A stretch of 64,000 bases of DNA from Heterodera schachtii (Eukaryota; Nematoda; Chromadorea; Rhabditida; Heteroderidae). Positions 1-64,000 of the stretch are shown here, piece by piece; position 1 is the first letter of the stretch, and each line of letters begins with the position of its first letter. The stretch spans positions 1,312,904 to 1,376,903 of the forward strand of contig SIJG01000010.1 of assembly GCA_023374025.1 (NCBI GenBank), read 5' to 3'. The translations under genes and the position numbers were made by a program. The notes beneath the pieces are model-generated. The model was not told where the DNA came from, did no database searches, and saw nothing but the letters and a program-made list of their open reading frames with translations.

Positions 1-182
1 AAACAATTGGTAGCTCTAATTGTTCTATAAAATTATGGCGTATAAAAATTCAAAAATTTATATCCAAATAAAAACAAGGACATTCTTTGAACCCAAAAGA
101 ACTAATACGATTCTTGCAGAGGCAAAAAACATATTTTTGATAATTTTTGCGGTCTCTAATTATTACAGTAAAAGATCACCGA

Positions 183-282
183 ATGGCAAAAGTTACTCAT
201 CTGCTGCTGGCTTTGTTTTTGTTGGTGATCAATGAGATATTGTCGCATCTTCCAGCCGACAATTGCCGAAACGACCAAAGAT
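183..282 (+). CDS. Signal-peptide first exon of an unidentified secreted protein
   Basis: The reading frame from ATG 183 begins MAKVTHLLLALFLLVINEI, a classic signal peptide (short basic start, Leu-rich core), followed by a CRNDQRC Cys pair. A TTATTACAG acceptor ends at 168, only 14 bp before the ATG, as expected for a trans-splice or short 5' exon. The frame stays open to 356, but the part after about 316 lies in an inserted fold-back element, so the exon probably ends at a donor near 283 (GTTTGT) or 287 (GTATAT). No downstream exon was found with confidence. Function unknown; secretion is inferred from the signal peptide only. Confidence 0.45.
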
Positions 283-315
283 GTTTGTATATTTCTTATT
301 ATTCATATAATGGCA

Positions 316-468
316 TAAAAATGCGACAGCGGCGGAAAATCCGACACCAAACTTAGATATTTAAAAAACAATCCAAAAAAGCCAATTTTAATTTTAAGGA
401 AGAAAACAAAAAAAAATATTGGTGTCGAGGAGCGGACTCGAACTTGCGCATCGCATTTTCAGGGAGCC
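316..468. mobile_element. Short fold-back element (GCGACACCGG family), small copy
   Basis: Left end ATGCGACAGCGGCGGAAAAT and right end CGCATTTTCAGGGAGCC match the ends of the larger copies at 5497-6246 and 37942-38468. The 8-bp direct repeat TAATGGCA flanks it (308-315 and 469-476). It carries the inverted tRNA B-box-like word GGACTCGAACTTG. It sits just downstream of the signal-peptide exon. Confidence 0.6.
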
Positions 469-476
469 TAATGGCA

Positions 477-2800
477 CATCAGGGAATCCCATTTATCTAA
501 AAAATTATTTTTTTGGAAAATTTTGAGTGAAAAATTTTCTACCCCAAAAACAAACGTGCTCCCCAGGTAGGTCGAAATTTGAAAAAAAAATTTTTTCTTT
601 TAAAATGTTCGTTATGCCTTTTGTATGAGTTGTCATTGACACAAATGGAACTTATAATAAAGATCCAACACGATGCCAGTATAACTAGTCCTCTATTAGC
701 CTTCAAAACTTCAAAAAATTTCATTATGTTTCAAAAAAAACAATGGCCAAAAATGTTTAGAAAATCAATTTTTTGCAATGGCCAAAAATGTTTAGAAAAT
801 CAATTTTTTGAATTTTTCTGGCCACAAATTTTTTTAAACGACGACGAAATTTTTTGAAATTTAGCAGACTAATAGAGGACTCGTTGGGCTATCGAATGAT
901 ACCAAAAATGTTTAATTTGGATGCTTCTACAAAAAGTTCTGGTGCATTAAAATTGCAAAAAAAATTTTTATGGTCGTGTCTTTTTTTATGGTCGTGCGAA
1001 CTGCAATAGAGCCGTTGGCATTCAGCTGTAAGTTTGGCACTAGAGTTTGTGACAGCCAGTAGGAAAAACAGTTTGTGCCAGTGATCGGGAAATGGGTAAC
1101 AATAAACATGTGTCATCCATCAGTAGGTGATGATATTTTTTATTTTTAGCACCTCATCTAAAAAAATTTGAAAAAAATTATTTTCAAATGTTTTGGCATT
1201 TTGCCCAAATTTATTAACAAAAATGCGATAAAACCAAGAATACAACCCTAAGAATCGATCAAAAATTCAGAAAAATACATCCCTAAGAATCGACTAAAAT
1301 CATATCCAAAATTCTTTATTTACTTTCTTGACAAGAATTTTTGATTTTAAAAATTATTTATCTTAACACTGATTCGTAGGGATGGGAATTTTATGTAAGA
1401 AAAATCGCGAAATATGTAAATAAAATATGGAAATATGTAAAAAATCCAATATGAACCAAATATGTAAATAAAAAATTTTTTAATTGTTTATTTTTGGAAA
1501 AAAATGCCTCGTAAAGAGTGAAATAGGCACAAAATACCATAAAAATTGCCTAAATAGGCTTAGAATCATATTTTAGTATATCAAGTATTTCTAAAATTAA
1601 TTTTTGATATATCATTTTTTGAAAAAAAATTGATTTTTCAGGGATACACTTTCGTTTATTTTTTTTTAATTTTCAAAAATCCTCAAAAATACTGTATTAT
1701 TGACGCAGGGATCCCTTGTGCCCATGATGTTTCAAAATGAGGAATTTATCCCAGATAAGGATTATTTAAGGTTTGATCAAGGTTTTAAAGAGCATAAAAT
1801 GCTCTACATATACAAAAGACCGCAAGTCTATATCAGTAGTTATACCCGTAGTGGTATGGGCACTTAATCAATCTATGGGTTTTACATTAATTAAATGAAT
1901 TTTCGAATTAATAAATATTATTATTATTATTATTATTATGAAAAGAGCGTTTAATTAATAATAAATTACTAAATCTGTTAACAAATTGCATTTCTGATTT
2001 ATTTAACTCAATTACACTGAAATGTACTATTTGTTAATTTCTTTCCCCAAAACTGTTTAAATGGATAATGATAAAGGGAGGTGAAAAATGTAATATTTTT
2101 GTATTTTTGATCGATTAAAAATTTTCACTCACACAAAAAATGAAAAAAAAAGCAAAAGCAAAGAATACAACCCCATGAACACTAATCAAAAAATTTAGAA
2201 TTTTTTGTAAGGGAGGTGAAAGATAAATCTTTTTATTTTTATATTACTCGAATAAAATTAAATGATTTATTAAATACGTGATATACTTAATATTTTTTTG
2301 ATTTAAAGAAATAAAAGTTAGATGGATTTTAAAAAATATTGGAAAAAAATTAAATGAAATGAAATTAAATTAAATGTGGATTGAAATAATGTAGCTGTTT
2401 GAAAAAAAATAGATATAAATATTAAAAATAATGAGCGGCAAACCAGGTATTTCCGTGGATTGTTACACAAAAATGAGCCATTATCTGCAACTTGAAAAAT
2501 TTTTCTACCTTTTTAAAAATATTTTAAATTAAGGATTAACTGGATTCATATATATTTTTTGAAATTTCAATACTAAATTTCTTTAGAAAAAAATTACGGC
2601 GAAATTTCGGCGGGGGAAATTTTGTCCCGTCTTCAAATGGCATTGTAATTAAAAATATGGCATTAATGGCTTTTTTTGTTTTTTAAATTTTAATTTTTAA
2701 TAAAATGAAACCCTAATTTCATTACGAATCATGATTATAATTTCTGAAAAACTAATTGATCAAATACCCTTGTTTATCTATTGTAAAATAAAAAAATCAT
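477..2800. other. AT-rich stretch, no firm gene
   Basis: No exon could be supported. It holds a 36-bp tandem duplication (741-811), an ATT microsatellite (1917-1939), a - strand frame at 1116-889 with a hydrophobic stretch followed by Cys and His residues, and a 33-codon + frame at 2431-2532. None has a convincing splice or family context. Confidence 0.5.
741..811. repeat. Two-copy tandem duplication, about 36 bp unit
   Basis: The word CAATGGCCAAAAATGTTTAG and the 15 bases after it occur twice, starting at 741 and 777. Confidence 0.8.
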
Positions 2801-3020
2801 CAAAAGCAATTCTCGAGATAAGAATTTTAAAAGCCCGAGTTCACCGCTTCGGATAGTTAATCGTATTTATTGAAAAACAAATTTTTACATCTTTTTTTAG
2901 TATTTACTTATTTATTATCCGGAAATAGAAGTTCGCCGTTCATCCTAATGAAAATATAAAAACTATGAAATTGATAATATTTAAAATGACATAGTGTGTT
3001 AATTTGGCAGTGTAATTGCT

Positions 3021-3094
3021 TTATTTCCATAACAAATTTGCGTCAATGTTGCGGAACAAGACCAATTGCGATGCGATCAGCAGCAGAACAAAGA
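3021..3094 (-). CDS. Last exon: hydrophobic C-terminal tail
   Basis: After a CTACCGTAG acceptor the exon reads VFVLLLIASQLVLF and ends ...NLLWK, then TAA. It completes a split codon from the exon at 3273-3228 (phase 1). Position, phase and hydrophobic content equal the last exon of the + paralogue (VPLLLLVLVLFVSNLAMA). A short hydrophobic tail at the very end suggests a GPI-attachment signal or a membrane anchor. Confidence 0.7.
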
Positions 3095-3227
3095 CTACGG
3101 TAGAAAGTTCAAAAATAAATATTATTAATATATGATATGTGAATTCATTGATTTTTATCAATCAAAAATGTATTTTTAAAATAATTGTACTTTTATTTTT
3201 AATTGTCAGTTAAATTGTAAATTCTAC

Positions 3228-3273
3228 CTGTTGGCGTTTTGGCATTTGCCACTCTTTTCGCTGCAGATTTTGG
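3228..3273 (-). CDS. Linker exon before the tail
   Basis: Bounded by ATTATAG acceptor and ACAG/GTAGAA donor. It encodes a Lys/Ala/Thr-rich 15-residue linker (PKSAAKRVANAKTPT) ending in phase 1, matching the Thr/Pro-rich linker exon 27448-27511 of the paralogue. The copy at 35712-35667 is identical. Confidence 0.65.
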
Positions 3274-3979
3274 CTATAATATAAATAATTTTAATTTAAT
3301 TAAGGTTAATGGTTTTAAATTCATTGGGTCAAATCATTAACACAGAGTGTTATTTAAATCTCAATACCAACGAGGGAAGTGAGACCATTACACAATTGGA
3401 ATTAGCCTGCTTGAAGAGTTAAATTGTCTCAAATTCGAATGAAAAACCATGCTCTTTCTATTGTTAGGGTTTTGGAAAAAAAATCATTCATTTGAATTAT
3501 CAGATTTTTCGCCAGCTTTAAATTGAGTAATTGCCGATTAAATATTTTGCTGCTTTAGTTTTGCGCCGTCAAAAATGTTTTTATTAAAAACGAACAAATT
3601 TAACATCCTAAATGTTTTCTCTATTAGCCTTCAAGATTTCAAAAAATTTTATTAGGTTACAAAGAATTTGACCAAAAATTTTAAAAACATAAAAAGCTCG
3701 ATAACTCATTTTAAATTAAAACTCTTAGGCCAATTAAAAAAACTCACAAGTTAAAAAAGGCAAATTCTAAACCTCGGTTTACGTGACCGAAGTCTAAGTG
3801 TCCGGGCTTTTACGGCTACAATTCGACATCTTCCCGTTGTAAGACTTGGGATGGAAAATGCGTCTTTTCGGTGCGGGTCGTTACTCAAAAAACCATTAAA
3901 ATGAAAATTTTTGATAGAAAATTATTCATAACTTCTTCATAATGAATCAAATTTTAAAGTTGATATCTTTCGATAGCCC

Positions 3980-4153
3980 TAAGTGTTTTCTATTATCATG
4001 CAAAATTTCAAAAAAAAAAAAATTCATTAAGTTTCGAAAAAGTTATGACCTGAGAAACTCAAAAAACTAAGTTTTATTAAACATTGTTGGTCATAACTTT
4101 CTTGAAACTTAATGAAACTTTTTGAAATTTTATATGATAATAGAAAACACTTA
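3980..4153. repeat. Fold-back palindrome
   Basis: CCTAAGTGTTTTCTATTATC at the left is matched by its reverse complement GATAATAGAAAACACTTAGG at the right, and the arms continue inward through AAGTTATGACC / GGTCATAACTT. No coding content. Confidence 0.75.
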
Positions 4154-4373
4154 GGTACTTTTCCGTTTTGAGGCCAAAGTTGATTTTTTTTTTAAATCAA
4201 CAGCAAGCTAATAGAATTGCAGATCCATTCGAAGAGATATTAACTCAAATTATGGCATTTATGCCTCAGAAATAATTTGGTGTGTAGCTTTAGCAATTCT
4301 CCGCGCCCTCTGTTGATTAAAAACAACTAATAAATAAATAAAATAACTTTGGCCTCAAAACGGAAAAGTACCA
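4154..4373. mobile_element. Small terminal-inverted-repeat element
   Basis: Starts GTACTTTTCCGTTTTGAGGC and ends with the reverse complement GCCTCAAAACGGAAAAGTAC; arms are about 27 bp. It directly abuts the palindrome at 3980-4153. No transposase. Confidence 0.7.
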
Positions 4374-4486
4374 ACAACTTATTTAGTGCTATAGATGATA
4401 TCAAAATAAAAATCCGATTACTTTTGAGCAGATATATCAAATTTTTTTTTTTTTGATGTTTTTTGAGTAACGTCATAGCACCGTCT

Positions 4487-4541
4487 TTTCTCTCTCTCTC
4501 TCTCACTCTCCCCCCGCCTATCTCTATCTCTCTCTCTCACC
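4487..4541. repeat. CT microsatellite
   Basis: Runs of TCTCTCTCTC interrupted by short C-rich words, immediately downstream (in - orientation) of the Cys exon 4750-4553. Confidence 0.85.
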
Positions 4542-4552
4542 TGTTCACCCAC

Positions 4553-4750
4553 ACAACAGACCACATCGTAGTCCAATTAGCAGCAGATGTTTTTGGCACG
4601 GCCTCGCCTTTTCATGCAATTTGCCCACCCGCAGGGGCACTTTTTCTTCACCAAATCCTCACACACGGCACTGTACGACACATTCATAAAATCTTTTTCC
4701 TCAGTTCTTTCCATCATTTTGGCAATGTCTGCCGGAACTTCATGCAGCAT
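4553..4750 (-). pseudogene. CC-module exon with in-frame stop
   Basis: After a TTGTTTACAG acceptor the exon reads a 33-residue acidic linker and then CEDLVKKKCPCGWANC, ten residues, CC, seven codons, CC. This matches exon 26919-27050 of the + paralogue (CADLVKSRCECGYGIC ... CC x7 CC). The first codon after the first CC is TAA (4579-4577) where the paralogue has GAA; the frame beyond it still encodes the conserved second CC and then meets GTGGGT, equivalent to the paralogue donor. The stop is therefore a lesion inside a conserved exon rather than a natural end. Confidence 0.75.
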
Positions 4751-5496
4751 CTGTAAACAATTTGGAAACCTATTATAAAAATATGATGTCAGAAAGAATG
4801 ACCAAAATTTCCCATCTATACGGGCATATCCCACGCCTCTTCCTTTTGAAAATTTGAAAATCAACACTCAAACTCTAAGACATCTAAATGGTAAAAGGAC
4901 GATTCGTTTTTGGCCAATTCGTTTTTACCCCGATTCGTTTTTTGAAGTAGAAATTCAAAAATTCGAGGTTGAATCGATGAAATTTTAAGTATTTCAGATA
5001 AATTTCAGCTTAGGAATGTGTTTTAAGTAGTTTACAGTTTACCCACTCCTTTACCTCTGTTTAACAATTTTCAAATTTTGAAATTTCAAAAAAAAAATTT
5101 TCCAACTTAAAAAAAAATTTTTCGGTAAAAACGGATGTCATATTCGTGGTTACCCTTAAAACCCACGGAAACATGTTTCAAGGTACTTATTAAAAAAAAA
5201 GAAAATTTCGTCAAAAAACTAATTCAGAAGAAAGTTAGAAATTAATTTTCAAATTTCCTAGATTGGGTCTAAACTATAAAATCATTTGAAATTACCTAAA
5301 AAGTATTCCTGAATTCAAGTAGGTAAAAAATATTTAAATTTCAACGATTAGACCTCATTTTTTGCGTTTCGGCCCAAAAAACGAATCGGGGTAATAAACA
5401 ACGAATCGGGGTAAAAACGAATTGGCCAAAACGAATCGTCCGTCGTCCATCTAAATGTTTTTTGTGCGTTTCACACCTCCCCAGTACAGGAAAAAG

Positions 5497-6246
5497 GGCT
5501 CCCTGAAAATGCGACACCGGTAAATACGACACTGGAAAATGCGACACCGGCGAAAAATCCGACACCCAGAGATAGTTTTTAATTTCAAGAAATGCGACAC
5601 TAAGAAAATACGACACCAAATTAGTTTTTAAAATATATTTTTTATCTTTTTTTTTTGAATTTAAAGTCAGGAAAATGAGCATCAGTACCAAAAAAGACTT
5701 GTTAAGTTTGTGGGTAAGTTGGTTTTGTAAGAAATAAAGGGAAAATGGGCGCAGGTTCGAGTCCGCTCCACGGCAATGAATTATTTAAAATATTTTTTGA
5801 AGCAATTGCACCTTCTTGGTATGTATGATTCGAAGTCTCTTGATGAGGAGAAACTTTTTTTAAGCAAATGTTAAGTATCTTGAAGCATCTGAATTAAGTT
5901 ATGAGTCTGAAAATTTTCATTTGCTTACTGAGGGTTTCTACTTATCAAGAGCTTTTAACAACATTGTTAATTTTATTGCGAAGATTTGTTCATTTTATTT
6001 TTTGAACAAAAAAAATAAATAAAAATAATGCTGTCGTGGAACAGACTCGAACCTGCACCCATTTTCCCTTTATTATCTTACGAAATCAACTTAACCACAA
6101 TTAACAAATCTTTTTTGGTACTGATGCTCATTTTCCAGACTTTAAATTCAAAAAAAAACATAAATTATTTTTTTTTAATCTAAATTGGTGTCTTTCTTTC
6201 TCGGTGTCGGATTTTCCGCCGGTATCGCATTTTCCGGCTCCCGGAA
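5497..6246. mobile_element. Fold-back element (GCGACACCGG family), full copy
   Basis: Left arm GGCTCCCTGAAAATGCGACA and onward is mirrored at 6180-6246 (GTGTCGGATTTTCC, CGCATTTTCC, GGCTCCC). The middle carries GCAGGTTCGAGTCCGCTCC at about 5751 and its inverse near 6036, a good match to a tRNA B box (GGTTCGANTCC). Flanks GGAAAAAGG / GGAAAAGAA are only a weak target-duplication match. No transposase, so non-autonomous. Confidence 0.7.
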
Positions 6247-6466
6247 AAGAAAAGATATGGGTTTCAATATAATTAGCATCCCTACTCATCAGTAGCAGGT
6301 AAAATTGTGATGCTCGTTAAACAATGAATCCCAACATGTTACGCAACGATAAAAATGCTTTTTTGACAGGGCGACCGGTCCGAGTTAATTGTCAAACACA
6401 GACCCGGGGCCGGGCTCATTCATTCAAACTTTCGGGCCCTCGTTTTCTGTTCACAAATTTTCTCAC

Positions 6467-6584
6467 ATCAGTGCAATTTTTGAGTCGTTCCATGTTACAA
6501 CAAGAATTCGATCATCCAATTGCATTTTGGACAATGGCGATCGTTGATCAGGTCCGGTTTATAATGGCATTCATCAGTCCATTT
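6467..6584 (-). pseudogene. CC-module exon with frameshift
   Basis: After a TTAACAG acceptor the frame reads KWTDECHYKPDLIND then HCPKCNW, and after a one-base frame change CCNMERLKNC, ending at GAT/GTGAGA. The paralogue exon 26280-26405 reads CKYKP ... CAVCKW ... CCNMKGLKKC in one frame and ends at a phase-0 donor. Length here is 118 nt instead of a multiple of 3, consistent with a one-base insertion. Confidence 0.7.
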
Positions 6585-6683
6585 CTGTTAAATGAATGTT
6601 TAAATCCAGGGTTCCTCCTTAAGTTTATTCTCTGATTTGGCAACTTTTACATTATTTTTTTTTGTGTTAGCTTGTGAATTTTG

Positions 6684-7305
6684 GTAGGGTATACGGGTCC
6701 CGGTATTTGGACGAGTCCCGGTTCTGACCGGGCCCAGGTATCGAACCCTACCCGGTCTTGAAAAATTATTAATTTTCAAAAAATAAATATTTCACGGAAG
6801 AATTTGTAATTAGAAATTTCCGGGCAAATTTTCGATGTAAAATTCAAAAAATGCATAACTCAGTCGGTATTTTCTGCATTCCATTTATTTAAATGATTTT
6901 TAGACTTCAAAAGGAAATTATCGTTCAAAGGTCAAAACTCAAAAATGCTCGGAATCGATTTAGAACGGTCCAAAATGATAAGAAAATGCAAGTTCGTACT
7001 TGCACATTTTTCGTGTAAAAAATCGGGTACTGAAATGCCCATTTTCACGTGGACTGCAGCGCTAAAAAGTCCAAAAATATGCACTAAAAAGCCTCAAAAA
7101 TTTATTCAAAATTTATGAAATTATTATTTTTTAGTTTGGGACTAGTACATATGTCCGATATTTATCCTTCTATTTTACTCAACAATTTGACCCAGACCCC
7201 ATTCTTACAAATGTATTTTTAGACTCAGACATACCGGGTCAGGCACCGGGTATTGGATTTTCAAAAAGCTAGTATCCGGCAGATCAGGACCCTTCGGGTA
7301 TCCGG
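6684..7305. repeat. Degenerate inverted repeat with GGGTATCCGG-type ends
   Basis: The left side carries GGGTATACGGGTCCCGG and GACGAGTCCCGG; the right side carries CCTTCGGGTATCCGGACTCG in inverse relation. Arms are diverged and I could not fix the ends. Probably an old fold-back element. Confidence 0.4.
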
Positions 7306-7315
7306 ACTCGTGTAA

Positions 7316-7868
7316 CAGGGATGGGCTTTCGCGTTCGCATATTTCGCCTTTTTTGGCACTTTTGCTCTATCGGCACCGCCGCGCCCCCAAAATTCCTATT
7401 TTTTCTTAAAAAATGGCCAAAATCGCAAAATTTGGTAAGTTTTAATGATAATCTGGGCGCCTATCGGCACCGCGGCACCACAAAACTCTTATTTTTCCTT
7501 AGAGAAATTTACAAATATCGCAAAATTTGGTCATTTTTGTGAAAGTCTTTCAACAAATTTTATTCAAATTTTCTAAAATTTTCCCGGCGGCGCCTACCGG
7601 CACCGCCAGTCCCCTCTTTCCAAAAATTTTTTGGAAAAAGCGTGCCTCAAAAAGCTTTTTATTGATTTTTAAAATTTGGAATAAAATTTACAAAAAAATG
7701 ATTTTTCTTTATGATTTTAACTATTAAAAAGTTGTAGAAAAATTCGCTTTCGCGTTTCGCAATTTCGCGTTTTTGGAATTTCGCGTTTCGCATTTATTTT
7801 CATTTCGCATTTTTTACTTTCGCAAATTTTGCGTTTCGCGTTTTATTTTTCGATTTGGCCCATCCCTG
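7316..7868. mobile_element. hAT-like MITE
   Basis: Starts CAGGGATGGGC and ends GCCCATCCCTG, the typical hAT end form. The 8 bp on each side are TCGTGTAA (7308-7315) and CCGTGTAA (7869-7876), 7 of 8 equal. Inside are several copies of a GC-rich word (CGCCTATCGGCACCGC) and CGCGTTTCGC runs. No transposase ORF. Confidence 0.7.
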
Positions 7869-7978
7869 CCGTGTAACCCATTTCGAATTCAATCACTTTC
7901 AAAAACAATCATTATGCCAAAAATTAGAAACAATTTGGTTACATATATTAATTAAATTTATGCAAACAAATCTCGAAC

Positions 7979-8134
7979 CCAACGAGTGAGCGCCAATTCT
8001 TCATAGTTACAGCAGGTGCACACAAATTCTTCGATGCCTTTTTGCGCATCCACGAGAGTCTTGGTACAGATGCCCCACCAACATGGGCTGCACTCCAATT
8101 TTTCCCAGATAAAAAAGCTTAGTTCGGTGACGTT
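7979..8134 (-). CDS. Cys-module exon (CSPCWWGIC)
   Basis: After a CTTAAAAG acceptor it reads NVTELSFFIWEKLECSPCWW, then GIC, a 15-residue spacer, CTCC and NYEELALTRW. The paralogue 25722-25862 reads CSRCGWALC, CKCC, DYESLVASQW. Both continue with the same GTTCGA, so I end the exon at this shared donor-like word. Alternatively the frame continues to TAA at 7958; the shared words argue for a real functional boundary. Confidence 0.65.
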
Positions 8135-8715
8135 CTTTTAAGAAAACAAAATTTTTTTTGGTATATTTTATTTTTTAAATAATTATGGGCATGACCAAAA
8201 TTACCTTGGTGATCCCGGTTTGGTAATCCAAATGCTGATGCAATCTTTCTCCAAGAAACGCAAATTGCTTCAAATACAAAAAGACCCGTTAAGGATTTAT
8301 AAATCATAGAGTCGCATTTATCCTAGTTTCTAAGATTTGGCCTTATTTTAAGGAGTTCTAAAATAAAACCAAAACCATTTCATTATAAATTTCGACTAGA
8401 ACTGAAATTTAAAATTTATTTGTGAACAAAATCCTTTTTTGTACCCTTATGTCCTTATTTTTCGATCGGCGCCAACCTTTTTTTATTACTCATTAACAAA
8501 AAAAGAAACGTGGTGAATTGCTATGGATTATTGCCACTGATTTTAATTTTTCCCCATAGGTCGAAGTCTAACAATTTTTGTTGCAGAAATATTTCTTTCA
8601 ATGTCAAATTAGTGTTTGAAAAAGTCCCATAGCAAAAAATTCCAGCACATGAAAATAGGATAAATGTGATAGAAATTGCGTGTCCCTGGCGCAATGCTTA
8701 TAAATGCTTTCATAC

Positions 8716-8877
8716 AATTTCAGCACATCCGCGTGGCTCATCCGGAACTGATTCAATCTCCACACTGTCGTCAGACAATTTTTTGACGATATGATAAACA
8801 GGTTCATCAACGCATTTGAAATCGTCGCATAAGCATGTCAACTGGTCGCAGAACGGAAGTGATTTAAAACACTTTTC
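8716..8877 (-). CDS. Cys-module exon (KCFKSLPFC)
   Basis: An AATTAAG acceptor precedes EKCFKSLPFCDQLTCLCDDF, then KCVDEPVYHIVKK and a later GC. It ends at GTATGA, phase 0 at both ends (54 codons). It aligns with the 60-codon exon 24729-24908 of the paralogue (KCIKTVPFFPDYC ... VYANGTKK) and with the exon at 29336 (LCFILTPWCKHHSC). Too short and spliced for ORF calling; no named domain recognised. Confidence 0.65.
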
Positions 8878-9462
8878 CTTAATTATTATTAAATATTTCG
8901 TTATGTAAGTGATATTTTTGGGGCGCCCGCTAACTGCCGGCGGGAAGGGTTCACTTTAATCGGTCAGAGTCGTTTTGCGTGGCCGTTTCCGTGCTAGGGT
9001 ACGTTTTCGCGCGCCCATTTTTCGCGTGTTTTGCATATATGTAAAAGAAGCAGGAATATTAGAGAAAAATCTCTCAAATAGTGCTTTTTCGATATTTGTT
9101 ATAAGTTCGCATATATGTAGAGAAAAGTTATTATTTTTGGAGTAATTTATGCCGCTGATCACAAATGTCCACCTTGTACATCATTATGGCCGCAGAATCC
9201 CTGCGGATCTGGGATTTTGATGAAGCATGCTGGGGGAGGTCAGGTTCGGACCCATCCGAAGCTAATGATTATTTAAGTTTTTGGTGTCTTATTTTTGAAC
9301 TTCATATGCTAAATTAAATATTAAATGATTTTATCACATTATGTCAATGCCTCATTCAACGTACATCAAACAAATTCAAATGCTAAAATAGGCACTCATG
9401 CAAAAACCTAGCCCATGCGAAAACGGCATGGCCCGCATTTAATCACTTTGGTACCGGCTAGC

Positions 9463-10310
9463 CGTGGTGAGCCGAAGTTACAAAAGTATCAATGTGGCGA
9501 AGTTACAAAAGTATCAATGTGGCGAAGTTACAAAAAGTATCAATGATTGAAATATTTAAATTAATTATTATTTAAATTTAATTTGCTATATAATACATCA
9601 TAATTTAGCTTAAACTTAGTCAAATTAATTAAACTTAGTATTTAGCGACAGCTTCAAGTATCCTTTACTACTTATGTAATTTTTAAAAAATTAGTAAAAA
9701 CTTACAAAAAGTTGTAAGCAAAAAAGTTCAAAAAATTTAGAGTGAACAATTTTGGCCCTAACTTTTTTGAAATTGAATAAAATTTTTCGAAATTTAACTG
9801 AATGATAGATAAATCTTTTGGCTATCTAATTATTTAAACCAAATTAATATTGGTTCTTTCTGAAAAAAGTTATGATGGAATTAATAATGCCATCCTAAAA
9901 ATGTAAGGTCGTTTAAATGCATGAAAATTGTTCAAATATTCAATTAATCACATTGAAATTGATATGAAAAAATAGCCAAAAGATTTATCTATCATTCAGT
10001 TAAATTTCGAAAAATTTTATTCAATTTCAAAAAAGTTAGGGCCAAAATTGTTCACTCTAAATTTTTTGAGCTTTTTTGCTTACAACTTTTTGTAAGTTTT
10101 TACTAATTTTTTAAAAATTCCGTAAGTAGTAAAGGATACTTGAAGCTGTCGCTAAATACTAAGTTTAATTAATTTGACTAAGTTTAAGCTAAATTATGAT
10201 GTATTATATAGCAAATTAAATTTTATTAATAATTAATTTAAAATATTTTAATCATTGATACTTTTGTAACTTCGCCCACATTGATACTTTTGTAACTTCG
10301 TCCTAGCACC
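9463..10310. mobile_element. Mutator-like fold-back element, about 340-bp arms
   Basis: Left arm (about 9466-9825) and right arm (about 9972-10310) are near-perfect reverse complements around a 146-bp spacer. The 9-bp word CCGGCTAGC lies outside both ends (9454-9462, 10311-10319), as in Mutator-type insertions. The left end has three tandem copies of CGAAGTTACAAAAGTATCAA, the right end two. No ORF, so non-autonomous. Confidence 0.75.
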
Positions 10311-10513
10311 CCGGCTAGCTATTTTGGTGCCAAACGCAAACAAGATTTTATTTGCATCCATATTAGTTAAACTTCACGGGACTCTGGTAAACCCTCAAAA
10401 ATGGCCAAAACTTTAAATTAAAAAGTAAAATTTTGTGTGCATTGTATTTTTTGGCAGTGTAAATTTTCCGCTTGATGTCTAATTTTCCGATGCTCAATTT
10501 TTCGGCCCACTTT

Positions 10514-10532
10514 CCCCCCCCCCCCCCCCCCC
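10514..10532. repeat. Poly-C run
   Basis: Nineteen consecutive C. Flanks are C-rich; likely length-variable. Confidence 0.9.
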
Positions 10533-10539
10533 GCTCCCG

Positions 10540-11430
10540 CCCGACTAGTTTTCACGACTTACTTGTGCGGGGTGCAGCACCTAAAAAGCAATAATTAGTC
10601 ATTTAAAGTCAATCCATTAATAAAGTTAGGTTTTTAACAGGCTTTTTGGTTTTAGAAAAGCACATTCACACCACTGTGATAAAATTAACAACAAGAATGT
10701 TAAAGTTTTGTTCATATGGTGTTAAAAGCTCATTCATATTATATTTGTTAAAATTTAGATATTTCCCTATTTATAAAAAACAAAACGTATTACAAAAAAA
10801 CAATAATAATATACCATACCTTCTCTCTTGGCAGAAGAACATCTCTTCCCTAAAGAAAAAAATTTGCTTATTATATAAATTTTCAATAAATCCCGACAAA
10901 AAATTCGTATTGTGTCCGAAATTTATTGGACATGAAATCTAGCGCAGAAACCCGCACTCCTATAGACTTGCTTTAAAATTTCGTTAAAAATTTTGCTATT
11001 TTTCTCGGTAGCGCCGCTTGTAGGAACATTAGGACACTGGCCGCCGCTCTCATTTTATTTATAATTGGAATTAGTTAAATCACGAACTTATGTAGCGGAA
11101 CCTTTTGGAATGGCCAGGGCATCCCTTGGCCAGAAAATATCAATCTTGTTTAAAAATGCTAACTTTTTCTGTGTATTTCAATCATATGCATTTGTGTATA
11201 ATCGGAAGTTCTAGAGATGGCTCTGGCTACCCAATCTTAGGTGCTTTGACAATTTGAGTTCAGCAAATTAGTTTAGTAATGAAAACCAAAAAATATATCT
11301 GCAATACCCACTGATGTTAAAATCTCAAAATTTGGTTTCTTCCCAAATGTCGGGTTCCCCAAATACAGAGCGCCATGATGTATAAAAAATCTTTGTGATA
11401 TTTTTAAGCGAATGGCTTTTTCTTAAATTT
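10540..11430. other. No gene seen
   Basis: AT-rich, no exon with splice and family support on either strand. It should contain the intron sequence of the - strand family gene. Confidence 0.4.
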
Positions 11431-11435
11431 GTCTC

Positions 11436-11915
11436 ACAAGGGAACATACCGAACTGTAAGTATGAAATTGCATATGTGTTATATACCATTGGATAGAGCC
11501 GAGTCGATTTCTATTGTGAATTTTAATACTAGCGGTGCATTTTGCCTATTCAAAAGTTACAGGGCCTCGAAAATGGAAATTTTGGCTGTGTTTTCACTTA
11601 AAATTGGTGGCTCAGTTAGTTTAATTTCTAATTTCGCATTTTCATATTTAAAAACCTATTCTTTAAATCTTTAATTTATTAAAAATTTAATTATTTCTAC
11701 GTTGGATTCGAACCTGGACCTAGAAATTAAACTAACTGAGCCACCAATTTTAAGTGAAAACACAGCCAAAATTTCCATTTTTGAGGCCCTGTAACTTTTG
11801 AATAGGCAAAATGCACCGCTAGTATTAAAAATTCACAATAGAAGTCGAACCTGCTCTATCCAATGGTATATAGTATATGGAATTTCATACCTACAATTCG
11901 TTATGTTCCCTTCTG
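11436..11915. mobile_element. Fold-back element with tRNA-like loop
   Basis: AAGGGAACATACCGAACTGT at the left is mirrored by ATTCGTTATGTTCCCTT at the right; arms are about 215 bp. On the - strand the arm end and loop read GGTGGCTCAGTTAG ... GGTTCGAATCC, close to tRNA A and B boxes with roughly correct spacing. This suggests a tRNA-derived SINE core captured in a fold-back element. Related sequence lies at 16580-16830 and 25198-25222. Confidence 0.65.
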
Positions 11916-11957
11916 CATTCATGCCCTTTGTGATAAATTAATTAATTTTGAACTTAC

Positions 11958-12295
11958 TTTGCAGCATTGAAGTTCGAAAGCCATCTGACAGCAATTGTCC
12001 CCTGGCGCCCGCTTGTTTAAGTGGCAATCGAACCACCCGCATTCCGGGCATTTCGAATTGCAAATTTCCGATGAATTTTTCGAATTTTCTGCAACAAATT
12101 CTGTCTGATCAGTTTTTCCACCAGTCATCTCTTCAATATTTTCTTTAATGCCGGTTGAAAATGCTTTTTTTGCACTTTCTTTTTCAACTGATGCCAAAAG
12201 GGCGGCAATAAAAAGTTTTCTCATTGGAAATGTTGAAGATATTAATCGCGTTTCGCGTTGTTGACGTTTTTTCGGCACGTTGACGTTGTTGTTAC
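11958..12295 (-). CDS. KKRQ cleavage site plus first CC-module exon
   Basis: It follows an AATAAG acceptor in phase 1. It reads NNNVNVPKKRQQRETRL, a basic helix-like stretch, an acidic linker, then CNSKCPECGWFDC, ten residues, CC, seven residues, CC-K and GTAAGT. The KKRQ site equals RKKRQ in the + paralogue, suggesting proprotein cleavage. The Cys spacing defines the family module C-x(3,7)-C-x(1,2)-C-x4-C-x(10,15)-CC-x7-CC. The donor is phase 0. Confidence 0.7.
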
Positions 12296-12379
12296 CTTAT
12301 TGATGTTGAATTTATTGCCAAAAAATGAAAATTTTGGAAACGATTCAAAATTATCATTCAACGGGAATCAACCCATTAC
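12296..12379 (-). other. Predicted 84-bp intron
   Basis: The ORF of the repeat exon would stop soon after GNGLIPVE. A CGTG/GTAATG donor and AATAAG/GTAACA acceptor remove three stop codons and join the repeat region to NNNVNVPKKRQ in frame, matching the continuous exon of the + paralogue. Confidence 0.5.
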
Positions 12380-13313
12380 CACGGGCATCGGTTGGGCTAT
12401 TTCCAAGGGCATTGGCTGGGCCATTTCCAAGGGCATTGGCTTGGGAATTTCCAAGGGCATTGGCTGGGCCATTTCCAAGGGCATTGGCTGGGCCATTTCC
12501 AAGGGCATTGGCTTGGGAATTTCCAAGGGCATTGGCTGGGCCATTTCCAAGGGCATTGGCTTGGGAATTTCCAAGGGCATTGGCTGGGCCATTTCCAAGG
12601 GCATTGGCTTGGGCATTTCCAAGGGCATTGGCTGGGCCATTTCCAATGGCATTGGCTTGGGCATTTCCAAGGGCATTGGCTGGGCCATTTCCAAGGGCAT
12701 TGGCTTGGGAATTTCCAAGGGCATTGGCTTGGGCATTTTGGTCGGTGTTGGCTGATAGTTTAATTATTGTAACATTGTCATGTGTTATTTCAATGGGCAT
12801 CCAACCATTACCACGGACATCGCTGATGCCATTGCCAAGGGCATTGGCTGGGGCATTTCCAAGGGCATTGGCTGGGCCATTTCCAATGGCATTGGCTTGG
12901 GCATTTCCAAGGGCATTGGCTTGGGCATTTCCAAGGGCATTGGCTGGGCCATTTCCAAGGGCATTGGCTTGGGCATTTCCAAGGGCATTGGCTGGGCCAT
13001 TTCCAAGGGCATTGGCTTGGGCATTTCCAAGGGCATTGGCTTGGGCATTTTGGTCGGTGTTGGCTGATAGTTTAATTATTGTAACATTGTCATGTGTTAT
13101 TTCAATGGGCATCCAACCATTACCACGGACATCGCTGATGCCATTTCCAAGGGCATTGGCTGGGGCATTTCCAAGGGCATTGGCTGGGGCATTTCCAAGA
13201 GCATTGGCTGGGCCATTTCCAAGGGCATCGGCTGGGCCTTTTCCACGGGTGGAAATTGGCAACGCAATCGAAAGGATTAAAATGATTTTGTACAAATGAG
13301 TTTTGTAACCCAT
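12380..13313 (-). CDS. Signal peptide plus expanded GNxxANAL repeat exon
   Basis: ATG 13313 gives MGYKTHLYKIILILSIALPI, a clear signal peptide. The rest is almost all tandem repeats of the octapeptide ANALGN-[GAS]-[PQ], interrupted twice by a 32-residue spacer containing WMPIEITHDNVTIIKLSANT. The + paralogue has the same spacer (VPVEMAHHNNIIINLSANT) with only a few diverged repeats, so the repeats expanded here. The start is the first ATG; a longer TTG start is unlikely because the signal peptide begins at this Met. An acceptor-like TTAAG sits 15 bp upstream. Confidence 0.75.
12385..13240. repeat. 24-bp coding minisatellite with higher-order units
   Basis: Unit GGGCATTGGCTGGGCCATTT plus four bases, repeated in blocks 12385-12737, about 12830-13037 and 13141-13240. 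The blocks are separated by two nearly identical spacers of about 90 bp (near 12745 and 13045), giving a higher-order period of about 300 bp. Because 24 is a multiple of 3, long open frames appear on both strands; only the - frame has a signal peptide and paralogue support. Confidence 0.9.
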
Positions 13314-13327
13314 ATTGTACAACAAAT

Positions 13328-13340
13328 CCTTAATTGTATT
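13328..13340 (-). promoter_or_regulatory. Possible trans-splice acceptor
   Basis: ACAATTAAG followed by GATTTG, 15 bp upstream of ATG 13313. A match to a generic acceptor only. Confidence 0.3.
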
Positions 13341-13399
13341 TTATTAAATATTTTTCGTATATACGGTCATTAAAACTCTCTTTTATTGGAGATTTTCCA

Positions 13400-15600
13400 A
13401 TTAGAATGAACAATTTCTCTAAAAACCGGAATTTGCCGGCCTAATCATATTGAGAATGAAAAGTGAATGAAAATATACTCCATAAATTAATAAAAATGCG
13501 TCATGCGGATTGAACACAAATTCTGAGATTCATCAGCCCATTTGGTTGGATTTTCCGATTGCAAATGATTATGTTAACCGATTTTTGTGATTCACTGGGA
13601 AAGCAATGCTTTTGAATAATGATTTGTTTAACTTATTAAAAACGATTTAAATATATTTAAAACAAATTGATTATTGTAAATAGATTTTTTTATATTCCTA
13701 ATCGTTTTTATGGCATATAATCCTTTAAGCTAGAAAATCCAATAATTATCCCGATTTTTCTTTATTTTTAAGCTTTATTCCACTAACATTGTCCAACCCT
13801 GAAGTGAATTATGAATTTCAAAAAATTAGCATAAATTTCACGGGCTCAAAAAAAGAAAATTTTTCAAAATTAAAAAAAAATTCCAACTTTCTGAAATGTA
13901 AAATAAGGTTCATATTCCTATTTCAATATTTTGGGGGGTTTTATAATGTTTTGTAAATAATTTGGCATTTTCATATAAAATTCAGAAATTTTTTAAAATT
14001 ATTTTTTATTGATACGATGACATTTTTAGCACATGTTTAAATAATTTCAAAAATTTCCACTAAATAAATCAATCGAAACACTCTCCATTAATCTTTCAGT
14101 CTCCAATTATCTCCCCCTTTCTGAGGAGGTTGAAAAATAATATGCCATGGCATATAAAATAAATATATACGGTACTTATCAAGAAAATAAATAAATAAAA
14201 TTAAAGATGAACTTTTTGAAAATTTTTCATTTATTGGGGGTGTATTTTTATTTTTTGGGTCGATTATTAGGAGGGGGGGGGGTATTTTCGTTTTAGTTAC
14301 ATTTTTGATCATAAATTTGGGCTTAAAAGTTGTAAATAACTCGGGTTAGCTTAAGAACCCCCAAAAAATTCGTGCTTTCAGTCCACTTGAAGGGCAGGAA
14401 AAATAGGTAAAAATCTTTAAAATATATCCTAGTAATATTGATTTAGTAATACACATTAATTTGTAAATCCCAAAGAAATTAAAACTGACACCTGAAAAAG
14501 CGCGCCTCAAAAAAGGTGCAATAGCCCCTTTCCCAAAAATGTTCTAAAATAATGTAAAATGACATGAAAAAAGCTTTTTATGAAATACATTGAATAATTT
14601 TTTACCAAAAATATTTTGAAATCACCTTTTAATGGCTAAGAATTTAAAAACTTAGCCTATTCAAATATTTAGAAAATTTTTTATTGTATTTTTATTTTAC
14701 GTAAAATTTCCGACTTCTGATTTCCGACGTTTTTGAGCATCGGAATTCCGATTTTCGATCCGAAAATTTTTGGGGCCTTGAATGCCATCCCTGCTAAGTA
14801 TGTATCCCACCTTTGCCCTCCCCCTCCACTTTTTAGCCTCCTTTTAAAAACTTTTGTAAAAATATCAAGTAAAAATAACAATAATTTTTAATTTAAATTA
14901 GTCGGATTAATAAATGTATATATGAACAAAAATTTGTTAGGTGACTTTCAAAAATTGATCCTATAATTAATCCATTTTTTGTGTACAATCAAATTTTTTA
15001 AATAAGCTTCAGTCTTGATCCTCGACTCGAGAAAAGTCTCGGAATTTTTGGGTGTCGGTTTCGAGTTTCGGAATTTTGCATAAATGTGGATGTGGTGAAT
15101 TTGTATTATATGTTTAAAAAAGTCCAGAAAAAATTATCAGGGTTTTATCATTCAGATTAATTTCATAATAAGGAAAAATGCTTGCTTTTTTAAATTAACT
15201 TTCTTTCATTCTTATTTAGTTTTCTTCCTTCCTTCTCTCCTCCTCCTCTTTATTTCATTCTTCTTCTCCGTCCTCCCTTCATACTTACAACGCACTCACA
15301 CACATAATAACTAAATAAAATTAGAAAGGAATAAATTTGCCAAAATTTTATTTGCTTATTTTATTCATTTTTTACCGCTTTTTATAAAAGAATTCCTAAA
15401 AGTTATTAATGCGTATTCTGCCATTTTGGGTGTCAATTTTAAATATATGCGTTTATTTGGTAATTTTTATGGCTATACGTACAACTCATCAACCGCCCAT
15501 ATTATAAATTAACGTTTTAATTTCAATTTAAAAGAATGTCTGATAATTGTTAAATTATTTGAAACTGAAAGTTCGATCAATTCTTTTTATGCAAATAACA
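13400..15600. other. No gene seen; dispersed repeat remnants
   Basis: AT-rich. 14600-14790 (TTTCCGACTTCTGATTTCCG, then GCCATCCCTG) is related to 17530-17670 and ends like a hAT element, but no left end or target duplication was found. A CT-rich run lies at 15220-15280. Confidence 0.4.
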
Positions 15601-15659
15601 AATTTTTCCTAACTTTTGAATATTTATTTAAATTTTTCAATGATTTTATTAGTCAACCA

Positions 15660-15928
15660 TTAAAATTCTCCATCTTTTTTACCCCAAAAAAGCAGTAAAG
15701 CCGAGGCCGTGAGCAGCGAGGCGTGGAGATGCTTCGTGTCATTAGCGGTAATGTCCATGCTTTCAATACGGATCACAAGCGGTATTTCAATGTATTGGTT
15801 GTTGCACAAATCTTTTTTGCAATTTACACATTCCGCATGACGACCTTTTGCGCAAAATTTGCGAATGTGATGGTCACAACCTTCACTACCACGGGTAAAA
15901 CAACCCTTCATTGCATAGATTGGAAAAC
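15660..15928 (-). CDS. Ly6/uPAR-like terminal exon
   Basis: A CATAAG acceptor precedes FPIYAMKGCFTRGSEGCDHH, then FCAKGRHAECVNCKKDLCNN and a 45-residue tail with the hydrophobic LHASLLTASALLLFW, then TAA. The final C-x2-C-x4-CN pattern followed by a hydrophobic end resembles the C-terminal half of three-finger Ly6/uPAR proteins, which are often GPI-anchored. Upstream exons with the first Cys residues and signal peptide must lie above 15930 and were not located. Only the C-terminal half is visible, so the family call is tentative. Confidence 0.55.
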
Positions 15929-16579
15929 CTTATGGTGTGAAAAAAAGTCGGAGCATTATACGAGTTATTCAAATATGATTAAAATAAAGCACCTCGAAAT
16001 ACATTTTCAAGAAATTTAGTCCTGAAGACAGAAAATTTTTGAAAAAAAAATTAGAAAATTGCACAAATTCATTTATATACATATTTAAAATTACTATTAA
16101 AATAAAATTCCAAATGCGGGGATCAGGTGGTACCGACAGTAAAATATTTTATAATTTTTTCTTGATAATATATTTCGGAAAATATTGATCATATGGCCCA
16201 GAGCCCAAAATGGTCAAAATATATACCAATCGATAGCTCTCGTTCTGTAAGGGAAGAATCCGAAAGAATTTTTTTGCGGAAACCAACCCCTGAAGAGTTA
16301 TAGACCCGGGACTGAAATGGCCAAATGCCTTTGGGACTGAACCGTCCACCACTCAAAACGCATGGAATTGCGACAAAATTGATATCATCCTCTAAAATTG
16401 AAATTTAGCCATAAGGGTCCATTTTCAGCTTTTTTCACTTTTTATTAATTAACCAACCTATACATTTGATTGTTTTTTATTATTTTCATCAATTAAAACT
16501 TGTTATACATTTTTGTAGTCTAAAAAATAGTTTTTTAAATTGTTTAGTTATATTATACATTAATTAAAGTTTATTTATT

Positions 16580-16830
16580 TTCATGTTGGGTTCGAACCCG
16601 AGCTCCAAAAGTAGGAATTTAACCAACTGAGCCACCAATTTTGCTCAATTTTCTTAAAAATCCAGCCAAACTTTTGATTTTTGAAGCCCCATAACTTTTT
16701 TTGTTTTTCGCTATCAGCACGTAAAATTAAAAATTCACATTAGAAGTCGACCCTTCTCTATCCAATGGTATATCACACATATGCATTTTCCCACTAACAG
16801 TTCGCGAGGTGCCCTTGTTAGAGTAGAAAA
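16580..16830. mobile_element. Half copy of the tRNA-like fold-back element
   Basis: On the - strand it reads GGTGGCTCAGTTGG ... GGGTTCGAACCC, matching tRNA A and B boxes better than the copy at 11436-11915. The outer part (CCAATGGTATA ... GCCCTTGT) matches one arm of that copy. The second arm is missing. Confidence 0.55.
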
Positions 16831-16869
16831 GCAAAAAAAGTAAGAATTCTTTCATAAGAAAATTCCAAG

Positions 16870-17010
16870 AAACAAGAAAAGACGAGGAAAATGCTAAGAA
16901 ATGTTGTGCCATGTGAAAATGCCAAAAAGCAAGGAAAATGTTAAATGTTGCGCCATAAAAATGCAAAGAAAGAAGAAAAGACGAGGAAAATGCTAAGAAA
17001 TTTTGTGACA
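16870..17010. repeat. Imperfect tandem repeat, about 100-bp unit
   Basis: AAGAAAAGACGAGGAAAATG with CTAAGAAAT occurs at about 16873 and again at about 16972; shorter variants lie between. Confidence 0.65.
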
Positions 17011-17050
17011 GAAAAAGCAACAACAAAACGAAGTTGTTAGGAATTTAAGC

Positions 17051-20000
17051 ATGCCGAATAACACCGATATCACACAAAATCAAAATGTTTTTGAAAATAA
17101 CCGAGCTGATGGTGAAATTTTAGAGTCAGAAAAAAGCATGTGATCCAATGAAATTCGCAATGCACTTTTGGATGTCGCGGCACCTGACGTACGTTTGAAT
17201 GTTGCGCGTAGTGCACACCTTAGAATGCAGACCGCATAATCAAAATTTCCATGCAAATTTTCAAAATATTTAATAGTGGTGTAGCTATGCATAACCAAAG
17301 AGACCCACCGGCCTCCAGTCGCAACCTATTCAGCAATTTCATTCGCACCCGATACCAGGGGTGGAGCGCGACCGCGATGCGCGATTCGCGGCAATTTTTG
17401 GACAAAATTGTTAACAAAATCACATTAAAAATACAAAAATTTCCCCGGCGGCGCCTATCGGCACCGCCGGACCTCTCCCCCTCCTCAATGTTCTCAAATT
17501 TTTTTTATACCAAAACATTTTTTGAAATCACCTTTTACTTGGTTAAGAATTAAACAATTTAGCCTAGTAAAAATATTTAGCAAATTTTTATTATATTTGA
17601 AATTTCCGACTTCCGATCCGACGTTTTTGGGATCGGAATTCTCCAAAAATTCTTGGGGCTTCGGATGCAATTTTTTTTGTTGAAAATCTGTTAAAATTTC
17701 ACTCAAATTTTAAAAATTTCCCCGTCGGCGCCTATCGGCACCGCCGGAACACTTTTATTCCTCAATTGGTTTTTTGGAAAAAGCGCGCCGAAAAAATTAT
17801 GTGAAAAGCAAATCTGAATTTCTAATAATATTCGATCATTTATTCCAAAAATAAATATTGCTTGAAATGATTGAATAAAATTTGATTTGAAAATTTTAGT
17901 AATTTAATTTAGCTTTTAACTTTTGATTTTATTAAATAAAAACAAAAATTAATTTTTATTATTTTCAATTGAAATGAATTAAAAAAAAAAATTTTTTTTG
18001 AATTTTTAAAATTTCCCGGTTGGTCCCGGTCCCGAACAAAAATCGAGGTGCCGTTTCACTCTAGTTTGTATAAAAAAATCTGAAAAAAATGGTTTAAAAA
18101 TTGAAAAATGCGCGACCGCGATCCGCGATACGCGATTTGCGGCATTTTTTTTGCGTGATCCGCGACCGAGGGATTTTAACGAAATTCGTGGTCCCGGAAT
18201 GGATCAAGTCGCAGCTAACATTTCTGAATGGCCAATGCATACCTCATTAGAATCAAAACTCTTTGGTAGTACTGAGAGAGCCTTTAAGTCTGCTTGTTCC
18301 ACCGAACCTTACCGATATGAGTCGATAAAAAGAGAAATGTTTCGGCAGTTAGATGAAACGGATGCCCGTAAAAGGAGTGTTTTTGATTAGCTAATCACCG
18401 GCACTCGACGAAAAAACGATGAGGATTTGGACAGTTTGGCTGAGCGTGTCATCACTCTGGTACGGCGTGCATACCCAGGTTTGACTGATCACCTGGTCGA
18501 TGATTATACTATCATTTGATACGAATATTCGCCTATTTGAAATTGGCACTCAGTTCGGAAATGGGAAGGACATCCGGAATTACATTGATCATTTTCTTGG
18601 GATGGCAGCGAGAGCAGAAGCGACTCAAAGGGCAACCCGTTTGATGGCATCGCAAAATGTTATTACAAAGAGGCAAAACGAAGCGAATTCAACGGGCGGA
18701 TTTTTAAACAATTCGCAACCACAGCAAACGAACGACAACCGTCCAAAATGCTACAAAATGGGGAACTTCGAATTGAGCGCATGGGTGGAGGTCACTTATT
18801 AAGGCGGAATTTCTCAAAAATATTTTAGAAAGTCAGAAATGGAAGAGCATAAATTTCAAAATTTGGCTGAAAACCCGGAATATCGTTTACATTAATGGAA
18901 AGCGTGTCGAGTGTTATGGAATTACTTTGTTGCCAGTTGTGAGAAGAGGTTGTGAAGAAGTTGAATTATGTTCCACATTACGGATGCGCCTGTTGGACAC
19001 CCAATTTTGTTTGGAACAAATGCACTTGGACTCCTTGGGTTCAAAATTTTGGACGCTCCCAACTGCGAATTAGTGGAAAAAAATGTATGCGAACTGTACC
19101 ATATGCATACCGAGAAAAGGTTGCGGCCATGATCCAAGATTATTTGGGCCGTGGTATTATTTGTCAATCTTTATCACCATGGGCTAGCCCAATTGTGATT
19201 GTCTCAAAATAAAGATGGCACTTTGAAATTTTGCGTCGATTACCGAGGCTTAAATTCGGTAACCAGAAAGGATTGTTTTCCATTGCCGGACATTGAAATA
19301 ACCCCTCGCATGTTAGGTTGACGAAAATATTTCTCAACTTTGGATTTCCTCTCAGGATACGGCAAATAAAAATGTCAGAGGAATCGATCGAAAAAACTGC
19401 TTTAGTAACTGAATTCGGGCTACATGAATTTACCGTAATGCCATTTGGCTTATGCAACGCAGTTGCGACTTTCCAACGGTTTATGTCTCAGTTATTTGGA
19501 CAAATGATTGTTTTTGTTTTCCGCCGTTCTTTGTCAAGCAGACAAAGAAAATCGAATTCACCCCGTTTATTTTGCATCACATCAATGCAAAAAATATGAG
19601 TCGAGATACTGTCTGACAGAGCTCGAACCATTGGAAGTGCGATTTGGCGTCAAAAAATTTGCGCAGTACATCACAATGATTTAAACTAAACTTTTGACTG
19701 ATCACAACGCGTTAATCCTAATGTGAGACCGGAAATGCCCGCATATATAAGTGGATAATGGAATTGAGTTCGAGATTTATTTTGGAAGTTGAATACAATC
19801 CCGGAAAAAATAACATAATCGCCAATGTACTTTTTTGGTCTGCTGGCTTGAAATAAGATGAAGGTGAAGATTCTGTTGTAATCAATGAAATTGTTCTCAG
19901 AAATTACGGAGAAAACAATCCAAGACGGAACACCAAAACCAGAATGGATCGAAGCGACACGGAAAAGCGAATTGCACTATATTTACGATTTTATTGAAAA

Positions 20001-20273
20001 ACACAAATTGCTAGAAGATCATAAAAAATATTTTTGGCCGAACATGCGGGCGGATTGTGTTAAAGCTGTGTAGAATGCCGAATTTGCGCACATACGCGAA
20101 ACCCGCGGTCAAACGCACCAGAATTGCGACCAATTATTACAACGGAACCATTCAAATAGTTTGCATGGACACTCTCTCGATTGGCATGTCAGAACGGGGG
20201 AATAAATATGTATTAGTTATGGTGGATCGGTCACTGTCGAAATCAGCCACTGTCGAAATTTCCTGGCACGGAT
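17051..20273 (+). pseudogene. Ty3/Gypsy retrotransposon remnant
   Basis: Fragments occur in retroelement order, broken by stops and frame changes. Gag-like N-terminus from ATG 17051 (MPNNTDITQNQN). Gag again at 18175-18810 (DEDLDSLAERVITLVRRAYP). Reverse transcriptase: 19105-19200 with [19 protein letters not shown], 19210-19300 with [10 protein letters not shown], and 19380-19500 with FTVMPFGLCNAVATFQRFM. The catalytic YxDD part is deleted. RNase H: 19565-19680 (RYCLTELEPLEVRFGVKKF) and about 19740 (RFILEVEYNPGKNN). Integrase: zinc-like region 19930-20080 and core start 20160-20260 (CMDTLSIGMSERGNKYVLV). No LTRs recognised. Cut at 20274 by a fold-back element and at about 17355-18170 by a repeat. 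Not functional. Confidence 0.85.
17355..18170. mobile_element. Insertion inside the Gypsy gag
   Basis: GAG-like coding ends near 17350 and resumes near 18175. The insert begins GGGGTGGAGCGCGACCGCGA and ends with GCGACCGCGATCCGCGATAC and TGCGTGATCCGCGACC, so it carries a direct repeat of a GCGACCGCGAT word near both ends. It holds two copies of GGCGCCTATCGGCACCGCCG (about 17448, 17726). Family not identified. Confidence 0.5.
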
Positions 20274-21110
20274 GGAAAATATTGATCATAGTCACCAAAC
20301 TCAAAAATGCTTAAAAACGGTCAGAATCGATGTAAAAAGGTTAGAAATGGGTCGAAAAAATAGAATTGGGGGCGCGCTTGCCCTTTTCAGGCTGAAAAAG
20401 TGCCGGAATTGGAGTGCCAAACTCAGCTGGGACTCAAATGACCGCACTATAAAAAACACTCAAGACATTTTAAATACTTTTCTAGGGTAATTTATGGCGC
20501 TGATCACGAATATGACCTTTATTTTGCAAAATTCCGAACCCCGAACCCCAATTCCAACAAAATTTAAAATTTATAAATTAAAAGAAAAAGAAAAACAATT
20601 TTTAGGGGTTTTTAAAAGAACGTCAAATATAAAAGATTGAATTTAGCTTATTGCGCTAAAAAACCGCCCCACACTCGACTACGGCGGCCAGTAGGTGGGG
20701 CGAGACTACGGGCTACGGAAGAAGTCCGCGCGTGATCCGCAGGCGGTTGACTGATTGGCGGGGGCCCTTCGGGCCCCCGCAGTCATCCGCCTGTGGCGCT
20801 CGTCAGACTTTTTCCTCCGCCCTCCGTCTCGCCCCACTACTTGCTCCGTCTTCGCATCTCCCTTTTGCGAAAGTTCGAATGATACCAAATTTGTCAGTGT
20901 TCGATCATTTAAAAAGTTATTGCCAAATCTCTCAATTTTCGAGTTTTGAACCGGTTCGAACCGGGTTCGGGATTCGAAATTTTGAAAAACAAATGTCATA
21001 TTCGTGATCAGCGCCACAAAATACCCTAGAAAAATTATTTAAAATGTATTTTGAGTGTTTTTATTGTGCGGTCAATTGAGTCCCATTGGTGACTATGATC
21101 AATATTTACC
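20274..21110. mobile_element. Fold-back element (TATTGATCATAGTCACC family), copy 1
   Basis: Starts GGAAAATATTGATCATAGTC and ends GACTATGATCAATATTTACC. The left arm is about 240 bp; the right arm lacks about 130 bp at about 21083-21088 compared with copy 2 (50819-51781). The GC-rich core contains the hairpin GCGGGGGCCC TTC GGGCCCCCGC near 20758 and is in the opposite orientation to copy 2. It interrupts Gypsy integrase. Flanks show no clear target duplication. Confidence 0.8.
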
Positions 21111-21424
21111 GCGCTGATTATGAATCCGACCTCCATTTCGACCACTTCTGAGTCACGAACTCAAATTCCAACATTTGGTCGAAAAGTCAAAAATTCTCAA
21201 AAAAAATGTTTTTTACCAAATAAATATAATCAAAAATATAGAGCAACTAATTTTCGCATGGGTACAAATCCGCGATCGACATAAAAACTATTTGTCCATG
21301 AAAAATTAGTTTCTTTATGGTAAAAAACATTTTTAAAAGAATTTTTGACTTTTCGACCAAATGTTCGAGTTTGAGTTCGGGACTCAGAATTGGTCGAAAT
21401 AGAGGTCGGATTCATAATCAGCGC
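21111..21424. mobile_element. Small fold-back element abutting copy 1
   Basis: GCGCTGATTATGAATCCGAC at the left is mirrored by GTCGGATTCATAATCAGCGC at the right; arms are about 110 bp with many matches. It starts exactly where the previous element ends. No ORF. Confidence 0.8.
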
Positions 21425-21429
21425 CCTCG

Positions 21430-22150
21430 AAAACTCTTAAAATATTTTTTATACGACTTAAACAAAAAAAAAATATTTGTGGCGTACCAACTGCACTAGT
21501 ACCGAAATTTTTTTTAAAATTCTTTAAGAAATGTAATTTTGTTTTAGCATATAATAAAAATTTAAAAATTTCGAAATTCAATATTTTTGCAATTGTCTAA
21601 AAAATGCTCCTTAGCTCTTGTTTTGGTGTTTTCAAAGTCAATTCTTAATTTGAGGGTTCAAACTTTGAACCCTACTTATAACATTTCACCGTCCGAAGGA
21701 TTGGTTGGTCTCTAGCAGGTTTGCCAATTGATTATATTTTATATTTAACCGAAATTTTGTGATGAAAAAAAAATTTTGGAATTAAAAAACAAACTTCGGC
21801 TTCGGCTTCGAAAATTTCGGGTTTTTTGGGCTTCGAGCTCCGGAATTCGCCTTCGAGTAAAAATTGGGCTTCGCCTTGATAATAAAAATTCAGAGCAGTG
21901 AATTTTCTATTTCTTGGATCAGAGAATCAGAATCCTGTGTACATTTCATGTCAGAACAGAACCGAATGAGTTGTTTTTTTTGCAGGACACGATGATACGT
22001 AGGGATCCTGAATTCTCTCATCAAAGAAATACAGTCACTGCGATGAATTGATAAGTGATATGATAAGCAGAAAAAGCATTAACAGCCCTGGTTTTCATAG
22101 ATACACATTTGCATTAAATTATATTACTATTCTCTAGCAAAAAAATTTTT
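21430..22150. other. No gene seen
   Basis: AT-rich with an AACTTCGGCTTCGGCTTCG run near 21792. No supported exon. Confidence 0.4.
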
Positions 22151-22157
22151 TAGAGTA

Positions 22158-22850
22158 GTTGGCAAAAGAAGTTGGCGAAACGTCCGAATTTGGCTTAGTT
22201 GGCGAGATATCCAGTTGGCGAAATGTCAGTTGACGAAATGTCAAAATTATGGTTAGTTGGCGAAACGTCCGAATTTGGCTTACAAATTAGTTGGCAAGAT
22301 ATCCAGTTGGCGAAATGTCAAAATTATGGTTAGTTGGCGAAACGTCCGAATTTGGCATAGTTGGCGAAATGTCCAGTTGGCGAAATGTCAGTTGGCGAAA
22401 TGTCAAAATTATGGTTAGTTGGCGAAACGTCCGAATTTGGCTTAGTTGGCGAGATATCCAGTTGGCGAAATATCAGTTGGCGAAATGTCAAAATTATGGT
22501 TAGTTGGCGAAACGTCCGAATTTGGCTTAGTTGGCGAAATGTCCAGTTGGCGAAATGTCAGTTGGCGAAATGTCAAAATTATGGTTAGTTGGCGAAACGT
22601 CCGAATTTGGCTTACAAATTAGTTGGCGAAACGTCCGAATTTGGCTTAGTTGGCAAGATATCCAGTTGGCGAAATGTCAGTTGGCGAAATGTCAAAATTA
22701 TGGTTAGTTGGCGAAACGTCCGAATTTGGCTTAGTTGGCGAGATATCCAGTTGGCGAAATGTCAGTTGGCGAAATGTCAAAATTATGGTTAGTTGGCGAA
22801 ACGTCCGAATTTGGCTTAGTTGGCGAAATGTCCAGTTGGCGAAATGTCAT
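22158..22850. repeat. GTTGGCGAAA minisatellite
   Basis: Tandem block built from GTTGGCGAAACGTCCGAATT-type and GTTGGCGAAATGTC-type words, combined in a higher-order unit of about 140 bp. At least five units differ by small losses. Open frames in it are by-products of the repeat. Confidence 0.9.
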
Positions 22851-22990
22851 GGAGCCTCCCAGCACCGCTGCGACGGCCCAGGCAGCAGAATGCTACTGCA
22901 CGCAACTGTCTATGCCGTGTTAGTTCACCGGTTCTCTATGCCGGCATCCGGCTATGCGCGGCAAACTAAACTCGGCATGTATGCCCTCTG
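22850..22990. other. Short GC-rich island at the minisatellite end
   Basis: Clearly richer in G and C than its surroundings. A + frame from ATG 22850 encodes 24 residues (MEPPSTAATAQAAECYCTQL, then SMPC) and stops. No splice or homology support; could be an exon fragment or repeat. Confidence 0.3.
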
Positions 22991-23394
22991 ACGCCTAGTT
23001 GTAATTACCATATTTATTTTTAAGTAAATTTTATGCAAGTAAATGATTGTCCAAAATAAATTAACAGAAGCTCCAAACCATCGTTTTCCCAGTGAATCAT
23101 AGAAAAATCAGTTGATTGAATAAACCAAACCAAATTATGGTGATTAATTCACATTTTGTGCATATACAACTCAATTCACACATTGTTAATTCATTCATTC
23201 ATTTGGTTAGCATTTTAGATGGAATTTCAACGATAATTTTTCAACAGAATTTTTTGTAGAAATGACCATTATTTTAATTCTTGTTCAATTAGGGAAGTGT
23301 TCCTTCGTGCTAATTATACAGTAATAAACCCAATTAAGGGTACCAAATTTTTGCTTTTGAGTTCTTGAAAATTGCCTAATCGCATAAATTATTT

Positions 23395-23406
23395 TTATGT
23401 TTTAGG
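23395..23406 (+). promoter_or_regulatory. Likely splice or trans-splice acceptor
   Basis: TTTTTATGTTTTAG lies about 32 bp upstream of ATG 23437, the expected place for a 5' leader junction in a nematode gene. Confidence 0.4.
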
Positions 23407-23436
23407 GTGGTGAAAACCATTCGTAAAAATTGTAAA

Positions 23437-23940
23437 ATGTTCACCAAATCTCATTATAATCTCATGCTGTTATTCTTTGCCGTGCACTTGGATATCACCG
23501 TTCTATCAGCCAACACCCACCAAAATAGCCCAGCCGATGCCGTTGGAAATGGCACCACCAATGCCCGTGGTAATGGTTCGGTGCCCGTTGAAATGGCACA
23601 CCATAATAATATAATAATTAATCTATCAGCCAACACTCACCAAAATGGCCCAGCCGATTCCCGCGGAAATGGCACCACCAATGCCCGTGGTAATATGGCA
23701 CACGATAATATTATAATAATTAATCTATCAGCCAACACCGACCAAAATGGCCAAGCCGATTCCCTGGGAAATGCCTCAACCGCAGACAAGGAAAGTGCCA
23801 TTGTCCGTAAAAAACGTCAGCCGGTGTTATTGAGAAATTCTTTTGTGAATTCCTTTTGGAGGGCACTTGATCCAAAGACCGGGCAAATCCGTCCAAATGC
23901 AGCTGCCGACCCGGCCGGATTGGAACTTGGCGAAAATGCG
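23437..23940 (+). CDS. Exon 1: signal peptide, repeats, RKKR site
   Basis: MFTKSHYNLMLLFFAVHLDI begins a signal peptide with likely cleavage after LSA (about residue 25). Residues 26-115 repeat the unit NLSANTxQNGxADxxGN. RKKR at 124-127 is a good furin-type site followed by a Phe/Trp-containing segment (NSFVNSFWRAL). The exon ends GAAAATGCG/GTAATT after 168 codons. The open frame to TGA 23955 is read-through into the intron. A longer GTG start at 23407 is less likely since it would push the signal peptide inward. Confidence 0.75.
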
Positions 23941-26900
23941 GTAATTAGCGACTGACCTTTTTCGAGTTTTTGTACCGAGGGTGACACTACAAATACTAAT
24001 CCGCAATTAGACTGAAAATCTAACAAATTTAAGGATTCAATTTAAAACAATTAAAACGCTTTATTTAAATTATTTTGTTTTTGACTGAATTTCCAAATTC
24101 TTTCTCAAGTCTTAGGAAATTTTCAGTCACGAGCTAAGAGAGCTCTAGGAATTGGTTGCTAAAAGCCATAATTCACGTACTTAGGCTAATACTAATTAGG
24201 TGTTTGCGATGGAACCAAGCCATTGTTACGAAAAGTGTCCATGCAAATGGGGCAATTGCATCAAATTGCCCGACGGACCGACCATTCAGAAGGAGGGGGA
24301 CGAATGTTGTGCAGCAAACCATCAATTTAAATGCTGCCAAGTAAATATTAAAAAAAAAATTAGTGGAGCTAAGGAATTCTGCCTCAAAAACTAATTAATA
24401 AATTTTATTTTGATGAGTTGTCCTATTAACTCTTCTGCCATTTTCAGGTGCCCGATTTGTTTCCGGATAATATGGTAATTAATTAATTTAATTTTGAAAA
24501 TAAATAAATATTTGCTGCTAATTTTAGAAAGCCATCACCGAATCTCTCCAAGTATCATTCTTTTCTACATAATTCTTATTTTTTTTAAATTGCTAAATTA
24601 AATATTGGGGACAAAATGGAACTTGGAAATTCGGAGATTTTGTGAAAAAAAGTCGCGTCATGAAGAGAACCGCCTGTTTTGGAACCTAAACGATACTCAC
24701 TTTTGCAAATTCTTTCCCCCAAATTTAGAGCAAATGCATTAAAACTGTGCCGTTCTTCCCGGATTATTGTGAGGTTGAGATTAATTGCCGAAAGTTTGGT
24801 GTTACTGTATATGCCAATGGCACCAAAAAAGTTCAACGATATTTGTATGATTTTTCTGGTTGCTACTACAACAGGAAGGAGGTCGAAGCACTAGTTAATA
24901 AAAACGAGGTAAATCGAACTGTTTTCCTATTTAGGTATTTGTGGTGATACGCGAATCCAGAGTGGGAAATGTCTTGGGTTTTGATGGTCCAAGATTCCCT
25001 AATTACGGCATTTTCGACCCCCCCCCCCCTCCTCCCTCCTCTCATAATAACGAGTATTTATTTCCGTTATTTAAAAAACTACGTATTACGGGTTATGATT
25101 TTCCAGAATTGAAATCCAGTTACGCCCAGCCCTGTTAGGTTTAGGTTTCGGGACCAAATTACGGTCTAGAGCGAGTGCATCATCGTTTGACCACTTACAA
25201 GGGAACATTCCGAACTGTCACTTCTCAAAAGCAGTATTCGGCAAAAATATGTTACTTTTAAAACTCTTTTTGTCCACTATCATCATTTTAGATATTTTTT
25301 GTATAAATGAAAAATTGACCCCTTTTTGAGCAAATTGTTTAGCGGACAAGAAAGATTACAATATGTTCGAAATGAAAACAAAAATATGGCAAACCCTCGC
25401 CCCCCAAAAAAACTCGACATGGACTTGGTCCAGGCCTGGATTTTGCTGGATAAACGCATTTTATTGTCTATTCGATACTTTTAGATGTTCCTATTAAGCA
25501 ATTAATTGATTTTTTTCAAACATGTGGTTTGCTTTAAGATTTAAGAAAAAATCCAGGTCCAAGCCTGGATTTTTCCTGCACCTGGATTTTTGTGCATGAA
25601 AATCAGGTCCAACATTGAACCCAGCTTAAGTCCAGGCTTTTTCAAATTGTCGAGCTCTAATAAATACAATACCATCTCCACATCCTTTAAATAATTTTTA
25701 AGTGTTTTTGTTTTTTTAAAGAATTACTTCTTCTTTGAACATGCCAATTGCTCGCGATGCGGATGGGCTTTGTGTGCCACTTTCAATACCAACAATAAAC
25801 GCACGTGTACTGATTTTGCCTGCAAATGTTGTGACTACGAAAGTCTTGTCGCTTCACAATGGGTTCGACGAAAACATATTTTAAAAAATTTATATAATTA
25901 GTAAATAATTGTTTGTTTATACATATAAATTATTATCTTCATTAAATTACAATAAAAAGAAAAAAATGTAAATCACTCTAATTAATTATAAAACACACTC
26001 CCCCTCATTCGGTATATAAAATAAAATAAAAATACACCACTAAAAATCGAAATTCAGCCCCCCCTCCACCGAAGTGAAGGGTCTTTGTTGTTACGCCCTT
26101 GATGCATCATTGAGTTGCGGTGGGAGTAATTCAAATAACGGTCCCTACCCGTCGAATTTTGCCAATTTTTTGGATTTATAAATCACGGCTCGCTCGTGAA
26201 TTGAGCAGTTCATTAATTAATTGATTGGGTGCGCGGGTAAAGAATAAATTGGTTTTAATATTTCACCATTTTTTTGCAGAAAATTGGCGCTTCTTGTAAA
26301 TATAAACCGGAAAATAAATGTGCAGTGTGCAAATGGAAACTGAACGATGATGAGAAGGGGGTGGAGACGTGCTGTAACATGAAAGGGCTTAAGAAATGCT
26401 TCGGCGTAAGTAACTTTTCGGGAAAAGGTCGTTTCGGCGAAGCGGTTTCAGCGCCAGCCAAAGTTTTGGACTATATTTGTTTTATTTTCAACCAAACCCA
26501 ACAATCTTGATACCATTCGAAAGCTCTTCGCCTGCTCTATTAGCCTGAAAAAATACAAAGATTTTTCAAGCATGTAAGAAAGTTAAGCAAAAACTTCAAA
26601 ATTTCAACTTTTTTGCAATTTTCATTATATATTTTTGGTAATTATCTAATCGCGAACTTGGGTTGGTGCCGAAACGGCGGCGGCGCCACCCTAAATTTTC
26701 ACCGCCGTTTTTCCCGGTCTTCTCCAGATTTTTTTCGATTTTTTTTTAGCCCAATAAACAGCCAGAGAACGAAAAAATCATGGTAATATTTTAAATTTAA
26801 TTTGTCTTTGTCAATTTATTTTATTAGCTTACGCTTCGGAGTTTTTTTTCTTATAGTTTTTAATTGTTTAATTGTTCTCCCACAAAATGTTTGGATTTTA

Positions 26901-27694
26901 ATGCGCCAAAACATTCAGCCCTTGTTCAAAACTAAAGAATGTGCCGATCTGGTGAAGAGCCGGTGCGAGTGTGGTTACGGCATTTGTAAGCCGAGGCAAG
27001 GCCGTGCGGCCAACATATGCTGCGAGGAGCACAACGACTTGGCCTGCTGCGTTGAGGGGGTTGGGCGCATTAAGCTTATACATGGAACTGAATTATTGTT
27101 GATACTCAAAAAACCCCCGGGGCTGAGTGGTATTTGTGATGACAGAAACGCAAAAACACGAAGAAAAAATTCCAAAATCGAAAATATTATTCGAAAACTT
27201 TTCATTCTTCAGGTTAGATGTTCTTATCAACAAAATGCTAAAAAAAGATAAATTTATACAAATTATGGAAACAATCATTTTTTTTTAATTTCTTAAATTG
27301 CCGGTGCCGAAAAAGTCCCGCCGGTCCCAGAAGGGACAATGTCATAATAAAAATATTTGTTCATTACGGATAATTTCGCAAAATATTAATGTTACTTGAG
27401 TGTCCAAAAAAGTCTCCCCGCACGAATTAATTACTTTTTAATTACAGACTAACACCACAGTGCCAACGGAGCCAACGGATTCGGCCGATGCAACGGTTGC
27501 GCCATTCAAAGGTACGGTATTCAAACAAAGAAAGAAAGGCGTATTGTATTAATTTTGTATTTGACTAATACTTTTTGGTTACTGATGTATTCCAACACAT
27601 ACCGTATCCTTCTCATTTTACTGTAGTTCCTCTGTTGCTGCTGGTGCTCGTGCTGTTCGTCTCCAATTTGGCCATGGCTCACATTTTGGTGTAA
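23437..27694 (+). CDS. Multi-exon secreted Cys-rich, tail-anchored protein
   Basis: Eleven exons read in one frame: 23437-23940, 24200-24340, 24448-24474, 24528-24551, 24729-24908, 25722-25862, 26280-26405, 26750-26782, 26919-27050, 27448-27511, 27627-27694. All introns are phase 0 except the last (phase 1). The product has a signal peptide, low-complexity pro-region, RKKR site, about five Cys modules joined by short linkers, a Thr/Pro/Asp stalk and a hydrophobic C-terminus, so it is predicted to be secreted and membrane-tethered, possibly via GPI. I do not recognise the module as a named family. The - strand paralogue (13313-3021) supports the exon set. Exact ends of exons 6 and 9 are the least certain. 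Confidence 0.7.
24200..24340 (+). CDS. Exon 2: CPCKWGNC module
   Basis: Acceptor ACTAATTAG, then VFAMEPSHCYEKCPCKWGNC, a 15-residue spacer, CC, seven residues, CC-Q and GTAAATAT donor; 47 codons, phase 0. Eight Cys in the family pattern. Confidence 0.75.
24448..24474 (+). CDS. Exon 3: 9-codon linker
   Basis: TTTTCAG acceptor, VPDLFPDNM, GTAATT donor. Phase 0 and in frame; being only 27 nt it rests on splice words alone. Confidence 0.5.
24528..24551 (+). CDS. Exon 4: 8-codon linker
   Basis: ATTTTAG acceptor, KAITESLQ, GTATCA donor. Phase 0. Same caveat as exon 3. Confidence 0.45.
24729..24908 (+). CDS. Exon 5: KCIKTVPFFPDYC module
   Basis: AAATTTAG acceptor, 60 codons, GTAAATC donor. SKCIKTVPFFPDYCEVEINC, then VTVYANGTKKVQ, a GCYYN and charged end. 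Aligned with exon 8877-8716 and the exon at 29336. Confidence 0.7.
25722..25862 (+). CDS. Exon 6: CSRCGWALC module
   Basis: TTTTTTTAAAG acceptor, then NYFFFEHANCSRCGWALC, spacer, CTDFACKCC, DYESLVASQW. Ended at TGG/GTTCGA because the same word follows the same Trp in the paralogue. The frame itself runs to TAG 25901, and a donor at 25848 is also possible. Confidence 0.6.
26280..26405 (+). CDS. Exon 7: CAVCKW module
   Basis: TTTTTTTGCAG acceptor, KIGASCKYKPENKCAVCKWK, 11 residues, CCNMKGLKKCFG, GTAAGT donor; 42 codons, phase 0. The last CC of the standard module is reduced to a single C. Confidence 0.75.
26750..26782 (+). CDS. Exon 8: 11-codon linker
   Basis: TTTTTTTAG acceptor, PNKQPENEKIM, GTAATA donor, phase 0. 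Hydrophilic linker. Confidence 0.5.
26919..27050 (+). CDS. Exon 9: CECGYGIC module
   Basis: ACATTCAG acceptor, PLFKTKECADLVKSRCECGY, GIC, ten residues, CC, seven residues, CC, then GTTGAG donor. The paralogue exon 4750-4553 also meets GT right after the last CC. A second phase-0 donor exists at 27060. Confidence 0.7.
27448..27511 (+). CDS. Exon 10: Thr/Pro/Asp stalk
   Basis: ATTACAG acceptor, TNTTVPTEPTDSADATVAPF, then K and a split codon (AAAG/GTACGG, phase 1). Likely an O-glycosylatable stalk. Confidence 0.65.
27627..27694 (+). CDS. Exon 11: hydrophobic tail and stop
   Basis: TACTGTAG acceptor; the split codon completes VPLLLLVLVLFVSNLAMAHI, then LV and TAA. No hydrophilic residues follow, as in GPI-attachment signals. 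Confidence 0.7.
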
Positions 27695-27699
27695 ATGAT

Positions 27700-29330
27700 G
27701 ATGGATGGTGGATGATCGACCAACCGATCAATTGACTAATTTTTTAATTCATCGGGAAATAATTTTTTACTTATTTTTGACTTTTTTAATTTTGGGAAGA
27801 ATTTTTATTTAATTTTTTTTAAATCATTGCAATTTTTCTAAATCCGTTGCGTTGACCTTAAAATTCAAAGATAATTCATCAAGCAAATGTCATTATTTGG
27901 CTAACTTTAAAATATATAGCAAATTAATAAAAACAATTTTGGTGAATTATATTCAAAAAATAAATAATATTCAATTTTTTTTGATTTTATCATTATTATT
28001 GTAGCAATAATTGGGCTTTACGTAACGTATTATTTGTTTATTCATTTACATTTTTCTGATCAAATTCTTTCTATTATTTATACATTTTGCTATGTTTGAA
28101 TAAATTTGAATTCCCCATTAAATTTTTTGATTTATGAAAAATTAAAATTTATAAACTGACGATCATGATTATATTTTTGAAATAAAAATTTCGTCATTTC
28201 TTAAAACCAATTATTGTTTTCTCTAATCCAGGCTCTTAGGAAAACCAAGAAAATTTTTAAATAAAATGAAGAAATTTTGAAAAAATGAAGATTTTTTGGG
28301 GTCTATCATTTTTAACAAATTTTGATTAATAATTTTGGGAAATCAAATTTCAAAAAATAAAATATTTATTTTTAATATTTTTTTGTTTTTAATATTATTT
28401 ACTGTAGCAATAAATTGTGCAAAATTGTGCTTTACATAATTTCAATTTATATTCAAAAAGTCAAATTTACGGATCCCGCTGCGGGATTGGAACTCAAAAT
28501 TCTTTGCGGGACGGGATCCCGCGGGATTAATCCCGCAACTGTATAAGGCAATAAATTAGGCAATAAACACTATAAAATTACAATATAAGCATTTTTATTC
28601 AATAAAAAAAATTAATCAAGAGTTATTTAAAAAAGCTTAACTGAATTAAACACAAATTTCCATATGTACCAATTTCATTTATCCATTTTTAATTAAAAAT
28701 CTTTATTTAAATTAACACAACCAAATTAATAATCTTGGTATACACAACATCTCTTGGATGCTCTTTTAGCTTAAAATTTTCAGAAATTTAATTCAGTTTT
28801 CAAAAAATTGTGGCCAAAAATATCTAAAAAATTGCTATATTTTTCTGAAAACAATGAAATTTTCGTAAATTTAAGCTTCTTGTCGATATAACTGTAGGTA
28901 ATCGAGAAAAAAAAATTTTTTTACGCCATTTTTGGCTTTTTCTTCCATATTTTGGGCAATTTTTTACGTAATTTAATGCATATATTTTAGTTTTTTTATA
29001 GTGTCAGACTTAGACTTTTTTTTAAAAATTAAAACTCATATAACTAAAAGAATAAATTTCCTTAACAGAATCGTGATTTTAGCAAACCATATTCAAAGGT
29101 ATGTACATAGATTAATTGCTAAAGCTCCAAGTCAAAATTAAATAATTACATATTGTAATGCTTTCAAGTTTTTAGGAGTTGAAGCAAAATGAGGTACTGT
29201 ATTTTTGTAATTAAATAATCTATATTTATATATGTTTCAAATTATATAACAAAATGATGAAATCTAAAAACTAAAAATCTTTTTTCAATTTCTCAATTAA
29301 TTTTCGATTTATATTCTGAAATGTTATGAA
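27700..29330. other. AT-rich intergenic stretch
   Basis: No exon supported except at its end (29336). Contains the GC-rich palindromes at 28473-28540. Confidence 0.4.
28473..28540. repeat. CCCGCGGG palindrome cluster
   Basis: ATCCCGC-T-GCGGGAT (28473-28487), then GGGATCCCGCGGGATTAATC overlapping the perfect 16-bp palindrome GCGGGATTAATCCCGC (28521-28536). The rest of the neighbourhood is nearly all A and T. Confidence 0.85.
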
Positions 29331-29335
29331 TTAAG

Positions 29336-29472
29336 AAACTTTGTTTTATTTTAACTCCATGGTGTAAGCATCATTCATGCCTTGGTGAACTCACTTACCA
29401 ACTCGTGGTCAAAATTAACGACAAAGTACACATTACAACTCCCAAATTGTGCCAACCGTCACTTGTCAATTG
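29336..29472 (+). CDS. Isolated Cys-module exon of the same family
   Basis: AATTAAG acceptor, then KLCFILTPWCKHHSCLGELT, YQLVVKIND and a final LCQPSLVN, with a TTG/GTAATA donor (phase 2). C-F-x3-P-x-C-x4-C equals the start of exon 8877-8716 exactly in spacing. The rest of this gene was not assembled; a BEL/Pao-like element is inserted 285 bp downstream. Confidence 0.5.
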
Positions 29473-29954
29473 GTAATACCTAATTAATTGTCTGTCATAC
29501 GCTTTCACCAAGGCTAAGGCTTTTCTCAAAATTTTTTTTTTTAAGTTTTCACTACAAAAAATGTTCTAAAAGCCTGGCTAAATAACGAAGCGATAGTTTT
29601 ATAATAAATGTTTTATATTTTTTGAAAGAAAAATAACATATTAAAAATTTAATTTAATTAAAAAAATTAATTTATTTATAAAAATATTCTAAAAAGTGAA
29701 ATAGTAATAAATATTTATTTTACGAGAATAATAAATTAAGTATATTTTATTTTATATTGTCGCGGAAAGCGACATAAATTCATTAATCATTTAATTAGTT
29801 TTTGTTCATTAATTTATCAATCAATTTTCTCTCGGTCGCTTTAATTATGAGTCATCCTTTTCCCTTTGCATTCATTTTTCCTATGAGTCATCGATCGATT
29901 TTTGTGTGTGCATTTGTCCACGTGATTTGCTCCGCCCCCATTGATTTGTGAGGG

Positions 29955-29960
29955 TATAAA
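29955..29960 (+). promoter_or_regulatory. TATA box of the 5' LTR
   Basis: GGTATAAAAGCCC; transcription would start about 29985. The same box is in the 3' LTR at 33973-33978. Confidence 0.65.
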
Positions 29961-30062
29961 AGCCCGTCCCATTCTCATTCTCATCACTTCTTCTCTACCA
30001 CTCAATTCTTCACTTCTTCTCAGAACCACTTCCACTCACCAAATTATATTTATATTTAATTG

Positions 30063-30068
30063 AATAAA
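30063..30068 (+). terminator. Poly(A) signal AATAAA in the LTR
   Basis: AATAAA followed by GAGTAAG; the functional copy would be in the 3' LTR near 34081. Confidence 0.5.
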
Positions 30069-30321
30069 GAGTAAGAGAAAAGCTCTTCTCTCAATCTGTA
30101 AAAGGGACAATCAGGAGCCCTTTCTTACAGACCATTAATTTGACCCCCGTTGGGTCATTAAGAGAGTTACAGAGAACTCTCAGTTTCAGTGTCCACATTT
30201 GGACATTGAATTCAGCACTTGAATTTTCAACACTGTCCCCGTCGGACAGGGAAAGGAAAGAATTCCCTTGGAGGGAAAGATTTCCTTTCCAGTGATTTTT
30301 TGTCCATTCCGCGACAAAAAT

Positions 30322-30339
30322 TGGAGCCCCGTAGGGGTC
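30322..30339 (+). other. Primer-binding site candidate
   Basis: TGGAGCCCCGTAGGGG begins five bases after the 5' LTR; TGG is the complement of a tRNA CCA end. The tRNA species was not identified. It also forms a hairpin with GCTCC at about 30347. Confidence 0.5.
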
Positions 30340-30416
30340 AAGCTCCAGTCGTAGCTTACCCCCTCAATTGAGAGAAGTCCAAGCTTTGAACAAAGCTTGT
30401 CCAACATTCGTAAGAG

Positions 30417-33400
30417 ATGAGTGAACTCTTACGAATCACAATCGCACCGATTGTGAAGCGTCTCAAATTGTACATTGAGACGGCTCAGGAAAATCTTACA
30501 AAAGATTTGACTGAGCAAATCAAAACCGATTTGCTCGCAGAGAGACAAAATCTCTGTAGAGCAGTGTCATTGTTGGAAAAAAACAATGACAAGTGGGAGG
30601 CAGTCTTCCACCGAGTTAAAGGTCCTGCTCTTCAGGAAGAAGAGCAGAACTACAAGGACTACAAACCGGAAGGAAAAGCCTTCATGGAATGGGCCGACCA
30701 AGCCCGAGGGCTTGTCGACACCATTGATGGGGCTTTAGGCCTCTCAGAGCAGGGGGATGTCGTTCACCCTGCACAGGTTCAACAACCTGCTCAAAACCCG
30801 CCACAAGTGGTGGTGGCTCCGCAGCGGCATGAAGTGATGCTGCCGCCCATTTCGCTTCCAAAATTCTCGGGTGAGCCCCGAGAATGGCCTTTATTTTGGA
30901 AGCTCTTTGAGACTTCAGTTGAAAGTCTTCAAATTGAAGACTTCAAAAAACACATTTATCTCTTGGGATGTCTTCCCGAGAAGTCAGTTGCTCGTAGAGC
31001 AATTGATTTGTACCCGCCTTCAGATGAAAACTACCCACGAGTGGTAGAAATCCTCAAGAAAAGATTTGGGGATGAGAAGTCAATTGTGGAGACACTCCAA
31101 TCAGAGTTGCTCCACCTTCCAAAACCGTCAGATTCTGTTCAATCTCTGAGGCAGTTCTCAGAGTCAATTGAAAGGATTTGTCAGCAATTATCGGATTTTG
31201 GAGAAAATGAACAGAATAAGTTCATGGCTTCCACGATAAAATCCAAATTGCCATACTATCTCCTCACTCAGGTGGTGGAGAAGGAAATGCGTTCAGGTGG
31301 AACTTTTGATTGTTCCGACCTACGCAAGGCAATCACTTCCATTGTGGAAGTGAAGGAAGAAGTACAAAGATGTACACTAGTCTTCCGGGGGGAAGAAAAA
31401 CCCCGAAATTTTCCTCCTCAAATCCAGAGGAACAATTTCCAAGGGAGAGAAACAGATTTCCCTCCCAACCAATTTCGTCAGGGTCATTGGCGACCCAACA
31501 ACGGACGATCCAACAACGTAAATGACTCTGTGGGGATGATGTCTCCCCAAGTTGACAGATCATTTCTAGCAATGCAAAAGCCACGATTCTCTCAGCGAGA
31601 AACAGGGACAAGACAAATTTGTTCCCTATGTGGTGCAGTGGGACACCCTCCAAGCCGGTGTCCCAAATATTCAACATCAGAAGCACGCAGAAGACGGCTC
31701 GCAAAGCAACGAAAATGTTTCAATTGCCTTTTGAAAGGCCACAAAGCACAAAATTGCAATTCTCCAAGGAGATGCTTGAAATGTGGTGGGAAACACCACT
31801 ACATGATTTGTCGTTATGGAGATACTCCAAAAGTGAGCACTCGCCAAACGACAAAGGAAACGAGGACTGTTCAGAGGAAACAGTCATCCAAACGAAGAGG
31901 AGAGCCTCCTCGTTCAAACAAAACCAATTATTCTAAAATATGCGTTTCCTCTGTTGTAGAGGATAAACCGTCTGAAGGTCATGCTTTCGACGGCAAATCA
32001 ACAAATGGGTTGATAAATGTGGCAAAGAAGTCACATGCACTTTCTACAATGAGTCGTGTCGTGGTCAAAAGGCGTGACCATCAAAGAATGATCGAAAACT
32101 CAGTTGTTTTCGATCAGGCGTGCCAGACGTCTTCCCAATCTAACTTTCATATCGGTGAGCAGAAATCACCGAAATTACCTTCCACGGAAAGGGAATTCTG
32201 TGGAGGTAAAAATAATGGAAAGGTGTTCCATTCAATTTTTTCCATTCGGATCAAAAGAATGGACAACAAATGGGAAGAAATTCTTCCAAATGAAGCAGAG
32301 CAACTAGCCTTATTGTGGGCCTTTTGTCTTTCCATCAGCATAAGCCTGATGGTTCGCTCAATTTTAAGAGTCCTTTCTTTTGGACTTAAAGTCATTGCGT
32401 TGCTAATGACACAATTCAAAGTATCAATACTTTGTTTTGTTATTCAAAAGACGCCTCCCTTTCAACAAAAAAGACAAAGAGAGGCACTCCCTCCATATTG
32501 TACCAAACGCCATATTTTGCGAAAAATGGCCTTTATAGTAATTTTTGCGTGTTTGTTCTACCTTCCAGTTAAGGGGGGAACAGAAACAAGTGCATATCCA
32601 ACAGATCAATGCAATGAGTGTAAACTCATTTGCTCAAACAAAGGTGTTTTGGCAAAAATTCCGAAAGAAATTCGGAAAGTGAAACTTTGTTGTTCTGAAA
32701 ATTGTTACATTCATGAGAATGTACACAAACTCATTCATGAATTTCCAAAAGAAATTCTTCAAGTTATTACGTGGTCTTTAATTCGTAAAGACTACGGTAC
32801 AACGAGTACAGTATTATTAATGCTGTACTTGGCGGGGGGAGAATCCTTCAGATGTGGTGTTGAATCACGTTCCATTCTTCTCCCGGCCTCGAAAAAATTC
32901 TTCAAACATGAGTCACCACGGACTCACAAAAATGACTCATCGAAAATTTTCGATTCAGAGTCTGATCACGTGATTTACGTGATGGATAATCGTATAAAAG
33001 GGTGGGAGATTTCCCACCCAACCACATTTTTCAAATCAGACATAAGGGAAATGCCTATTCCCTTTCGAGAAGGTTCATTCTTCTCGGCTCGTCGGGTGAA
33101 CATACCCGAGAATGCTGAGATCATCAACGATCGCTTTTTTGAGATTGGCGACCCAGAAAGAGACCAGGAGGAGAGAGTTCCTCTCCGACGTGAACCACGC
33201 GTTCATCGTCAAACTGAACAATTGAGCTCATGGATTGAGCGGTCTCATGGATCGCACTGGTATGAGACAATACGGGATCGCCGTATTGTCGATGAGGACC
33301 TTTGCAGAGAGCTTCGTAGAGGAGCCACTCTAATTGGCGAACATTTTGGCAGAGCTGTCGATATTCATTTCGATGGACTCACCTGTTATGGTCCGGAGGG

Positions 33401-33701
33401 TCTATACCTTTCTCCGGGTCTAACAGTTCTTGACCATTTTGTGCGGTTGGGTCTCCAAGTAGACCCATTAACACCGTGCATACAAGAATATGTGGGCTTC
33501 AGCCCTCATGAGGGAGGGATGTTAGTCGATCTTTACCCGATCGAGCTTGTAAGCATCCGACATCGAGTCCGAGTTCGATGGAGAGCTCCAGAGGAGGATG
33601 AACTTAATCCTCCTGCACGTTATCGAGCCCAATCCCCTGATGGGCATCTGGAGAACCGTCCTCAACGTGTGGTCCGACGACGTCCAGTGAACCGATGGTG
33701 A
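30417..33701 (+). CDS. Gag-type polyprotein, 1094 residues
   Basis: N-terminal helical region (1-110); a conserved Gag core near 145-310 (LPKFSGEPREWPLFWKLFE ... RFGDEKSIVETL) of the DUF1759 type found in BEL/Pao elements. Three zinc-knuckle-like motifs at about 402-465: CSLCGAVGHPPSRC, CFNCLLKGHKAQNC and CLKCGGKHHYMIC. Then a Ser-rich basic part, a hydrophobic stretch at about 632-675, a second signal-like stretch near 705-720 followed by a Cys cluster (CNECKLIC ... CCSENC), and a 300-residue C-terminus rich in Arg and acidic residues. The last parts may be relics of an envelope-like or post-integrase region fused in frame after loss of pol; this is inference. The ATG lies in the loop of an 11-bp hairpin. 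The frame is fully open, suggesting selection or youth. Confidence 0.85.
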   Translation: MSELLRITIAPIVKRLKLYIETAQENLTKDLTEQIKTDLLAERQNLCRAVSLLEKNNDKWEAVFHRVKGPALQEEEQNYKDYKPEGKAFMEWADQARGLVDTIDGALGLSEQGDVVHPAQVQQPAQNPPQVVVAPQRHEVMLPPISLPKFSGEPREWPLFWKLFETSVESLQIEDFKKHIYLLGCLPEKSVARRAIDLYPPSDENYPRVVEILKKRFGDEKSIVETLQSELLHLPKPSDSVQSLRQFSESIERICQQLSDFGENEQNKFMASTIKSKLPYYLLTQVVEKEMRSGGTFDCSDLRKAITSIVEVKEEVQRCTLVFRGEEKPRNFPPQIQRNNFQGRETDFPPNQFRQGHWRPNNGRSNNVNDSVGMMSPQVDRSFLAMQKPRFSQRETGTRQICSLCGAVGHPPSRCPKYSTSEARRRRLAKQRKCFNCLLKGHKAQNCNSPRRCLKCGGKHHYMICRYGDTPKVSTRQTTKETRTVQRKQSSKRRGEPPRSNKTNYSKICVSSVVEDKPSEGHAFDGKSTNGLINVAKKSHALSTMSRVVVKRRDHQRMIENSVVFDQACQTSSQSNFHIGEQKSPKLPSTEREFCGGKNNGKVFHSIFSIRIKRMDNKWEEILPNEAEQLALLWAFCLSISISLMVRSILRVLSFGLKVIALLMTQFKVSILCFVIQKTPPFQQKRQREALPPYCTKRHILRKMAFIVIFACLFYLPVKGGTETSAYPTDQCNECKLICSNKGVLAKIPKEIRKVKLCCSENCYIHENVHKLIHEFPKEILQVITWSLIRKDYGTTSTVLLMLYLAGGESFRCGVESRSILLPASKKFFKHESPRTHKNDSSKIFDSESDHVIYVMDNRIKGWEISHPTTFFKSDIREMPIPFREGSFFSARRVNIPENAEIINDRFFEIGDPERDQEERVPLRREPRVHRQTEQLSSWIERSHGSHWYETIRDRRIVDEDLCRELRRGATLIGEHFGRAVDIHFDGLTCYGPEGLYLSPGLTVLDHFVRLGLQVDPLTPCIQEYVGFSPHEGGMLVDLYPIELVSIRHRVRVRWRAPEEDELNPPARYRAQSPDGHLENRPQRVVRRRPVNRW

Positions 33702-33775
33702 AAAGAAACTGATGGATGACGACAACAAAAAGAATGACGACAACAGAATTGTCGCCATCCTCGAGGCCCGGAGAA

Positions 33776-34334
33776 TGTCGCGGAAAGCGACATAAATTCA
33801 TTAATCATTTAATTAGTTTTTGTTCATTAATTTATCAATCAATTTTCTCTCGGTCGCTTTAATTATGAGTCATCCTTTTCCCTTTGCATTCATTTTTCCT
33901 ATGAGTCATCGATCGATTTTTGTGTGTGCATTTGTCCACGTGATTTGCTCCGCCCCCATTGATTTGTGAGGGTATAAAAGCCCGTCCCATTCTCATTCTC
34001 ATCACTTCTTCTCTACCACTCAATTCTTCACTTCTTCTCAGAACCACTTCCACTCACCAAATTATATTTATATTTAATTGAATAAAGAGTAAGAGAAAAG
34101 CTCTTCTCTCAATCTGTAAAAGGGACAATCAGGAGCCCTTTCTTACAGACCATTAATTTGACCCCCGTTGGGTCATTAAGAGAGTTACAGAGAACTCTCA
34201 GTTTCAGTGTCCACATTTGGACATTGAATTCAGCACTTGAATTTTCAACACTGTCCCCGTCGGACAGGGAAAGGAAAGAATTCCCTTGGAGGGAAAGATT
34301 TCCTTTCCAGTGATTTTTTGTCCATTCCGCGACA
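33776..34334 (+). repeat. 3' LTR
   Basis: 559 bp, same as the 5' LTR by eye. A short purine run CGGAGAA precedes it as a possible polypurine tract. Confidence 0.95.
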
Positions 34335-34345
34335 TATATAATGAG

Positions 34346-34441
34346 GTTGAAACGAGGCATAAACTGAACGAAAACTGCAAGCTCAATGCTGTTTTTCATG
34401 GAAAAAAGCGGTTATCCACGGATAAAGCCCTGTGGAATTGA
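34346..34441 (+). CDS. Possible exon just after the retroelement
   Basis: After ATGAG the frame reads VETRHKLNENCKLNAVFHGK, KRLSTDKALWN and stops. Codon content is unlike the AT-rich flanks. It could be a terminal exon of the gene represented by 29336-29472, split off by the retroelement, but the phases do not obviously match. Confidence 0.3.
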   Translation, partial: VETRHKLNENCKLNAVFHGKKRLSTDKALWN

Positions 34442-34755
34442 ACGCTTAATACAACTCATTTATTTTAAATAGCATTATTTTATAAATAAGATTTCTCTTC
34501 AACTTTTGGTTGGGGATTCAAGGAAGGTGTCAAGGCTTTTCAGAGAGTTTATTTATTCCAAATTAAATAAAAGAGACACAAACAATTTTAGGAGAAGACA
34601 ACATCATAAAATTAATACAATTAAAATTCGAATGAATATAAAGGTGGGAAAAAACGGTCACAAATAATTAAACATAATGCCAAACAAATATAAAAATAAA
34701 ATAAGGGTCAAAACAGTCCAACACCCCCAAACAATCAAAAAAGGCGTCCCTGCCT

Positions 34756-34902
34756 TTAGCCTTGAGTTCCTTGAAAACCAAAAGGGGTGGTTCTCTGACA
34801 AATGAGCAGGTCAACGATGATGGGGGCGGCCATCATTTCGGCGATCGGAGTCACGCACTCGCTCAGGTCCGTGCAAATGCCCTTGGTACGGCTGATAGCG
34901 CA
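34756..34902 (-). CDS. Cys-containing terminal exon (CLIP-like spacing)
   Basis: An AATCATCAG acceptor precedes CAISRTKGICTDLSECVTPI, AEMMAAP, a hydrophobic IIVDLLIC, and a Gly/Gln tail before TAA; 49 codons, phase 0. C-x8-C-x5-C with G before the second Cys resembles the first part of CLIP domains, but the final Cys pair is absent. Joined to the exon 35000-34968 by a 65-bp intron. Confidence 0.5.
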   Translation of the reverse strand, partial: CAISRTKGICTDLSECVTPIAEMMAAPIIVDLLICQRTTPFGFQGTQG

Positions 34903-34967
34903 CTGATGATTATTTACAATGGTTGAAATTGATGAAAATTTTTTTTTATAATGCGAAATCCACTAAC

Positions 34968-35000
34968 ATATTTGAATCGTGCTCGGAATTCATGAACCTG
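34968..35000 (-). CDS. 11-codon linker exon upstream of the CLIP-like exon
   Basis: ATCTATAG acceptor, QVHEFRARFKY, GTTAGT donor, phase 0 at both sides. Its size matches the linker exons of the + strand Cys-rich gene. Confidence 0.45.
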
Positions 35001-35056
35001 CTATAGATGAATTGATTTTTAAATAATGATTTATTATTTTATGCATGTTTTATTAG

Positions 35057-35104
35057 TTGATGGCAATTCCGGACGATGATATTTCCTTGATGGAAGATAA
35101 GAAG
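35057..35104 (+). CDS. Possible 16-codon micro-exon
   Basis: TTTTATTAG acceptor, LMAIPDDDISLMEDKK, AAG/GTGAAT donor. Phase 0 and acidic like other linker exons, but on the opposite strand to the neighbouring exons. Confidence 0.35.
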
Positions 35105-35327
35105 GTGAATGAGATAAAATATTATTTTACAAAAATAAGACAAATATTTTTTCTTTCAAAAAAAAATTATAAAACTCCCTAAAGGTTATAGATGAATATT
35201 TTTTTTTATTACTTGCTCAACTTCACCACGAAGGCGAAAAGAAAAATTCGTCTTAAAAGTATTGTGTGTAAAAAAAATGTCATTTTTCCCAGGGCTCGAA
35301 TAAATGAAATGATTTATTACAATAAGT

Positions 35328-36392
35328 CATCAAAAGCAATTATCGAGATATTCGGAAATAGAATTCCGCCGTTCATCTTAATGAAAATATAAAAAACCGT
35401 GAATTTAATAAATTTAAAATGACATAGGGTGTTAATTCGGCATTATAATTGCTTTAATTCCATATCAAATTTGCGTCGGTGATGCGGAACATGACCAATT
35501 GCGATGCGATCAGCAGCAGAGCAAAGACTACGGTAGAAAGTTTGACAAAATAAAAATTATTAATAATATATGGTATTTGAATTCATTGATTTTTATCAAT
35601 CAAAACTGTATTTTTAAAAATAATTGTACTTTTATTTTTAATTGTCAGTTAAATTGTAAATTCTACCTGTTGGCGTTTTGGCATTTGCCACTCTTTTCGC
35701 TGCAGATTTTGGCTATAATATAAATAATTTTAATTTAATTAAGGTTAATGGTTTTAAATTCATTGGGTCAAATCATTAACACAGAGTGTTATTTAAATCT
35801 CAATACCAACGAGGGAAGTGAGACCATTACACAATTGGAATTAGCCTGCTTGAAGAGTTAAATTGTCTCAAATTCGAATGAAAAACCATGCTCTTTCTAT
35901 TGATAGGGTTTTGGAAAAAAATCATTCATTTGAATTATCAGATTTTTCGCCAGCTTTAAATTGAGTAATTGCCGATTAAATATTTTGCTGCTTTAGTTTT
36001 GCGCCGTCAAAAATGTTTTTATTAGAAACGAACAAATTTAACATCCTAAATGTTTTCTCTATTAGCCTTCAAGATTTCAAAAAATTTCATTAGGTTACAA
36101 AGAATTTGGCCAAAAAATTTTAAAAACATAAAAAGCTCGATAACTCATTTTAAATTAAAACTCTTAGGCCAATTAAAAAAACTCACAAGTTAAAAAAGGC
36201 AAATTCTAAACCTCGGTTTACGTGACCGAAGTCTAAGTGTCCGGGCTTTTACGGCTACAATTCGACATCTTCCCGTTGCAAGACTTGGGATGGAAAATGC
36301 GTCTTTTCGGTGCGGGTCGTTACTCAAAAAACCATTAAAATGAAAATTTTTGATAGAAAATTATTCATAACTTCTTCATAATGAATCAAATT
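35328..36392. repeat. Segmental duplication, copy B (cut by gap)
   Basis: Same-orientation match to 2806-3960; lacks about 95 bases present in copy A. Runs directly into the run of N at 36393. Confidence 0.9.
35454..35712 (-). CDS. 3' end of a third Cys-rich family gene
   Basis: Two exons equal to those at 3273-3228 and 3094-3021: linker 35712-35667 (same protein) and tail 35527-35454 (VFALLLIASQLVMFRITDAN, then LIWN and TAA). Both keep phase 1 and an open frame despite nucleotide changes, which supports coding. Upstream exons would lie at or beyond the assembly gap and none is seen right of it. Confidence 0.6.
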
Positions 36393-36899
36393 NNNNNNNN
36401 NNNNNNNNNNNNNNNNNNNNNNNNNNNNNNNNNNNNNNNNNNNNNNNNNNNNNNNNNNNNNNNNNNNNNNNNNNNNNNNNNNNNNNNNNNNNNNNNNNNN
36501 NNNNNNNNNNNNNNNNNNNNNNNNNNNNNNNNNNNNNNNNNNNNNNNNNNNNNNNNNNNNNNNNNNNNNNNNNNNNNNNNNNNNNNNNNNNNNNNNNNNN
36601 NNNNNNNNNNNNNNNNNNNNNNNNNNNNNNNNNNNNNNNNNNNNNNNNNNNNNNNNNNNNNNNNNNNNNNNNNNNNNNNNNNNNNNNNNNNNNNNNNNNN
36701 NNNNNNNNNNNNNNNNNNNNNNNNNNNNNNNNNNNNNNNNNNNNNNNNNNNNNNNNNNNNNNNNNNNNNNNNNNNNNNNNNNNNNNNNNNNNNNNNNNNN
36801 NNNNNNNNNNNNNNNNNNNNNNNNNNNNNNNNNNNNNNNNNNNNNNNNNNNNNNNNNNNNNNNNNNNNNNNNNNNNNNNNNNNNNNNNNNNNNNNNNNN
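36393..36899. other. Assembly gap (507 N)
   Basis: Run of N; its length may be nominal. Base composition changes across it. Confidence 1.
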
Positions 36900-37123
36900 G
36901 CCGTAGATGTAATTTTTCAATTCTGATATGTTCATGTTTACCTAAGTATTTTTGAGATAATTTTAAAATCTTTTATATTAATTAAAATTTGTATTTTCCT
37001 TTATTTTATTTATATTAAAAATAATTTTTTCATGTTAAAATCAACTTTACAGCTTCATTTACTATAGAACTATTAAAAATTTGTATGCTATAAATAAATG
37101 TATAACTTATTGTCAAATTTCAC

Positions 37124-37290
37124 TTCACATTTAATTGTATCGAGGCAATTACTGGTTGTCAAAAGTTGCTGACGGATTTTGACACTTCCCCCAGCTCGGT
37201 AGAGGCAAATTACTTTGGTGCCGTTCGCGATAGAGTTAGTTAGCGCTGTTGAGCATTTGTATAGGATTTGTTGTTTGTTTGAGTTATTCA
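37124..37290 (-). CDS. Possible Cys-containing exon
   Basis: The frame reads MNNSNKQQILYKCSTALTNS, IANGTKVICLYRAGGSVKI, then NCLDTIKCE and a GTGAAA donor-like word. It has four Cys and is richer in G and C than the surrounding desert. It has no recognised family and no second exon. Confidence 0.3.
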
Positions 37291-37941
37291 TTTCTCTTGT
37301 TTTAATTTTATCTCAATTAGGTTATTTTATTTTTCTTGGGAATATTTTATGTTTATTTTTGTGATTATCTTTTTTCACTCCTTTTGTAATAATTTTTCTT
37401 GTTTTTTTTTTGTTCTATTTTGCACAGTTTATTTATTTATATTCTTATAATTTAGTTGCGTATTTGTGCGACCATTTACCAAATAGGATTTTTCATTTTT
37501 CTTTTTCTTATATATCTATAATATGGTTGTCAATTAAATAAAATGTTGTGAAAATGATAATTTACTTTTAATAAATAAAATCATTTCTCATAAATGTATA
37601 GAATCATATTATCATTTATAATTATTAAATGATAAAAAACTCAATAATTATTGATTTTATAGCTTTTCTATTGCAATTAAAGTATTTTTCGTGAACAAAA
37701 TTTTTTGTCATAGTTTTAAATAATTATTATTTACGTTTCACTGCAACAATTGGAATTATTTTTTCGAACTTATTCAGCGTATTGGTTTCGATATTTAATT
37801 ACTTCATTTTATTTCCTAAAAGATAAAAAAAGATTTTCCAACTCTTTATTGTATAAATGCTCATTAATATCTTAAATTTTTTAATAAAGTTTTTATTTTA
37901 ATCATATAATGTTCCAGCAATCTAAACTAGCGGTTGGCAAG

Positions 37942-38468
37942 GCTCCCTGAGAATGCGACACTGGAAAATGCGACACCGGCGAAAAATCCGACAGCGATAG
38001 AAAGTTTTTTATTCCAAGAAAAAATGCGACACTAAGAAAATACGACACCAAACCTAGATTTTAAAAAATATAATTTTATATGTTTTTTGAAGTTTAAGTC
38101 TGGAAAATAAGCATCAGTGCCAAAAAACTTTGTTAAGTGTGGGTAAGTGTTTTTTGTAAGATATTAAAGGGAAAAAGGGGAACAGGTTCGAGTCCGTTCC
38201 AGGGCAAAGATTTTTTAAAAAATTATTTTATACTCATCAATAGCTTTTGAGTGACCAACATTGTATAATTCTATTTCGAAAATTAACAAAGCTTTTTTGG
38301 CACTGATGCTTATTTTCCAGACTTAAACTTCAAAAAGTTTATATTTTAAAAATCTAAGTTTGGTGTCGTATTTTCTTAGTGTCGCATTTTCTTGGAATAA
38401 AAAACTTTCTATCGCTGTCGGATTTTCAACCGGTGTCGCATTTTCCAGTGTCGTATTTACCGGCTCCC
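37942..38468. mobile_element. Fold-back element (GCGACACCGG family) with 9-bp target duplication
   Basis: GTTGGCAAG occurs directly outside both ends (37933-37941, 38469-38477). Arms mirror each other through GCGACACTGGAAAATGCGAC, CGGCGAAAAATCCGACAGCG and AAATACGACACCAAAC-like words. Contains CAGGTTCGAGTCCGTTCC, a tRNA B-box-like word. Mutator-like by target size. Confidence 0.75.
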
Positions 38469-38577
38469 GTTGGCAAGGTATCATAGTTCAAATAATTTTA
38501 TTATTATTATTTTAATGAATCATTTTAAATAATTTTAACTAGCGGGTGCGTGAACCGTCGGATCTGGGACTGGGATA

Positions 38578-38708
38578 AAGCGCTTCGCGCTTCTTGAGCT
38601 TCGCTACCTAGGCTTTAAAGCGATTTAAGTGAAGAAATTTTGAATTTTAAAAAAATTAACAGCGATTTTTAGGCCGCTTCGCGGCCTCGAACGGGCGCTT
38701 TGCGCCCG
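38578..38708. repeat. Three GC-rich 3-nt-loop hairpins
   Basis: AAGCGC-TTC-GCGCTT (38578-38592), AGGCCGC-TTC-GCGGCCT (38671-38687) and CGGGCGC-TTT-GCGCCCG (38692-38708). Stems are perfect. The surroundings are AT-rich. Confidence 0.9.
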
Positions 38709-38719
38709 CTTACATTCTG

Positions 38720-41690
38720 TCAAGGTAATTATTTCTAGAATTTATTGAAAATTATTTTTACATTTTTAGTGATTTTTTAATGACTATTTTCAAAAATTTG
38801 TTTTAGATTTCATTTAAAAATTATTTTTTATTTCCTTTTTGATCAGATATGTGGTGCCCTAAATTCTGTTTTGTAATACTTTTAATACAATATATCGTCT
38901 TCCTTTTTGGGCTTTAATCTTGAACTATAAAATTTTATTGTTTATGAGAGATATCTTATGATGTTAGTTAAATAACCATTTAGAAGATTGCCTTGAAAAT
39001 TTGTTATTTCTTCATTGATTAGTTTATTCCTTGATTTTCTCAGCATTAAAATTCGTTCGGCTTTCTTGTTGTATAAAATGTTTCCTTCGCAGTGGGACAT
39101 TTGCGGACGGACATTTGCGGACGGACATAAACATAAAAATTAAATTAAAAACAATAAACATGAAGGAATAAAAAACAGTAAAAATACGACTATACAGAAA
39201 ATACACTTATAAAATAATTAATTAAAAAAAGGTCGTAGAATTCTGTATACAAAATAAATAAATTGTAATAAATTAAATTAAAATCTAAAATAAATATTTA
39301 TAATAGATAAAAATATGATAATTTTTAAATTCATATTTTAAGTTCAACTAACAAATTCATTATTTTTCAATATATCAGAATTAATTCCAAAAAATTTAAT
39401 AGCATCAAAATGATAGCATATTATATACAAATTTATGCATTAATAAGATAATTTTTTTAAATTATTCTTTAATAAAATAATTTATATTAAATTACTACAA
39501 AAAATCAAAAAAATAAATGCTTCACTAGAAAACAAATTCAGAAATGCAAAATTAAATATAAGGTTTTTCGTTAACAGGTAAAAATTAAATTACCGAGTTA
39601 AATTAACCTTTATTAGCAATTAATGATCAAGAAATTCAGAAGATAGTAATAATAAATTTTTTCAAATAACCAAGATGGAAGTTAAAGAATCGCCTTTTCA
39701 AGAAATAAAAATACAAACTTTACAATAATTAAAATAATTAAATGATATGAAAGAAAGTTTTGAATTTATAAAATTTTTATTTTTAAACGAAAGTTTTTGA
39801 AATATAATAATAATAAAAGCCGGATGATTTGTAAAAAAATGCAATTTAATTTTGAATTTATATAAAATAGCAAAAAAAAAAAAAAATACAAATAAAAAAT
39901 CTGCGTACCCTTTTATAAAAAAAAATTTTGAAAATTTTTTTATTAAAAATTTAACATAATTTTTTCAATGGATAAAATAAATTTACGCGATTGGAATGGA
40001 AATTAATAATTAAATATAAAAATAAATTAATAATGTACCTTAATAAAATAATTTAATGCTTCATTTATTTTAATAATTTTTTTCAATTATTAATTTTTGC
40101 TAACAATTTATTTTTTTACTTCATTATTGTTTTTAATTTTTTTAAATTATAACTAATTTTTTTCCAGGCTTTAATTTATTAAATTTAAAATAATGAATAA
40201 TTTAGAATAATAAGAAGAAAGACTATTTTTTTTTATAATTTCTTATATAATTTATATATTTTTTGATTATTTCAATTATTTTTTATTTATGCAAGCTTAA
40301 TGTTGGTAGATTAAATTAAATTTTTATTTGTTTAATTTCATTTTAAATTTATTTGCATAATTATTCATTTCTTTATTTTTGTGATTATATTATTCGATTT
40401 ATTATTAAATAATGCAAAATATATAATAAATATCAATTTTTATTTAGGATAAATTCAGAGAAATCTCTCAAAGCAGCACACCACTGTTCAAAGTTTTCTT
40501 ACATTTATGTTGTGGTTTTATTTAATTTATAAATTTATAATTATTTTTATATTTTCTATTATTTTACTTCATTGTTACAACTTTATATTAAATTTAAAAT
40601 ATTTTTTGTTTATTAAATTCTTTAATTGCAATATTATTATTTTTTCTTCTCAAAGGCTAGTATATTTAAATTTTTCGAATTATATATAATGAAAATCTTT
40701 TCAGTTGTTTACTTGATTTAATTTTTTCATATCCTATTTTTGTGCTTCACCATCTTTTTTGAGATTTTTCATGACTTAAATTCCCAGACCTACCTATATA
40801 TCTTCGATTTTCATTTTAATTAAAAAAAATTAAATATTTAACTGTTATGATGATGTTTTTTAATACTAGTAATATTATTTAGATTTATCTTACTTTTTGG
40901 TAAATAAACTTTTATTGCTCAAGTTATATTTCGGCATTAATTGCAATAAATAATATATTTATATTTTATGATGACCCTTAAATATACACAATTTAAAATG
41001 AATTACATTGAAAATTCGCTAATGTCATTCTATATTTTATGTCTGATTTATAAAAATATGTAATTTATATATATTTTTTATTATATTTTTGCATTTTACA
41101 ATTATTTATATTGTTAAAATATATTTTTTTAATTTTATTATTAACACATATTGCATAAAATTATATAATTGTAATAATTATTTTGCCTTTTAATATTTAA
41201 TTTCTTAAATTTGTATATATATTTTTTCTTTTAGACAGAATTCCACTGACTGTTGCTTTTCAAAAAAAATTTTTTATTCGGAAGGCACTCTGTCAAATTA
41301 ATAACAAGAAATAAAATAAACTATTAAGATACAAAATCTGTGAGGGTGTAAGTTTATCAAAAATACCTAAAATTAATTAGAAAGTAAATATTTAAATTTT
41401 GGTTTTACAAAAAATGAGTATATGTTAATATACCAAAGAGAAAAATGTTTGATGAAAATAAAAATTATTCGGGTGGGTAAATACTCAAATAATTAAAAAA
41501 AAGAAAAAATGTCTATTTATTAAATAAAGAAACAATAACCAAAAATGAAATAAATTCAATTTGTGAAGACGGAAAATCCTTGAAATGTATGCAAATTTTT
41601 TAATCGATTTGGCCATTTTTGTCCCATTCTCTTTCATCCATTTTCTACCCTCATTTCTCTATTTTATAAATCTTATTTGATATTTTTATC
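38720..41690. other. AT desert
   Basis: No supportable exon, RNA gene or element on either strand. Mostly A/T homopolymer-like sequence; GGACGGACATTTGCGGACGG tandem words near 39104. Confidence 0.5.
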
Positions 41691-41699
41691 ATGCTTGAC

Positions 41700-41945
41700 T
41701 GATTTTTGGCATATTTTTAAAAGTTGGTGGTTAGGTCTGCAACCATGGGTAGAGGCAGGGTTGCAATTTAACCATGGTAACATGGTTAAGTAACCATCAA
41801 CCATGTTCTTTTGCTGCGCGTTCGCAAACCACCAACCATCATGGTCAAATGACCATGTTATATGACCATAAACTCGTGGTTGCACATTTGCTACGGGTTT
41901 ACCATCATGGTTATGGTCATTTAACCATTACCATCTTCTTTCGCT
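41700..41945. repeat. ACCATGGT-rich low-complexity block
   Basis: The words ACCAT and ATGGT recur more than a dozen times, often as AACCATGGTAA-type palindromes. Open frames here reflect the repeat. Confidence 0.75.
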
Positions 41946-42891
41946 ACGGCCCCAGTTCACGACTTTACTTTGTCAACACATCCATCCACCCCATTCTTCA
42001 TCCTTCACTTGTTGATCGATTAAAGGTTAACACAAAAAATGGCAGAAATATCGATGAGAAAAATTTGCTTCACTAAATCGGGCTAGATAATATGATTATA
42101 AAGTAAATAGGAAAATAGGCATATGAAAGTATCTTAAGTTTTTTTCTAAAATATTTATATTTAATAGATTTTAATATAGTTATATTTATTTAAAAAATTC
42201 AGAAAATTTGTGATTGTTTTGTTTACACATTTTTCAATAATTCACTATTAAAAAAAGTTTTCTTTCTTTATATATCAAATGATACTAAGCTCAGCCCTTT
42301 AAATATAAAATAGAAACATTTGTTTTTTAAAATTAATCTTACAAGAAATCGTTCGAAAAATAATCCAAAAGTAAAATTACGGATCAAAATTACGGAAAAA
42401 TCTACTGCACAAAAGTTAAAATTTTTTCATGCTGATCCAAAACTCATTTTCGGGACGATAAACAAATTGAATTTGGCTTAGAATCTTTAACTAAATGCCA
42501 TCAATTTAGGTAAACAAAATTAATTTATTTAATCAATATTATATACAAGAGAATAAACAAAAACAATTAACAAAAATTAATGATAATAAAAAAATTACAC
42601 TTAATGGCATTTATAAAACATTAAATTAACTAATAAAATATTTTATTTATTTCTAAAAATGATAATACAAATTAAAATAATCAAATCTAATTGTTCATGG
42701 AAAAATATGCTTTTATGTTTGATAAAGAAAACCCAATTGTTCCCAATTGTATTGAGAAAATTTAATTAGATATTAAAATTTTTATTTTGACAATTTAACA
42801 AGGATAAAAAAAATTAGACTTATTGGAATTTACAAAAACATTAAATTAACTAGTAAAAAATGAACCCATTTTTTTAATTATGCAATTAAAC

Positions 42892-43329
42892 CAGGGTGCT
42901 GATCTGTTCTGATTTATCAGAAATGTTTTGATTTCGGGGTAGCGACCAAATTTTGTTCAGATTTCGTTAGATTCTTCAAAAATTGGTAATTTTATGGCGT
43001 AATGTCATTCAGATTCCAAAAATTTTCCACGGCGGTGACTGACGGCACCGCCGGACCCTGAAAATAAAAATACTTTGTTTTCAAATTGTTAAAATTTTGA
43101 TTTTTTGATCCCCAATGTGCTAAATTATATGATTTGCTTATTTTCTCCCACAAAATTGTTAAATCGATAATGAGAGACGAAAAATATAATATTTGATACA
43201 TTTTTGATCGATAAATTGTAAAAATAACTGATTTCAAGCAATTTTGCAAAATGTTCTGATTTTTTAACCCAAAATCTGATTTTTTGGGTTCGATGTTCTG
43301 ATTTTGAAAAATTTTCGATCCGCACCCTG
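42892..43329. mobile_element. hAT-like MITE with perfect 8-bp target duplication
   Basis: Starts CAGGGTGCTGATC and ends GATCCGCACCCTG. AATTAAAC flanks both ends (42884-42891, 43330-43337). The inside repeats TTCTGATTTT words and carries ACGGCACCGCCGG near 43035, linking it to GC words in the left part. No transposase. Confidence 0.85.
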
Positions 43330-43339
43330 AATTAAACCA

Positions 43340-44877
43340 AAAAACTATGCTAAAAATTTTGAAGCCTAAAAATATTATATCAACATTGATGAACTGCCTG
43401 CATAATATTCAAATTGGAAAAGATTGAAAACAAAAATAATAATAGTATTTTAGAAGTTCACTTTATCCAATTAATTATATAACAAGTTTTGGTTAACTCA
43501 TTCTATATAAGAAGTTAAAAGAAATAATTCAAAACTTTTTATTAAATATTATACTAAAAAATTAAAAAATATATTTATAAAAATTACTTAATAAAAATAA
43601 TCTCTATAACTTAATAGGCATTAAATTAAAAATAGAATAAATATAACAGGAAAATAAAAATTAAAGAATAATATAAAATCTAAACCTTATAGATAAAAGT
43701 ATATATCACTCAATTGTATCAACTGCAATTAATCGTCTTCGATCGATCGAGCAAACAATACTGAAAATAACCCAGAAAACGAGATGTAAAATTCAATTAA
43801 ATAATGGCGACGGATTGAAAATATTTTGATTCGTCTTATGTTGTAAGGCGCCAAACAATGCATAAAAACAAATATAGTATAAAGCGAATTTAAAATGAAG
43901 CTTTCAAAATAAAATGTATTTCATTTAATTTAAAAGAAAATACTTAAAACCATAAGTAATTTACCCAATTTAAGAGAGGAAAAAATGGAAAAAACTATTT
44001 GAGTGCCGCAGTGTTTTTTTTTAAATATTCAAAACTTGAAATTCGTAGCTTAATAGATAAAGAAGATTAATTAAAAAAAACATTTTTATTAAAAAATTTT
44101 TCTTTATAAAAACACATCCAGAAATACCGGAACCCGTTAGTTGGGCTCCCACGTTTGGGCCCAGCATGTTTTTTTGGCTATAAAGTCGAGCCAAAAAAGT
44201 TGGAAAATTTGGTTTTTTGAACTCTTCTGACCATAACTTTTTCGAACCTTAACAAAACTTGCTTGGGCCCAACTGACGTAGACCCAGAAATACGGTATAA
44301 AACAATTTACAAAATAGAAAAAATTGTAGAGGCTTTTGAATACGAAAATTTTAAGTTAAATCATTTATTTAACTTATGCAATGTGAAACAGTGAAAGCAC
44401 ATATTACCAAAATTTTTAGTCATCATAACAACTTCATTGAAGTTCTAAAAATTTTAGAGTGTATTAATATTTAATATTTCAATCAGAATAAATCATATAA
44501 TTGCGTAATACCAACATTGAAAATAAATAATTGAATATTTTTAATTGACTAAAACATTATTATCTTTGAAAAAGAGAAATATATGAATAATGACAATGAT
44601 TTTTTGTTGAACCAAGAGGGGTTTTGTTGAACTCTCTGATCATAAACAAAAATCTCCAAAAAATTTAATTACTTAAAAATTAATGTTATAAATTAAGTAA
44701 ATATAATTTAATATGCGCATTTCTGGACAATGATTTGTTAATACATAACAAATTGCAAATGCAAGTAGTTAAATAGAAAATATTCAATGGCTTAATAATA
44801 ATATCAAGCTGAATCAAATCTGAAAATTATAATAGCAATTTTTTAAATTGTGAATATTTAAGGGGCATCATAACATT

Positions 44878-44909
<32 letters not shown>

Positions 44910-47900
44910 TTATCTAGTTAAAAGCTAGTTTCATAAAGAATATAATAAAATATAAGCATTTATATGATCATTTAAAATAGTTAAGAAAAAGCCTCTTTAT
45001 AAAAGTATATAGATTGAAAAGAACACCTCATAATTCGAACTTAAAAGAATTTAAGCAAATGAAATAAAGCTCATTTAATTATAAAAAAATTGAATGAAAA
45101 TTATTAAGCATAATTTATACAAATGAAGTAAGAGATTTCTGACAATACAAAATTCATACTGCAAATTTTGTAGACCCAACTAGGAAGACCACACGTAAAA
45201 ATTTAAATACAGGCTATATTTGCTTAAATAAATTTATTAAAGCTATTACTAAATAATTCTTAAAAGAAATATTTATATATTAGACGTAAGATGAATGCGA
45301 ATAAATCATTATTTTTTTTTGTATTATATTTATGTAAAGCTTTTTGCAAAATAAGTCAAAAATTATTATAGAAAAGAAATTATTTTATTTATTATCTTTA
45401 AAATGCATATTTTTGCACCATTTAAAAATTATCTTTAAGAATATTTTACAGTTAAAAGTATACATATACATATAAAAAAATGTAAAAAAAGTGAAAATAT
45501 TATCCAATAAGAAAATATTATAAAAGATTATTACTATAAATACATTAAATCATGAACACACCAGTCAAGAGCGCAAGTAAAGTAGCCCTTCTTATAATAT
45601 TGTTTATCATAAAAAAATAGAATGATAAAGACATTCCTATGACAAAAAACACTTTCTTTAAAAGAATAATTTGAATAATTAAAATTATATGGGACTCATA
45701 AAACGAATTAATTACAAATTAAAATTATATGAGACTCATAAAAGAAATTAATTACATTTCATTGTTCCAGTTAATTAGTAAAAACTAAACTAAATAATTT
45801 AAGAAAAAATGATGAATGATACAAAAAAAAGAAATAATTTAAGCAAAATATAAAAATATATTTCTCACCATTAGAATTATAATATGAAAAAAAGTCTAAA
45901 CATTTTTAAAATATTTAAATGTAAAAGTGCCTAGACGAGTTTGCAAAACATTTGAATGTTATTAATCGGCATCGAACAAATGTATAATCAGATTTTTCAA
46001 CAATAATACTATAGAATATATCGATAGAAAAATGTTAAAATTCATATTAAAATAAATCAATTATTTAATAATGATTAATTAGAAATAAAAAAGTATCAAA
46101 ACTTAAAACAACTTTTTGATATGTTTATCTAATGAATCAAATATTACAATGTATTTTAAATTTAATTCAAATCATAATTATATGTTTTTTCTGCATTTTT
46201 CTCTTGGAAAACTTTAAAAATCATTATATGAAAAAAGCAGGTTAAATATATTTGAATAAATACTATACCAAACTATCTTAATAGCCTTATTAAATAAAAT
46301 CTTATAATATATAATTTTTCTTTTCTGCATTTTTCTGTTTTCATATATTTTGAAATGAATATTGATTTAAATTTAGTTGTGAGAACTATTTTTTATCTTA
46401 TGCCAGAATATTAAAATAAATATTATTTTTGTGAATGATTTTACTTAATTACGAAATGTCGAGCTAAAAGTTTTTTTTTAGTAAAATTCCATAATATTAA
46501 TGAAAATAAAAATATTTTATCGTTAGAATAACTTAAAAATTGATATAATATCAATTAATACTAAAAAATATTTCGAACTCAATTAATCTAAACAAACAAT
46601 TACGTAAAAGAATCATCACTGATTGGAGCATCAATTTTTTATTAGTTCATATTTGTATAAAATTGTTCAAACAAAATTTTTTTAAACAAAAATAAGATTT
46701 TAAGCGATAACTTATCGACTTAACTTATGACGAGAAACCGAACTAAATATTAAACAATTCTATCGTAATGAAAAATCAATATACACGAAAAAATAAAATA
46801 AGAAATAAATAGTGAGTGCCAAATACAGTCTGTTATAAAATTATACGGTGAATAAATTAGAATAAGTAAATAATTTTTTTTAAGATTTTTTTCCTGAATG
46901 TCCCAAATTTGCTGTAACTAAATTATACGTTCAAAACTTCTAACACATGTTAATATTATTATAGGGTAAGAAAAAACCTGAAAAATTCATGTAAGTATGT
47001 CTGTTTATGCTGATTAAAAAAATCAAACGCAATTCAATTTTTATTAACGCTTATAATCTAATCTCATTATAGCTACAAATTCACGGATATTAAAAACAAA
47101 TTATATCAAGAAGGCCATTATAAAGGAGAATTGAAAACCAGCTTGATTAACTTAAATTGTATGTGAACATGAAGTAATGTTCATAAAATTGGCGTTCTTT
47201 AATGCATTAAAAATATAAAAAGCTTAAAACAATAAAATATACAGCCAAAATATTAATTATATATATATAAATATATATAAAGTGAATAATATCATCAACC
47301 AATAAAATATTATTTAATTAATAATCACATAAATTAATTTGAACTTATTACTTATAAGTACAAATTTTAAAAACAAAAATTATAAATCAAAAAATCATTT
47401 AAAAAAATTTAAATTAAGATCCTCGCTTTTATTAGATTAGAATGCAATATCATGATTATTTTAAATATGTTGGTTATTAATAATATCCAATTCATTTATT
47501 TAATTGCGAGCAATTTTACAAAATATATTCGTTGAAAATAAAAAAAACATTCGGTTAAATGAATGTGTAAATTTAGTTATAAATAATTTATAATTGAACT
47601 TTCTAAATTTCTCCAACCATCACTATGGGTAAATAAATATTTCAATAATTAAAGAATATAAATAAAAAAATTTCATAATGTTCGATGAAGTTGTTCAAAA
47701 AATCTGAAATAATTCATGTAAGCCAAATTTGAAGATTATCAAAAAAGTCAAGTTCAGCAGATCAGTTCTTTATGTTGAACAGAAAACTCAAAAATGAATA
47801 GAAATGGGAAAATTTATGAAAAAAATTCCTAGGTGGTGAGAAAAATTTCCTTTAAAAAAATATTAAGTACATCTGAAAGAGAAAAAATTATCTATAAAAC

Positions 47901-50809
47901 GGCCTTTGGATGATAGCTCTACGGCACGTCACCGTTGATGCTAATTTGGTTATATGAATTCTTATGTGTTAAATTTTTATTATAGAAATAGAATCTTATT
48001 CTAAAAATTTATATTCTCTTTTTTAAATAATTCATATAAAAATGCAAGACAATTTTATATTTGGAAAATGAATATTTTCACTTAATATTTTATTTTTTTA
48101 ATTTTTATTAATTATTTGAATTATTTATTTATATGTCTCAGGAGTTCATAGTGTGATTTGCAATCGCCTCTCATCACACCACACCATCAGTTTAGTTTTC
48201 TCAAGCATTGGCATGTATTCCTACGAGATTTCAATTACTCCGAGTCATTTCTTAATTTTAGGTAAAAGTTAATTAAAAATTTCATGTTTTTAGTTTCGAT
48301 TTCGTACGAAAATGAGTTATTTTGTGTTCGTGCTTCATTTTCGTCAACAGAAATTTTGGTTACATTTTTTTTTTCGTTTTTAAAATTTATAATTTTTTTA
48401 TGTGTCCTGCTTTCATGAATTTTTCCCATTTGTCCTTGTAAATCAGACGGAATTTTACTGATTAGAGCCAGAGCTTTTATATGTTAGCTACCGGATTTAT
48501 GAATTAAAAATCACTTTTTCTTTAGTCGTATATGTAAATCAGGTATGTTGAAGATTTGATTTTAAATTAATATATACATTTTTAGTTTTTTCAATAATAT
48601 TACTAGGTTTATATTTCTTTATTATTGCATAGCTTAATATAAAAACTTTAATTTTTGTTTAAATTAATCCCATGATATCTGAAGAAAAATGTATGCGAAC
48701 AATGTCATAATTCTAAATGTTAATATTTGCACATCATTCATCGATTTTTTAGTAAAATTTTTCTTAAAAATAAAAATAAATTTTAGCTTTTAAAACCATT
48801 TCTTTGTTTATTTTATTTATATTTTACAATAATAATAATAATAAGTAAAAGTCACAAAAAAGAAATTTTAAATAATGTTAAATTAATGGGAATCTATTTT
48901 TTTATAAATAAATTTTTACGTTAGTTTTTTTTTCAAATAATATATTTTGTATGTTTTTGTCAAATAAACAAAAATTTATTCATTTTGTAGAAATAAAAGA
49001 GTACTTGTGATTAAAAAAATGTTAGGATTTATTTTAATAAATTTGGCATTCATTTATATATGCAAAATTTTATTTGTCATTTTTAATATTTTAAAATATA
49101 AAAAAGTCTTACTTGACGAGTATGATGAAGAATAATAAAAAAATATATATTTTTTTAAATTGTTTGTAATTTTAACCTGCATAAATGGTCACTTGTATTT
49201 TAGCATTCACATTTACGCTTTCAGCTCTTTGTTTTCTTCTGCACGCTTTTTCTAAAAAAACTTTTGTCAACTCTAATTAAAACAATGAAAAGAATTTCAT
49301 TTATTTAATATGTATTTTAATTTTTGTGTTCATTAATTACAAAATGTTTGCTTTCCGTTTTTGTTATAATCCATTCGTCATTATAGATTTAGGTTCTTTT
49401 ATGGAAACTTTTAGCTAATTTAAGTTTTTATATCTTTGCTAGATTTTATTTTTAGTATATCTTCAGAGAAACTGATCATTTCCATTTCAATTTATTTAAT
49501 GTAATCTAAAATTAATTGTGCATTTTTAAAATAAATAATAATCATAAATCATAATGCAACACTACAGATAAAGAAAATCATCAACAGAACAATTTATTAT
49601 TTATATGGTTATAATACCCAAACCCAAGCAAATTAAAATACGAAATCATTGAATTGTTTATAATAAATTTTTGTTTTAATATTTTTACAAAATAATATTT
49701 TCTAAGAAGAAAATCTTAAATGAAACAAAATTTCTTAAATCATTTTTAATGAACATAATAATAAATACAATATAAATTAAAGTCTCATATATTTTAATAA
49801 AATGAAGCACAATATTATACATAGATATTTTAAATTTAAAAATCTCCATTGCAACGCATCAATGACAAAAGTCTAATCTCCACAGCCGAATGAATTGCTT
49901 TTTAATTATTTATTTCAAACAAATATTATTCAAATTTTTGCAAATGGAAACAAGAAAATTCCTTGACTTTGGTCAAGAAAAGATAACAATAGTATTTGTT
50001 TTGAAAGAGATGTATTACTAAAAGATCTTAAAAATGAAAATCTCTTTATCATCATAACACATTAGTTTTTATAAAAAAATAATTGATACATCACACTTAA
50101 ATTGGAATTAGTAAAAAATCATTGAACTCCTTTCAAATTCGTACAAAAAAAGATTCAAATTTTAAACACAAATGAATATAAAAAATCTGGTACCCATAAA
50201 GAATTTCTGATGAAATATAATATTAAAAAATTCGACCATCTGATAAGAACGAATTGCAAAGCTTTAGTTGACTAAAAAATATAAAATATTTTAATTTTTA
50301 TACATGTGGACGAACATGCGAGTGGATGTGAATGCGTGAAAATACAAATTTTAAACCTAAAGATATAAAAAATAATAATCAAGTATAGAAATAATAAATG
50401 ATTTAAAAAGTATCAAAAAGAAAATTATATAAAAAATAATATTTCTTAGAAACTTATAATTATCAATTTTATTTAGTCCTTAGATTAACCAGTTGCATGA
50501 ATTGAAAATAAATCATATTATGTTTCAGAGGTAAATTGAAAATATATCAGTAAAAATTATATAATTACTAATCGAGTTGCACACAATTTGTCGATATCAT
50601 TTGAATAATTAATGAGAAAAAATGAACTCATTGTTAAAATTTTAAAACCGTGGACAATTCTGTATAAAGTTCATCACTAAAATAAACTTTGAAAATATTT
50701 ATACATATTACCCATTTTGACGTTACAACTGTCAAGACCAGACATTCATGAGTACCAATGCGATTATTAATAAAAATGCAAAGACCCCCGTGTAAGCTTT
50801 TTAATCAAG
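43340..50809. other. AT desert
   Basis: No exon supported. Contains ATT microsatellite (44881-44912), a two-copy tandem TTAAAATTATATGGGACTCA-type duplication (45685-45755) and a moderately GC stretch at 48140-48230 with no convincing frame. Confidence 0.5.
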
Positions 50810-50818
50810 TAGCCGAAG

Positions 50819-51781
50819 GTAAATATTGATCATAGTCACCAAACTCAAAAATGCTTAAAAACGGTCAGAATCGATGTAAAAAGGTTCGAAATGGGTCGGA
50901 AAAATAGAATTGGGGGCGCGCTTGCTTTTTTTCAGGCTGAAAAAGTGCCGGAATTGGAGTGCCAAACTCAGCTGGGACTCAATTGACCGCACAATAAAAA
51001 CCCTCAAAATACATTTTAAATAATTTTCTAAGGTAATTTGTGGCGCTGATCACTAATATGACTGTTTTTCAAAATTTCGAATCCCGAACCCGGTTTGAAC
51101 CGGTTCAAAACTCAAAAATTGACACATTTGTCATTATAACTTTTTAAATGATCGGACACTGACAAATTTTGTATCATTCGAACTTTCGCAAAAGGGAGCA
51201 TGCGAAGACGGAGCAAGTAGTGGGGCGAGACGGAGGGCGGAGGAAAAAGTCTGACGAGCGCCACAGGCGGTTGACTGGGGGGGGGCCCGAAGGGCCCCCG
51301 CCAATCAGTCAACCGCCTGCGGAACACGCGCGGACTTCTTCCGGAGCCCGTAGTCTCGCCCCACCTACTGGCCGCCGTAGTCGAGTGTGCGGCGGTTTTT
51401 TAGCGCAATAAGCTAAATTCAATCTTTTATATTTGACGTTTTTTTAAAAACCTTTAAAAATTGTTATTCTTTTAATTTATAAATTTTAAATTTTGTTCGA
51501 ATTGGGGTCGGTGTTTGGAATTTTGCAAAATAAAGGTCATATTCGTGATCAGTGCCACAAATTACCTTAGAAAATTATTTAAAATGTCTTTTGAGTGCTT
51601 TTTATAGTGCGGTCATTTGAGTCCCAGCTGAGTTTGGCACTCCAATTCCGGCACTTTTTCAGCCTGAAAAAGGGCAAGCGCGCCTCCAATTCTATTTTTC
51701 CGACCCATTTCTAACCTTTTTACATCAATTCTGACCGTTTTTAAGCATTTTTGAGTTTGGTGACTATGATCAATATTTTCC
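50819..51781. mobile_element. Fold-back element (TATTGATCATAGTCACC family), copy 2
   Basis: TAGCCGAAG directly flanks both ends (50810-50818, 51782-51790). Arms of about 240 bp: GTAAATATTGATCATAGTCA ... mirrored at the right. The GC-rich core includes GGGGGCCC-GAA-GGGCCCCC near 51282 and two copies of CAACCGCCTG-type words. Core orientation is opposite to copy 1. Non-autonomous, Mutator-like by target size. Confidence 0.85.
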
Positions 51782-52020
51782 TAGCCGAAGCTTAGAAAAA
51801 TATTTAAATAAAATAAAAATGTTAAAATATTTCTTAATTTTATTTCTGTCAAAAAAATTAGCGCAATTAACTGTTATAATATTAATTTAATTGATTACTT
51901 TTGATATAATATCAAAAAAATTCCTGTATCTATATATAATTTTTGCCTTTCGTGTCACAAAGTAAACAAAGAATTTGAATCTTTCTATTATTATGAGAGA
52001 AACATAAATATAAAATATGG
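51782..52020. other. AT-rich spacer
   Basis: No feature seen between the fold-back element and the GA tract. Confidence 0.5.
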
Positions 52021-52025
52021 AAAAT

Positions 52026-53245
52026 TCAGAGATAAGAGAGAGAGAGAGAAGAAAGAGAGAGGAAGAGAGAGAGAAGAAAAGAGAGAGAGAGGGGGGCGGG
52101 GAAGAGAGAAGGAGGGAGAGAGAAGAAAAAAGAGATTGAGAGAAAAGAGACGGGGGGAGAAAGAGAGAGAGACATAAGTGAGAGAGAGAGAGTGGGGAAG
52201 AGGGGAGAAAGAGAGGGAGAAAATGAGAAAAAGAGCGAACGAGGATATAGAAAGAGAAGGGGAGGAGAGAAAAAAAGGGAGAGAAATAGAAAGACGAGGG
52301 AACAGAATAAAGAGAGAGAGAGGAGAAGTGAGAGAAAGTGGGAAAGAGAGAAAAAGAGAGAGAAAGTGGGGGAGAGAGAGAGGGAGATTGGGGTGAAGAG
52401 AGAGAGAGGTGGGACAGAGAAGAAAAAAGAGATTGAGAGAAAAAGAGACGGTGGGAGAAAGAGAGAGAAAGCGAGATGTAAGAGAGAGAGAGTGGGGAGA
52501 AAGAGAGGGAGAAATGAGAAAAAGAGAGAGCAATATGATAGAGAAAGAGATGGGGAGGAGAGAAAGAAAGGGAGAGAGTGAGAGATAAATAGAAAAACGA
52601 GGGAAGAGAAAAAATAGAGATAGAGAGAATACAAGCGAGAGAGTGGGGAGAGAGAGAAAGTGAGAGAAGTGGCGGAGAGAGAGAGGGAGGGAGATTGTGG
52701 TGAAGCAGGGAGTTGGGAGAGAGTAAGAGAGATTGCGAGAAAAATTGGCGGAGAGAAGAGGGAGGAGGGAGAGTGGAAAGGAGGGAGAGAGGAAGAGAGG
52801 ATGAGGGATAGAGAGGAAAAAAGAAATGAGAGAAAGAGAGCCGGGGGGGGGGAAGAGAGAGAGAGATAAGAGAGAGAGAGAGTGGGGGAGAAAGAGAGGT
52901 AGAAAATGAGAAAAAAGAAAAAGAGGATAGAGAAGAGACAGAAAGAAAGGGGGAGGGGGAGAGAAAGAAAGGAAGAGAGAGAAATAGAAAGACGAGTGAA
53001 GAGAAGAAAGAGAGAGGGGAGAGAGAGAGAGAATACAAGAGAGAGTGGGAGTGAGAGAGAGAAAGCGGGGGAGAAAGAGAGGGAGATTGGGGTGGAGAGA
53101 GAGTGAGGTGGGAAAAGGAAGAGAGATGGGGGATAGAGAAGAAAAAAGGGGAGAAGAAAAGATACGGAGAGAGAAAAAGAGAGCGGGAGAGAGAGAGAGA
53201 GAGAGATAAGAAAGAGGGAGGAAAAGAGAGAGAGGATAGAGAAAA
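52026..53245. repeat. 1.2-kb polypurine GA tract
   Basis: Nearly pure AG on the + strand (AGAGAGAGA with GGGGAGA and GAAAAAG variations). Long repeated sub-blocks recur, such as GAGATTGAGAGAAAAGAGAC near 52132 and 52431. The long open frames are artefacts. Confidence 0.95.
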
Positions 53246-53249
53246 ATTT

Positions 53250-56200
53250 TTTATTGAAAAAAGCTAGTGTAGTCGAATAAAATTAAAAATTAGGTCGGTA
53301 TGAAAATGACGTAAAAAATATTTTAAAATATGAAAAATTAATTATAAAATTAGAATGCACTTACTTTGATTGTTGGGCACTAAATATTTTTAAAATTAAA
53401 AAATTGAAAATAACAAGCTTCAAATTTTTTTTTTTTTTGTGTTTTTGATTTGAAATAAGTAAATTTATATAACACTTGTTCATATAAAAACAAGCAAATA
53501 ATTAGAATAAATATATAAGAAAAAATGTATGAAAATAATATTAAATAGTTACATAAAAACTTTTTTTTAAAAAAGAACTATGAAATTCTAAATTGGGAAT
53601 GATTATTAAAAAAACTGATCAATTTATTTGTTTTAATATTTTACATGTTATGATTTATACAATTTTGAAAAACATAATAATATCTGTTAACATGTTGTCT
53701 GAATAAAAAAAAAAGAAGATTTCATGTATTTAATTTTTTATGTATAATATTGTAGTTTTTCATAGTTTGTTACTTTGGATAATTCTTATCTTCTCAATCA
53801 GATAACATTGAATAAAATTAATAAATTATTTTTTTACGTGTGAAAACATAAACCGGATCTATTGCTCGTAAAAATTGATTCTATAATTATTCTTCAAATT
53901 TTTTAATTTTTTACCGAATAGTAAAATTAAAATAAGGGGTATTAAAAAAGAAAATACAAATCTCATACATACTAACTTATAACTTTTATTAATATTAAAC
54001 TTTAATATACTAAAAATAAATATTTATAAAAGAAAACTTAATGGTTGAACGAACTAACACTTGGAAAAAATCATGTTCTTAGCATGAGACGTGAATTTCA
54101 ACAATTAAAATATTGTATAAATTTACTTAAAATTCTTAACTATATTTTCGTCAGCAATAAGTTACGATTTTAAATAACGCACTAACTTAATTTCCAACTG
54201 CAGAGAATTTTAAAAATTTAAATAAAAAATATAATAGAAATAATTTTAAACTAAATTGATAGTATATTAACATACATGATTGCCATTAAAAAATAAAAAA
54301 TATGAAATTATTATAATTTTAACAGCTGATTTAAATAAATAAATAAAAAAGAAATGCCTAATAATAAAAAAGCAATTTAATTGGTTTAAATGCAGCTTTA
54401 ATTTTATTTAAAAATTTAATGACATATTAAAAAAAAATTACATGGTATACGATACGATAAAGATAATAAAATTTTATCGTCGTAAATGCAAAAAAATATT
54501 CTTTTAAAGTATAAAGGAATAAATATATAAATTAGGAAAGCTATTATTTGCTATTATTAAAATTTTCCAATCATATAGAACTTTAAGTGTTACATTAAAA
54601 AAATTCGAATTATTTACCTAAGCTAACAACTATTTACCAATATTGAGAAAGAGCAATTATTGCAATCAATGAAAATTAATGAAAGCAAAAACAAAGTTAA
54701 AAGGATGAATATTTATTAAAATCCAGCAAAACTCTGTCGCGATTTCTTTCTAACGATTATTTTTTAATTTTTGGTGAATAATTTTTCTGTTAACTTTTTT
54801 TTTCAAATTAAATAATAATTTTTTGTTTGGCTATTTTGTGATAAGCGTAATTAAAATTTTAAAGAATTAAATAGAAATAAACTAATTAAGTCAAACCTAT
54901 AGTGAATCATCAAAAAAGTAAATATTTTTTTAATTCAATTTGCAATTATTTTAATTATCGCTGCTCAATTACTGTATTTTTTTAATATTAAATTGATTAA
55001 TAAAAACGATTTAATATCGAGTTTTAATTAATAGAGTTTATCATATTTATTTTATAGTATGTTCTGTACAAATAATTCTATTCATTAATTTTTTTTCATT
55101 ATTTCTTAAAGATTACATTTATAATATTTTTACATCTTTAAGGTTGGCAATTTGTTTTTAAAATAGTTGAGAACAAAAATCAATTTTTAATTTAAAAAAA
55201 ATTGTGCTTAATTTTTCATAAACCCGAAAAATGAGCAATTTTTCCGAAAATGCAAAAAAAAATAATACCATACAAAATAGATAGTTGTATATTCAGAATG
55301 GCGTTAAGAAAACTGGATGGATCGAGAAGAACATCTGGACGTGTAAATAAATAATCGAATTTATGAAAATTGCTCATTAAAAAATCATTAATTCATTGGT
55401 ATTTTTGCTAAACAGTAATTGAAGTTTTAATTCTTTGTTAAACTTAATAGTTATATGTAATATGAAGCAAAACTAAAGCTAAATAGATTAGCTTAAATAA
55501 ATATTTAGTACAAATAAAAAAATAAGAACATTTTTTTATTAACAATTGAAACCGTGAATGGGAAATTCACCAATCTGAATTTTAAAAACTTTAATAAAAA
55601 ATGCATCGAGCTATGAATTGAGATAAATGCAAAAAATTTAAAATGACTGAGATTAAATGAAAATTTAAAAATAAAAAATATTTAAACATATTTTAAGTGA
55701 AAATTTTAAGTTAAACATTTAGCCAAAAAATTTTTATTATCATAAGTCATCAAATTCAATCGTAAAAGCAACCCTCAAAAAGAAGATAATAAATTATAAG
55801 CATTTGAAAAAATGACAAATGTGTAAATTATTGAATTGAAAATTAAATTTGAAAAGCTAAAAATGCATAATTTATCATTTTAATATATATCAAATATATA
55901 AAAATTCTATGGACTTTTTAAAGAAAAATGAATCTCCCGTTAAAACACACAAGTGAGCTTGAAAAAATAAAAGACATATTTATAAAAGTTTAAATTATTG
56001 TGCATACTAATTGTAAGAATATAATGAAAATGCTCAAAATTAATTATACCTCAAATAAATATAAATTTAAATTAAAAAACAAAAATACCTAAAATACGCA
56101 AAAATAAATGTTATAACAAAATAAAAAATATTGCAATTCATTTTCAAATAAAAAAAAAATAAATAAAAATAAAAGACTAAAAAGATTATATTAATGACAA

Positions 56201-58200
56201 AACAATAACAAAGTAAAAGAATACATAAAAATAATTTACTGAAATAATTTAAAAACAGGAAATAAAAAAAGCTAAAAGAACTCTTTAAAATTTAAACATT
56301 GACCGATTGCCATTGCCATTAATTCTAATCATGCCAAGAGCCATAAATATAGTATGATATTGATCTTGAATTTAAAACTTTAACTAAAAAGTTATACCCA
56401 AAAACAACTAATGATGATTCTTACAAAGAAAGGTACATAATTCTATTGGAAACTGTGCAAGAAAATTTATAATTAAAGAAAAAAAATAATTTTCTTGGAT
56501 TAATAATAGTAAGGATGAAGCTGACAAAAATATAATATTTATATCAATATATATTCCAACCTTAAGAAATGTGTGATAATAACAGAATTCATAATACAAG
56601 ATAAATAAACTAAAAGTCATAATCTTTTAAAAACACAAATAAATGAATAACTTAGCCACCGGTAAAATAATTTTACAATTTCCAAGCAAATACCTCAAAA
56701 TCTCGAAATCTTAACTTTTGAATTTAAAAATAAAAATGATTTATAAAAAAATTAAAATTATATCAGTCTACCTATTCGCTTTAGCACAGTCTTTTCGATA
56801 AAATTGCATTGCATTGCAACTAAACTAGAAATATGCTGAATGATAAAATAGAAAATAAATTTTAAATGCTGGAGATGAAAAAAAATGTAAAACTATTTTC
56901 GGAATTTTAATCTGATTAGTTTATGTAAATTTATATGAATAATGAATTTAATTTGTCCCAAAATGTACATTAATGGTTAAAACTAAATATAAAATAAAGA
57001 AAATAACAAATATTTTACTTTCTTAGGATAGTGTTAAATTAAATTTTAATGAGGACCTTAAACAAGAAGATTTACAGTAATAATTTGTAGGAATAAATTT
57101 ACTATTAACACATATGTTCTAAATTATTAATAAGCACCAAATTTAGATATAGTCAAATAAACAAAAAATAAATAAATAAATTAGATTTCAAATCTTAAAT
57201 TAAATAACTTATATATCATATCAGTTGTATTTTTATATTTTAAAATCTTATGAAAAATTTAGAAATCATCTATGAATTATATTTAGTATTAATTTGTTCA
57301 AAAAAATTAAAAAAATAATAATATAACAAAATCTAATACTGAATATTAGTTTAAGCTGCATTTTTTTAAATTTGAAAATTAATTGATAAATTAACTTGCT
57401 GCTGAAAGAATTTGATATGTATTAAGTTTTGATTTGATGAATAGGATGTCGTCGCAAGCATTTCGTCAAAGTGATTAAAAACTAATATATATTATAATTA
57501 GTTGTATTTTAAATATTTTATAGAAAAATACAACAAACGTATAAAACTTTAGGAGGTCGAGCATACTCTCCGTTCGTTGTTGTATTACGATTACAGAACG
57601 GCAAGTAAAATTAGGAGGTCATGTGAATATAAAGGAAAATCTTAGAAAAAAGGACACTTGGCAGCCCTTCATTAAATGTATAAATAATCTTTTTATTTTA
57701 AAAGATTTTATTTTTATGCTTTAGAATTTTTTATTTGAATTAGCGAACGGATGTAGCTATAATTGGGGATTTCACTTGGGAGTAGCATTTGGTGGCGGTT
57801 CGATATTTTTTGATTGGAATTTTTGGAAATCTATTTATATATTATGAAAATAATATAAAAAGTAGTAAAGTTGTTTGGACTTTATAATTATTTTTTTATC
57901 ATTAAAATTTATTTTCCGTCTTTGGTCTTATTGCACCAAAAAAGAGCAAAAAACAACGTCATCATAAGTGATTAAAAATTATGACACTAAGTATTTATAA
58001 AAAAACTAATCAACAAAATTTAAAATTTTTCTTAATATAAAAAATTTAAACAGCATAACAGTCGATGTAAAATTCACAAAATGCAGTCAAAATTTATATA
58101 TTAATGAATTTAAAAAAAAAAATTAATTATTCATTTCTCTAAATGTAGTTTTTGAATTTATTTTGATATATTTTAAAATTATTTATGGTTCTTTTAAATT
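53250..58200. other. AT desert
   Basis: No feature apart from a coding-like island at 57725 and the repeated word TTAGGAGGTC near 57550 and 57611. Confidence 0.5.
57725..57847 (+). CDS. Possible isolated exon
   Basis: TATGCTTTAG acceptor, then NFLFELANGCSYNWGFHLGV, AFGGGSIFFDWNFW and TGA. Gly- and Trp-rich protein from a stretch visibly richer in G than its flanks. No family recognised. Confidence 0.3.
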   Translation, partial: NFLFELANGCSYNWGFHLGVAFGGGSIFFDWNFWKSIYIL

Positions 58201-58204
58201 TATA

Positions 58205-60968
58205 TTATTTATTCATTTAGATATTTATTTGATTCTATACATTGCTTTTCACATTAAGAAATAAACCTTATCTCTGAATGATTAGAACTTTTTATTATTA
58301 AGCTATTTTAATCTTTGCTCAAATTAAATATCTGTTGCCTTATGAGTTTCACTTTTCGTAATGCTTTTTAAAACAATTGACTTACAAAAATTATACTTAT
58401 ACAGATAAAAAATATTTGAATGTAATAAGAATTGAGCCCACAAAAAACCACATAATAAAAGTTTCAATTAACCTTACTTATATGACATTCTTAAAAAAGA
58501 CCTTTGCATATTTTTTCACTCAATCTTTCATTTGTTCATTATTTTCGTGTCTTTATTAGTATTTTTTCAAATATTGCATTATTTATAAATTTTTCATTTC
58601 AATTAATTTATTATTCATTCTTTAATCAAATTTTGCATATTTTTGTTTATGAAATTATCAAATAAATATACCTTCATAAATAATTGATAAGTTTATTATG
58701 CTTAATTTTTTCATGCAATTATTATTATTTGTTCATTTTGTTTCTAATCATTTCCATTTATTTCATGCACGCTTTGCTTTTAGTTCAAGGTTTTCATGTT
58801 CATTTTTTAAAAAAAGCAGTTGTTTTTAATTATAGTTTTTTATTAATTTAATTTTAAGAATTTGTTCTCATGAAGGATACAGCTCTATGTAATTCCTCCC
58901 AAAAAGTCAATCGGAGCGGCAAACAAATTTCACTATTTATCTATTTTTATATTTTTTTACATTGTCAATATTTTTGATTTTTTTAAGATCGAATCTTTTA
59001 GAAAAAATTTAATGGAAGGTTTTAACTTTTAATTTATTATATAAATAAGCATTATGTACTTTTAATCATTAAATTTCTTAAATATTCTAAAACAGATATT
59101 CTTTTTTTTTGAATATAATATATTTGTATGATTTTTATTGTACCATGCTATTCAAAGACTTTTAACTTCGATGTATTATGTAAATTAAAAGTCATTAGAA
59201 TTAATCAAGATTTACTTAAATTAAGGTTTGTTAATATATTTGTTTATTTTTATTTTATTTTTGTATTATGAATATTAAATAAAATAATATTACTTATTTT
59301 ATTTTTTAAATCGATAATTTATCGATGAATTAGCGACAAATTCTAGGAATTAGTCATAGTTTAAACTGATTCGTTTTAAAATTTTTATTGATTCATTTTG
59401 TTTAATTTCATTTTGGTATTTTTTTTAATCAGGCTTTATTGTAACTCACATTTAATTACAGCATGGTCATATGCTTATGCAGAAAAATATTTTTCAAAAA
59501 AAATGTCGATAACTTTTTTAATTTTAATTTTTTGATAATTTTGAATCCAATTGTTAAAATTCTAATATTAAAGAAAAATAAATTTTCTTCATTGCATTTT
59601 GATAAAAATCTTAAAGAATTTCCTTGTTTGTTAATTCAAATTAAGCAAAAAGTTTCAAAAGAATAAATAAACTTACTTTACAAATAAACACGAAAGTATT
59701 AGTAAACAAATAAATATTTAATTTATATTTATTGAAAACAATAATATCCGAGCTTCGATAATGCTTAGTTGGTTGGAAGAATTCATAACAATTTCATGTG
59801 GCTATTTAATAAATGAAGAATTTAATAGAATAATTGCAGCAAATTTAAAATTTCATCACCATAAATTGTTGAAAAATTAATTCGATCATCAGATGAAAGA
59901 TTATTCAAATCAAGTATTAACAGAGTATACCACAAGTTTTGATTCCATAAATTTATCGCAATCAAATGCCGATTTAAAACGAAAAATATTCAGAAGTTTA
60001 AAAATTAAAAACAAAAATAAAGATTTTTTTAAAAAAGGAAGCAAATAATGAAAAAATATTGATAACATGAATAACGATAATACGTTTTCCAAATTCAATC
60101 AAGAATATAATTAAATCGGATTTATAAAATATAAGAAATCTAATAATAAATCTTTAACCAATAAGATATAATAAATAACCAAAAGTTTTAAAACATCCGT
60201 TAATTCTCTACGAAATTAGTCAGTCAAATCAAAATTTTTAAAGTGTTTATCGAATTTATAAATAAATGTGAATAATCGTTATTAAAGTCAATTAAAATTA
60301 AAATTTTATCAAATTGAAAATAAATGCAAAGATTATTTCATTTATATAATAAAAATTTCTGTTTTACTAAAATATTATTACAAAATCTTTTTATATAAAA
60401 GCATAAATTACATAAAATCAACCAAAATCGCACAAATTATAATAGAACTCAGAATTATAAAATTAAAAGTAGACGGAAAAAATAATGAAGTTTGGAAACG
60501 ACCCTGCCAAGAGAATGAAACTATAAACAGGGAAAAAAAACCATGAAATTTTTTGCATGCATCAAATAAATAAGAATTAAACATATAACCGAATAAAAAG
60601 AGACAAATATTGAATATGTAAATTCATATCAATAATTTTATTATAAAATTTATCTAATTACCAAGGTTACTTTGAACATTGTAAAAAATCTTACAATTAG
60701 ATATTAATTGAAACTTTTATTATGTGGTTTTTGTGGGCTCAATTCTTATTACATTCAAATATTTTTATCTGTATAAGTATAATTTTTGTAAGTCAATTGT
60801 TTTAAAAAGCATTACGAAAAGTGAAACTCATAAGGCAACAGATATTTAATTTGAGCAAAAAATTAAAATAGCTTAATAATAAAAAGTTCTAATCATTCAG
60901 AGATAAGGTTTATTTCTTGATGTGAAAAGCAATGTATAGAATCAAATAAATATCTAAATGAATGAATA
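58205..60968. repeat. Pair of ~265-bp inverted repeats, 2.2 kb apart
   Basis: 58205-58472 (TTTAGATATTTATTTGATTC ... GGGCTC-containing) is reverse complementary to 60709-60968 with very few mismatches. The interior is AT-rich without any transposase-like frame. Could be a non-autonomous element or an inverted duplication. Confidence 0.85.
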
Positions 60969-61568
60969 AAAAATATTGAACGAAGTAAATTAAATCATGT
61001 TATTTGTAGATTATAATATTATTATAATTTATTAAATAAATATATCAACAATTTATGTTAAAAAATACAGGGATATTTACATTAATTATTAAAAGTTTAA
61101 AAGAAGTGAAATAATTTTCGAAAAATACTTGAACAAAATAAGTAGAATATAATATTTAAATTTTTTGTTGTTTTATTATGTTTGGAATAAAACTTTACAT
61201 TTCAAAATTTAATTATAAATGAACAAAAATATAAAATTTAATTTTCTTAGAACAAAAATTATTTCTTACGAAAGATTACGTTATAAAAAATTTTAAAAAA
61301 TATAAATTGCTCTTTAAAATTAAAAATATGCAACTAAATATGCATTTGAAGGCTGAAAATAATTAAAATAAAATTTAGTAAACATATGAATGAATTTTAC
61401 TGAAGTGCAAAAAGCATAAAGCACAAAAAATTAAATTAAACCCCGGACCCGAACTCGAACAAAAAGTCAAAAGTTTAAATTTTAGAAATAATTTTTAAAA
61501 ATAAAAAACTGGTTAAAATACACGGAAACAAACTAAAAGTCATCAATCTTTCAACGATATAAGTTTTG

Positions 61569-61670
61569 GTTGATGAAGCGGAAAGCTGTACTTTTTGTGG
61601 TTCTGTCTTTACGTTAGGAGGAATTGGCAAAGTTTTAGACTATCTCTATAAATTTCATCAATTTCAATGA
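61569..61670 (+). CDS. Possible short exon with CxxC
   Basis: The frame reads VDEAESCTFCGSVFTLGGIG, KVLDYLYKFHQFQ and TGA after a GATATAAG acceptor-like word. Composition differs from flanks; no family recognised. Confidence 0.25.
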   Translation, partial: VDEAESCTFCGSVFTLGGIGKVLDYLYKFHQFQ

Positions 61671-62540
61671 TATAATTATAAATAACATTTATTTTTCTTT
61701 TTTTGACTAATGATGAACCTAACGTAAATATTACCAAATGAATATATCTCACGTTCATTCGTTTATATTTTTAAATTTAATTCATATTGAAAAAAAATTT
61801 TAAATTAGAAATGTTCACGTGTCTTTTTGATGTTTTAAAGAAAAATATTTACATAAATATAATATTCAATATTATTTTTATTGTTTTAAGATAGAATATT
61901 AATTAAATTTTTTTTTTTTAATATTTTTCGTTTTTGATCTTCCAAAATTGCCTTGAGTTGAAATTATATATCAAATTAACCTTTTTGCATAAAGCCTCTA
62001 TTTCGATTTTAAATCTTATCAAGACAAAATATTAAGTGTTTCTAATTAAAAATTTCCTATTTTTCAATTTTATTTTTGAATATTTTAATATTATTAATAA
62101 AATTTTTATTTCCCCTTTATTAAGTCAATTTTGAGTCTTTTGGTTATTCTAATTCTTAGTTAACCTTTCATCGTGATAATAAATTTCTACATGATTCGAA
62201 TCACAAAACATGAAACATGAAACGTGACTATTGTATTTAATTCTCTTATTAAATTTAGCGATTACAATTAAACTTAAAAATTTTATAAAGTAAATAAAAA
62301 AAAATTATAAAATGTTTACTTAAAAAATTTTACACCTTGTATTACACGCAGCGGTGCATCTTTAGTCGTTTTTAATATGTAAGATTTAAAATTTTTATTT
62401 ATTAATTTTATTTTTGTATTCTTTTACATTATTCATTAATAAATCCAATGAAAATTCATTAAAATGAAGAATTTAAATTATTTTTTTAAAATAACTTCTT
62501 TAAAGCATTAAAAGATTTACACTAAACAAAATAATATTAT

Positions 62541-63921
62541 TACCAAAAAACATTATAAGAAGCATACTGAAAAGGGCATAAAAATAATTCTGTGAATTTA
62601 ATCAGAAATTTTATAATTATCATACTATTTAATTTTTAAAATTGAGCTAAATTATTAACTTATCTTTTTAAATATTTTGAAGATTAATGTTAACATAATA
62701 ATTTTTTTGTATATAATTTATAAAGTAAATCACATATATTCTTGATAAACTAGCTTTTCGTTTTCATGTTATTATATTTTTCTAAAATTTAAGTTATAAA
62801 TTTCATGGAATCATCAATTTAATTATAGTGGAGCTAAACTAAGATGAATCGCATGGACAGTCAAAAATCTCAATAATTTATTGTTTTTTCATTTAATACT
62901 TAAACTATTAAAACCCATTTAAATAATTTGTTAACTATTCTTTATCACTTTTTATTATATTAACTACTTAAGGATTATTATTAAATTTTACTTTGGATAT
63001 GCGCGTCTCCGATGAAAATTCATTTAATGAAGATTTAAATTATTTTTTTAAACTGATTTACAACAAATTTGCAAAAAAAAATTATATTATAACCAAAAAA
63101 CATTATAAGAAGCATACTGAAAAGGGCATAAAAATAATTCTGTGAATTTAATCAGAAATTTTATAATTATCATACTATTTAATTTTTAAAATTGAGCTAA
63201 ATTATTTTTTAAATATTTGTGTTTGTTTCATATTGCGCAATATTTTAGCGGTTTATAGTGGTATTTTACAATAACTATTTCAAAAGATATTTGAAGATTA
63301 ATGTTAACATAATAATTTTTTTGTATATAATTTATAACAGTCAAGATTTATTATTAACAAATAAATTATTGACTTAATTAACAACAGCAGATTCTTATGA
63401 ATTCATATATACTTTTTTATAATTAAAGCTTCAAGTAAACTTTGGAACTTGCGAACACGAGGAAATAAATGGAAATATTTATTAAATTTAAAACCTCATA
63501 ATAAGTAAACAAAAATTAATAATTATTTTTTGTTCATATTTATAAGTAACTTGTAGATATATTTGTTTCTTCCCTGAGAATGTATTTATTAATATATGAA
63601 ATAAAACCTTTTCAAACAATCTAAAGTTTTTATTAATTGTGAAATAATTGAATAGCTGAATTCAAAATTAATTTTTTGCACCCTTCACCTCATGAATTTG
63701 TGTGAATAGAATAATAGTATTAATATTTTAATTTGTAAAATATTAAACAATTTAAGTTATAAATTTCATGGAATTGTCATTTAATTACATTGAGCTAAAC
63801 TAAGATGAATTGCATGGACAGTCAAAAAGCTCAATAATGATTTACTGTTTTTCATTTAATACTTATACTATTAAAACCCATTTAAATAATTTGTTAACTA
63901 TTCTTTATCACTTTTTATTTT
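62541..63921. repeat. Interleaved direct repeats
   Basis: Block 1 (ACCAAAAAACATTATAAGAA onward, about 115 bp) at 62541 and 63091; block 2 (TGAAGATTAATGTTAACATA) at 62679 and 63290; block 3 (TTTAAGTTATAAATTTCATG onward, about 170 bp) at 62786 and 63752. Same order in both sets, with different spacing, so one ancestral segment of about 420 bp was duplicated and then interrupted. The word ATAATCATGCCAAGAGCCA at the window end echoes 56327-56343. Confidence 0.8.
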
Positions 63922-64000
63922 ATTAACTGCTGAAGGATTATTATTAAAGTTTAACTTTGGATAGGCGCGTCGCCGTTCCTTATAATCATGCCAAGAGCCA

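What the first reader, a model, noticed from the sequence alone, without database searches (positions are those of the whole stretch)
30068..33770. Retroelement transcript tiled end to end with short perfect hairpins
Reading the element, almost every 20-35 bases form a perfect inverted repeat with a 6-11 bp stem and 3-15 nt loop, and the next begins where the last ends. Examples: 30406-30416/30426-30436, 30437-30444/30448-30455, 30459-30466/30475-30482, 30513-30521/30528-30536, 30566-30574/30582-30590, 30863-30871/30877-30885, 31640-31647/31657-31664, 32090-32099/32106-32115, 33000-33007/33012-33019, 33592-33599/33607-33614. More than forty can be picked out by eye, including inside zinc-knuckle codons. 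The U3 promoter part of the LTR does not show it, which points to selection on RNA. Genome-scale ordered RNA structure is known in some RNA viruses, but I know of no retroelement with such regular local tiling. Possible roles: packaging, hiding from small-RNA silencing, or helping reverse transcription.
Basis: partly seen in the sequence, partly recalled or inferred. Interest (0 to 1): 0.92.

Follow-up and report, generated by a model that had tools for sequence, protein, structure and literature searches.

The report
Retrovirus-like RNA packed with tiny hairpins
A family of retrovirus-like elements, in what is likely a cyst nematode genome, carries roughly three to five times as many short perfect hairpins along its coding sequence as codon-shuffled versions do; the predicted folded RNA would likely be shielded from the worm's small-RNA silencing, which is not yet tested.

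Summary
The hairpins are real. From the poly-A signal of the 5' LTR to the 3' LTR there are 69 non-overlapping perfect hairpins (18.6/kb; 3.3/kb after dinucleotide shuffling). The ORF has 17.4/kb, against 3.4/kb after codon shuffling that keeps the protein. They are dense, not regularly tiled.

The element is a recent (identical LTRs), internally deleted Bel/Pao copy in a Heterodera-like genome; a fuller relative encodes Gag, RT, integrase and a phlebovirus-like envelope. All 9 pol rows of one supported clade carry the excess; 24 other Bel/Pao rows do not, or only mildly.

Signs of selection on sense RNA: paired changes, slower third-codon change in stems, more G-U than A-C tolerance, and better folding of sense than antisense. 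Folding-energy excess is 35-49%; a paper gives 23.4% as the highest recorded for vertebrate RNA viruses, and MS2 gives 27.7% here.

I read it as genome-scale ordered RNA structure in a retroelement, probably shielding its RNA from RdRP/small-RNA silencing. Packaging is a close rival; a mutational origin is not excluded.

The parts
29753..29757 (.). target-site duplication TATAT, left
   Evidence: identical to 34335-34339
29758..30316 (+). 5' LTR, 559 nt, TG...CA, identical to the 3' LTR
   Evidence: 0 differences in 559; LTR matches in relatives
29758..30068 (+). U3-R part of the LTR (TATAAAA near 29955, AATAAA 30063-30068): few hairpins (4% of bases in stems)
   Evidence: single-window folding excess 5.8% for 29758-30109
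30069..30316 (+). U5: hairpin-dense (8 hairpins, 40% of bases in stems)
   Evidence: U5 plus 5' UTR folding excess 44.5%, one window
30317..30416 (+). 5' untranslated stretch; putative primer-binding site near 30322 lies inside a hairpin
   Evidence: sequence; the complement of 16 of its bases occurs 23 times in the genome, and no tRNA was found at 3 matches away from the places listed: primer tRNA not identified
30417..33701 (+). single ORF, 1094 aa, 17.4 perfect hairpins per kb
30864..31271 (+). DUF1759 domain (Bel/Pao Gag)
   Evidence: Pfam PF03564 E 5.8e-20; that it marks Bel/Pao Gag is recalled
31611..31805 (+). CCHC zinc knuckles (nucleocapsid-like)
   Evidence: PF14392 E 0.0011, below its cut-off; solved retroviral Gag/nucleocapsids from E 2.9e-4
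32535..32759 (+). remnant matching the start of the envelope part of the fuller relative (75% identity)
   Evidence: aa 707-781 to L061 aa 788-854
32754..33653 (+). C-terminal remnant matching the stretch after the envelope fusion domains of the fuller relative (90% identity)
   Evidence: aa 780-1079 to L061 aa 1483-1781
33776..34334 (+). 3' LTR, 559 nt
34335..34339 (.). target-site duplication TATAT, right

Best explanation
One clade of Bel/Pao elements, at least one of them with an envelope gene, carries a several-fold excess of short perfect hairpins along its predicted transcript, and these likely fold in the sense genomic RNA, where they would keep it closed to antisense small RNAs and RNA-dependent RNA polymerase. 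The window copy, which lacks pol, is tied to this clade by its Gag and LTR. Shown: the excess from U5 through gag and pol and, unevenly, the envelope region; its limit to one clade among the 33 Bel/Pao rows tested; few hairpins in U3-R of groups A and B; compensatory changes and slower third-codon change in stems; and a greater folding gain of the sense strand than of the antisense strand. Inferred: that the hairpins form in the cell, that selection rather than a copying error made them, and what they are for. In the model the element keeps overall structure, not particular hairpins: density is held while positions turn over (16 of 33 hairpins share centres in gag at 68% DNA identity, 10 of 40 in pol against the most distant member). 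The longest perfect stem in the six elements listed is 13 bp and most predicted pairs span 40 nt or less, so they would refold quickly and be too short for Dicer (the Dicer limit is recalled knowledge). Globodera pallida, a relative of the likely host, lacks piRNAs and has RdRP-derived small RNAs antisense to transposons; an RNA that is a poor template and poor target would escape this.
For: Density; 47 of 47 open stretches listed for loci L001-L030 (up to three per locus, 230 aa or more, some overlapping) have 12.5-22.6/kb, shuffled 2.4-5.1. Clade: 9 of 9 rows on one branch (support 100/99) at 13.5-18.7/kb, against 24 of 24 other Bel/Pao rows at 2.6-7.2/kb. Folding (20 of the 60 loci): sense z -14 to -22 in 9 of 9 clade members, against +0.8 to -3.6 in 11 of 11 others; the sense-minus-antisense difference, less that of shuffles, is -0.8 to -2.4 kcal per 100 nt in 9 of 9, and -1.0 to +1.0 in the 11 others (worked out). 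Compensation: in 23 of 25 gag comparisons Watson-Crick double changes exceed the shuffled mean (the other two, near-identical copies, have none), in 4 of 25 they exceed all 500 shuffles, e.g. 13 against a mean of 4.2; in pol 10 of 11 exceed the mean (one close pair has none), 5 of them at 5% or less, e.g. 22 against 11.1. Comparisons are not independent. Third codon positions differ less in stems in 15 of 15 gag comparisons (11 at p 0.05 or less) and 11 of 11 pol comparisons (7 at p below 0.05), e.g. 44/232 against 279/768. One-mismatch stems in six elements: G-U 43 against 11.3 shuffled, A-C 21 against 12.7. Turnover of positions and no shared loop motif. Freely open 8-mers: 0.069 against 0.123 shuffled in L001, and lower than shuffles in 6 of 6 clade rows. 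Host pathway: PMC4323106, passages.
Against: No probing or small-RNA data. Absolute openness of 8-mers in L001 (0.069) equals that of a GC-rich non-clade element (L032, 0.069), and another non-clade row is lower still (L053, 0.056), so shielding is not unusual in absolute terms. U3-R would stay exposed. Private young variants avoid stems no differently from fixed differences (odds ratios 0.84-2.30, all p at least 0.15), so ongoing mutational correction is not excluded. Codon phase shows no preference overall (156, 161, 140). A-C and other mismatched stems are also above shuffles. In the closer comparisons G-U does not exceed A-C, nor in several pol comparisons. One control (L059) overlaps the clade's sense-antisense shift. 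The RdRP gene search in this genome did not complete.
Confidence: 0.5

Rival explanations
1. The hairpins compact the genomic RNA for packaging into Gag particles, as the structured genome of phage MS2 is packed (recalled); the sequence of each hairpin matters little.
For: Gag has zinc knuckles. Hairpins are densest in U5, the 5' UTR and early gag (18 in the first 583 nt), where retroviral packaging signals usually lie (recalled). MS2, by the same method, has a 27.7% folding-energy excess. Three further copies match the whole deleted ORF at 92-93%, so deleted copies were probably mobilised in trans (inference).
Against: No loop motif and no GNRA excess (4 of 58 four-base loops). Other Bel/Pao elements of the same genome, which presumably also need packaging, lack the feature. 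MS2 has only 6.4 perfect hairpins per kb.
Confidence: 0.3
2. A copying error made them: the clade's reverse transcriptase tends to fold back and correct near-palindromes into perfect ones, without selection for RNA structure.
For: The G-U share of predicted pairs is below that of shuffles in 7 of 7 clade rows. No overall codon-phase preference. The private-versus-fixed test shows no difference. Restriction to one clade could reflect one unusual RT.
Against: U3-R is copied by the same enzyme but has few hairpins in the 10 of 10 group A and B copies that could be split; group C was not split. G-U stems exceed A-C stems (43 and 21), and the sense strand gains more folding, whereas correction of DNA should be strand-neutral. 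Slower third-position change in stems would need constant correction.
Confidence: 0.15
3. Ordinary consequence of base composition, codon use or AT-rich sequence.
For: AT-rich blocks of the window reach 13 hairpins per kb; two AT-rich, LINE-like controls have a 19-22% folding-energy excess.
Against: Dinucleotide and codon shuffles of the element itself give 3.3-3.4/kb; it is GC-richer than the neighbouring blocks; other Bel/Pao elements with 31-59% GC lack it.
Confidence: 0.01

Closest known systems
[quoted passage not shown]
   Same: Many consecutive stem-loops through coding sequence; a folding energy below that of order-shuffled controls; pairings whose positions turn over between relatives (PMC7642675, passages; here).
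   Different: Found here in an integrating reverse-transcribing element of a nematode. The excess is 35-49%, against 8% (HCV), 15% (SARS-CoV-2) and at most 23.4% quoted in that paper; my window, step and number of shuffles differ from theirs. In groups A and B it stops at the R/U5 border.
Atlas virus, an endogenous belpaovirus of a hookworm with a phlebovirus-like envelope
   Same: Bel/Pao family with Gn/Gc-like envelope (PMC9094657, abstract start and passages); the fuller relative here has Phlebovirus_G2 at E 3.8e-67.
   Different: The term 'RNA structure' occurs 0 times in that paper's main text, and the single uses of 'secondary structure' and 'hairpin' concern the protein. Its DNA was not looked at here, so whether it has hairpins is untested.
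Phage MS2 and satellite tobacco mosaic virus genomes as strings of stem-loops
   Same: Strong, ordered folding of a packaged RNA; MS2 measured here at 27.7%. The satellite virus is recalled only.
   Different: MS2 has 6.4 perfect short hairpins per kb (2.4 shuffled), against 13.5-18.7 in this clade's pol rows.

Membership tests
Belpaoviridae (Bel/Pao LTR retrotransposons) | LTRs of 0.2-1.2 kb, whole genome 4.2-10 kb | tested here: met
   two identical 559-nt LTRs, 4577 nt in all, 5-bp duplication; criterion from PMC8742986, whole text
Belpaoviridae (Bel/Pao LTR retrotransposons) | Gag with capsid and nucleocapsid domains | tested here: met
   DUF1759 E 5.8e-20 and CCHC knuckles; that DUF1759 is the Bel/Pao capsid part is recalled
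Belpaoviridae (Bel/Pao LTR retrotransposons) | Pol with protease, RT, RNase H and integrase | tested here: not met
   no match in the window copy. In the fuller relative L012/L061: Peptidase_A17 and integrase zinc-binding domain over cut-off; RVT_1 E 2.3e-6 and DUF1758 E 0.051 under cut-off; no RNase H or integrase core match listed. I take the window copy as a deletion derivative of a member.
Belpaoviridae (Bel/Pao LTR retrotransposons) | 18-nt primer-binding site for tRNA-Arg or tRNA-Gly | tested here: inconclusive
   candidate site near 30322; no tRNA at 3 of the 23 genome matches, the only ones tested
Genome-scale ordered RNA structure | mean folding energy clearly below order-shuffled controls across coding sequence | tested here: met
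   34.6-49.1% in 7 of 7 clade rows; -1.9 to 14.4% in 5 of 5 others
Genome-scale ordered RNA structure | structure spread through the genome, pairings poorly conserved in position | tested here: met
   17 of 18 blocks of 200 aa in L001, L012 and L061 exceed all 60 codon shuffles; one block, in the envelope fusion domain, does not. 10 of 40 and 8 of 36 hairpins share centres with the most distant member, against about 3 by rotation (maxima 9 and 7).
Genome-scale ordered RNA structure | folding shown on the RNA itself, and association with persistence | not testable with these tools
   no RNA data

The most novel reading that the evidence does not exclude
A clade of nematode retroviruses has evolved genome-long hairpin armour, stronger by folding-energy excess than any vertebrate RNA virus quoted in the paper I compared with, as a counter-defence against RdRP-driven RNA silencing in an animal lineage that lost piRNAs.
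Probability: 0.3. Interest if true: 0.92.

Novelty: new variant of a known kind. Interest (0 to 1): 0.8.

Why it matters
If the RNA folds as predicted, pervasive RNA structure is not confined to RNA viruses: among the Bel/Pao rows tested it marks one branch, with weakly structured sister lineages in the same genome as built-in controls. That makes an old question, what genome-wide structure is for, directly testable: small RNAs, packaging and copy-number growth can be compared between structured and unstructured lineages of one animal. The mutational alternative, an RT that makes palindromes, would also be new to me.

Tried and rejected
Composition or codon effect: rejected by shuffles. Regular tiling: rejected. 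Known RNA family: none over threshold in 29700-34400. Loop motif or special four-base loops as packaging signals: none found. Private-versus-fixed test of selection against correction: no difference, few sites. Codon phase: no overall preference. Primer tRNA: not found. DNA from other species: no relatives confirmed in viral contigs (two queries) or genome contigs (one query), so the feature outside this genome is untested; at protein level a Globodera rostochiensis protein nests inside the clade (99/95), on 27% of the alignment columns. RdRP gene in this genome: not completed. Literature: searches of the open PMC library listed (11 of 11, 5 of 5, 20 of 58, 0 of 0, 15 of 28 and 4 of 4 papers) none whose title or abstract start tells of such structure in a retrotransposon; most subscription journals are not held.
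Full report
What is there. The region is an LTR retroelement: two LTRs of 559 nt (29758-30316 and 33776-34334) without a difference, flanked by the duplication TATAT, and one ORF of 1094 aa with the Bel/Pao Gag domain DUF1759 and zinc knuckles. No pol domain was found in it. The host is probably Heterodera trifolii or a close relative: all 5 protein homologs found for the ORF carry that name, and the unnamed assembly has 178 Mb. The genome holds at least 52 matching stretches (42 of 424 candidates scored). A fuller relative on contig C304 has a 2933-aa open frame with Gag, a weak RVT_1 match, Peptidase_A17, an integrase zinc-binding domain, DUF5641 and a phlebovirus-type envelope (Phlebovirus_G2 E 3.8e-67). 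Its LTR matches the window's at 92% and its Gag at 77%. The window ORF joins the Gag part to two remnants of the envelope region, so I read it as an internal deletion derivative.

Is the observation more than chance? Yes. 69 perfect hairpins stand against about 12 expected; the highest of 200 codon-preserving shuffles of the ORF had 7.3/kb against 17.4. All ten named examples are exact. In groups A and B the boundary is sharp at the AATAAA signal: U3-R 4-16% of bases in stems, U5 24-40%, in 10 of 10 copies with landmarks. Seven of the 17 copies looked at (L015 and the six of group C) lacked the LTR-end motifs and were not split; in group C the excess over shuffles continues at least 750 bases upstream of the ORF, which does not fit a bare U3-R unless the LTR lies further out there.

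Who has it? I measured open stretches of 60 loci. On a tree of 33 pol rows, 9 rows form one branch (100/99), and all 9 have 13.5-18.7 hairpins/kb, 3.3 to 5.5 times their shuffles; 24 other Bel/Pao rows have 2.6-7.2/kb, the highest being L046 (7.2 against 2.7 shuffled). L046 met my label threshold (ratio 2.6), so the printed tree counts two changes, not one. Four further loci were left out for too little overlap. The rows come from the best 30 of 135 Peptidase_A17 matches and from the Gag search, not from all elements. Six other RT-bearing stretches (family not tested; three look LINE-like) have z from -1.0 to 3.3. Three HSP70 loci (longest open frames of about 200 aa) have 3.3, 5.0 and 3.6/kb against 1.8, 4.6 and 3.0, with folding excesses of 13.4, 0.5 and 9.1% on 3 windows each. 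At protein level a Globodera rostochiensis sequence falls inside the branch.

How strong is the structure? By the folding-energy-difference measure (351-nt windows, 10-12 dinucleotide shuffles) 7 of 7 clade rows have 34.6-49.1%. The other Bel/Pao rows tested have -1.9 to 16.3%, the six RT-bearing controls -3.5 to 21.8% and MS2 27.7%. The two highest controls are AT-rich (L066, L067; GC 0.29-0.30), where I think the percentage is inflated by a small base energy. The paper that uses this measure gives 7-9% for HCV in its abstract, about 15% for SARS-CoV-2 and 23.4% as the highest recorded for vertebrate RNA viruses (PMC7642675, passages). Most predicted pairs span 40 nt or less: 76-84% in 7 clade rows against about 60% in shuffles.

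RNA or DNA, selection or mutation? Perfect hairpins are strand-neutral, so I looked at what is not. One-mismatch stems hold 43 G-U (11.3 expected) but 21 A-C (12.7 expected), although other mismatches also exceed shuffles (63 against 39.4). The sense strand gains more stability over shuffles than the antisense strand in 9 of 9 clade members; one of 11 controls (L059) shows a shift of similar size to the smallest of these. Between copies, double changes restore Watson-Crick pairs more often than shuffled partners do, and third codon positions change less in stems, e.g. 44/232 against 279/768, p = 4e-7. Against the most distant member, third positions are near saturation and this signal is lost (p 0.3-0.4), while compensation remains in 3 of 4 of those comparisons. 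Against a clean story: the G-U excess is missing in the closer between-copy comparisons and in several pol comparisons; the private-versus-fixed test shows nothing; and hairpins show no overall codon-phase preference. A fold-back copying error therefore remains possible, but it does not explain the bare U3-R of groups A and B or the strand bias.

What is it for? Density persists while positions turn over, and no loop motif is shared, so the selected thing, if any, is folding in general. In Globodera pallida, of the same family (family recalled), piRNAs were not detected and RdRP-type small RNAs run antisense to transposons (PMC4323106, passages). RdRP copies RNA templates and Argonautes need open target sites (general knowledge), so a string of fast-folding short hairpins is a plausible shield. 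Compared with its own codon shuffles, L001 has about half as many freely open 8-mers; yet a GC-rich non-clade element reaches the same absolute value without extra hairpins. Compaction for packaging is the closest rival and fits the dense 5' end. I commit to shielding as most likely, at about even odds together with RNA-level selection; RNA-level selection alone I hold at about 0.8.

Novelty. The kind, genome-scale ordered RNA structure, is known in RNA viruses. My searches listed no report in a retrotransposon or belpaovirus, judged by titles and abstract starts. The ICTV summary of the family (PMC8742986, whole text) does not mention it. I file it as a new variant of a known kind.

Noticed in passing
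L061 (G000:C304:6916-12700), aa 804-1478: The fuller relative encodes a phlebovirus G1/G2-type envelope (G2 E 3.8e-67, G2_C E 8.5e-12, G1 E 7e-4, the last below its cut-off), so it is endogenous-retrovirus-like, comparable to hookworm Atlas virus.
   Followed up: partly
L053, L054, L056: A Bel/Pao lineage outside the clade has a moderate folding-energy excess (10-16%) with few perfect hairpins.
   Followed up: partly
L066, L067: Two AT-rich LINE-like elements show a 19-22% folding-energy excess; not explained beyond their low base energy.
   Followed up: no
upstream 1500 bases of L020, L024, L026, L028, L029, L030 (group C): Hairpin excess reaches further upstream of the ORF than in groups A and B; LTR ends not located there.
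   Followed up: no
L022, L023, L019 against L001 and L012: These copies are 97-98% identical to both groups A and B over their 345-375 aligned codons, while complete A and B gag pieces differ by 15%: the 5' part is shared or exchanged between groups.
   Followed up: no
window:12354-13340 (-) and 23380-23955 (+): A 24-bp minisatellite with open frames on both strands (NALGNGPA-type repeats on the minus strand) shares the motif LSANT(D/H)QN with the repetitive ORF at 23.4 kb: perhaps two members of one repeat-rich gene family.
   Followed up: no
window:52035-53242: A 1.2-kb purine-rich (GA) tract; GC skew 0.76 in the 2-kb block that holds it.
   Followed up: no
window:22170-22849: Nested tandem repeats with periods 85, 119, 170 and 204 built on TTAGTTGGCGAAA.
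   Followed up: no
window:36390-36900 (approximate): A run of unknown bases (gap or withheld stretch) gives false open frames.
   Followed up: no
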